40,957 nucleotides of DNA from Methylococcaceae bacterium (GTDB taxonomy: Bacteria > Pseudomonadota > Gammaproteobacteria > Methylococcales > Methylomonadaceae), in assembly GCA_024636875.1 (NCBI GenBank), contig JAGXGJ010000168.1, positions 1-40,957 on the forward strand, in the 5' to 3' direction. The translations under genes were made by a program, and so were the position numbers. The notes beneath the pieces were generated by a model. The model was given only the letters and a program-made list of their open reading frames with translations. It was not told the DNA's origin and searched no databases. Positions 1 to 40,957 of this stretch are shown here, piece after piece. Within the stretch, counting starts at the first letter, position 1; each line of letters starts with the position of its first letter.

Positions 1-792
1 TAAAATTCGTTTTTTTTATTGCCCGCCAACCAAAAATCAATGAGTTACGCTGGCTTTCTAGGAAAATGGGCTTGGTTTTTCAATTTTTCGCTCTGTAAGC
101 TATTGATTTATAACCTACCTGCAACTAATGAGAAGTTACGTCATAGACTCTGTTTAATTGATTAATTTTCATACTATTTGCTCTTAGAGTCATTATATGG
201 ATATAAAGCAAAAAACATTCCAATCATGACAAATTGATAGAGATGGGTACTCCACATGCAAGCCTGAATACCATTAATACTACTGTGTCAGATTGGATGG
301 TAGCTCTGTTTCAAGATCGTCATTCCGGCATGGATTCACCTCAGGCTATCCTGCCAGGCGCCCATCGGGTAAATGCAACTGTGTTCCCGACAGATTTGTG
401 CCGGAATCCTGGCACCTGGACGGCTATGAGTCTGCCATCCATGGCACTGGATATCCGCTTCCCGGCGGGTATGACGAACTTACAGATAATTTGACAAATT
501 AAATTAATTATCATTTTGGAAAAGTTTTGTTTTTCTTTCGGTAAATCTTGCCGGACAGTGCGGTAAATCATAACTGTTAAATTATCTCTCTGGCAACAAT
601 GGTATATATATTGCTCCATAACATTACTGGTTATTAAAAAGGGGCTATCAGGGAGTAGTCAATGGCTATCACGGTGCAAACTTCTAACAGGTTTGCACTA
701 ATTTAATGCGAAAAACGGGTATTTGTTCACTTCTGCATCTCAGGAGCGGATAGGTTGCAGACTCGACTATTAATACAAATAAAGGGCAAAAT
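1..792. other. Intergenic region upstream of gnd
   Basis: No convincing gene was found. The short open frames at about 234-619 on both strands run through a dispersed palindromic repeat (318-476) and have no good ribosome binding site. The first 317 bases are AT-rich and show no recognisable feature. The stretch 600-790 should carry the gnd promoter, but I cannot pick a clear -35/-10 pair. The sequence AGGG at 783-786 is the ribosome binding site of gnd. Confidence 0.6.
318..476. repeat. Dispersed palindromic repeat, copy 1 (divergent, long form)
   Basis: The ends are inverted: the left end reads CGTCATTCCGGCATGGATT, and the right end reads CTGGATATCCGC followed by GGCGGGTATGACG. The same ends (CGTCAT-CCGGCA inward, CCGG-ATGACG outward, with CCAG/CTGG inside) occur at 31218-31313 and 35708-35806. 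This copy is longer, about 159 bp, because its middle is different. The form recalls non-autonomous mobile elements of the MITE or REP-pair kind. No transposase is nearby. Confidence 0.7.
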
Positions 793-1769
793 ATGCAAGT
801 GGGAATGATTGGTTTGGGTAAGATGGGCGCCAATATGGCCAGACGATTGATGGCGGGCGGTCATCAATGCGTCGGTTTTGATGTTAATGAAGCCAATGTA
901 ACCAATCTTATGAAGGAGGGTGCAGCAGGCGCGACAAGCCTGGAAGAATTTGTTTCTTTATTAGAGGCGCCGCGAGTCGTCTGGTGTATGGTGCCAGCGG
1001 GAGACTTGACTGAAAAGACGGTGACGGCATTAGCGGAATTACTGGAAAAGGACGATATCATTATCGATGGCGGCAATTCCTTTTATAAAGATGATGTGCG
1101 CCGTGCCAAACTGCTTGCCGATAAGGGTATTCATTATCTGGATGTGGGCACCAGCGGCGGTGTTTGGGGTATCGAAAGAGGCTACTGTCTGATGATTGGC
1201 GGCCCGAAACCGGCGGTACAATTAGTCGATCCTATATTCAAAACACTTGCTCCCGGCAAAGGTGATATCGAACCGACACCAGGCCGTGGAAACCATCCGG
1301 GCACTGCTGATCAAGGTTATTTGCATTGCGGTCCTTCGGGTTCCGGTCATTTCGTCAAGATGATTCATAACGGTATCGAATATGGCATGATGCTGGCCTA
1401 TGCTGAAGGCTTCGATATAATGCGTAACGCGCTGATTGCGACAATCTGCCGGAAGAACTGCGCTACGATCTCGATCTTAAGGAAATCGCCGAAGTTTGGC
1501 GGCGCGGTAGTGTGGTGGGTTCCTGGTTACTCGATCTGACGGCCATCGCCTTGCTTGAAAATCCTGATCTGTCGAATTATTCGGGCTACGTTGAAGATTC
1601 CGGCGAAGGCCGCTGGACAGTGCAAGCGGCCATTGACGAAGCCGTTCCCGCCAATGTGTTAACAGCCGCGCTTTATAGCCGCTTCCGTTCGCGTCAGCCC
1701 GCTTGTTTTTCAGACAAAATGCTGTCGGCAATGCGTATGCAATTCGGCGGTCATGTTGAAAAGAAATAA
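793..1769 (+). pseudogene. gnd: 6-phosphogluconate dehydrogenase (decarboxylating), short NAD-type, with one frameshift
   Basis: This would oxidise and decarboxylate 6-phosphogluconate to ribulose 5-phosphate, the second oxidative step after Zwf. The N-terminal Rossmann motif [16 protein letters not shown], the substrate motif [10 protein letters not shown], the segment VGTSGGVWG, and [15 protein letters not shown] all fit the short (about 300-330 aa) YqeC/GndA-like class. The reading frame breaks near 1431. Upstream, frame 1 ends in nonsense at 1539. The expected continuation, [18 protein letters not shown], starts at 1446 in frame 3 and runs to the stop at 1769. One missing base near AACGCG/CTGAT at 1426-1433 explains it. 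Restored, the protein would be about 325 aa. The start is ATG 793 with AGGG six bases upstream. It is either a true mutation or a sequencing/assembly error. The downstream part is well conserved, which makes an error or a very recent mutation more likely. Confidence 0.85.
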
Positions 1770-1799
1770 GGCTATTCGGGCCGGTTTAATCGCGCACAC

Positions 1800-1839
1800 G
1801 CCCCGAAAAACAACCGGTTCTGTGGTTGTGCTTCGGGGC
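1800..1839 (+). terminator. Stem-loop between gnd and zwf
   Basis: GCCCCGAA at 1800-1807 pairs with TTCGGGGC at 1832-1839, and an inner ACAACC/GGTTGT pair extends the stem. No T-run follows, so it may act as an intercistronic processing or attenuation hairpin rather than a full terminator. The zwf ribosome binding site begins about 25 bases downstream. Confidence 0.5.
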
Positions 1840-1876
1840 TTGTGCCTTCCTGAGATAAAAGCGTTGGAGAACTCAG

Positions 1877-3421
1877 TTGCCTGATACAAAATTTAATAAT
1901 CCGTTGACTGCCGGGATGAATATAAGCCATGCACCACAACCTTGTACCTTGGTGATATTTGGGGGCGGTGGTGACTTAAGCCGGCGTAAACTCCTGCCAG
2001 CCGTCTACAATCAGGCTCTGGAAGGTGAGTTGCCGGCCAACTTTGCAGTGCTGGGATTTGCTATCGAAAAAATGGATGATACGAGCTACCGTGAATTTGC
2101 ACGTACAGGTATTGAACAGTTTTCAAGACAGCCGTTAGATCCTGCTTTCTGGCTGGATTTTGAACGCTGTTTGCATTATCTGGAAGGCTCTTTTGATAAT
2201 CCTGATGTTTATAGACAGCTCAAGGAGCATCTGGCAGAGATCGATTCCGCCTTCGGTATCCCCGGTAATAGAGTATTTTATTTGGCTATTCCGCCGGCTC
2301 TGATTGAAACCTGCGTCAGTCAACTTAAAGAAGCAGGACTGGTCATGCCTGTTGATGGACAAAGCCCATTTTCGCGTATCATCGTAGAAAAACCGATTGG
2401 CCGGGATCTTCAGAGCGCACGCACGGTCAATGCCACTTTGTCCCGGAATTTCGACGAACATCAAATTTACCGGATTGATCATTATCTGGGCAAGGAAACG
2501 GTGCAGAACATTCTGGCCATGCGTTTTGCCAACGCGATCTTCGAACCCTTATGGAACGCGAAGCATATTGATCATGTACAAATCACGGTAGCGGAAGAGG
2601 AGGGGGTCGGTACACGTGCCGGTTATTACGATACGGCGGGTGCATTGCGCGATATGATTCAGAATCATATTCTGCAACTGTTGACGCTGATCGCAATGGA
2701 GCCGCCCTGGATTATGGATGCCGATGTAATTCGTGATCATCGTCAGGATGTGCTTAACTGTTTAAGGCCGATTACCAGCGAGGATTTCGATCAGCACGTG
2801 GTACGGGCCCAGTACGGACCAGGATTTCATCATGGCGAAGATGTCCCGGGATATCGGCGAGAAGCGGGAGTGGCTCAGGATTCAATCACTGAAACCTACA
2901 TTGCCTTGAAACTCTTTATCGATAACTGGCGCTGGGCAGGTGTACCTTTTTACATCCGCACGGGTAAGCGTATGCCCAAACGCGCCAGTGAAATTGCCAT
3001 TCAATTTAAAAGCGTTCCACCCATTTTATTTAATGCGAACCATGATCAACCCTTGGAGCCTAATGTATTGGCATTAAGTATTCAACCCAATGAAGGCTTG
3101 TCCTTACGCATTGCGACCAAACTGCCGGGCGCTAAACTCCGGATTTTTCCGGTCAAAATGGATTTTCGCTATGGTTCAACCTTTGGCGAACAATCCCCCG
3201 AAGCTTATGAACGTCTGCTGCTGGATGTAATGGCCGGTGATGCAACGCTGTTTATGCGCCGCGATGCAGTGGAATCGTCCTGGGCCTGGGTTGATAATAT
3301 TCTTAATACCTGGGCCAGCAGCCGTACCCGCTGGATTCCTGAATATAGCGCAGGTACCTGGGGGCCTCTCGAAGCGGATCGCCTGATTGAATCTGATAAT
3401 CGTAAATGGCGGTTATTATGA
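1877..3421 (+). CDS. zwf: Glucose-6-phosphate 1-dehydrogenase
   Basis: The enzyme oxidises glucose 6-phosphate to 6-phosphogluconolactone with reduction of NAD(P)+. In methylotrophs this step feeds the dissimilatory RuMP cycle and makes NADPH. The 514-aa length is normal for the family. The nucleotide-binding loop VIFGGGGDLSRRKLLPA lies at residues 26-42. The active-site signature RIDHYLGKETVQN lies near residue 200, and the C-terminal domain ends normally. I chose the TTG start at 1877 because GGAG at 1866-1869 is well spaced from it. The in-frame ATG at 1916 lacks a usable site, though starting there would still keep the whole domain. The stop TGA (3419-3421) overlaps the ATG of the next gene (ATGA), so zwf and opcA are translationally coupled. 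Confidence 0.95.
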   Translation: MPDTKFNNPLTAGMNISHAPQPCTLVIFGGGGDLSRRKLLPAVYNQALEGELPANFAVLGFAIEKMDDTSYREFARTGIEQFSRQPLDPAFWLDFERCLHYLEGSFDNPDVYRQLKEHLAEIDSAFGIPGNRVFYLAIPPALIETCVSQLKEAGLVMPVDGQSPFSRIIVEKPIGRDLQSARTVNATLSRNFDEHQIYRIDHYLGKETVQNILAMRFANAIFEPLWNAKHIDHVQITVAEEEGVGTRAGYYDTAGALRDMIQNHILQLLTLIAMEPPWIMDADVIRDHRQDVLNCLRPITSEDFDQHVVRAQYGPGFHHGEDVPGYRREAGVAQDSITETYIALKLFIDNWRWAGVPFYIRTGKRMPKRASEIAIQFKSVPPILFNANHDQPLEPNVLALSIQPNEGLSLRIATKLPGAKLRIFPVKMDFRYGSTFGEQSPEAYERLLLDVMAGDATLFMRRDAVESSWAWVDNILNTWASSRTRWIPEYSAGTWGPLEADRLIESDNRKWRLL

Positions 3422-4548
3422 TGCAGCAAAAGGTTGTTTCTAAAGTAAATGTTAAAACGCCTAAACGGGTACGTATTGCCCAGATCGAATCAGAATTGGG
3501 GGGGTTATGGGCGCAATTTAATCAGAACACCAGTGGCGGACACACTGTGATGCGGGCCTGCATGTCCAATCTTATTATCTATTGCGATAATGCTGAAGAG
3601 GCGCAGCTTATCAGCCAGGAAATTGCCGCGATTGTTGATGTCCATCCTGCACGCATATTGTTGCTGGTCGCTGAAGGGCAGTCAGGCAAGGATACGATTG
3701 AAGCCTTTATAACCCTTTATTACACGGCGCTGAGCGATGGCTGGCAAGTGTGCGCAGAACGCATTGATGTTGTATCAACGGTTGAAGCTACCAAGCGATT
3801 GCCTTCCGTGGCACGCTCACAATTAATCGGTGATTTGCCGACTACTTTATGGTGGGCATCACGACAGCCTGCGCCTGAAGCAGGTGAGGTTTTTTTTCAG
3901 CTTGCCGAACTGGCTGATCAGATTATCTACGATAACATGGGCTGGACTAATCCTATCAAAGGCGTGGCGGCGATGACGCGCTGGGTGGCCGCGCAGCAGG
4001 ATGCGCAAATCGTTCATAATCTTGCCTGGCGGCGCTTTGCCCACTGGCGCAAACTGATCAGTCAGATACTCGATCCCTTGGTTGCTCCTAACGCACTTGA
4101 ATCTCTGAGCCTTGTTGAAATAGAGCACGGCCCTCACGCCTTAGCGATGAGTTGGCTGTTGGTAGGCTGGATAGCCAGCCAGTTGAAATGGAAATCCGTC
4201 GATGGCAAACGGCTTTCAGGTTCGGAACTGGTTTGGCGTTTTCGCAATAATGATCGCGAAATTAAAGTGGTGGCCAAGCGATTGCCGGAAGGTGAGCCGC
4301 TGATTTACCGGTTATTGTTTGACTGGAGTCAGGCCGGTCACGATGGACAGCTCTGTTTTGAGCGCCTGGATAGCGATCGAATCGGTATTGTTGAAGCCTT
4401 TTCGACCGTTCCAGCCCGGGTATTTGCAGCGCATATACCGGTAAGATCGACCCTGGTGTCAGCTCAACTTGCCCAGCGTAACCGTGACAAAGTATTTGAG
4501 AACGCTTTGAAGGCTTCAAATGCGATGAGTGCCGCCTTTCAACAATAG
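3418..4548 (+). CDS. opcA: Glucose-6-phosphate dehydrogenase assembly protein OpcA
   Basis: This is an OpcA-like protein, best known from cyanobacteria and actinobacteria, where it promotes assembly and redox activation of glucose-6-phosphate dehydrogenase. Recognisable parts are the segment DLPTTLWWASRQP near residue 145 and the middle domain with NMGWTNPIKG. The C-terminal half, containing VGWIASQLKWKS, is typical of the family. The position directly after zwf, with a 4-base ATGA overlap, fits a partner role. An in-frame ATG also exists at 3406, inside zwf, and another at 3421. I prefer 3418, which gives about 376 aa. The family is assigned by sequence pattern and context, since there are no catalytic residues to check. 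No clear terminator was seen in the 193 bases that follow. Confidence 0.85.
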   Translation: MMQQKVVSKVNVKTPKRVRIAQIESELGGLWAQFNQNTSGGHTVMRACMSNLIIYCDNAEEAQLISQEIAAIVDVHPARILLLVAEGQSGKDTIEAFITLYYTALSDGWQVCAERIDVVSTVEATKRLPSVARSQLIGDLPTTLWWASRQPAPEAGEVFFQLAELADQIIYDNMGWTNPIKGVAAMTRWVAAQQDAQIVHNLAWRRFAHWRKLISQILDPLVAPNALESLSLVEIEHGPHALAMSWLLVGWIASQLKWKSVDGKRLSGSELVWRFRNNDREIKVVAKRLPEGEPLIYRLLFDWSQAGHDGQLCFERLDSDRIGIVEAFSTVPARVFAAHIPVRSTLVSAQLAQRNRDKVFENALKASNAMSAAFQQ

Positions 4549-4741
4549 GGGCGTGGTTATACCCATTTCTTCAAGACCTGATAAGTATTGTTACAAACTT
4601 AAGGTAAAAGGCTGGGATAAGGGGAATGAAATCATTTTTGATTCTCGTCATCCCTTCTTCTCCAGCAGCTGGCGTTTTTTACTTTCGCAACCTCTTGTTG
4701 TTATTGTGTAAATGAATTGTCCAATTAGAATTACTCAGCCA

Positions 4742-6895
4742 TCAACGGTTAACATTTTCAAAGACCGCTACCGTTTCGGGATTTACTGAATAAAGATGCT
4801 CGCCGAGTGGCTTTTGATCCTGAGGAAGAATAATGTCCTTAGGCGATTGCAGCGAAGTATCCAAGGCCCGGCACCAGTCTTTTCCATCAATTACAGGCAG
4901 TTCCAGAGTGGCTTTTGCTTCAGACATATTCATTATGATATGCAGATCAGCCTCATCAACTTCAATACCTGCCAGCGTAAAAGCCAGAAGTCTTGCTTCC
5001 GGGTCATGCCATAACGGCTTGTTAAGTTCGACGCCATGCCATGAAATATCCGGCATATTTTTTCCCTCGATAACTTTGCCGGTCAAAAAACGCCGGCGCA
5101 TAAGGGACGGATGTCTTTTGCGCAGCGCTACCATCGTTTGAACAAAGCGTAGCATATCAGCATTTTGCTTAGGTTTATTCCAGTCAATCCAGGTTAATTC
5201 GTTATCCTGGCAATAACCGTTATTATTACCGCGCATGGTATGCAATATCTCATCACCGGCAAGCAGCATCGGAACTCCCTGGCTGACCAGCAAAATAGCG
5301 AAGGCATTTTTTGCCTTTTTTCTACGCAGTTCCAAAATATCCGGGTTTTTGGTATCGCCCTCAATGCCGCAATTGTAGCTTAAATTATGGTTGCATCCAT
5401 CCCGGTTATATTCCCCGTTAGCCTCATTATGTTTTTTGTTGTAACTGAACAAATCATAAAGGGTAAAGCCATCGTGACAGGTGACAAAGTTGATGCTGCT
5501 GATAGGCAAGCGCCCCTGATGCTCATAAAGGTCGCTACTGCCGCAGATACGGGTCGCAAGTTCTGCCAACAGACCTTGATCGCCACGCAAAAATCGGCGG
5601 ACGGTATCTCGATATATTCCGTTCCATTCAGCCCAGCGATAACCGGGAAAACTGCCTACCTGATAAAGCCCCGCAGCATCCCAGGCTTCGGCAATCAACT
5701 TGGTTGTAGTTAACTGTTCTGAAAGTTCGATGCTCCAGAGTACCGGTGGATCCTGCAGGACTTCTCCGCCTTCTCCGCGCGCCAGAGCACTGGCAAGATC
5801 AAAGCGGAAACCATCGACATGCATTTCTCTCACCCAGTATTCCAGGCAGCTGATAATGAAACGGGTTACCAAGGGATGATTGGCATTTACCGTATTGCCA
5901 CAACCGGTGTAGTCTCGCAAAATACTTTTATCATACTTGTCCAGATGATAAAAAGTCTTGCCTCCTATACCTCTGAAATTAATGACAGGGCCATCCACGC
6001 CGGCTTCTGCAGTATGGTTGAAAGCCACATCCATGATGACGCCAATTTTCTCCTTGTGCAAGGCCTTCACCAAATCGCGGAACTCTTGTACATGCGTGCC
6101 CTGTTCGGGTGTCACACAATAACCCGGATGCGGGCTGAAAAAACTGTGCGTGCTGTAACCCCAGTAGTTCTTTAGTCCGAGATCAGCGGTGTGGATAGGC
6201 ACATCCTGTTCGTCAAAAGCCATAACCGGCAAGAGCTCAACATGGGTAATACCGAGTTCTTTCAGATAGGGGATTTTTTCAATCAAGCCTGCAAAAGTGC
6301 CCGGATTAGCGACATTAGATGAAGGATGCCGGGTGAAACCACCTACATGCAATTCGTAAACAATGGATTTTTCGCTGCTGATGCGCAGTGGCTTGTCTCC
6401 TTCCCAGTTATATCTGTCATCACCGCGCATAGACTTGCGACGTTCTTCTGTAGTAGCTGAAATACCGCTATGAGACCTGTCATCAACGACCACACCGCGC
6501 ATGGCCGTGCGACTATTGTCACCAGGCTGGCAAGCCGCCTTGCGGCTCCAGCGCTTCTGACTGACGGCGCGTACCCAGGGATCTATCAGATGCTTGCCTT
6601 TTTCGAAACGAAAGCCGGATTCATAGGCATAGTCTGGCCCGTCCATGCGCCAGGTATACCAGGTCCCGGCCGGCAATTTGCAGACAAAAACATGCCAGGA
6701 ACAAAAAGTTCGGTTGATTTCCTTTTGCAACGTTATAATTTGAAAAGGCTCATCGCAATCGGAGCTTTCAAACAGTAAAAGTTCTACGTGTTCAGCATAA
6801 CGGCTGAAAATGGAGAAATTAACCCCGTCAGCACTATGTTTGGAGCCCGTAGGATAGGATTTGCCAGGTTTTACTTTGTATTCTTTTTTTTGCAT
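4742..6895 (-). CDS. glgX: Glycogen debranching enzyme GlgX
   Basis: The enzyme is an isoamylase-type glycoside hydrolase (GH13) that cuts alpha-1,6 branches of glycogen in the cytoplasm. A CBM48-like N-terminal domain opens with KVKPGKSYPTGSKHSADGVN. The catalytic barrel follows with region I DVAFNHTAE, region II DGFRFDLASAL (nucleophile Asp), region III IAEAWD (acid/base Glu) and region IV FVTCHDGFTLYD. All catalytic residues are present. The open frame extends to 7042, adding 49 basic residues with no match to the family. Starting at ATG 6895 (MQKKEYKVK) gives 717 aa, the usual GlgX size. Neither start has a strong ribosome binding site, so the longer form cannot be excluded. The gene is convergent with opcA and stands alone on its strand. 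Confidence 0.9.
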   Translation of the reverse strand: MQKKEYKVKPGKSYPTGSKHSADGVNFSIFSRYAEHVELLLFESSDCDEPFQIITLQKEINRTFCSWHVFVCKLPAGTWYTWRMDGPDYAYESGFRFEKGKHLIDPWVRAVSQKRWSRKAACQPGDNSRTAMRGVVVDDRSHSGISATTEERRKSMRGDDRYNWEGDKPLRISSEKSIVYELHVGGFTRHPSSNVANPGTFAGLIEKIPYLKELGITHVELLPVMAFDEQDVPIHTADLGLKNYWGYSTHSFFSPHPGYCVTPEQGTHVQEFRDLVKALHKEKIGVIMDVAFNHTAEAGVDGPVINFRGIGGKTFYHLDKYDKSILRDYTGCGNTVNANHPLVTRFIISCLEYWVREMHVDGFRFDLASALARGEGGEVLQDPPVLWSIELSEQLTTTKLIAEAWDAAGLYQVGSFPGYRWAEWNGIYRDTVRRFLRGDQGLLAELATRICGSSDLYEHQGRLPISSINFVTCHDGFTLYDLFSYNKKHNEANGEYNRDGCNHNLSYNCGIEGDTKNPDILELRRKKAKNAFAILLVSQGVPMLLAGDEILHTMRGNNNGYCQDNELTWIDWNKPKQNADMLRFVQTMVALRKRHPSLMRRRFLTGKVIEGKNMPDISWHGVELNKPLWHDPEARLLAFTLAGIEVDEADLHIIMNMSEAKATLELPVIDGKDWCRALDTSLQSPKDIILPQDQKPLGEHLYSVNPETVAVFENVNR

Positions 6896-7224
6896 TTCTT
6901 CGACTCTTGTTTTGTAACCATGCGGCAATTCTTCTTGGTTTTTATTACAATGCTGCCTGGTTTTTTGTATTGCCTTGTTCCTTGTTGAAAACGGGAACTT
7001 TAAAACACTGGAAATTAACGACACAAGTTTATGGTTTTTCATCCGTTCAAATGTTTTAACCCTTCATTATCCTAAGCACCCGCCAATAATGTAAAGGGGT
7101 CTTGTAAGCAATACGAAAAAAATTGATTTAGGCGTCCTTAATAGTCCGTACTACGCGCAGCAGCAACCCGGTGGTTACTGATAGCCCGGAGAGAATCAAT
7201 GAAGTGATGCTGTCGGCATTTCAA

Positions 7225-9126
7225 TTATTTACCAAAAATCCATTTGACATGATCGATCATGTCCTTGAGCGAATTTTCTTTAAGGGTTTGTATTAATTCG
7301 TTTATTTTAAAAGCGTGATGCCTTTCATAAGCCACACCATGCTGTGGTGCATCGGCCAAACCGGTAGCTCTGGCATGTTCGACAAAGCCGTCATTTTTCC
7401 AGAAAAAAGCGCCCGGCATCGTGGTTGGTATAACCAATACAAAAAATAAAGAACGTCCAAAGGCGCAGCTTACCAGCATGGACAGCATTAATAGCAGTCC
7501 GGCGCCGAGCTTAAATCCATTTATGGCCATGAGTGTCGCCAATAGCAGACTGAAACCCAGCAATATGTTGCGCAGAATGTATGATTTACCGTATTGGCTT
7601 ATCTGCCGGTAATAAGAAGCGGCGCCTTCATTGCTGCTGGCCTGCATATCGCGGGCGTGAAAAATATGACCGAAGCCTTCAAGCCCCAAACCCAGAGCTG
7701 TGATTATCATTAATGTTTGCAGCAATGCCTGTACTTCAACTGCTGCCGCCGGCAGTGTACAAACACTGATTACGGCAATAATCAACGCTCCCAGACTCAG
7801 CATTGAACCGGAAAAAGCCGTGCCTGTCTGCCAGTGATTCCAGAACGGCCGGGCCGGAATACGGTAAAGTTTGTACATAAAAAACAAGCCTGTTAGACCA
7901 CTGAGGATGCCGATAAAGGCAAAGCTGCTGGCGATAAATTGCATGAAGAGATTATCATCAAACAAAATAAAGATAGTATAACCCAATAGACCCGTATAAA
8001 ACAGAGATACTCCGGCAATTTCACGACTGACCGGAGACAGTCTCAGATTATTAAAGCCCCGGTAAAAGCGATGCGGCTTACCAAGATGCATATTCAGTTT
8101 AAATAAACCAACGGTGCTAATTACCACCAGCGCTATCAGCAAGGGCAGCAACAACTCGGGCTTTTGCAGCACGACAAGAGCGTCAAGCCCTGACAGCGGC
8201 CCTGCAAGCAACAGCAGGAAAGCGCCGACTGTGGCTTGTGTGCACAAGGTGAAAATCACATGCGCACTTTCGTGACTGGTGAGCAGTTTACGCAGATTCC
8301 AGTGTTTTTGACGCCCCTGTTTTTCATCGACTACCGGCTTGAATTTGCCTTCTTTATCATCTCGATGATATTTTAATGGCATGGAATCCGTACGGGTCAT
8401 TTCCCGGTGCGTTGAGCGGGTTTGCTGAAAGCGGATATTCGGATGGGTAATATCGGTGACAGGAAAGCCGGGGATGTCTGTTTTGGCCTGGATACGGTTT
8501 TCGGGAATGTTTTCTATGACGCCAAAGTCCAGCGCATTGCCGAGGCAGGCGGCGACACAGGCGGGCTTTAAGTTGACTTCAAGGCGGTCGACACACATAT
8601 TGCATTTCGATACCTCGCCTTTTACCGGGTCCAACTGCGGCGCATTATAAGGGCAGACCCAGGTACAATAACCGCAACCAAAACAAATGTCGGGGTCTTG
8701 CAGCACTGCTCCGTATTCGGCAAATTTGGTATAGGCACGCGTAGGACAGCCCGTCAGACAAACGGGATCATCACAATGATTACAGGCCATCGAGATATTA
8801 AGGCGTTGATAATCAGGATACGTACCGCCCTCGACAAAACCCACAGACCGGTAGGCAAGGTGGATCGGCACATCATTCTTTTCGCTGCAGGCCGATTCAC
8901 AGGCATGACAACCGATGCAGTTATCGGCATTAAAATAGAAACCGTGCTGTTTGTAACGATTCGGGTTTTCGCCAATGGCGGTATCCCCATTGATGTTCAG
9001 GCTTTTATCTCTCAGCTCACTGGCCGGATCAGTCAGTTCGATGTTTTGACCGTAGCGATTCCGGGCTTTCGTTTCCGGGTCATTGAGAAAAGCGTATTTG
9101 GGTTCATCGTTGCGTACTTTAAACAT
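7225..9126 (-). CDS. Fused four-cluster ferredoxin / DmsC-like membrane anchor, electron donor module for nitrate reductase
   Basis: The first ~230 residues are a DmsB/NrfC-type iron-sulfur protein with sixteen cysteines in four groups: C70-C73-C76-C80, C115-C118-C123-C127, C148-C151-C154-C158 and C175-C178-C190-C194. From about residue 285 a DmsC-like anchor follows, with around eight hydrophobic spans (for example LLLPLLIALVVISTVGLF and SLGALIIAVISVCTLPAA). DmsB and DmsC are normally separate proteins of about 200 and 290 aa; here they form one 633-aa chain. Because the gene lies just downstream of nasA on the same strand, I infer that it passes electrons from quinol through the ferredoxin domain to NasA. 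This would replace the usual NAD(P)H- or ferredoxin-dependent donors. There is no Tat signal on this protein or on NasA, so the catalytic face should be cytoplasmic. Confidence 0.88.
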   Translation of the reverse strand: MFKVRNDEPKYAFLNDPETKARNRYGQNIELTDPASELRDKSLNINGDTAIGENPNRYKQHGFYFNADNCIGCHACESACSEKNDVPIHLAYRSVGFVEGGTYPDYQRLNISMACNHCDDPVCLTGCPTRAYTKFAEYGAVLQDPDICFGCGYCTWVCPYNAPQLDPVKGEVSKCNMCVDRLEVNLKPACVAACLGNALDFGVIENIPENRIQAKTDIPGFPVTDITHPNIRFQQTRSTHREMTRTDSMPLKYHRDDKEGKFKPVVDEKQGRQKHWNLRKLLTSHESAHVIFTLCTQATVGAFLLLLAGPLSGLDALVVLQKPELLLPLLIALVVISTVGLFKLNMHLGKPHRFYRGFNNLRLSPVSREIAGVSLFYTGLLGYTIFILFDDNLFMQFIASSFAFIGILSGLTGLFFMYKLYRIPARPFWNHWQTGTAFSGSMLSLGALIIAVISVCTLPAAAVEVQALLQTLMIITALGLGLEGFGHIFHARDMQASSNEGAASYYRQISQYGKSYILRNILLGFSLLLATLMAINGFKLGAGLLLMLSMLVSCAFGRSLFFVLVIPTTMPGAFFWKNDGFVEHARATGLADAPQHGVAYERHHAFKINELIQTLKENSLKDMIDHVKWIFGK

Positions 9127-9182
9127 AATAGATCCTGGGCAGACACTGTCTGTGTTATTGCCGGTAGTGTTGTCAATATTTT

Positions 9183-9229
9183 GTGGGAGCGGCTTTAGCC
9201 GCGATAGTCGCGGCTAAAGCCGCTCCTAC
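9183..9229. repeat. Inverted REP-type palindrome between nasA and the ferredoxin-DmsC gene
   Basis: GTGGGAGCGGCTTTAGCCGCGA is followed by TAG and then by the inverted copy TCGCGGCTAAAGCCGCTCCTAC. Each arm is itself a hairpin (GCGGCTTTAGCCGC). This is the REP/REPIN layout known from Pseudomonas and other gammaproteobacteria. It ends two bases from the nasA stop codon, so in the transcript it would form a strong structure between two operon genes. That could protect upstream mRNA or lower expression of the downstream gene. Confidence 0.85.
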
Positions 9230-9230
9230 A

Positions 9231-11423
9231 TTAATATTCCCGCGACTCTTTGTTCAACTGGGCAGCCAGGCGCTGATCAACATGTTCAATTTTTACGGCT
9301 GATTGTTTAAAGGCAGGCTGTCTGGAATGCGGGTCCAACAAACCGAGGGTAAGGCGATTGACGCAATCAAAAAAATGAAACGGAATAAAAACCATGTTTC
9401 TGGGTACACGCTGCGTCAGCATGGCCATGACTACCGCATCGCCTCGCCGGGATAGGACCCGCACATAAGTTTGATGCAGAATACCCAGCTCTGCGGCGGC
9501 ATCTGGATTCATCTCCATAAAGGGAATTGGACTGAACTTGTTGTTGTTGCCTATCTTTCCGGTTTTTGTCCGGGTATGCCAATGTTCGACCAGACGGCCG
9601 GAATTCAGCCAGAACGGGAATTGCTCATCCGGCACTTCGTTATTGTTGATAAAAGGCAAGGGAATCAACCGGGCTCTGCCGTCCTTGAACCGGAATGCTG
9701 CGGGCTTTGTATACAAACGCTGATCACCATTGGCGTCCTGCTTTGCCTGTGCTTCAGTATAAGGCCATTGAATACCCCGTTTTTGTTCGATCAGGGCATG
9801 CGTCATGCCTGAAATATCACAGAGTCGTCCTTTGGAAAGTGTCTTCATTTCTTCAAACACCTGTTCGGGCTGTTCGGGAAACCTGATTTTTTGGCCTTGC
9901 TCAAAGCGTTTGGCCAGCCCGTTAAAAATCTGCATATCCGATTTGGAATCGGCATAAGGTTGCCGTACCTGGCGAGTCAGATTGACGCGCCGCTCGGTAT
10001 TGGTAAAAACACCTTCTTTTTCGGCCCAGGTTGCCCCCGGCAAATAGATATGCGCGTATTGCGTGGTTTCCACATCGACATAGGAATCCTGCACCACCAG
10101 ACATTCCAGTTTTTCCAGCGTCTTGCGAATACGCGCCGTATTCGCCATCGAGGTCATCGGGTTGGTAGCAACCAGCCATAAGCCTTTAATTTCGCCCGTT
10201 TCTATTGCAGGGAAAATATCCGTTTCGGTCAAACCGCGTTGCTTCGGGAAAAATTCGGGATCGATGCCCCAGAATTGAGCGATTTCCTCACGATCTTCCG
10301 CTTTTTCCAGCTGTCTATAGCCCGGCAATCCCGAGCAGGAAGACCATTCCCGCGTACCCATGGCATTACATTGGCCGGTAATCGACAAGCTGGTGCCGCC
10401 GGGTTTGCCGATATTGCCGGTAACAAGATTCAGGTTATTAATGCCGACTACGCCGTCGGAACCGTGGGTGCTCTGGTTAATGCCCATCGTCCAGATGCTC
10501 ATCGCTTTGCCGGCCTTGGCATAAAGGCGGGCTACGGTACGAATAGTATCTTCATCAATGCCGCAAATTTTGGCGGCAGAGCAGGGATCATAGTTTTGAA
10601 CTTCTTTGGCCAATTCGTCAAAACCGCTGGTGTTGGCGTTGATATAGTCACGATCTTCCAGCCCTTCATTCAGAATCACATGAATCAGGGCATTTTGTAG
10701 TACGACATCGGTGCCAGGAGTGATGGCTAAATGAATATCGGCAGTCTGCGCAAAGATAGTGACGCGTGGATCAACCACAATCAACGGAAACCGCCGCTTT
10801 TCCAGCGCATCTTTTAAACGCCAGTAGATAATGGGGTGCTGTTCGGGTAGATTAGAGCCCCAGGCGATAAGGCAATCGGTATGCTCAAAATCTTCATAGC
10901 AGCCGGGCGGCCCGTCCGAGCCGAAAGAGCGTTTATAACCCGATACGGCTGAAGCCATACAAAGCGTGGTATTGCCGTCGTAGTTATTGGTACCGATCAC
11001 GCCCCGAACCAGTTTACCCAGGGTATAGAATTCTTCGGTAAATATTTGCCCCGTCGAAACGATGGCAAACGAATCCCGCCCGTAGGTAGCCTGAATACGC
11101 TTGATTTCAGCCGCCATTTTATCCAGGGCCTTATCCCAGTCTGACGTCTGGTAAGGGTCTTGGATTTTGTCGCGCACCAGCGGCGTTTTACCACGTCCGG
11201 CCGCTTCAAAAACCTCATATTCAAAAATTCCTTTCAGACAAAGTTTACCGCGATTCACATCAGCCCCGCCGGCGCCGCGGGAAGTAACGGGTTGCCCTTC
11301 GGCGTTAGTGCCGATTTCAATAGAACAACCGGTTGAACAATAGCCGCAGGTCGAATAAGTCCATTTAACAACGCCTTTGTCAGCCATTTTGATTGGATTT
11401 TTTTTGTTACGTCCAAATAGCAT
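9231..11423 (-). CDS. nasA: Assimilatory nitrate reductase catalytic subunit (molybdopterin, 4Fe-4S)
   Basis: This reduces nitrate to nitrite in the cytoplasm with bis-MGD molybdenum. The N-terminal cluster motif has Cys at 26, 29, 33 and 62 (CGYCSTGC and GKLCLKG). The molybdopterin segments NNYDGNTTLCMASAV, DCLIAWGSNLPEQHP and GINQSTHGSDG follow, then a C-terminal dinucleotide-binding domain with GRLVEHWHTRTKTG. At 730 aa it is close to the short NarB/NasA type, and it lacks the C-terminal 2Fe-2S domain of enterobacterial NasA. The open frame starts at 11423; ATG 11387 (MADKGVVK) is an alternative, and neither has a strong ribosome binding site. Neighbours nirBD upstream, mobA further upstream and the ferredoxin-DmsC fusion downstream support assimilation rather than respiration. 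Confidence 0.92.
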   Translation of the reverse strand: MLFGRNKKNPIKMADKGVVKWTYSTCGYCSTGCSIEIGTNAEGQPVTSRGAGGADVNRGKLCLKGIFEYEVFEAAGRGKTPLVRDKIQDPYQTSDWDKALDKMAAEIKRIQATYGRDSFAIVSTGQIFTEEFYTLGKLVRGVIGTNNYDGNTTLCMASAVSGYKRSFGSDGPPGCYEDFEHTDCLIAWGSNLPEQHPIIYWRLKDALEKRRFPLIVVDPRVTIFAQTADIHLAITPGTDVVLQNALIHVILNEGLEDRDYINANTSGFDELAKEVQNYDPCSAAKICGIDEDTIRTVARLYAKAGKAMSIWTMGINQSTHGSDGVVGINNLNLVTGNIGKPGGTSLSITGQCNAMGTREWSSCSGLPGYRQLEKAEDREEIAQFWGIDPEFFPKQRGLTETDIFPAIETGEIKGLWLVATNPMTSMANTARIRKTLEKLECLVVQDSYVDVETTQYAHIYLPGATWAEKEGVFTNTERRVNLTRQVRQPYADSKSDMQIFNGLAKRFEQGQKIRFPEQPEQVFEEMKTLSKGRLCDISGMTHALIEQKRGIQWPYTEAQAKQDANGDQRLYTKPAAFRFKDGRARLIPLPFINNNEVPDEQFPFWLNSGRLVEHWHTRTKTGKIGNNNKFSPIPFMEMNPDAAAELGILHQTYVRVLSRRGDAVVMAMLTQRVPRNMVFIPFHFFDCVNRLTLGLLDPHSRQPAFKQSAVKIEHVDQRLAAQLNKESREY

Positions 11424-11432
11424 ACAATGTCA

Positions 11433-11630
11433 CTAGTTATGATTACTTTTAAAGGATGCCTGCTTAACCACGCCTTTGCCAATAGGACAGGTCGTGTTGT
11501 CAGCACGATATAAATGCAAATTTATCATACCGGTATCACTTTCCGGCAGGGCAGGATGGGTAGAGCAACGGGAAATCCATCGCATCAGGGATTGTTTTGA
11601 TGATTTTCGGCTATCGCCTCTATCCATCAT
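11433..11630 (-). CDS. Small uncharacterised protein in the nitrate assimilation operon
   Basis: This is a 65-residue protein I do not recognise. It is probably real because AGGAGAG lies five bases before its ATG, the strongest ribosome binding site in the operon. It starts 18 bases after the PhzF-family gene and ends nine bases before nasA. The sequence is basic, with two central Cys (SRCSTHP, TTCPIGKG) and no membrane span. It could be a small accessory or assembly factor for the reductase. The alternative is that it is a translated leader that regulates nasA translation. Confidence 0.55.
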   Translation of the reverse strand: MMDRGDSRKSSKQSLMRWISRCSTHPALPESDTGMINLHLYRADNTTCPIGKGVVKQASFKSNHN

Positions 11631-11648
11631 AGTAACTCTCCTGGCAGA

Positions 11649-12569
11649 TTAATCAGGTAAGTCAACCGTGCCTTGGGCAAACATGACCGCTTCACCGCCT
11701 ACCCGTAGCGTTAACTGCTCCTTACCCTTATGATCCATTTCCAGGTTCAACACACTTCGTTTCGAGTGTGCATCGCCTCGGTCGACGGCAAAGGTATGTG
11801 TGCCTTTTTGGGTATGCTCAAATGAACACAGGTACGATGCAAAGGCCGGCATTGCGCTACCTATGGGTGGATCTTCATGAATACCTATTCGGGGGCCAAG
11901 TAGCCGAGCATTAAAGTTCGAATCCACAAAGGGCGTTTTCGGAGCAAACAGTAAAATTTCCTGTGCCGCTGTTTGCGGTGCGATGGATTGACTCCAGGCA
12001 GGATAATTGAATTTGGCTTTTCTAACTGTTTCATAACTCCAGACCGGCACGATCAGATAGGGAACTCCGCAGGACACCAGGCGGGGTGAGTATTTCTTGT
12101 GATCGAGTTCTGATTGCTGAATGGTTAAAAAGCTCGCCAGTTCTTCATCGGTGGGTGCAAACCGGTCAACGATGGATGAAACTTTACGGCTAAACTGAAC
12201 AAAAACGGGTTTTCCCTGGTTTGCAGTAATATTGACATTAATCGGCCCTACGTTCTGTTCAAATATCACAGGCGTAATTGCTTCTGTTAAAACAATATCA
12301 CCACAGCTGCCCAGTACAAACGCGGTCGCTATAATGGGATGTCCAGCAAAATCTATTTCACCCAATGGTGTAAAAATACGCATCCTTCGCGTTGTACTAT
12401 CACTTTCAGGGTGAAAAACAAAGACCGTTTCAGTTAAATTTAACTCTCTGGCAAGTAGCCGCATGTATTCAGTGCTCAAACCGTCGGCATTTGGAAAAAC
12501 CGTAATCTGGGCGCCATTGAAAAGCTGCCTGGTGAAAACGTCAGCAATATAATAGTTATATTTCATCAT
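11649..12569 (-). CDS. PhzF-family isomerase/epimerase-like protein
   Basis: This is a 306-aa protein with the two-lobed PhzF/diaminopimelate-epimerase-like fold. The N-terminal block YIADVFTRQLFNGAQITVF matches the family start, although the usual GNP is GAQ here. The motif LNLTETVFV at about 44-52 carries the catalytic Glu seen in PhzF. FTPLGEIDFAGHPIIATAFV matches the conserved GHPTxGTA-like block, and GPRIGIHEDPPIGSA the second lobe. The gene overlaps the end of nirD by 14 bases with GGAGCAGG directly before its ATG, so it is co-translated with nirD. PhzF homologues act on varied small molecules, and the substrate is not predictable. Its place between nirD and nasA is unusual, and no phenazine genes are present. 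Confidence 0.88.
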   Translation of the reverse strand: MMKYNYYIADVFTRQLFNGAQITVFPNADGLSTEYMRLLARELNLTETVFVFHPESDSTTRRMRIFTPLGEIDFAGHPIIATAFVLGSCGDIVLTEAITPVIFEQNVGPINVNITANQGKPVFVQFSRKVSSIVDRFAPTDEELASFLTIQQSELDHKKYSPRLVSCGVPYLIVPVWSYETVRKAKFNYPAWSQSIAPQTAAQEILLFAPKTPFVDSNFNARLLGPRIGIHEDPPIGSAMPAFASYLCSFEHTQKGTHTFAVDRGDAHSKRSVLNLEMDHKGKEQLTLRVGGEAVMFAQGTVDLPD

Positions 12570-12903
12570 CCTGCTCCGTAATGCTGACTTGAACGCTGCC
12601 GTTTTCTATACGAATGGCATAAGCGGGTATTTTTACCGTTTCATCTTCAAGACAGACACCCGTTTGCAGATTGAAATGCTGTTTATATAAAGGCGAAGCG
12701 ACTACCGGTTGACCCTTAATGTCACCGATCAAGCCGCGTGATAAGACATTGGCGTTACCAAAAGGATCGTAATTGTCAAGCGCATAAACAACAGACTCCC
12801 TGGGCATATAAAAGATGGCCACCTGGTGACCTTCAACCAGGGCGCAAACCCCGGAATCAGGCTGTAAATCATCAACACTGCAAACATCTATCCATTGCGT
12901 CAT
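12556..12903 (-). CDS. nirD: Nitrite reductase small subunit NirD
   Basis: This 115-aa protein has the Rieske-like fold used by NirD. The segment GDIKGQPVVASPLYKQHFNLQTGVC shows the family pattern without the Cys-His pairs that bind a 2Fe-2S cluster in true Rieske proteins. That is normal for NirD, which has a structural rather than redox role in the NADH-dependent nitrite reductase. It follows nirB directly (stop and start abut) and overlaps the PhzF-family gene by 14 bases. Confidence 0.92.
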   Translation of the reverse strand: MTQWIDVCSVDDLQPDSGVCALVEGHQVAIFYMPRESVVYALDNYDPFGNANVLSRGLIGDIKGQPVVASPLYKQHFNLQTGVCLEDETVKIPAYAIRIENGSVQVSITEQDDEI

Positions 12904-15441
12904 TTACGCTACCTCGACCATTTTGAAATGCCTGCGTTCTTCTTCATCAGCGGGACGGATTTGTCCACGTTCTTCGACAAACACCACATTATCATCCGGT
13001 TGGTCACTGTTAATGAAATGGCGGAAGCGTTTGAGTTTCGATTCATCTTCAATAGTGGTTTTCCATTCACAGTGATAGGTGTCAATGACATGCTGCATTT
13101 GCTGCTCCAGCTGCTCACACAACCCAAGTTTGTCATCAATGATTACCGACTTCAGATAATCCAGACCGCCTTCCATGTTTTCCATCCAGACTGCAGTACG
13201 TTGCAGACGATCGGCAGTGCGCACATAAAAACTCAAAAAACGGTCGATATATTTGATCAGGGTTTCTTTATCCAGGCTGGTGGCGAATAAATCCGCATGT
13301 CGTGGTTTCATGCCGCCATTGCCGCAGACATACAAATTCCAGCCGGTTTCAGTTGCTATTACACCGACATCTTTACCCTGCGCTTCAGCGCATTCACGCG
13401 TACAGCCGGAAACAGCGAATTTTATCTTGTGCGGTGAACGCAAGCCTTTGTAACGATTTTCCAGTTCCACGGCCAGGCCGACGCTGTCATCGATACCATA
13501 GCGGCACCAGGTGCTGCCGACGCAGGATTTAACCGTACGTAATGATTTACCGTAGGCGTGGCCGGATTCAAAGCCGGCATCGATGAGTTCTTTCCAGATA
13601 TGCGGCAATTGATCTACTCTGGCGCCAAATAAATCCACCCGCTGACCGCCGGTAATCTTCGTATAAAGCTTATATTTCTTGCCTACCTGGCCCAGAGCAA
13701 TCAGCATGTCGGGGCTAACTTCACCGCCTGTGATACGCGGAACGATTGAATAGGTGCCGTCTTTCTGCATATTGGCTAAAAATGTATCATTGGTGTCCTG
13801 AAGGCCTAAATGTTCTGTTTTCAGAATATAGTCATTCCAGTAGGAGGCCAGTATTGAACCGACTGCAGGTTTACAAATCTCACAACCTCTGCCTCTACCA
13901 TGTTTTTCCAGTAAGGTATCAAAGGTTCTGATCTCTTCTACCATAATCAGATTGTACAAATCCTGCCGGGTATAGGGAAAATGCTCACAAATGTCGGTAT
14001 TCACTTCAAAGCCATGTTTTGCCAGCTCCGAGTTCATGACTGATTTTAATAAGGGCGCACAGCCGCCACAGCCTGTTGATGCCTTGGTTTCCTCTTTTAA
14101 TGCGCCGATAGTGACGCAACCTGCTTCAATAGCCTGGCAAACAGCACCTTTAGTAACATCAAAACAAGAACAGATTTGGGCCGACATCGGCAAAGCATCC
14201 GGACCCAAACCGACCGATTCATCGGAACGGGCCGGTAAAATCAGGGCATCCGGATTTTCCGGCAGTTCAATGCCGTTTAAGCAGTATTGCAATAGGGTGC
14301 CATAACCGGACGCTTCACCCACTAATACGGCGCCCAGCAATTGTTTTTTATCCTGACTGACAACCAGACGTTTATACACTTCGCTGGCGCCATTTTGATA
14401 GGTATAAACCAATGCGCCCTGCGTTTTGGCATGAGCATCACCGATGCTGGCGACATCAACACCCATCAGTTTCAGTTTTGTGCTCATATCCGCGCCGGTA
14501 AAGCTGGCTACATTGCCCGCCAGATCAGCGACAACAGTACGAGCCATCGCATAACCCGGGGCGACCAGCCCATAGATCATGCCATTCCAGAGTGCACATT
14601 CACCGATAGCATAAATATCAGGATCCGAGGTAAGACATTGATTGTTGATGACTATGCCGCCGCGCGGCCCTACTTCCAGGGCGCAATCACGGGCAATATC
14701 ATCACGCGGACGAATGCCAGCCGAGAACAATATAATATCGGTTTCCAGTTCTTCACCATCAGCAAAGCACATTTTATTCGCACACTGCTCGCCGTCAGTA
14801 ATAATGCTGGTGTTTTTTCCCGTATGCACGGTTACGCCCAAATTTTCAATCTTGCGTCTTAACATGGCGCCGCCCGCTTCATCCAGTTGTACCGCCATCA
14901 AGCGCGGGGCAAACTCGACAACATGGGTTTGCAAACCCAAGTCCGTTAAAGCCTTAGCGGCTTCCAACCCTAATAACCCACCGCCGACAACAGCACCTAC
15001 TTTGCTATTTTTAGCAGCAGAAGTCATAGCTTCAAGATCCTCAATAGTGCGATAAACCAGACACTGCGGCCTGTCATGTCCCGGCACAGGCGGTACAAAG
15101 GGATAAGAACCGGTTGCTAAAACCAGTTTGTCATAACGGATAGTTACGCCTTTTTCAGAAACTACGGATTTGGAATGACGGTGGATTTTGCTGGCTTTAT
15201 CGCCGAGGTGAATAGTAATGTCATTTTGTTCAAAAAAACCGGGTTCAACCAGAGACAAATCGTCTGCTGTTTTGCCTGAGAAAAATTCGGAGAGATGTAC
15301 CCGGTCATAGGCTGCGCGGGGTTCTTCACAAAAAGTCACTATTTTATAGTTTTTGTTAATACCGCTTGCGACCAGGCTGGCCAGGAATTGCTGTCCAACC
15401 ATGCCATTACCAATGACGACTAATGTTTGTTTTGTGACCAT
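12904..15441 (-). CDS. nirB: NADH-dependent nitrite reductase large subunit NirB
   Basis: This reduces nitrite to ammonium with NADH in the cytoplasm, completing nitrate assimilation. In order it has an FAD/NAD(P)H oxidoreductase part (LVVIGNGMVGQQFLASL; LATGSYPFVPPVPG; VGGGLLGLEAAKAL), a BFD-like 2Fe-2S domain (CSCFDVTKG and STGCGGCAP), a second partial BFD-like segment (GRGCEICKP), and the sulfite/nitrite reductase half. The latter carries the siroheme and 4Fe-4S cysteines in SCVGSTWCRYG and VSGCTRECAEAQGKD. I chose ATG 15441 because GAGG precedes it by six bases; an upstream in-frame TTG (15453) would overlap that site. Length is 845 aa, as usual. Expression is expected from the sigma-54 promoter at 15485-15499. 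Confidence 0.96.
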   Translation of the reverse strand: MVTKQTLVVIGNGMVGQQFLASLVASGINKNYKIVTFCEEPRAAYDRVHLSEFFSGKTADDLSLVEPGFFEQNDITIHLGDKASKIHRHSKSVVSEKGVTIRYDKLVLATGSYPFVPPVPGHDRPQCLVYRTIEDLEAMTSAAKNSKVGAVVGGGLLGLEAAKALTDLGLQTHVVEFAPRLMAVQLDEAGGAMLRRKIENLGVTVHTGKNTSIITDGEQCANKMCFADGEELETDIILFSAGIRPRDDIARDCALEVGPRGGIVINNQCLTSDPDIYAIGECALWNGMIYGLVAPGYAMARTVVADLAGNVASFTGADMSTKLKLMGVDVASIGDAHAKTQGALVYTYQNGASEVYKRLVVSQDKKQLLGAVLVGEASGYGTLLQYCLNGIELPENPDALILPARSDESVGLGPDALPMSAQICSCFDVTKGAVCQAIEAGCVTIGALKEETKASTGCGGCAPLLKSVMNSELAKHGFEVNTDICEHFPYTRQDLYNLIMVEEIRTFDTLLEKHGRGRGCEICKPAVGSILASYWNDYILKTEHLGLQDTNDTFLANMQKDGTYSIVPRITGGEVSPDMLIALGQVGKKYKLYTKITGGQRVDLFGARVDQLPHIWKELIDAGFESGHAYGKSLRTVKSCVGSTWCRYGIDDSVGLAVELENRYKGLRSPHKIKFAVSGCTRECAEAQGKDVGVIATETGWNLYVCGNGGMKPRHADLFATSLDKETLIKYIDRFLSFYVRTADRLQRTAVWMENMEGGLDYLKSVIIDDKLGLCEQLEQQMQHVIDTYHCEWKTTIEDESKLKRFRHFINSDQPDDNVVFVEERGQIRPADEEERRHFKMVEVA

Positions 15442-15484
15442 GTCCAACCTCAATGACTACGTTAATGCTAATTGATAAATATCC

Positions 15485-15499
15485 GCAAATATCATGCCA
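15485..15499 (-). promoter_or_regulatory. Sigma-54 (RpoN) promoter of the nirB-nasA operon
   Basis: On the minus strand the site reads TGGCATGATATTTGC, with the GG and GC doublets separated by exactly ten bases as RpoN requires (consensus TGGCACG-N4-TTGC). Transcription would start near 15473, leaving a leader of about 30 bases before the nirB ATG. This is typical of nitrogen-controlled assimilation operons. Confidence 0.8.
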
Positions 15500-15571
15500 T
15501 TAATTAACCTTCTGATTTTAAGAATCTCCTCAGATTCAGGCGTTATAAAATCGGACTGATTGTGTTTAAAA

Positions 15572-15597
15572 TGGTGCGTAGATAACTATTTTGGTGC
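15572..15597. promoter_or_regulatory. Candidate activator (NtrC-like) half-sites upstream of the nirB promoter
   Basis: TGGTGC occurs at 15572-15577 and again at 15592-15597, in the same orientation and 20 bases (two helical turns) apart. TGGTGC is the right half of the classical NtrC site (TGCACC...TGGTGC). The pair lies about 75-110 bases upstream of the sigma-54 promoter, the expected distance for an enhancer site. Direct rather than inverted orientation weakens the NtrC assignment. Confidence 0.45.
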
Positions 15598-15700
15598 AAT
15601 AAAATAATCAAGTACGCAGTGTTTCGATGTTTTAGCAGTCAATAAAGTGCGTCTTCGGTAGCAATGGTTTGCATGCAGTTCAAGGACTGCAATTGGGAGA

Positions 15701-15806
15701 TATAGAGTCCGACGTTGGTAAAGCGACACAAAGTCCCCCTCTCCCTTTGGGAGAGGGTTAGGGTGAGGGTATTACAAAGGTCGCTTTACCAACTTTGGCT
15801 CCTATA
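15701..15806. repeat. MITE-like element with terminal inverted repeats
   Basis: The left end, TATAGAGTCC followed by GTTGGTAAAGCGAC, is matched in inverse orientation by the right end, GTCGCTTTACCAAC followed by GGCTCCTATA. The total is 106 bp with no coding capacity. Inside is CCCTCTCCC-TTT-GGGAGAGGG (15737-15757) followed by GTTAGGGTGAGGG, a widespread repeat unit of proteobacterial genomes. It sits between mobA and the control region of nirB, so its hairpin may also stop mobA transcription before the nirB control region. Confidence 0.7.
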
Positions 15807-15927
15807 ACTTCAGTGCGGACTAATGCCAACTGTTGCAATTGGTTTTTACAGTATGAAGAACCGGTCTCCGGCGTGCCGATTGCCGTATATTGCGTAATCA
15901 ACGGTGGGCATTTCCGGTTTATAGGCG

Positions 15928-16524
15928 CTATCCATCACCTTTGGCTTCAAGTTCAGATAAATCAGTCAGGGTATTGATGTTAATGAATATTTCCGGGTCG
16001 TTGCTGAAATCCCCTTTTACCATTTTCTGCTGTTCAAGCCAGCGGTCAACTTTACGTTGTCCACTGGCCAGGTAGTCTTGCAGGCTGTTTTTCAGCGAAG
16101 TTTTTAGCGCTAAAAAAACCGGATGCAGGCGTTCACCGTCAAAGGCGACGGCAACATCGGCATCATATTCAGCACGCGTCGATAACAATTTTTGCAAATG
16201 TTCAGCTTTGAAAAACGGCGAATCGCATGGCATCACCACCAGTATCTGCGCATCCGTATGGATCATAGCGGTTAATACGCCCGCCAAAGGACCGTCAAAA
16301 CTGCCGGTTTGATCGGCAACAACCGGCAAGCCGAATTGCTGATAGTGTTCCTGGCTGCGATTGGCATTGATGATCGACTGATCGGCAACAGAGGACAATG
16401 CAGCTATCGCATAACTGACCATCGGCCGGCCTTTATAATTGATCAGGCCTTTGTCCTGATTATTCATGCGCCGGGCCAGTCCACCCGCGAGTATAACACC
16501 TGTTACTTTTGTTTGATTGTTCAT
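15928..16524 (-). CDS. mobA: Molybdenum cofactor guanylyltransferase MobA
   Basis: MobA joins GMP to molybdopterin to make MGD, the cofactor form used by NasA. The N-terminal GTP-binding motif is TGVILAGGLARRMNNQDKG. The metal-binding motif VVMPCDSPFF and the loop SFDGPLAGVLTAM are in their usual order. Starting at ATG 16524 gives about 198 aa, normal for the family; a GTG nine bases upstream is possible but less likely. The gene is on the same strand as and just upstream of the nitrate assimilation operon, which fits its job, but the operon has its own promoter. A 21-codon frame downstream (about 15840-15910) is not counted as a gene. Confidence 0.93.
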   Translation of the reverse strand: MNNQTKVTGVILAGGLARRMNNQDKGLINYKGRPMVSYAIAALSSVADQSIINANRSQEHYQQFGLPVVADQTGSFDGPLAGVLTAMIHTDAQILVVMPCDSPFFKAEHLQKLLSTRAEYDADVAVAFDGERLHPVFLALKTSLKNSLQDYLASGQRKVDRWLEQQKMVKGDFSNDPEIFININTLTDLSELEAKGDG

Positions 16525-16709
16525 AGAGTACACTTTCGCAGCTTTAACATCATAACCTGAATGGAGTCAGCCATCCTCACGGCTCTGTTATCTTTAGCAG
16601 CCATGATTGACAATAGGTCATTAAAGCTGTTTTCAGTTAAAATAAACCTGCTTTTAAAACACCAGCTAAAACACTAGACGATTTTGCAGATACAGTTTAG
16701 AGTAACATC

Positions 16710-17072
16710 ATGACTGACTTGGCCATAAAACAAGCTACTTATCAGGACATTATTGATTTACAGGAAAATATTGTCGGCGAGATCATCAATGGCCAACTGG
16801 AAATTCATCCGCGTCCTGCGCCTAAACATGCGCTTGCAGTTGGTTCCTTAGGTGATGAATTAATCTCGCCTTTTCATAAAAGGCGGGGAGGTCCTGGCGG
16901 CTGGTGGATTATAGACGAACCTGAATGCCACCTGGGCCCTGATGTTTTAGTGCCTGATCTTGCGGGCTGGCGCAGACAAAGAATGCCCAGGCTGTATCTA
17001 TCGCTCCATTTGCCGAGCATACCTTTTCACTTTCTGATTTATGGGAATAAGAGTATTACCAATGAAAAATAA
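16710..17072 (+). pseudogene. Truncated Uma2-family (DUF820) nuclease-like protein
   Basis: The first ~92 residues follow the Uma2 family closely, with GEIINGQLEIHPRPAPKHA, GPGGWWIIDEPECHL and GPDVLVPDLAGWRRQRMP. The last motif carries the Asp of the PD-(D/E)XK-like core. After that the similarity ends. The expected ExK part (usually near residues 105-130 of a ~190-aa protein) is replaced by a short unrelated tail ending at 17072. The 3' half was therefore probably lost by deletion. GAG upstream and ATG 16710 show that the 5' end is intact. The tail overlaps the next gene. Confidence 0.75.
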
Positions 17073-17466
17073 ATATACAGCATCTATTTTAAGTCTTTTT
17101 TTAAGTGCAGCCATTGCCGGCTGCACTACGACACCAGAAAAAATGGTTGAGCAAGCACCTGCTGAGCCAACTCCGCTGGTCAACGACTACCCTACAAGGG
17201 ATCGCGTTGAATATGTTTTAAACTGCGTTGCCCAGCATGGCGGCCTCACTTATATTTCCCAATACGCTTGCGGCTGTAAAATTGATAAAATCGCTGAAAA
17301 ACTGACATTTAGTGAATATGAAGCTGCAAAAACATTTACCTATTTAAGCAAAGGGCAGACGGGGGATGCCGGAGGAGCTTTCCGTGATCCTGCACAATCC
17401 AGGGATTTAAGAACACGGCTTAAGGAAGCGGAGGCCTATGCCGAAAAAAACTGTTTTGTAAAATAG
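17062..17466 (+). CDS. Small periplasmic lipoprotein of unknown function
   Basis: Starting at ATG 17062 gives 134 residues. A basic start and hydrophobic stretch (ASILSLFLSAAIAG) end in the lipobox IAGC, so the protein should be lipidated at that Cys and anchored to a membrane. Residue +2 is Thr, which favours outer-membrane sorting. The mature part has a linker, then a helical domain with four Cys: LNCVAQHGG, YACGCKID and the C-terminal KNCFVK. The pattern CVxxHGG...CxCxID...FRDP...C looks like a conserved small family, but I cannot name its role. The nearest neighbour with a likely periplasmic role is the convergent multicopper oxidase. Confidence 0.75.
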   Translation: MKNKYTASILSLFLSAAIAGCTTTPEKMVEQAPAEPTPLVNDYPTRDRVEYVLNCVAQHGGLTYISQYACGCKIDKIAEKLTFSEYEAAKTFTYLSKGQTGDAGGAFRDPAQSRDLRTRLKEAEAYAEKNCFVK

Positions 17467-17475
17467 GAGTATGTT

Positions 17476-17537
17476 ATAGCGTTGCAGGTGTAGCTTCGAT
17501 CCCATTGCGGGGCAATTCACAGCTACAGCAGCGCTAT
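17476..17537. terminator. Long stem-loop between convergent genes
   Basis: The left arm ATAGCGTTGCAGGTGTAGCT pairs with the right arm AGCTACAGCAGCGCTAT, with a loop of about 26 bases and small mismatches. It lies exactly between the ends of the lipoprotein gene (+) and the multicopper oxidase gene (-). It is best read as a bidirectional terminator, although the T-runs are weak. It may also be a dispersed palindrome reused as a terminator. Confidence 0.55.
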
Positions 17538-17551
17538 TTAATACAACAGGT

Positions 17552-19288
17552 TTATTTTTTCACCAGCTTACGCGCAAAATCGTAAATCGATTGTCGATTG
17601 ACGACCAGGAAATAACTTAATATCCCCATCAGTAAACCATAAAACAATTTGCCTATGGCTGAGCCTTGCTGCTGGGCTGCTTTTATTGCTGTTTCCGATG
17701 CTTTTACTGGCGTAGTTTGCACGGCTACTTTAGCTGGCGTAACCTCTGCTTTCAGATCAGGCAATCCCAAGCTTCGGAAGGTATCATAATCTTGCCAGAT
17801 AGGATATTTTCCTTTCCATAAGGTCTTGCTGAAATAAGGCGCCAGGCTCATGCCATGTGCCTTTGGAATCCCTTTTTCATCCAAAAAGCCTTTGTAGACA
17901 ACCAGGCTAATATCGCCGCCTTCACCAAGGCCATTGGTTGTAAAGGATTTTTCAACATGGTCATGCATCATCCAGATACCTTGCCCAAAGCTGTTTAAAC
18001 CATCGTCGACGCCGCTTAATTCCAGATCAATACGTTGCGCAGGCACCATCATATGTGTATCACGCTGGATATAGGAGCCGGGGCCATTATCGACGCCATC
18101 ATAATGGGTAATGGTGGGTTTATGTCCATGAATATGCATGGCGAATGCGTCTGTATGCCCATTCAAAATACGCAGTTTTACTTTTTGATTTTCTTCCATA
18201 TGAATCAAGGATTCCCTTAAGGTATAAGGGAAGGAACGGCCATTGAGCATGAAATAATCATCGGTGGCATCAGTCGTGTCATATTCCATATTCATGTACT
18301 TAGCTGTCAGACGCGGATCATTCGCTGCTCTCGCTGCCACCTCATGTAGTTCTTTATCCGCCGATTCATAATGCAAATCATATTCTCTGGCATATTTTTC
18401 AAGAACCGCCACCGAAGGATGGCGTACCTGACCTCCACCGACATTAAGCGTTTGCGGCCAATTGTTGGGGCGATTTTCCTCAACGACCAAAATGCCCTGC
18501 AAGCCCATTGGGATATGGGTATGCGGCTGTACGTGACAATGGTAATACTGAGTGCCTGGCTGACGCGGCCTGAAGACATAGAGTTTGCTTTCCCCCGGCA
18601 TGGTATCCATGTTGCTCGTTTGACCGACGACATCGTTGCCGCTACCGCTCATATCCATATAGGGGTGATCAACACCGTGCAAGTGAATGGAATGCGGTAG
18701 ATAATGGGTGTTTTCCAGGATTATCCAGACCACATCGTCCTGTTCAACCCGAATCACCGGTGACGGTACACGCAACAATGGATTCGCTTCCAGTTCGTAA
18801 AGGCTTTTAGTGGACATACTCCGGGTTTTGGGGGCAAAAACCCAGAAAGTCGGTCGTATGCCGGGGGCAATATCAAAGGTTGTCGTTGGCGCTTTCATGT
18901 CCGGCGTATGGCCGTTGAGTTCAATAACTTCCAGTTTAATAATAATTTTATCGGGGTCGCCGTCACCATCCATATCGTCTGACATCGTAATGGCATCGGC
19001 GGCAAGTTGCGTTTCCATTAATGTGTCCATGGATATGCCGTTGGTGCCTTTAACAAAGGCGGCAATATCAGCCGGATTATCGGGATTACAGAGCAGGGAT
19101 TCTTGTATGGCTACCCCGTCAATGACTTGTTCTTTACGCCAGGCTGGATTAGTAAATTCGGAACAGACATCTTCCACGGGCCCCATATCAACCTTGGCTG
19201 TAGGAGGCAAATCAGTGGCAGCCTGGCTCCAGGAATGCATAAGGAGCAGCGCGACACTCCAGGTAAAGGTAATAAGTTTTTTACTCAT
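17552..19288 (-). CDS. Multicopper oxidase, secreted and C-terminally membrane-anchored
   Basis: This 578-aa protein has a Sec signal peptide (LITFTWSVALLLMHSWSQAA, cleavage near A24) and one C-terminal membrane span (LFYGLLMGILSYFLVV) followed by a basic tail, so the body should face the periplasm. Copper motifs are SIHLHGVDHPYM, YYHCHVQPHTHIPMG, AMHIHGHKP and MMHDHVEKSF. The Cys-containing type 1 motif (HCHxxxHxxxxM) is in the first cupredoxin half. The matching C-terminal motif has Asp instead of Cys (HDH). That layout resembles two-domain-type oxidases rather than laccase or CopA. The substrate is unknown; metal or phenol oxidation are options. The start is supported by GAGGTC six bases upstream. 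Confidence 0.85.
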   Translation of the reverse strand: MSKKLITFTWSVALLLMHSWSQAATDLPPTAKVDMGPVEDVCSEFTNPAWRKEQVIDGVAIQESLLCNPDNPADIAAFVKGTNGISMDTLMETQLAADAITMSDDMDGDGDPDKIIIKLEVIELNGHTPDMKAPTTTFDIAPGIRPTFWVFAPKTRSMSTKSLYELEANPLLRVPSPVIRVEQDDVVWIILENTHYLPHSIHLHGVDHPYMDMSGSGNDVVGQTSNMDTMPGESKLYVFRPRQPGTQYYHCHVQPHTHIPMGLQGILVVEENRPNNWPQTLNVGGGQVRHPSVAVLEKYAREYDLHYESADKELHEVAARAANDPRLTAKYMNMEYDTTDATDDYFMLNGRSFPYTLRESLIHMEENQKVKLRILNGHTDAFAMHIHGHKPTITHYDGVDNGPGSYIQRDTHMMVPAQRIDLELSGVDDGLNSFGQGIWMMHDHVEKSFTTNGLGEGGDISLVVYKGFLDEKGIPKAHGMSLAPYFSKTLWKGKYPIWQDYDTFRSLGLPDLKAEVTPAKVAVQTTPVKASETAIKAAQQQGSAIGKLFYGLLMGILSYFLVVNRQSIYDFARKLVKK

Positions 19289-19641
19289 ACAACGACCTCA
19301 GAAAAACACACGATTGAAAAATAAACCGACGCCAAAAAGACGGCAGATTTAATATCCTTATTATTTTAACTGAATTATCTGACTAAGTCTTTTTTAGCGG
19401 CTCATTAAATTCAAAGAGTAGTAACAGCCTTAACTTGTGGCGAAAATTTCTAGGAATCCAATAATATTCATAAAGTTCACCAATAAAATATAAAATAATA
19501 AAGCAGATGATAATAATGAGATCATCTCAACAACGCGGCAGGGAATCGAATCGCCAGGATGGCCAGACAGACTTTCGAATGAACCCCATAGTTTCCCATT
19601 ATGTCTCTGTGGTGAAATAGTAAATAAACCTAACGCACATC
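19289..19641. other. Divergent intergenic region between multicopper oxidase and Hsp70-like gene
   Basis: This stretch should contain both divergent promoters. It is AT-rich near 19340-19510. The open frame on the minus strand that enters from the Hsp70-like gene has no ribosome binding site and no recognisable sequence, so I do not call it. I saw no clear operator. Confidence 0.5.
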
Positions 19642-22428
19642 GTGAAAAATCAATCATCACCTTATTTAGTCGGTATCGACCTGGGCACAACCCATACCGT
19701 TGTAGCTTATGCGAAAGCTGAGAAAACAACGCCGGACATACAGATATTTCAAATCGAGCAGCTGGTAGCGCCAGGACAAGTGGCGGCCAGGCCTTTGTTG
19801 CCATCGGTACGTTATCATCCTGCGGTAAACGAATTATCAGAGTCAGATGTTGCCTTCCCAAGCTACGGCACAGAAACCCTGTCATCGGGTGAATCTGCCG
19901 TCATTGGTGAAGCTGCGCGCTTGTTAGGCGCCAAAACCAAAGGCCGGTTTGTAACCAGCGCCAAAAGCTGGCTGTCGCATCCTTCGGTAGATCAAAGTGC
20001 CCGGATTCTCCCGTGGGGCAGTGGCGATGATATCAGCAAGGTTTCGCCCATCGATGCCAGCGCCAGTTATCTGGCGCATATTCGTACCGTATGGGGTCAT
20101 AAATTTCCTGATGCGCCTTTGGGGCAGCAGGATATTGTCATTACCGTTCCCGCTTCCTTTGATGAAGCTGCACGTTCACTGACTCTGGAAGCGGCGCGAA
20201 TTGCAGGGCTTACCCGGGTCCGTTTGCTGGAAGAACCCCAGGCGGTCTGTTACGACTGGTTAAGGCGCAATGCGGGAAATATTAAACAAGCACTGGCCAA
20301 GGTGCATTTATTGCTGGTTTGTGACATAGGCGGCGGCACCACTGATTTGACACTGATTAAAGTGGAGCAGGGTGAGCACGAACCCAAACTGACCCGTATC
20401 GGCGTCGGCGATCATTTGATGCTGGGCGGCGATAATCTTGATCTGGCATTGGCTCATTTGGCGGAAAGCCGCCTGATCGATGGTGAAAAACGCCTGTCTG
20501 CTGCTGACTTGTCGCAGCTGATCGAGCAATGCCGGCTTGCCAAAGAGCGCCTGCTGGCCGAGGATGCTCCGGAGCAGACCACTGTCACGCTGCTGGGCGG
20601 CGGTTCCAGACTGATAGGCGGCTCTCGTTCAGTTGTACTGACGCGCGAAGAAGTTCGATGCATTGCGCTGGATGGATTTTTTCCCTTATCAAGGCTGGAT
20701 GAATTGCCTGACAGGAAACGCAGCGGCGTCGTCGAGTTCGGGCTTCCTTATGCCGCGGAACCGGCGGTAAGCAAGCATATTGCCGCATTTTTAAAACTGC
20801 ATGCCACAGCTTCGAATGAGGCCTTAAATGGCGAGGGCAGGGTGCCCGATGCGCTTTTGCTTAACGGCGGCGTGTTCCGCAGTCAACCAATCATGCAAAG
20901 GCTGGTGAATCTGCTTCATACATGGAGTGCCATGCCTCCTGTCCTGCTTGAAAATATACACCCCGAACTCGCCGTCGCTTTTGGCGCCGTGAGTTATGCC
21001 ATCGCCAGACGCGATAAAAAACTGAAAATTGGCGGCGGCGCGGCGCGAAGTTATTTCCTGCTGGTCGATACCGGTAATTCGAAAAATCAGCAAGGCATCT
21101 GTATTTTGCCCAGAGGCAGTGAAGAAGGCGATGAAGTCATCTTAAAGGATCAACATTTTGCTTTGCGCTTGGGGTTGCCGGTCCGTTTTCACCTGGCCTC
21201 AACGACAGGTGATGCCGAATTTAAACCCGGCGATGTAGCCGAAATAACGGATGAGTTTCATTCCTTGCCGCCGCTGGCGGTTGCTTTTGAAGGTGATGAG
21301 ACCAAACCCAAACCGAATGCCGAGGCGATCGTTCAGTTGGCGGTCACACAAACGGAGGTCGGTACGCTTAAAATCCAGTGCGTTTCTGTTGAAAACAGCG
21401 ATCTACGCTGGGATGTTGAATTTCAAATCAGGAAGAAGGGCGGGGCGGGGTTACCAATGGATGCAGCATTGCCTCACCAATTTAACGGTGCCGCAGAAAA
21501 GATACAAAGTATTTTTGGCTCCAGATCCAGGCACATAGACCCTAAAGCCGTAAAAAATCTGCGCGCCGATCTGGAAAAGCAGTTGGGATCGGCGCGCAGC
21601 GAATGGGAAACACCGTTATTAAGGGCGATATTCACCCTATTGCTGGAGGGATCGAAATATCGCCGTCGCTCAGAAAATCATGAAAGAGTCTGGTTAAGCC
21701 TGACCGGTTTTTGTTTGCGCCCCGGTTTTGGTTATCCTTTGGATGACTGGCGCGTAGAACAAATCTGGAAAAGTTATCCCCAAGGCATACAGTTTGTTAA
21801 TGAAACCCAAAACTGGACGGAATGGTGGACGCTGTGGCGGCGTATAGCAGGCGGGTTGACGGTATCCGCGCAGGAGCAGATTTTTGCCGATATCGCCAGG
21901 TTTCTAAATCCTGCTGCTGCAAGACAGGCCGGTATTGCCAAGCAACTCAAAAATCGTGGTTATGATGATATGGTGCGTCTTGCCGCCGTACTGGAACGGC
22001 TGCCTGTCGAAAAAAAAATACAATTGGGAGAGTGGCTGTTGAAACGCCTGCAAAAAGCCAGCGAACCCAGTCAGACCTGGTGGGCTGTCGGGCGTATTGG
22101 CGCGCGAATGCCGTTTCATGGTAGCAGCCATAATGCCATCCCCGCCGATGTAGTTTGCGAATGGCTGACCCGGATTTTGACCGAAGATTGGAAGAAATCA
22201 CCTCATGCCGGATTTGCCGCTACACTGATTGCTCGTATGAGTGGTGACCGTGCACGGGATATTGATGAATCTGTGCGCCAGCAAATCATAGCAAAACTTA
22301 AACTCAGTAAAGCGCCGTCATCCTGGATAGATATGGTCGAGCAAGTTAAAGAACTGGATGAAAAAGAAGAAAAACAGATTTTTGGCGAGGCATTGCCGCC
22401 AGGATTAAAATTAATTAATAATGTTTAA
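19642..22428 (+). CDS. Large Hsp70-family protein with extended C-terminal domain
   Basis: The N-terminal ~450 residues are an actin-like Hsp70 ATPase: phosphate-1 motif VGIDLGTTHTVVAYA, phosphate-2 motif LVCDIGGGTTDLTLI, and adenosine motif LLNGGVFRSQPIMQRL. Instead of the usual substrate domain and lid of DnaK (about 640 aa in all), a long C-terminal region follows. Its first part may be a degenerate beta domain (residues ~490-620). The last ~300 residues are Trp-rich and helical and resemble the DUF3731 region of this Hsp70 subclass. The GTG start at 19642 lies right before the ATPase domain and leaves no alternative. No DnaJ or GrpE gene is adjacent. It is likely a specialised chaperone with unknown clients. 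Confidence 0.87.
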   Translation: MKNQSSPYLVGIDLGTTHTVVAYAKAEKTTPDIQIFQIEQLVAPGQVAARPLLPSVRYHPAVNELSESDVAFPSYGTETLSSGESAVIGEAARLLGAKTKGRFVTSAKSWLSHPSVDQSARILPWGSGDDISKVSPIDASASYLAHIRTVWGHKFPDAPLGQQDIVITVPASFDEAARSLTLEAARIAGLTRVRLLEEPQAVCYDWLRRNAGNIKQALAKVHLLLVCDIGGGTTDLTLIKVEQGEHEPKLTRIGVGDHLMLGGDNLDLALAHLAESRLIDGEKRLSAADLSQLIEQCRLAKERLLAEDAPEQTTVTLLGGGSRLIGGSRSVVLTREEVRCIALDGFFPLSRLDELPDRKRSGVVEFGLPYAAEPAVSKHIAAFLKLHATASNEALNGEGRVPDALLLNGGVFRSQPIMQRLVNLLHTWSAMPPVLLENIHPELAVAFGAVSYAIARRDKKLKIGGGAARSYFLLVDTGNSKNQQGICILPRGSEEGDEVILKDQHFALRLGLPVRFHLASTTGDAEFKPGDVAEITDEFHSLPPLAVAFEGDETKPKPNAEAIVQLAVTQTEVGTLKIQCVSVENSDLRWDVEFQIRKKGGAGLPMDAALPHQFNGAAEKIQSIFGSRSRHIDPKAVKNLRADLEKQLGSARSEWETPLLRAIFTLLLEGSKYRRRSENHERVWLSLTGFCLRPGFGYPLDDWRVEQIWKSYPQGIQFVNETQNWTEWWTLWRRIAGGLTVSAQEQIFADIARFLNPAAARQAGIAKQLKNRGYDDMVRLAAVLERLPVEKKIQLGEWLLKRLQKASEPSQTWWAVGRIGARMPFHGSSHNAIPADVVCEWLTRILTEDWKKSPHAGFAATLIARMSGDRARDIDESVRQQIIAKLKLSKAPSSWIDMVEQVKELDEKEEKQIFGEALPPGLKLINNV

Positions 22429-22439
22429 TGGGGATAACA

Positions 22440-22793
22440 ATGAAGTTAGTCAGTTTGGTCTTGATTGCAGGGCTTGTTCTGCTTTATTTTTTGGACGCGG
22501 CGTTCAAAATACAAATAATGAACTGGGAAATGTTAATTCACAGTGGGCTCAGGTTTTTTACCGGCTTTATTCTCATCGGAATCGGTGTGTTTTATGCGCA
22601 TAAAATCAGATTAAAGAGTGCGGTTTACCTGATTTTGGCACTGGTTTTGGCCGATGACATCATCGATTATTATAGAAATATTAACAATTTCAACTTTGAA
22701 GCTTTGCTTCATAGTATTTATATGCTGTTATGGGGTTCCTTGATGGGCTATGTCGTTATGAAGAATTCGAAAGATAAAGCTGACAGGCCGTAA
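22440..22793 (+). CDS. Small integral membrane protein of unknown function
   Basis: This 117-aa protein has three or four hydrophobic spans (LVSLVLIAGLVLLYFLDAAF, FFTGFILIGIGVFYA, AVYLILALVLADDIIDY, IYMLLWGSLMGYVVM). ATG 22440 is preferred because GGGG lies six bases upstream; an in-frame ATG overlaps the Hsp70-like stop codon. It lies only 11 bases after that gene and is probably in the same operon. I do not recognise a family. Confidence 0.75.
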   Translation: MKLVSLVLIAGLVLLYFLDAAFKIQIMNWEMLIHSGLRFFTGFILIGIGVFYAHKIRLKSAVYLILALVLADDIIDYYRNINNFNFEALLHSIYMLLWGSLMGYVVMKNSKDKADRP

Positions 22794-22846
22794 TGTGTCG
22801 TTGTGCAGACTAATACGCAAACACCTGCCCGCCTAAGAAACAACTC

Positions 22847-25186
22847 ATGAAAGTCATCCTGACCGAAAAGCCCTCCGTCGCCCGCGACATAGCCAAATGT
22901 CTAAAAATAAACAACAAACGCGACGGCTATTTTGAGGGCAATGGTTATCAAATTACCTGGGCTTTTGGCCATCTGGTTGAATTGAAAGAACCCGATGAAT
23001 ACCGTCCCGAATGGAAACGCTGGTCCTTGGAAGCCTTGCCCATCATTCCCGAACAATTTGGCCTGAAAGCGCGCGCTGATGCGTCTGCGCAAAAACAATT
23101 AAATATCATCAAGCGCTTGTTCAGATCTGCCGATGAAATTATCTGCGCCACCGATGCAGGCAGGGAAGGGGAGCTGATTTTCAGATATATTTTGTCGTGG
23201 ACTGAGTGTCTGCAAAAATCGTTCAAACGCCTGTGGATCAGTTCGTTGACCGATGATGCGATACGCAAGGGCTTTGCCCAATTGCAGGATGGCAACGCCT
23301 ATGATGGTCTTTATCGAGCCGCCAAATGCCGCAGCGAATCGGACTGGATTGTTGGCCTGAATGCGACGCGACTGTATACCCTCAGGTTTGGTCAGCAGGG
23401 CGGGCTGTGGACGATAGGCCGTGTGCAAACGCCGGTGCTGGCGATGATTGTGCAAAGAGATTTGGACATTGCCAATTTTATCCCTAAGGATTTTTGGGAA
23501 CTGCATACGCTCTATAGAGAAACTGATTTTCAGTATACCGGCGGACGATTTGATAAGAAACCCGATGCCGAAGCTTTGTTAAGCCTTTGTGAAGGACATG
23601 AATTTGAGATTACTTCCGTAAAAGGCAAGCGTGAGTTGGTCAATCCGCCGTTATTATACGATCTGACCGATTTACAGAAAGACATGAGCATTCGTTATGG
23701 TTTTACTGCCGATCAAACGCTAACCTGTGCACAGCAATTATACGAGAAAAAACATACCACTTATCCACGCACGGATAGCCGTTGTTTAACCAGGGATATG
23801 AAGTCCGGCATGAAGCCCTTGCTGGAAAAATTAAGGCAAAACTTCGGACCCCAAATAGCAGCGCTGGATTTGGATAAGCTGCAACTGGGCAGCCGCTATT
23901 TTAATGACGCCAAAGTAAGCGATCACCATGCCATCATTCCCACGAGCACAGTGCCGGGAATTTTAGCCAATGATGAAGCCAAAATCTATGAAGCCATTGT
24001 CTTGCGTTTTATTGCGGCTTTTTATCCGCCTTGTGTCAAACAGATAACTACAGTTCAGGGTGAAAGCCGGAAGATACCATTTAAAACCACAGGCACGATC
24101 ATCGAAGCGCCCGGCTGGCAGATATTGTATAAAAATGATTCACCCAATCAGCAGCCCCAAACAACTAATGAAAAAGAGATAAAAATCCTGCCCAATTTTG
24201 TGCAGGGTGAAACGGGTCCGCATCAACCCTCCATTAATCAGGGCAAAACCACACCGCCGAAAGCCTATAACGAAGCCAGTTTATTGGGTATGATGGAGTC
24301 GGCCGGGAAAACCTGTGATGATGAAGAGCTCAAGGAGGCATTAAAAGAAAAAGGCCTGGGTACACCGGCGACCAGAGCCTCGATTATTGAAGTGCTAATC
24401 AAACGCAACTATATCCAGCGGCAAAAAAAGTTGCTGCTCAGCACCGAATCGGGGCGGCATCTTATTTCCATTATCGCCGATGAGCGCTTGAAGTCCGCGG
24501 CAATGACCGGCGAATGGGAGGCCAAGCTCAAAAAAATAGAACAGAATGCTTATGATCCCGAGCAATTCATGGCCGAGATCATCCAGTTTACCCGAAAAAT
24601 AACAGATGAATCGACCAAGCCGCTTTATGATGAAAGCAGACTAGGCGGCTGTCCGCTTTGCCATCAACCCATTATTGAAGGTAAAAAAGGCTATGGCTGC
24701 AGCGCCTGGAAAGCGGGCTGCAAATTCGTATTATGGAAGCAGGCCTATGGCGTAACAATCACCCGGGAAATGGCGTGCCAATTGCTGCAAAACGGCCGAA
24801 CCCTGAACGCTTATGCCATCAAAACAAATGATGACGTTTTTAATGCCCGACTCACCCTTAATGTACTGGGCGAAACAGGTTATAGCAAACAGCAAAATCG
24901 GCAGGCACAAAACACAGCAGAAGCGATTGCCGATTGCCCGCTGTGCAACGGCAGGATTATCGAAACACCCAAAGCCTACAGCTGCAGCGAATGGCGCAAT
25001 GGCTGCAAGGCGGTTATCTGGAAGACTATCGCGCATAAAAAAATAACGCGGGCTTTAGCTAAAAAATTATTGAGCAAAGGCGAAACAGGGGTTTTAAAAG
25101 GCTTTAAATCGACGAAAGGAACTGGATTTGAAGTCAATCTGAAACTTGTTGACGGTAAAGTTGAAATGGACTTTGCTGCGCGCTGA
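22847..25186 (+). CDS. topB: DNA topoisomerase III
   Basis: This is a type IA topoisomerase that unlinks DNA by single-strand passage. The Toprim domain opens with VILTEKPSVARDIAKCL and carries the acidic motif DAGREGE (103-109). The core has IGRVQTPVLAMIV (190-202), and the catalytic Tyr is Y306 in TTYPRTDS. The C-terminus has two zinc-ribbon-like units, CPLCHQPII...CSAWKAGC and CPLCNGRII...CSEWRNGC. Each is followed by a short KxIT-type repeat that binds single-stranded DNA. At 779 aa it is longer than E. coli TopB (653 aa) because of these repeats. ssb follows within 75 bases, an arrangement typical of integrative conjugative elements. Confidence 0.95.
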   Translation: MKVILTEKPSVARDIAKCLKINNKRDGYFEGNGYQITWAFGHLVELKEPDEYRPEWKRWSLEALPIIPEQFGLKARADASAQKQLNIIKRLFRSADEIICATDAGREGELIFRYILSWTECLQKSFKRLWISSLTDDAIRKGFAQLQDGNAYDGLYRAAKCRSESDWIVGLNATRLYTLRFGQQGGLWTIGRVQTPVLAMIVQRDLDIANFIPKDFWELHTLYRETDFQYTGGRFDKKPDAEALLSLCEGHEFEITSVKGKRELVNPPLLYDLTDLQKDMSIRYGFTADQTLTCAQQLYEKKHTTYPRTDSRCLTRDMKSGMKPLLEKLRQNFGPQIAALDLDKLQLGSRYFNDAKVSDHHAIIPTSTVPGILANDEAKIYEAIVLRFIAAFYPPCVKQITTVQGESRKIPFKTTGTIIEAPGWQILYKNDSPNQQPQTTNEKEIKILPNFVQGETGPHQPSINQGKTTPPKAYNEASLLGMMESAGKTCDDEELKEALKEKGLGTPATRASIIEVLIKRNYIQRQKKLLLSTESGRHLISIIADERLKSAAMTGEWEAKLKKIEQNAYDPEQFMAEIIQFTRKITDESTKPLYDESRLGGCPLCHQPIIEGKKGYGCSAWKAGCKFVLWKQAYGVTITREMACQLLQNGRTLNAYAIKTNDDVFNARLTLNVLGETGYSKQQNRQAQNTAEAIADCPLCNGRIIETPKAYSCSEWRNGCKAVIWKTIAHKKITRALAKKLLSKGETGVLKGFKSTKGTGFEVNLKLVDGKVEMDFAAR

Positions 25187-25258
25187 CTTTTTCCTTTGGC
25201 TAGAAGCCCAAAGCAAACGATAATAGCGGCATTGTTAATTCAACCAAGAGATAAAAAA

Positions 25259-25693
25259 ATGAGCAACGTATTTAGTTTTACCGGCACTGTCGGCAGAGAC
25301 GCCGAAGTCAGATACGCTCCGTCGGGGCTGGCAGTATTGAGTTTTACCGTAGCCAACAATGTCGGTTTTGGCGATAAACAGCAAACGCTATGGATACAGG
25401 TAACGTTATTTGGCAAGCGTGCGGAAGGACAGTTGCAAAACTACCTGAAAAAAGGTCAGCAGGTGTTTGTGTCAGGTGAATTGACCCAACGCGAATACCA
25501 GGCAAAAGATGGCACGACTAAAACCAGTCTGGATCTGAACGCCAATATTATCGATTTGGTCGGCAGGAAAAACGAGGCCAGCCAACCGCAACAAAACTAT
25601 CAACCTTCCGGCGTGCGCGAACAGTCGCCGGTCCGGCAAGATGCTAATCGTGATAATTTTGATGTGCCGTATGATGACGATGTTCCGTTTTAA
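25259..25693 (+). CDS. ssb: Single-stranded DNA-binding protein
   Basis: This 144-aa protein has an N-terminal OB fold (SFTGTVGRDAEVRYAPSG, LWIQVTLFGKRAEGQLQNYL, GQQVFVSGELTQREY). A flexible Gln-rich linker follows, and the acidic tip DDDVPF recruits partner proteins. The ATG at 25259 has AGAG upstream and begins right at the OB fold. The open frame extends 63 bases further up, but that part is not SSB-like. The protein is shorter than the usual 170-180 aa chromosomal SSB, which fits an accessory copy tied to topB. Confidence 0.93.
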   Translation: MSNVFSFTGTVGRDAEVRYAPSGLAVLSFTVANNVGFGDKQQTLWIQVTLFGKRAEGQLQNYLKKGQQVFVSGELTQREYQAKDGTTKTSLDLNANIIDLVGRKNEASQPQQNYQPSGVREQSPVRQDANRDNFDVPYDDDVPF

Positions 25694-25708
25694 ATGAGGG
25701 TTACTAAA

Positions 25709-26272
25709 ATGAAAGTGAAGCAAGCAAAATCCATTTATCAGATCAAAATTTCATTAATCGGTGCAAAACCTCCTATTTGGAGGACTATTTTAGTGCCTGA
25801 CAATTTAAAGTTGACCGCTTTTCACGACGTTATTCAAGCTGCAATAGGCTGGACAGATAGCCATTTACACCAATTTATTGCAAATAATGTATTTTATGGA
25901 ATTCCCGACGATGAGTTCGGGATGGAGATAGAAGATGAGTCTAAATACAAGCTATCTCAATTGCTAAAAAAAGAGAAAGATAGCATTAAATATGAATACG
26001 ATTTTGGGGATAGTTGGGAGCACAAGATACTCCTTGAAAAAATACTTCCCTTTGATGCTAAAACTGCCTTGCCCGTTTGCCTTAAAGGCAAACGCGCTTG
26101 TCCACCGGAAGATTGCGGCGGTATCTGGGGCTACGAAGAGCTTCTTCAAACAATTTCAGATCCCAATCATCCTGAGCATGAAGAAATGCTGGAATGGTTG
26201 GGTGGAGAATTTGATCCTGAGGAGTTCGATCTTGAAGAAATAAATGAAGATTTAGCCGAGTATTGCCGATAG
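25709..26272 (+). CDS. pRiA4b ORF-3-family protein
   Basis: About 187 residues long, it shows the family pattern: YQIKISLIGAKPPIWRTI at the start, FHDVIQAAIGWTDSHLHQF, then YEYDFGDSWEHKILLE, and CPPEDCGGIWGYEELLQ. The family is named after a plasmid ORF and also occurs as a passenger gene of IS1096. Its biochemical role is unknown. ATG 25709 has GAGGG seven bases upstream; the ORF's first ATG (25694) overlaps that site. The gene is visibly more AT-rich than topB and ssb, which suggests transfer. It fits the view that 22.8-27.9 kb holds mobile-element cargo. Confidence 0.88.
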   Translation: MKVKQAKSIYQIKISLIGAKPPIWRTILVPDNLKLTAFHDVIQAAIGWTDSHLHQFIANNVFYGIPDDEFGMEIEDESKYKLSQLLKKEKDSIKYEYDFGDSWEHKILLEKILPFDAKTALPVCLKGKRACPPEDCGGIWGYEELLQTISDPNHPEHEEMLEWLGGEFDPEEFDLEEINEDLAEYCR

Positions 26273-26286
26273 CTTTTGCTCTTGAG

Positions 26287-27879
26287 ATGGATAATCATAA
26301 AACAACGCTGGATACTGGCTTTGCATTGCTAGAGGCATTGTCTGAAGCCAGCGCTTATGAGCATGAAATCACTCGCGTCAGCATCGTTGAAACGCATATT
26401 TCCTGGGTGCTGCTGACCGGGAAGTACGCCTACAAAATCAAAAAACCTGTTAACTTTGGTTTTCTGGATTTTTCCACACTTGAGAAGCGGCGATTTTTCT
26501 GTCATGAAGAATTACGGCTTAACCGGCGTCTAGCCCAGGATATTTATCTTGACGTAGTGCCGATAACAGGAACACTTGATAATCCAAAAATGGGCGGGAC
26601 AGGGGAGGCTATCGAATACGCCGTCAAGATGATTCAGTTTCCCGCTGGATTAACGCTGAGTGAGCTTGCCGAATGCGGTCGTCTGGATTCAGATGAAATT
26701 GATCAAATCACCGGCATTATTGCCGGTTTTCATGAAACCGTTGCCAAGGCGGACGAAGCTTCGCCCTATGGGACTAGCGAGTGTATCAGGCACTGGTTTG
26801 TCGAAAATTTTCACCATATCAGACCCTTGCTGATTGAGGAAAAGCACAGGCTGCAACTTCAGGCGATCCAGACCTGGGGCGATCATGAATGGGACAGCAA
26901 GGCCGGATTGATGCAGCTGCGCAAACAGCAAGGCTATGTGCGCGAATGCCACGGTGATCTGCATTTGAGCAACATGACCTTGATAAACGGCAAGGTGACC
27001 CTGTTTGATTGTATCGAGTTTAATCCGAAGCTGCGCTGGATAGATGTCATCAGCGAAGTCGCTTTTCTGGTTATCGATATTCTGAATTTTGGCTACGATT
27101 GCTATGCTTACCGTTTGCTCAATCAGTATCTGCAACGCACCGGTGATTACCATGGCATGGCCTTGCTACGATACTATCTGGTTTACCGTGCGCTCGTATG
27201 CGCCAAGGTTTTACTGCTGCGTGACGCACAGCAACGTAATGATGCGGCTGTTTCAGACCAGGCCAGCTTGAAATATGCTGCTTTTGCAAATCTGGCCGAG
27301 CGTTTTACCAAAACAGGCCAAGGAGCATTAATAATTACCCATGGTTATTCAGGCTCAGGTAAATCCACTATTGCAGCTCAGCTTGCAGAAAACATCGGCG
27401 CCTTGCAGATACGTTCGGATATAGAACGCAAACGGCTGTTTGGCTACCAGGCACAAGAGCATAGCGGCAGCAGTCTTGACAACGGACTTTACACGCAGGA
27501 GGCAGGCCAGAAAACCTACCAGCGCCTTGCGGACTGTGCAAAAGTCGTGCTTGAAGCAGGTTTCTCTGCAATTATTGATGCAGCCTTTCTGAAAGCCTGG
27601 CAGCGCGATTTATTCCGGCAACTTGCAACCGAACGCGGCGTAAAATTTTTTATCGTTGATTTTCAGGCATCCGATGAAGAATTATCGAGACGACTAAGGC
27701 AGCGGCAATATGATGCGTCGGAAGCGACCATTGCTGTGCTGCAACACCAGCAGCAAACGACGCAGCCGCTGTCTTCGGAAGAACAGAAATTCGTAATAAC
27801 GATCAATACCGAGAGCGGCGATGCCCTGGAAAAACTATTGGATTATTTTGATGGTGATCAGCAACAGCCTGGTTCGTAA
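26287..27879 (+). CDS. Fused aminoglycoside-phosphotransferase-like domain and P-loop kinase
   Basis: The N-terminal ~330 residues look like an APH-type kinase: the Brenner-like motif ECHGDLHLSNMTLING and the metal-binding Asp in VTLFDCIEFNPKLRWID. The last ~190 residues are an AAA_33-type nucleotide kinase with Walker A in THGYSGSGKSTIAAQL and an LID-like RQRQYDASEATIAVL. This fusion (COG0645 with COG2187) is frequent in proteobacteria and its substrate is not known. ATG 26287 is chosen; the frame extends to a TTG at 26263 that would overlap the preceding gene. Neither has a strong ribosome binding site. It probably has no role in antibiotic resistance. Confidence 0.87.
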   Translation: MDNHKTTLDTGFALLEALSEASAYEHEITRVSIVETHISWVLLTGKYAYKIKKPVNFGFLDFSTLEKRRFFCHEELRLNRRLAQDIYLDVVPITGTLDNPKMGGTGEAIEYAVKMIQFPAGLTLSELAECGRLDSDEIDQITGIIAGFHETVAKADEASPYGTSECIRHWFVENFHHIRPLLIEEKHRLQLQAIQTWGDHEWDSKAGLMQLRKQQGYVRECHGDLHLSNMTLINGKVTLFDCIEFNPKLRWIDVISEVAFLVIDILNFGYDCYAYRLLNQYLQRTGDYHGMALLRYYLVYRALVCAKVLLLRDAQQRNDAAVSDQASLKYAAFANLAERFTKTGQGALIITHGYSGSGKSTIAAQLAENIGALQIRSDIERKRLFGYQAQEHSGSSLDNGLYTQEAGQKTYQRLADCAKVVLEAGFSAIIDAAFLKAWQRDLFRQLATERGVKFFIVDFQASDEELSRRLRQRQYDASEATIAVLQHQQQTTQPLSSEEQKFVITINTESGDALEKLLDYFDGDQQQPGS

Positions 27880-28013
27880 GGCTGCTGTGATTTATGAATC
27901 ACCCTGCACATCGGCTAAAAAAGTGTCCTTGATGAAGATAGGCACTCATTTTCTTTACAACAAGATCTGTTGAATATTCCAAATAGTCTATTTGGCTGAA
28001 CATTCTTCAAGTA

Positions 28014-28034
28014 ATTGCATGTGAGCAATTTTTG
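28014..28034 (+). terminator. Possible weak terminator after the kinase fusion
   Basis: ATTGC and GCAAT, separated by a short loop, are followed by TTTTT. A second small hairpin, CCAAATA-GTC-TATTTGG, lies just upstream near 27979-27995. Together they separate the + strand genes from the convergent defence island. Confidence 0.35.
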
Positions 28035-28043
28035 TTTACGAAT

Positions 28044-30839
28044 CTAATCCTCTTCAAACTCCACATTCCCAAACCGCAGCACCCGGCAATTCTCCTTAAC
28101 CGCCCGCTGCATCGCTTCATCGAAACTTTCCCTATGTGATGTCGCTTGAATTTCCACAGAAATTTTCACATCCACACCCAGCCTGGAAGTGAATTGTTCG
28201 ACGACTTCATCGACAATCGTAGCAAAATCCATTTTGGCTTTGATCGGATCGAGACTGATGGTGCCATAGAAGTGTTTTTTCGCCGGAGTAGTTACTGGCG
28301 GTTTGGGTTCAATGGGGGGAAGAATGACAGGTGGAATATTGTCATCATCATCCACTGGTGGCGTGACATCCGGTTTCAAACTCTCTTTATAAGCAACCGC
28401 AGCATCTCGCATAATTAACAACGATTGCTCAGCCAGGATGATGCTGGCATTATCTCCAAAAATAAACCCCAGATATTTATCGTCACTTTTACCACTGGCA
28501 AAGCCGAAAAAGTCTTGTGATTGCAGTCCCAGATTAATGGCATTTTTAAAAACATCATCTCTAATTAAGCGAGGCAAATACAAGTAATGACAACAATCCT
28601 GCCATACTTTCAAGGCACTGATCTCGGTTATGCCGTTTTTAAAATACCAGCGCTCTAATAATTTCATGAGATGAATTGGCGACCATTCAAAAATCAGCCA
28701 TTCCTCTTCCTTCAGGCGGTTTTCAATGTCTTTGATCAAATTGGGTGCAGTGGATGAAACAGCAACCACTTCCCATTTTAATTGTGGCTTACCACTGACA
28801 AAGTCTTCCATTGGGCAGATTAACCATTTATAGGTTTCCCGTATCATCTGTTGCAGTGATTTTTCGGTGGCCTCTTTATACTTTTTGGCCTGCTTGGCCT
28901 GGAACATATCCAGGTTCAGCTTTTCATTATTAATATCAGCCACAATCGACTGCCAGGCTAAAAAGGTCTTAGCCTGATCGCGTAAACGATTCGCTACATC
29001 AAAATCAGCCGCTAAAAAAATCAACCGATTCTGTTTTTGCCGGGGCTGATCGCCACGGAAACGCAACATCTGCTCGGCTGCGGCAAAGGCCTGGTTGTTG
29101 GCATCTTTGCTATAACAGGCTTGACTCACCGGCAAAACCACCAGGCGTGGGCCTAAACCATAATCATCCGGCACATCCACCGAAGGCGTAAACACATGAA
29201 TCCCGGCAAAACAGTGATTATTGCCAAACACTTGCCGCACATGCTCTTTCAACAAAGGTTGCACATCCTCCTTGTCGCTTATTTTCTGCTTGCGGCTTTC
29301 CATTTCCCTGCGCAAATTCGGCTTGGTATCAAACCAAAACCGGTCTTCTTCCGCATATAAATAATGCAAACGATCCCGCAACCGTTTTAATACATCTTCA
29401 AATACACCGATGGTTTGCCCTGGCTGTACACTACCCAGCAACACATGATCGGATTTTACGCCACGAATCATCTGATCAGAGGTAGATGGCGCACTACCCA
29501 GAAAAATTGTTCGTGCTGTGCGTCTGGCTGCCTGCACACTGCCAAAGCGGGTATCCTTGCCGTCAATGTCAAAAGGTTCGGAACGGCTGCCGTCAATTTC
29601 CTTCTCAATAATCGGCTCCCACCCTTGGGGCAGATAATGAATGCTTTTGTTGCGCACATTGCTGTCATCCAAGGGAATCGAACCTGGCATAATCAAGGCA
29701 TCACGGTTATCAGAATTCCACAAACGATGAATCACAATAGCCATGTACTGCAACACGCCCCGTGTGCGCTGAAATTTATCCAGCGTCGACCAATCTTCAT
29801 AGAGCCGGTCAAATATTTCCGGGTGAATCGGATAAGATTGCCGTAACCGTTCGTAATAATGATGATTCTGGGTTTCAGGCGGGAATTTGTTACCCCCTAG
29901 ATGATACAGCTCTGCAAATTGTTGACACACAGCATCCAGTTCAACGGTATCACCCACCGTATCAAACAAGCGCCTGCGCACAATTTCAAACGCTTCCTCA
30001 GTCGCTACCGGCTTCCAAACCGATTCCACCCGGGCAAAGTATTTTTCCAATGAATTGAGTGCTCTTTGACCATTAGTGCCTCCTATTTCTAAATCCGCTT
30101 CCGGCAACGAGGCCAGCAATAACGCATTCGGCACCGCTTTTAAGGCTTCTGTTAAGGCTTGAATAAACGAGATATTGCTATCAAACGTACCGGCCAGATA
30201 CTGATGACCTGGCTCAAACTGGCGAATAAAAGCTACCAATTCATCAATCAAAATCACGCAGGGTGCCGCTTGAGTTAACAGCTTGATCAACACTTCTTTA
30301 CCGGGTGAAGTACCGTCATTATCCGCCAGATGCACCAACTCATAACCTGCTTGCCCCGCCAATTGCCAAGCCAGTTCGCCCCATAAGGTATTTACCTGCA
30401 CGCCGTCATGCTGTAAAGGCTGACTGGGTGATAATTTAATGCCATCCAGCACAGCGACTCGCGCATAAGGCAAATCAGCAATCCCGGCCGCATCCAGAAT
30501 CGGTGGAATTCCCATCAATTGCCGGGTATCGACTTTGCGCGTAGCCAAATGAAACACCGTCAGCATGGTATGCGTCTTACCGCCGCCAAACGCCGTTTGT
30601 AACTGAATCACTGGATCGCCGCCCAGGCCACTCAAACGCTGCACCACCGAAGTCAGTAACAAACGCATGCCTTCCGTGATAAAGGTCCGGGCAAAAAACT
30701 TCTCGGCATCCTGATATTCAGCAGATGCGTTGCCGGATGCCACCAAACTTATATCAGCGGCAAATTCGGATTGTTTAAACGTACCTTCCAATACGTCTTT
30801 ATGAGGTTTGGCGATTTCACGCCAGGGTTTTAAGCTCAT
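28044..30839 (-). CDS. DUF499 (COG1483) AAA+ ATPase, BrxC/PglY-like defence protein
   Basis: This 931-aa protein has Walker [13 protein letters not shown] (residues 82-93) and Walker [13 protein letters not shown] (194-205), the hallmark of the DUF499 ATPases. Members pair with DUF1156 methyltransferases and helicases in predicted antiphage operons, and the BREX protein BrxC/PglY belongs to this group. The C-terminal half has a Pro-rich linker ([14 protein letters not shown]) near residue 845 and a short end domain. It is the last gene of the island and starts three bases after the preceding small gene. The likely role is a DNA-associated motor or sensor, by family. It is shorter than canonical BrxC (about 1200 aa). 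Confidence 0.88.
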
Positions 30840-30842
30840 CGT

Positions 30843-31154
30843 TTAAATTCCATTGTCCTTATCAGCTTCGTGTTCAGATGATAATTGGTCTTTTTGTTGC
30901 AGATTTTGCCAATCCACTGAATCGTCACAATTTTTAGCCAAATTCATTAACTGTTCTGGCGACATTGCACGCAGCAGAGAAAACACATTCACTCCATCAG
31001 GCAGTTTTAAAGCTGTAATAACCTTGAGAAATTCAGCCAATTCATCTTCATCACCAGTAACCAGCATAACCCGAGCAAACTCACCACTGGGAGCATCGCC
31101 CAACCATTCTAATTCTCCACAATCATAAATTGCTTCGTAGAATTTTTGCATCAT
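30843..31154 (-). CDS. Small acidic protein of unknown function, coupled to the DUF499 ATPase
   Basis: This is a 103-aa acidic protein with no recognised domain. GAGGG lies four to seven bases before the two ATGs (31154 and 31151). The three-base gap to the ATPase gene makes translation coupling and a functional link likely. It is helical by appearance (EFARVMLVTGDEDELAEFLKV) and has no membrane span. It may be a partner of the ATPase; in type 3 BREX a small gene (brxF) accompanies brxC, but BrxF is itself a P-loop ATPase and this protein has no Walker motif. Confidence 0.7.
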   Translation of the reverse strand: MMQKFYEAIYDCGELEWLGDAPSGEFARVMLVTGDEDELAEFLKVITALKLPDGVNVFSLLRAMSPEQLMNLAKNCDDSVDWQNLQQKDQLSSEHEADKDNGI

Positions 31155-31442
31155 GTTGCCCTCAAGAAAAAATATTCATCGTTCCCACGCAGAGCGCTCA
31201 ACTTTATACACAAATGTCGTCATACCCGCAGGGAAGCGGGTATCCAGCGCCATGGACGGCAACTTCAACACGTCCATGTGTTCTGGATTCCGGCAGTCCA
31301 TGCCGGAATGACGGCAATATGACCACTTTTAGATACCTATGCTCTTCACGAAACCTTATTTGAGCAAAGATTACCCAAAAGAACCTAATGCGCCATTGAG
31401 ATGATAGATAAAAACCTTACTGTCAAATAGCAAACTCATTGT
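31155..31442. other. Interrupted spacer inside the defence operon
   Basis: This 288-base gap separates two otherwise close-packed genes of the same strand. It contains a palindromic repeat (31218-31313) and, next to it, a fragment ATCGTTCCCACGCAGAGCG (about 31178-31196) that resembles another repeat type common in aquatic gammaproteobacteria. I see no gene. The insertions may separate transcription of the DUF499 module from the genes upstream. Confidence 0.6.
31218..31313. repeat. Dispersed palindromic repeat, copy 2
   Basis: The left unit CGTCATACCCGCAGGGAAGC continues to GGGTATCCAG. The right unit is TTCTGGATTCCGGCAGTCC, then ATGCCGGAATGACG. The two units are inverted relative to each other and each forms a hairpin; total 96 bp. 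The ends match copies 1 and 3 in this window, and the part TG-TTCTGGAT..CCGGCA is shared almost exactly with copy 3. Confidence 0.85.
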
Positions 31443-31748
31443 TTACTTATCTCCCCAGTCAAGGCGTCGTTGTGCTTCGATAATGGCTGTGACCTCGGTA
31501 ACGGGTCGTTTGCCCAAGGCGCCATAACTTTCTGCTAACAATGCCTCGGCCGCTTCCGGCGTACTGGAAAAAATATCACCCGGAATGCGCACCTTGCCGG
31601 CACTATCAGTATGTGGTTGGTGCAGGTTTTGAGCTTGTTCATCCATCACTAAAAAAATCGCTTCAAGACGGCAGTTTGCCGGAAGCTTGGGTAATTGTTT
31701 CAAGTTACCGTCAAGATCAGTTTCTACAATCATACGTTCGGCATTCAT
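31443..31748 (-). CDS. Small antitoxin-like protein without a visible toxin partner
   Basis: Starting at ATG 31748 gives 101 residues. GGGAGA eight bases upstream supports this over the ATG at 31784. The opening MIVETDLDGNLKQLPKLP followed by CRLEAIFLVM resembles small proteins often encoded beside PIN-domain toxins. No PIN or other toxin gene adjoins it; the next gene upstream encodes the PD-(D/E)XK protein. The family assignment is a guess from pattern. That the gene is real is more certain. Confidence 0.55.
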   Translation of the reverse strand: MNAERMIVETDLDGNLKQLPKLPANCRLEAIFLVMDEQAQNLHQPHTDSAGKVRIPGDIFSSTPEAAEALLAESYGALGKRPVTEVTAIIEAQRRLDWGDK

Positions 31749-31824
31749 TCTCACGTCTCCCAAGAAAAATATCGGCTTGTTCATTATTACGACTTGCTTT
31801 CATATTCACACCAGGATTTTAATC

Positions 31825-32457
31825 TCATGGATTGCTTCCTAATACACGCCATTGTGCATGTTCAGATAATGTATATTGATTGATGACTTCAACAGTGGCA
31901 TTCATAAATCCCAATTGTTGCCGGATTTTATCGGCGATGCGCTGTGCCATCCTACGAAAGTCAATTGCTTGATCGCGTTCCTCGTCCTGTTGCAAAAACA
32001 GAATAACGTGAACAGGTAATTTATTTTGTAAAGCGATTGAGAAGGATTGAAACTCAGGAACATCCCGTAAGGTTGCACCTAGCACACCAGCACAGGTATC
32101 TCTGACTTTTTGTGCAATTTCATCGGCGATAAAAGTTTTACTTCGTAATACAAGGATGTGATCTTTCCAATTATTTGCCTTGACAAATTTTTTTGTCTCA
32201 CTTAAACCTGGAACATTGCGTACATTAGGATCAAGTCGTAGTTCGTTGGTCTCAGCATCGCCGCGAAAATTCTTAACTTCAATCCAAAGCTGGCGATTAT
32301 TTTCCAGAACCAAAAAATCGATTGCTTTTGTGCTTTGGCATTTATCAACAAACTGTTTATAGAATCCGCCATCTTGATCGTATTTTAATGCTGCCCACTC
32401 ATCGGGAAACTCAAACACCAGTTTATTAACACCCGAACCTTCCGTTAGCTGCTTCAA
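31825..32457 (-). CDS. PD-(D/E)XK nuclease-like protein coupled to an ABC-type ATPase
   Basis: About 210 residues. Counting from the TTG at 32463, the segment AIDFLVLENNRQLWIEVKNF gives D49, E62 and K64, the D...ExK arrangement of PD-(D/E)XK nucleases on a predicted beta-beta-hairpin core. The rest (VHVILFLQQDEERDQ and the C-terminal helix-strand part) is not recognised. The TTG at 32457 lies six bases after GGAG and is my choice; the TTG at 32463 is too close to it. The gene starts within a few bases of the ATPase stop codon (32460-32462), so the two are translationally coupled and probably form a complex. No nuclease activity can be claimed beyond the motif. Confidence 0.7.
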   Translation of the reverse strand: MKQLTEGSGVNKLVFEFPDEWAALKYDQDGGFYKQFVDKCQSTKAIDFLVLENNRQLWIEVKNFRGDAETNELRLDPNVRNVPGLSETKKFVKANNWKDHILVLRSKTFIADEIAQKVRDTCAGVLGATLRDVPEFQSFSIALQNKLPVHVILFLQQDEERDQAIDFRRMAQRIADKIRQQLGFMNATVEVINQYTLSEHAQWRVLGSNP

Positions 32458-32459
32458 AC

Positions 32460-33542
32460 TCAATCTCCGTTTGTCTGATAATAAAGAGCCTGCTCACGGT
32501 CATACTGAGCCAATTCTTCATCTAATGCGACTATAGATGGCAAATCCTGAAACCTTGCCCCCTGCTCTACGCAAACACCATCGTCAGACTTACTCAGGAC
32601 GATAAATGTAGTTTCAAAGCCTTCCTTCCTGGAACGGCTAATCAGGTCGATTTCTTTGAGCAGAAAATAACTATGGGTAGCGATGATGACTTGAATGCCA
32701 TTTTGGCAAAGGTAATAAATAGCTGCGGCTACATCCTTAATTAACTTCGGGTTGAGGTTGCTTTCTGGTTCGTCCCAAATCAGGGTGTCGCCAATATCCA
32801 GGCTACCGTTGCCGATTAAGTGTAAAAGCGTGGCAATTTTTCTGATCCCCTCAGCAACCAGTGTAATTTCTCGCCGCTTCGACCCAGTGACTAAATAAAA
32901 CTTACCATTTTCCAGTTTTAATTTACCGCCAACATCGTCGTATAAATCGGAAAGATAGGCCGTAAGGAACTCAGGCTCCACTTTTAGTTCTGGCGTAGAC
33001 AAATGAAGCGCTAAATCCCGGTAGGTTTCATCAAAAGGAATTTCCCGCTTTTCGTAAAGCGCTAGAAAGCCTTCAAAAACCGAAATTATTTCTCTGGCTT
33101 GAAGGAATATTGACTTTCCAGAGGGTGACTCAACATTGCTATCTATAAAATATTCAAGGCTAATGTTATCTTTTGAACGACTTGAAAAAGTGAGTTTCCA
33201 ATTAACTTCATCGCGAACAACAAAATTTATATCTGCCCCAAAAGAGATACACGAACCGTCAACCTTACTTTTACCATCACTATCGGAGGTTGAAAGATTG
33301 CCTACCTTGTCGGGTTTATAAATATGCCTAACGCGTTCGGAAAAATAATTTTCCATACGTTCTTTTGAACTATTAGATTCTTTTCCAATATTTGACCAAG
33401 CATTGGATATCAAATAACACATTTTCAATAAATGAGTTTTTCCCGTCCCATTTTCACCAATGATGACGTTTAACCTCGGTGAAAACTCCAATTCGGCTTC
33501 TTTGAACACCGTAAAATTCCGTAATTTTAAATGTTTAATCAT
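32460..33542 (-). CDS. AAA/ABC-type ATPase (RecF/OLD-like head domain)
   Basis: This 360-aa protein opens with IKHLKLRNFTVFKEAELEF and Walker A VIIGENGTGKTHLLKM (residues 26-41), as in RecF/SMC-type ATPases. Near residue 275 it has Walker B LIWDEPESNLNPKL, then the H-loop in VIIATHSYFLLKEI. There is no long coiled coil and no Toprim domain, so it is not a complete OLD nuclease. The gene begins four bases after the methyltransferase stop with GGAG embedded in that stop region, and it ends against the nuclease-like gene. ATPase plus separate nuclease is the layout of several antiphage systems (for example Septu-, Gabija- and PARIS-type pairs), but I cannot assign it to a named one. Confidence 0.82.
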   Translation of the reverse strand: MIKHLKLRNFTVFKEAELEFSPRLNVIIGENGTGKTHLLKMCYLISNAWSNIGKESNSSKERMENYFSERVRHIYKPDKVGNLSTSDSDGKSKVDGSCISFGADINFVVRDEVNWKLTFSSRSKDNISLEYFIDSNVESPSGKSIFLQAREIISVFEGFLALYEKREIPFDETYRDLALHLSTPELKVEPEFLTAYLSDLYDDVGGKLKLENGKFYLVTGSKRREITLVAEGIRKIATLLHLIGNGSLDIGDTLIWDEPESNLNPKLIKDVAAAIYYLCQNGIQVIIATHSYFLLKEIDLISRSRKEGFETTFIVLSKSDDGVCVEQGARFQDLPSIVALDEELAQYDREQALYYQTNGD

Positions 33543-33545
33543 CGC

Positions 33546-36500
33546 TTATTCTCCAAACTGATCCAGACTAAATTGCTCGCCTTTATGTCCAGCTTCCAAC
33601 GAAGCGGCGACAATCGCAGGCCAGGCGCGGATCAGTTCGTTATAAGCTCTGGCGTCTTCGGCCCAGCCTTTACGTTCGCATAAGGTGTACAAGCGATAGG
33701 CCAACTGGCGGATAGCTTCGCTGCGTTCCGGCATACGGGAAATGAGATTACCCGCTGCGCTTTCACCGTGTTGATTCAATGCTCGGATTAGCTGGTGTAA
33801 AGCTTCCCAAACCGGCGTGCGATTATCGTGTTCTGGCGACCAATCGTCGGGATATTGCGGCCATTTCAACAAACGCACTTTGCCCGCACCTGTCTCCAGA
33901 ACGCCCGCATCGGCGACACCGGCCACGCTGGTGCCTTTGGCTCGTGCCAGTACATCGGCCTCACCGAACTTGCCTTCGCTCCAACCCTGTTCGTCAAACC
34001 AGCTTAAAGCAAACCGGGTGTCAGCATCAAAATCGTCGCCGCCTTCGGTAATGGTGCGGTTAATCAACACTAAAGCATCATGCACGGACATTGCATTGCC
34101 ATCCGCTTCCAGCACGGCGGCATATTTTGAGAATATAGCCATACCGGGGCCGATAACCGCTTGTGCCAAATCAACCGGCGCAACCGGTGAAATACCTTCG
34201 GAGCCACCGATCATAACTTCTATAGCTTCGGTCAGTTCCTGTTTTAATTCACGGATAAACTCGCGTCGGGAAATGGTGGTGGCGTTGGCATCGCGTTGGC
34301 GACAAACTAAAATAATGCTGGATGCCAAAGCGTTGGTACCAGAGCCTATCATTCGTCTCCCTAATTCAGTACGCATTGGCCAAGTTCCAGTTATGGCAAA
34401 ACCAGCTTGTAACACGGCTTCTAAAAATGTTTCCCAACCGGTATTTCCTGTACCAACATCGGTGGTGTCGGATTGTTTAAAGGCGTAATAAATCGTTGTT
34501 GGGAATGCGGGGTGTGCTTGCTCTGCCAATCTATGCATGGCTTTAGTCATGCCATTCAAAAAGAATTTTTCCGCTTTTTCATTGCTACCATGGCGGTAAG
34601 GTGTCGCTACCAATTCTTCGGCTTTAGGTACTGCCATCGTTGCAAACAATTCTGGATATATAGAACGTAAAGAACGACGCAACCATACATAAAAAAAATC
34701 TGAAAGATCAGCATAACCAATGTTGTCGTAGTATGGCGGGTCAGTAGAGACAACTTTCGATAGAGATATTTCTTGGATTCCTGCATCTGCTTGGCAAACA
34801 GACCCAATAAAATTTGCCTCAACAGATAACAATCCGTCAGATATGGACTTAATTCCTCCTTCAAAGTTACCGCTTGAGTCTGAAAAAACATTGGCTTCTG
34901 CAAAGTCCCAAGTCATAGGAATGGCTTGTCTTCCGAAAGTATTTCTTGCGTGCTCCCTTATAGTTGCCCAAGTAGCAATCGTAGAATTCCGATCAGCAAT
35001 CTTGTCGGTTGCAAAAGCCAAATACACCGCCACAGCATCCGCATAAGCTGTAGCTCCCGTTCCTCCTACATCCAGCCCTTGATTGTCATCAGTCATGCCA
35101 GTAAGTAGTGCATCGGCTTTCACCTTGGCTCGCGTTTCCTGCACCAAATCGGAGAAGGTGGTCAGCGCCACTAGTTGGCGGGGAGTAAAAAGATCACCAA
35201 ATTTTGTCAAACCGTAAAGCGGCGTAAACATTGAACGTTTATCTGGCGGTATATTAGTTTCAGGTTTCCAAACGGGGTTTTCTTGTGCAGCGAGAATTTC
35301 CATTTCCAAAGTTGGTCTTAAATAAATTCGACCTTTTGATCCTTCAGCAACAACTGCCATTAGCTTTTGCCCAATACGCCCTGCGATGCCTTCAGCCTTA
35401 ATATAGGTTGGTTGGATAGGTGAATCTGAGAGTAAACAACGAAAATTAGCACCTCTTGCCAGCTTGGTGCCATTCTTCGCACTTTCCGGCGGCTTGCCCG
35501 TGCGTACTTCAAAATGATAACTATCACCTTCAATAACTGGCTGCACATAGGCTTCCTTACCCGCTTTGCTGGACAGTATAAAAGTCGAAGCCAGCGGCAC
35601 CTCGACATGCGAAAACGCCGGATTGGGACTTTTGACGGTACGAACCCAAAGCCAGGCGATAACGGTTGCGGTGTTACCCTTCTTCACGGTTTCAATACCT
35701 CTGGTGCCGTCATACCGGCAGGGATTGCCGGTATCCAGAACACAGGGAAGTGAATCTGTTTGCCCTCCCTGGCGACTGGGTTCCGGCAATCCCTGCCGGA
35801 ACGACGCCGAATCTCTTAACTCAACGTCATTGCCGTCGGATAGAGTGAAAACGGGTTTACCGGTATCCAAATCCACTTGCGGGTAAAGATACCCAATGCG
35901 CTTAAAAGCTTCCTCGCGCATCCAATAGCCATAGCGGCGTACATCTTCCGCCAAGCCTTTAGCGCCACTCCAGTCTTCAAAGGCATCGCGAGTGGCAGTT
36001 TTTTTGTTGGTAGCTGGCGGCAAAGGACCTATCGGTGCGCGGCCTGCAAACTTGGGCGGAATTTCAATCATTGCCTTGTTAATCAACACAGCCACCGGGT
36101 TTAAATCAGAGGCGTAGCTTTCCAGCCCCAGGCGTTGCGCTTCCAGCGGCAAAGCCCCGCCACCAGCAAACGGATCATGAAAGGCCGGTAATTTCTCGGG
36201 GTTGAACAAAGTAGCGGCATCGGGATGGCTTTTGTTCAGCGCACAGGTTTCCCGCCAGCTTTTCCGGATTTCTTCCCGCGCTTCGGCCAGTACCTCTTCG
36301 TTGTTAGTGTTTTCCCACTTGACCAGTTTGCGGATAATTTCAAACAAGCGTTCGCGCTCAATCTGCGCTTGTGCTTTTGTCATTCCCGGCCCATAACCAC
36401 GATGTCCACCCGGATCATTAACCATTTGCGCAAAGATTACAGCCCGCGCTGCCGCCAAGGGTCGCCGCGCCCACCACAAATGCAAGGTACTGGGATGCCC

Positions 36501-36599
36501 GTGACGAATCGACTTTTCCCGCACACAAGCACTATTGATGTCATCCAACGGTAAAGCCACTTCGATGAGTTTTTTAGGGGTTTTAACCGGATAAGTCAT
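33546..36599 (-). CDS. DUF1156 adenine-specific DNA methyltransferase, PglXI-like, carrying an in-frame repeat
   Basis: This 1017-aa protein opens with the DUF1156 signature [19 protein letters not shown] and [19 protein letters not shown]-adenosylmethionine motif I is [14 protein letters not shown] (141-154), and catalytic motif IV is [12 protein letters not shown] near residue 615. This is COG1743, the PglXI type found in type 3 BREX and in DUF499-linked operons. By family it should methylate adenine at a recognition site to mark self DNA. Residues 265-298 are encoded by a 99-bp palindromic repeat (35708-35806) that keeps the frame. Both methylation motifs lie outside the insert, so activity may persist. 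The four genes downstream are tightly packed after it until the repeat-filled gap. Confidence 0.92.
35708..35806. repeat. Dispersed palindromic repeat, copy 3, inside the methyltransferase gene
   Basis: On the + strand the left unit reads CGTCATACCGGCAGGGATTG then CCGGTATCCAG. The right unit is CTGGGTTCCGGCAATCC then CTGCCGGAACGACG. It has the same ends as copies 1 and 2. The length, 99 bp, is a multiple of three, and the coding-strand frame has no stop. The encoded peptide is rich in Gly, Arg, Pro and Cys ([26 protein letters not shown]). No clear target duplication was found. Confidence 0.88.
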
Positions 36600-36625
36600 A
36601 GGTTACCAAATGCAGCGCAAACCGG

Positions 36626-36644
36626 GGATAACGCGGAGTTATCC
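36626..36644. other. Small hairpin upstream of the methyltransferase gene
   Basis: GGATAAC-GCGGA-GTTATCC forms a seven-pair stem within the 126-base gap between the small TA-linked gene and the methyltransferase gene. It resembles a common dispersed hairpin of proteobacteria. It could reduce read-through into the methyltransferase gene or be a remnant repeat. Confidence 0.4.
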
Positions 36645-36725
36645 GTCGGCGGTGATGAGTGAGGCGCGATGAGCAAACGGCCTGGCCCGACAAAGTGATT
36701 TGTCCAAAACAGTAAGCTGTAGTTG

Positions 36726-36911
36726 TTACAAGTTGTCAGCATCGCCTGTCCATTCTTCATCCAATGGCGCCAGAATATCGCCGACGATAACGGTGCCTCG
36801 CAATGCTTCCAATCGTTTTAAAGCGGCTTCTCGTGCGCTTTTTTCAAGTTCGGATACTTGCGGCTGTTCAGCGACATTAACCGGATTCATTTTTGATGCT
36901 TCATAGATCAT
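36726..36911 (-). CDS. Small antitoxin-like protein, third gene of the MazEF operon
   Basis: This is a 61-aa protein. Its ATG overlaps the mazF-like stop codon in an ATGA (36908-36911), so it is translated with the toxin gene. The sequence SELEKSAREAALKRLEALRG followed by TVIVGDILAPLDEEW resembles C-terminal parts of VapB-type antitoxins, but no PIN toxin is nearby. It may be an extra antitoxin or regulator for the adjacent MazEF pair. An in-frame ATG at 36890 is an alternative start. Confidence 0.6.
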   Translation of the reverse strand: MIYEASKMNPVNVAEQPQVSELEKSAREAALKRLEALRGTVIVGDILAPLDEEWTGDADNL

Positions 36912-37246
36912 AAGCAAAACAGCGTCTTAAGTTGTTGTTCTACAATACATTGGTCAACCGGATCAAGCTGCCCTAATTTCGCTAAAATCAAGCGGTTATC
37001 CAACGTGAAAAGTTTAAGGCGAATAATTGACGGCACAGGTAAACCGGCGGCAGTTAAGTCTTCAATTGATGTATCCAGAGGCCAATCGGAATGTTTAGCT
37101 GTGGTAATCATTGCCATGACGCTATGACCAATGGGTGAATTAAACATTTTGCCATCGGATAACACTAAAGCGGGGCGGGTCTTGGTCGATTGCCTGCCGG
37201 TAAAAGGAAAGGGAACCTTGACAATATCGTAACGGCTATAAGTCAC
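36908..37246 (-). CDS. MazF/PemK-family toxin (endoribonuclease)
   Basis: About 112 residues from a GTG at 37246 with GAGG six bases upstream. The start YSRYDIVKVPFPFTG and the motif KTRPALVLSDG are diagnostic of PemK/MazF mRNA interferases, which cut RNA and stop growth when unbalanced. The frame extends upstream to 37315 inside the antitoxin gene, but that part is not MazF-like; ATG 37261 is another option. It overlaps the end of the MazE-like gene by 11 bases, the usual order of antitoxin first. Confidence 0.87.
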   Translation of the reverse strand: MTYSRYDIVKVPFPFTGRQSTKTRPALVLSDGKMFNSPIGHSVMAMITTAKHSDWPLDTSIEDLTAAGLPVPSIIRLKLFTLDNRLILAKLGQLDPVDQCIVEQQLKTLFCL

Positions 37247-37466
37247 GATACGCCTCGTCATCTTCTGGGCTATTCCATTCTGACAGTGTGCCGCTAACAG
37301 CCGCCAGATAATCAAGGTCTAAAGGTTCTAAACGGCGCACCCAAATGCGTCCATCCGCTTCAGTTTCCCACGCCAGGGTATCGCCGGTTTCAAGATGCAG
37401 TTTCTTACGCACATCGGCAGGTATTGTGACTTGACCCTTGCTGCTAATTTTTGCGAGTTGTGACAT
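37236..37466 (-). CDS. MazE-like antitoxin with AbrB/SpoVT DNA-binding domain
   Basis: This 76-aa protein has the swapped-hairpin AbrB signature AKISSKGQVTIPADVRKKL at its N-terminus. An acidic C-terminal tail (SEWNSPEDDEAYRDL) would bind and neutralise the toxin. It overlaps the MazF-like gene, as expected for a toxin-antitoxin pair, and it likely represses its own operon. The pair sits between the helicase and methyltransferase genes of the island. Confidence 0.88.
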   Translation of the reverse strand: MSQLAKISSKGQVTIPADVRKKLHLETGDTLAWETEADGRIWVRRLEPLDLDYLAAVSGTLSEWNSPEDDEAYRDL

Positions 37467-37509
37467 AGCGCCTCTAAATCATGTAAAGATTCCTTACTGT
37501 AAGATGAAT

Positions 37510-40500
37510 TTACCAGGATGGCAAGTTTTGCAGTGTTGCCTGTGACAATAACTCGTCCAGATCATAATTGATACTGGCAACGCCAAAATCCGGTTCCTGA
37601 TTGAACGGGTTAAGCAGATAATACGGGCCTTGATAACTATCACCATCAACCAAAACAATGGCGAGGATGAATTGATTGGTTTGATTCAAACCGTAAATGA
37701 TTTCGTTACGGCTGACTGTGATGGTGGTTTGACCTTGGGCGCGGCCTTTGACTTCAATGTGCCGTGCTGCGGCCAGTTTGCCATTGGTGGTGGGCGGCTG
37801 CGAGGTAATGTCCCAACCGCATTTTTCTTTGGAAACGTCTTTAACACTGTGGCCCATTTGTGTTTCAGCATCGGTAACGGCTTGCATGGCAATTTGTTCG
37901 ATGTGCTTGCGAGCGGCGGCATCTACGGTGAATAGCGTTTCGCCTTTACGTTGAACCAATAAGCCTTGCGGAATCACCAGGGCTCCGCCAATCACAACAG
38001 GTTGGCTTGATACCACGTTAGCCATGGCACACAGTTCTTTTTTGCGTTGTTCGAGGCGGGCAGTGAGTTCTTCCACCCGGCGTTTGGCATTATCGGGTTG
38101 TAATCGTGGTTGTTTACCGGCAGCAACATCATCACTGAGTTTAATGTAGCGATCTGACCAATAGTTGATTTCCTTCACCAAACGCTCATTAACGGCAGCC
38201 AGTATCTTATCCGCTTGCTGCTCCCGGCGAGTTTTAACTTCTTGGTAATGCGCAGGCACCAGTTGTTGGCTGGCATGAGTGAGTGCCAGGCTATCCAGAT
38301 TATTGTTTAACCAGGGAGCCGCGAGGATGTCGGTAATTAACAGTTGATTCGTGTTATCGATAGGCTGTAGATCAAGATGCGGCGCCCAACCGGCATGGCT
38401 GGCATGGCCTTCTTTGTCAATCTCGACAAATTGCAAGCGCCGCGAAACATGTCTATCGTCACTGGCTTGGCGAACGCTGTGGTCAATCATGAATAACATT
38501 TTAGGCTCCAGGCCATCGTCATTGGGATCGACTAATATTGCGCCTTGTTTGAGTTTGCTGCGATGTGCTTCCAGTTGCAAGTCAGTGATCGCTTGCATCA
38601 GCGGGTGTCCGGGATGAATTAAATCGGCCATCGGCTTGCCGTGTTGCCTGATCACCTGCTTTTCAAAGCAGATGCGTTCGTATTTTTTTAGTACCGGAGT
38701 GCGGGTTTCGCCGATGACGCGGTCACGTTCTCGAATGCTGGCTGGTACGTGGGTGATTTCATAGCGGCCCGGTTCGCGGCTGCGCATTTCGCCGCCCAGT
38801 GTTTTGAAGGCTTCGCTAAAAAATGCGCGTATAAAGTAAGGCTGTAATTTACGGGCTTCGGCTTTTTCCATATCTTCCTTAACTGCATAAAGCTGTTCAA
38901 CCCCCATGTGTTCTTCCACCAGGGCATTTCGTTTAAGAATCGCTTTAAGATGCTCGGTATCCAATGCGCCTTCAATGACCTGGTCAAGCCTTGCCTTGAC
39001 ATCTGCACGTTCGCCATAACGGATCGCATCGATCAGTAAGTCTTTGAGGGATATGTTATCAAAGGCTTCACCGAGAATATCAAAGACACGGCCACCCAAG
39101 GCAGCGCGTTCAATTTCTAATTTTTCCAGCAGTTTTTGAAACACTGCACCTTCCCGGGTTTCGTTTGCCACAATATTCCAGAGGTGACAAACTTCTGTTT
39201 GACCTATGCGGTGAATACGTCCGAAGCGTTGTTCCAGACGGTTAGGGTTCCAGGGCAAGTCATAATTGACCATTAAGTTGGCATTTTGCAGGTTAACCCC
39301 TTCGCCTGCGGCATCGGTGGCCAACAGTACGGTAATATCGGGATTATTGCGGAATTCTTCCTGATTTTTACGGCGCTCATCGCGGTTGGTGCCGCCATGA
39401 ATAGTGACCACAGCTTGCTGATTACCCAATAACCCGGTAATTCTGTCCAGCAGATAGCTCAGGGTGTCGCGGTGTTCAGTAAAGATAATCAGTTTGCGGC
39501 GACTGCCTGACGGGGTGAACATTTCCGGGGTGTCTTGCAGTAAGGTCGACAATTCTTCCCATTTTTTATCATTGCCGGACTGGACGACGTTGCAAGCTTT
39601 TGCTTCCAGGTCTTTCAAAATGATGATTTCGGCGTGGAGTTCATCGATGGTTTGTGCTGCGGTGGCCTGATCAACCACATCCTCGACCCAGTCTTCATAT
39701 TCACTGGCCAGCATCTCATCTTCAGCTTCATCGATGTTTTTGGGCACATCTTTGACGTTATATTTGCCCAGTGTTTCTGCCACTTTGTGCCCGCGTTGTA
39801 CCAGTTTTTCTTCTTCAAGCCGGTTTTCCAGGCGTTTTCGTCGGCGTTTGATCGATTGATAAATCGCTTCCGGGCTTGAAGCCAATCGACGTTGTAATTG
39901 GGTTAAGGCAAAACCGACCGTGCCTTTACGTTTGCCATCCAGGTTATCCGCCCGATTCATCTCATTACGGACATAATCAGTCACTTCTGAATAGAGTACC
40001 GCTTCCAGCGGCGATAATTCGTAGTTGGCGGTATACGCTTTGCGCTCTGGAAATAGCGGGGCGCCATCAAATTTGAGCAGGTCTTCTTTGACCATGCGCC
40101 GCATCATGTCGCTTATATCGACTTTATGAACGCCTTCGCGGAATTTGCCATAAAAGCGGTCACCATCCAACAGGGAAAGAAACAACTGAAAATCTTCTTC
40201 CTTGCCATTATGGGGCGTGGCGGTCATCAGTAGATAATGGCGGGTAATGGAGCCGAGCATTTTGCCAAGTTTGAAGCGGCCTGTTTCATTCACTTTACTG
40301 CCAAAGTAATGTGCCGACATCTTGTGCGCTTCATCGACAATGATTAAATCCCAGTCGGTATGCTGTAATTTCTCCTGGAAATCTTCGTTGCGCGATAGTT
40401 GATCGAGTCTGGCTATTAGCTGGTTTTGCGCTTCAAAGTAGTTGCCGGAAGGGCATTGTTCCTGTTTTTCCCGGCTCAAAATCTCAAAGGTGAGACCGAA

Positions 40501-40785
40501 TTTTTCCAGCAATTCATCCTGCCACTGCTCGGTTAAAGAACCAGGGGAAACAATCAGAATGCGTTTGGCATCAGCCCGCATTATCAGCTCTCGAATATAC
40601 AGGCCCGCCATAATGGTTTTACCTGCACCCGGATCATCCGCTAAAACAAAGCGCAAGGGTTGCCGGGGCAACATGGATTCGTAGACCGCAGAGATTTGAT
40701 GCGGCAATGGATCGACATTGGAGGCATGCACGGCCATCATCGGGTCGAACGAATAAGGATAGATTGTGTGAGCAAAGCGAACCAC
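37510..40785 (-). CDS. SNF2-type helicase with C-terminal DUF3883 domain, BrxHII-like
   Basis: This 1091-aa protein has Walker [20 protein letters not shown] (from residue 49), DEAH at 151-154, motif [11 protein letters not shown], and helicase domain 2 with [16 protein letters not shown] and [13 protein letters not shown]. It ends in a DUF3883 domain ([17 protein letters not shown], then a strand-rich tail); its EVK is PD-(D/E)XK-like. By family it is the COG0553 helicase paired with DUF1156 and DUF499 proteins, like BrxHII of type 3 BREX. The GTG start at 40785 is weak. Homologues as I recall them begin with an extra ~60-100 residue domain, which is missing here; an in-frame stop lies about 50 bases further up. 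Either a shorter variant or a broken 5' end is possible. Confidence 0.87.
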
Positions 40786-40957
40786 AATCTTATCCGGTTG
40801 TTGGACAAGCCCGACAGTAATCGATGCTTAATATAAGCAAATATGTTTTGGGGGCGTAGCGAAATGGGGGGCTCTGGAAGATGTGTTATTTTCTTAAGGC
40901 GTGCCAAGGCCTTACCCTGATTTCAGGGTAAAAAATGTGCGCTATATCATAGGGACA
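40786..40957. other. Control region or lost 5' end of the helicase gene
   Basis: I see no complete gene in these last 172 bases. The helicase frame reads on upstream for a few codons (GLVQQPDKI) and then meets a stop. TAAGGC/GCCTTA and TACCCTGA/TCAGGGTA dyads lie at about 40893-40930. Confidence 0.4.
40913..40930. promoter_or_regulatory. Perfect dyad, candidate operator upstream of the defence operon
   Basis: TACCCTGATTTCAGGGTA is an 18-base site with eight-base perfectly inverted arms about 130 bases before the helicase start. Such compact dyads are typical of dimeric regulator sites. It could equally be a small terminator for a gene beyond the window, since AAAAAA follows on the + strand (TTTTTT in the opposite sense). 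Confidence 0.4.

Follow-up and report, generated by a model that had tools for sequence, protein, structure and literature searches.

An OLD-type ABC ATPase and a putative PD-(D/E)XK-like nuclease form a candidate HEC-02 pair in a Methylococcaceae Hma island

Introduction

Beside the methyltransferase gene of a defence island in a Methylococcaceae bacterium (GenBank assembly GCA_024636875.1, contig JAGXGJ010000168.1) lie two genes, one for a RecF/OLD-like ATPase and one for a small protein with a D/E/K motif, and the locus raises the question of what this pair is and whether it serves the operon around it or acts by itself. The original prediction, made from the letters of a 40,957-nucleotide stretch of DNA that we call the window, saw in it an ATPase sensor controlling a nuclease, matching no named system, that could replace BREX parts missing from the island. 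Here the formerly unnamed pair is defined as the PADLOC candidate HEC-02 with a predicted active site, a nuclease identity is proposed for DUF6661, and the two genes are described as a unit that recurs within Hma, BREX-1 and BREX-3 operons as well as in free-standing places.

Results

The pair lies in a complete Hma island

By its nearest named relatives, we take the host to be a methanotroph of the Methylococcales. The genes of the island all lie on the minus strand, in the order hmaA, a MazF-like gene, hmaB, the ATPase gene, the small nuclease-like gene, two small open reading frames (ORFs) and hmaC:

37510..40785, minus strand: HmaA, SNF2-type helicase with a C-terminal NOV_C domain (PADLOC HmaA, 2045 bits; NOV_C, 2.8e-22)
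36908-37315, minus strand: PemK/MazF-like gene between hmaA and hmaB (Pfam)
33546..36599, minus strand: HmaB, DUF1156 methyltransferase (PADLOC HmaB, 1687 bits; DUF1156 by Pfam)
32460..33542, minus strand: RecF/OLD-type ABC ATPase, HEC-02 large subunit, 360 aa, ATG start (PADLOC; Pfam AAA_21 and AAA_15)
31825..32457, minus strand: small PD-(D/E)XK-like protein, HEC-02 small subunit, DUF6661, 210 aa (PADLOC PDLC04145, 9.6e-26)
31443-31784, minus strand: small ORF, 113 aa (ORF list)
30843-31154, minus strand: small ORF, 103 aa, just before hmaC (ORF list)
28044..30839, minus strand: HmaC, DUF499 AAA+ ATPase, whose gene is the third and last of the Hma set (PADLOC HmaC, 1548 bits)

In a PADLOC scan of the eight island ORFs, the HmaA, HmaB and HmaC models were the best for their respective ORFs. 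The PglX model reached just 12 bits, in HmaB, the BrxH models matched HmaA at up to 309 bits, and neither BrxC nor PglZ was found among the matches listed. On these model matches we assign the island to Hma, which is related to BREX, and not to BREX itself, taken as BrxC, PglX and PglZ together. The literature presents Hma as a system of helicase, methylase and ATPase (PMC8565338) and, in the available text of PMC12839542, classes it with the BREX-related DUF499 systems; the latter paper reports a C-terminal active PD-(D/E)XK nuclease for helicases of the HmaA type in 79% of taxa. An IEVK motif lies inside the C-terminal NOV_C domain of the window's HmaA. Since Hma is complete and HmaA has a nuclease-type domain of its own, there is no missing BREX part to replace, and the proposal that the pair fills such a gap falls away.

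Several smaller genes accompany the system. Homologues of the MazF-like gene likewise lie between hmaA and hmaB at two other loci (L153 and L154). The 113-aa ORF is followed by a short, early-stopping ORF that resembles the start of a PIN toxin (31371-31784 together), and we take the two to be antitoxin-like and PIN-toxin-like, respectively; relatives of the 113-aa ORF occur in L002, L120 and L121. The 103-aa ORF has a homologue in the equivalent position in L119 (128 bits) and an NYN match below the Pfam cut-off. A mobile element is hinted at by the genes beside the island, at 22847-27879, for a topoisomerase, an SSB, a pRiA4b ORF-3-like protein and a zeta-toxin-like kinase.

Both proteins match HEC-02 models and their genes are linked

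The two adjacent genes inside Hma encode proteins that both match PADLOC-DB 2.0.0 models for HEC-02, the ATPase with PDLC04146 (1.1e-87, 292 bits, residues 1-349 of 360) and PDLC04213 (2.9e-85) and the small protein with PDLC04145 (89 bits) and PDLC04228 (1.7e-24). We found no difference from HEC-02, and the pair, by its model matches, would be this candidate and hence of a kind already catalogued, contrary to the view that neither protein matched a named system. The HECs were reportedly named in a 2024 preprint by Payne. The A and B labels of HEC-02 in PADLOC are inconsistent, as the same ATPase matches both HEC-02A and HEC-02B models. In the available text of PMC12988326, HEC stands for 'Hma-embedded candidates', several of which are reported to be active. 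A literature search retrieved nothing for DUF6661 and, for HEC-02, only unrelated materials work.

The ATPase (32460-33542) and the small protein (31825-32463) are present on the minus strand within bases of each other, as first described; the spacer that separates the ATPase gene from the methyltransferase gene, given as four bases, is in fact 3 bases (the end of hmaB and the start of the ATPase gene read TAA-GCG-ATG). The genes of the pair meet as follows:

32455..32468, minus strand: coupling junction, with GGAG at 32465-32468, the ATPase stop TGA at 32460-32462 and the likely nuclease start TTG at 32455-32457

The first possible nuclease start, TTG 32463, would give 212 aa and overlaps the ATPase stop by 4 nt, an overlap that the first possible start also creates in 28 of 65 pairs. 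By eye, TTG 32457 is the better start, because GGAG lies 7 nt upstream of it and just 1 nt upstream of TTG 32463, and because homologue L002 has its nuclease start at the corresponding codon, leaving a gap of 2 nt.

An ATPase-family ORF lies just upstream on the same strand for 65 of the 67 nuclease ORFs, and the remaining two stop at contig ends. As some of the 67 had been found via the ATPase, the fairer figure is 32/34, for loci fetched by the nuclease profile alone. From the ATPase side, an adjacent partner was found in 27 of the 30 loci examined (of 37 places); 22 of these partners scored >30 bits by the nuclease profile (8 were already in the profile) and 5 were recognised by eye. One further ATPase-first locus (L203) is at a contig end, and at L184 and L198 no nuclease-like neighbour was found despite room; the L184 ATPase adjoins fragments of hmaA and hmaB. 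The ATPase and nuclease genes, judged by this linkage, appear to form one unit.

A profile search found the nuclease in 42 of 261 genomes of the window's order, and the ATPase was present at 1e-40 in 31 of 398 genomes of a phylum-wide sample. A single-protein search of a 369-genome class sample returned the window's own copy only, the family being reached by profile. Other searches gave seven matches on plasmids, two unannotated ones in a phage collection and 22 viral loci (13 with short matches alone).

The large subunit has the motifs of a RecF/OLD-type ABC ATPase

Two conserved stretches of the ATPase were located:

33435..33461, minus strand: Walker A, IGENGTGKT, residues 28-36 (G29, G34 and K35 invariant in 23/23)
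32763..32792, minus strand: Walker B and catalytic Glu, GDTLIWDEPE, residues 251-260 (L254, W256, D257, E258, P259 and E260 invariant in 23/23)

E231, G232, R234, K235 and H290 are also invariant in all 23 aligned ATPases. We take the conserved motifs to be Walker A, Walker B with its Glu, a signature-like motif and the His switch; with these four, the protein is predicted to be an ABC ATPase of the RecF/OLD type. The closest solved chains by profile were 22bu (1.2e-11) and the retron Ec78 ATPase (1.5e-11), the best stretch covering about residues 2-47, the Walker A region. Foldseek matched Rad50, PtuA and OLD at ~1e-10, with TM-scores of about 0.4-0.5 on the query, and PADLOC gave weaker matches to the AriA, GajA and Old models. 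The complete Pfam lists for the ATPase and the small protein held no TOPRIM domain.

The small protein keeps PD-(D/E)XK-like residues

The small protein matches Pfam DUF6661 (PF20366) at 29.9 bits, above the gathering cut-off of 27, a domain that just 8 of 25 aligned family members match at E<=0.01. Its candidate active-site residues, numbered for the 212-aa form, are:

32272..32319, minus strand: D-x12-E-x-K motif (codons of D49 at 32317-32319, E62 at 32278-32280 and K64 at 32272-32274)
32107..32109, minus strand: Lys119, on the long helix that follows the E-x-K strand (K in 64/64 homologues; helix 110-130 of the model)

D49, E62 and K64 had been correctly named, and homologues mostly retain them. 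Among 67 distinct homologues, which include the hand-added L065 and the partial or broken copies L003, L061, L148 and L152, and with gaps left aside, position 49 is D in 64 of 66 (E in L065, G in L128), position 62 is E in 64 of 65 (A in the broken copy L003) and position 64 is K in 62 of 65 (R, N or T, one each, in L045, L047 and L055); D29 (65/65) and K119 are invariant. By eye, E replaces D49 in five more distant partners reached from the ATPase side, and R replaces K64 in the distant partners L191 and L206. D29, D49, E62, K64 and K119 are kept at 95-100% over the 67 homologues, against a mean column identity of 28% in a 25-row alignment. On these alignments, we judge the D/E/K conservation to be more than chance.

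An AlphaFold2 model of the small protein (10 rows; mean pLDDT 68.7, pTM 0.69) places the D and the E-x-K on two adjoining strands; the invariant Lys, residue 117 in the model as numbered from TTG 32457, lies in a long helix after them. This predicted order of elements fits that expected for PD-(D/E)XK. Foldseek with this model gave no match at E<=0.001, and several of its weak matches were Hjc resolvases. The best Z in a VIA fold search was 5.9 (BspD6I small subunit), below the level that the tool calls informative, and its list held BspD6I, BstEII, Can2, Card1, EcoT38I, HamA, SduA and Hjc, all of which we take to be PD-(D/E)XK proteins, amid unrelated ones. A PDB profile search up to E 10 returned a single match that was not significant, to an Hjc resolvase (E 0.61), with the alignment falling on this same motif. 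Pfam matches below the cut-offs were NERD (0.0098) and thioredoxin-like (0.013); the NERD match agrees with a PD-(D/E)XK fold and is not counted as proof. TOPRIM, HNH and HEPN identities of the small protein were considered and rejected, none of them appearing in its complete match lists.

The model and fold searches weakly support a nuclease fold, and we call the protein PD-(D/E)XK-like and a putative nuclease because its conserved residues support that name while the fold searches stay below significance. Such fold evidence, together with the R, N or T at position 64 in three homologues and the R in two distant partners, would also suit a subunit that is inactive as a nuclease, with a nucleic-acid-binding or structural role and a motif kept by descent. 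We regard this as highly improbable, given how strictly the five residues are held in a family of such low mean identity. For the originally proposed pair of ATPase sensor and nuclease, what stands is the RecF/OLD-type ABC ATPase, the PD-(D/E)XK-like residues and a layout like that of known sensor-effector pairs; the fold is the weaker part.

The pair occurs in Hma and BREX operons and in free-standing places

The pair is found outside Hma as well. Among 47 nuclease places in the window's order, 7 are in Hma, 3 in BREX-1, 4 in BREX-3 and 1 in another BREX, 6 have too little contig and 2 have no ATPase in view. The other 24 showed no core protein of Hma, BREX-1, BREX-3 or the L052 type at 60 bits or more on either strand of the stretch fetched, in which 2.0 kb or more flanks the pair on each side; this test used few reference proteins and could have overlooked divergent BREX genes or defence genes of other kinds. 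The BREX labels come from PADLOC for L049 and L052, from the annotation in its record for L038, a Methylomonas koyamae plasmid, and from similarity to these for the others.

In Hma islands, the pair sits between hmaB and hmaC. Elsewhere this gap is empty (L155), holds HEC-01 (L154) or holds other ORFs (L153 and L156), and it looks like a docking slot. The related Hma island with HEC-01 (L154:7844-14504) also carries genes like AbiL (AbiLi/AbiLii models) in its hmaA-hmaB gap; from this island, Hma junctions dock several ATPase-effector pairs. In a decaying Hma island (L048), hmaB and hmaC are split.

In all 8 BREX-1 rows (two of them identical), the ATPase ORF overlaps the stop of brxC and pglX comes after; among the 59 ATPases of a tree, these rows make up a single clade (100/99). 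The overlap and the single clade point to real integration, at least in BREX-1. In BREX-3, the pair lies between pglX and brxH in L049, L050, L051 and L064, and L140 shows just brxH and pglZ. One of these BREX-3 operons (L049:1184-15837) carries a HEC-01A ATPase as well as the HEC-02 pair, in the order brxC, HEC-01A ATPase, pglXI, HEC-02 pair, brxH and pglZ.

Free-standing pairs were found in L136 and L137 between release factor and class II tRNA synthetase genes, and on plasmids (L037 and L040). Among six sister genomes without the pair, G428, G857, G380 and G851 have the release-factor gene ~0.65-0.7 kb from the synthetase gene, and in G854 and G844 it was not seen at that distance within the stretch examined. 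The spacers of the sister genomes do not align, so that no exact empty site can be defined. A decaying copy of the pair (L003:8880-10625) has a split ATPase and the E to A change in its nuclease.

The tree keeps the identical pairs L061/L062 and L067/L068 and leaves out L048 (ATPase split), L129 and L139 (Walker A intact, yet missed by the search pattern) and L003, L127 and L150 (<250 aa). On it, the Hma label requires five changes, at least three of them forced by the starred branches. From the sequences, the association with Hma could reflect either several entries or entries and losses; one gain with losses would also be possible. Two ATPases with no Hma in view nest inside the window's own Hma clade (100/99): L041, with only 226 nt visible upstream, neighbours EVE and ribose-phosphate isomerase genes, and L122, with at least 3.3 kb visible on each side, neighbours efflux and dehydrogenase genes. 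By its contexts and the tree, the pair has moved between large operons and free-standing places.

With 24 of the 47 places showing no core gene of Hma or BREX over the stretch fetched, we favor an autonomous pair. The alternative is a dedicated effector of the host operon, in which HmaB/HmaC (or BrxC/PglX) would recognise unmodified phage DNA and pass the target to the ATPase-nuclease. The recurrent position beside the methyltransferase or BrxC gene, a few bases apart in most rows, and the single clade of the 8 BREX-1 rows speak for such a role; the 24 core-free places, the same Hma slot being empty or filled by HEC-01 in other islands, and the repeated changes of the Hma label speak against it, the last with the proviso that one gain with losses is possible. 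We consider a dedicated effector unlikely, though worth keeping in mind.

Comparison with known systems and a proposed mechanism

The ATPases of Septu and retron Ec78 PtuAB are among the closest to the window ATPase by profile and among its top fold matches. Their partner is an HNH nuclease, with which the PDB titles of the retron complexes agree, and neither HNH nor PtuB appears in the complete match lists of the window's small protein. PARIS (AriAB), Gabija and OLD share the RecF/OLD-type ATPase, at weaker matches, and differ in having a TOPRIM nuclease (for PARIS and Gabija, see the available text of PMC12839542), which Pfam does not find in the window pair.

Closer in architecture are modules already in print, in which OLD-ABC ATPases have PD-(D/E)XK nucleases as partners within BREX and Hma-like loci, and which are proposed there as backup effectors (Rakesh and Krishnan 2026, PMC12839542). 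In the available text of that paper, architecture and kinds of host operon (BREX, DUF499 'BR') are the same as for the HEC-02 pair and no N-terminal fusions of the HEC-02 ATPase are described; its main text does not name DUF6661.

WonAB, a two-gene operon of an ABC ATPase with OLD-like motifs and a small PD-(D/E)xK nuclease, has been shown experimentally to provide defence (Adams et al. 2025, PMC12137116). According to the available text, both genes and the catalytic residues of both are required, toxicity of the nuclease depends on the ATPase, and chromosomal DNA stays intact while translation stops, with rRNA or tRNA as the suggested target (PMC12137116). The window pair shares with it an ABC ATPase and a PD-(D/E)xK-like nuclease in an operon, a likeness of architecture only; WonB has 16.1 kDa and docks on C-terminal extensions of WonA in the authors' model (PMC12137116), in comparison with 210 aa for the window protein.

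Two overlapping genes with a small enzyme-like partner, copies on plasmids and viral contigs, and toxin-antitoxin-like genes in the same island could also fit a toxin-antitoxin or operon-stabilising role for the pair, with the ATPase as merely the antitoxin of a toxic nuclease. We find this quite unlikely, as the ABC catalytic residues are retained and the analogous WonAB ATPase is needed for toxicity, from which its authors concluded that simple sequestration is ruled out (PMC12137116).

We hold it moderately probable that the pair is instead an autonomous, ATP-gated sensor-nuclease, similar to WonAB, that rides in Hma as a second layer. This reading builds on the linkage of the genes, their conserved predicted active sites, the core-free copies and the presence in Hma and several BREX operons, and it predicts nuclease activity, complex formation, a trigger, a target and an abortive outcome. 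The HEC-02 pair would then be a self-contained two-gene anti-phage unit, in which ATP most likely brings about dimerisation of the ABC ATPase, with the small PD-(D/E)XK-like nuclease bound to it. A cue from the infection, perhaps that the surrounding Hma is inhibited, would switch the ATPase, which would free or place the nuclease; this would cut nucleic acid, either DNA or, as has been suggested for WonAB, RNA belonging to the translation machinery, and stop the infection, probably at a cost to the cell. Its place inside the Hma operon would lead to co-expression as a second layer, and Hma would not be required.

Some relatives carry additional N-terminal domains

To our knowledge, the cue that is sensed is open for most OLD-type defence ATPases, and relatives with IF2-derived, TIR or other N-terminal domains would offer a direct route to it. 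Two ATPases from one genus, L125:8468-9871 (G895) and L128:10230-11639 (G864), start with a ~108-residue copy of the N-terminus of IF2, which in L125, the one scanned, matches the IF2_N and IF2-associated Pfam domains. The fused copies are 87% identical to the IF2 of their own genome, with dN of 0.063 and 0.069 and dS of 1.06 and 3.1 (the latter saturated), and the IF2s across the same genus have a mutual dN of 0.02-0.05. Silent sites have thus diverged while the protein sequence held, and selection appears to act on the fused domain. In the tree, these ATPases are sisters (99/93), so that a single capture of IF2 is possible.

Four other ATPases (L045, L046, L126 and L130) share a ~120-residue N-terminal domain that starts with M-D/N-YWLVRAKWG. 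It had no Pfam match in the two that were scanned and a best PDB match at E 1.3, not significant, and a search of six genomes gave no further copy of it; by eye, we would guess that it is EVE-like. The window ATPase has neither the IF2, the TIR nor this shared domain. Speculatively, HEC-02 ATPases could be intracellular phage sensors with exchangeable N-terminal baits, the captured IF2 copy, kept by selection, being a bacterial counterpart of the 'integrated decoys' in immune receptors of plants or a tether that takes the nuclease to the translation initiation machinery and the window version a bait-less core guarding Hma, an idea that we think has a small chance of being right. The N-terminal domains may otherwise act as second effectors. 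The records retrieved in a literature search for 'integrated decoy' in a phage context were, judged by titles and the first lines of abstracts, of plant, fungal or plant-pathogen work only.

Finally, the ATPase of L055:10359-11930 has an N-terminal TIR domain (Pfam TIR_2, 6.9e-17), and its nuclease partner reads E-V-T where others have E-x-K.
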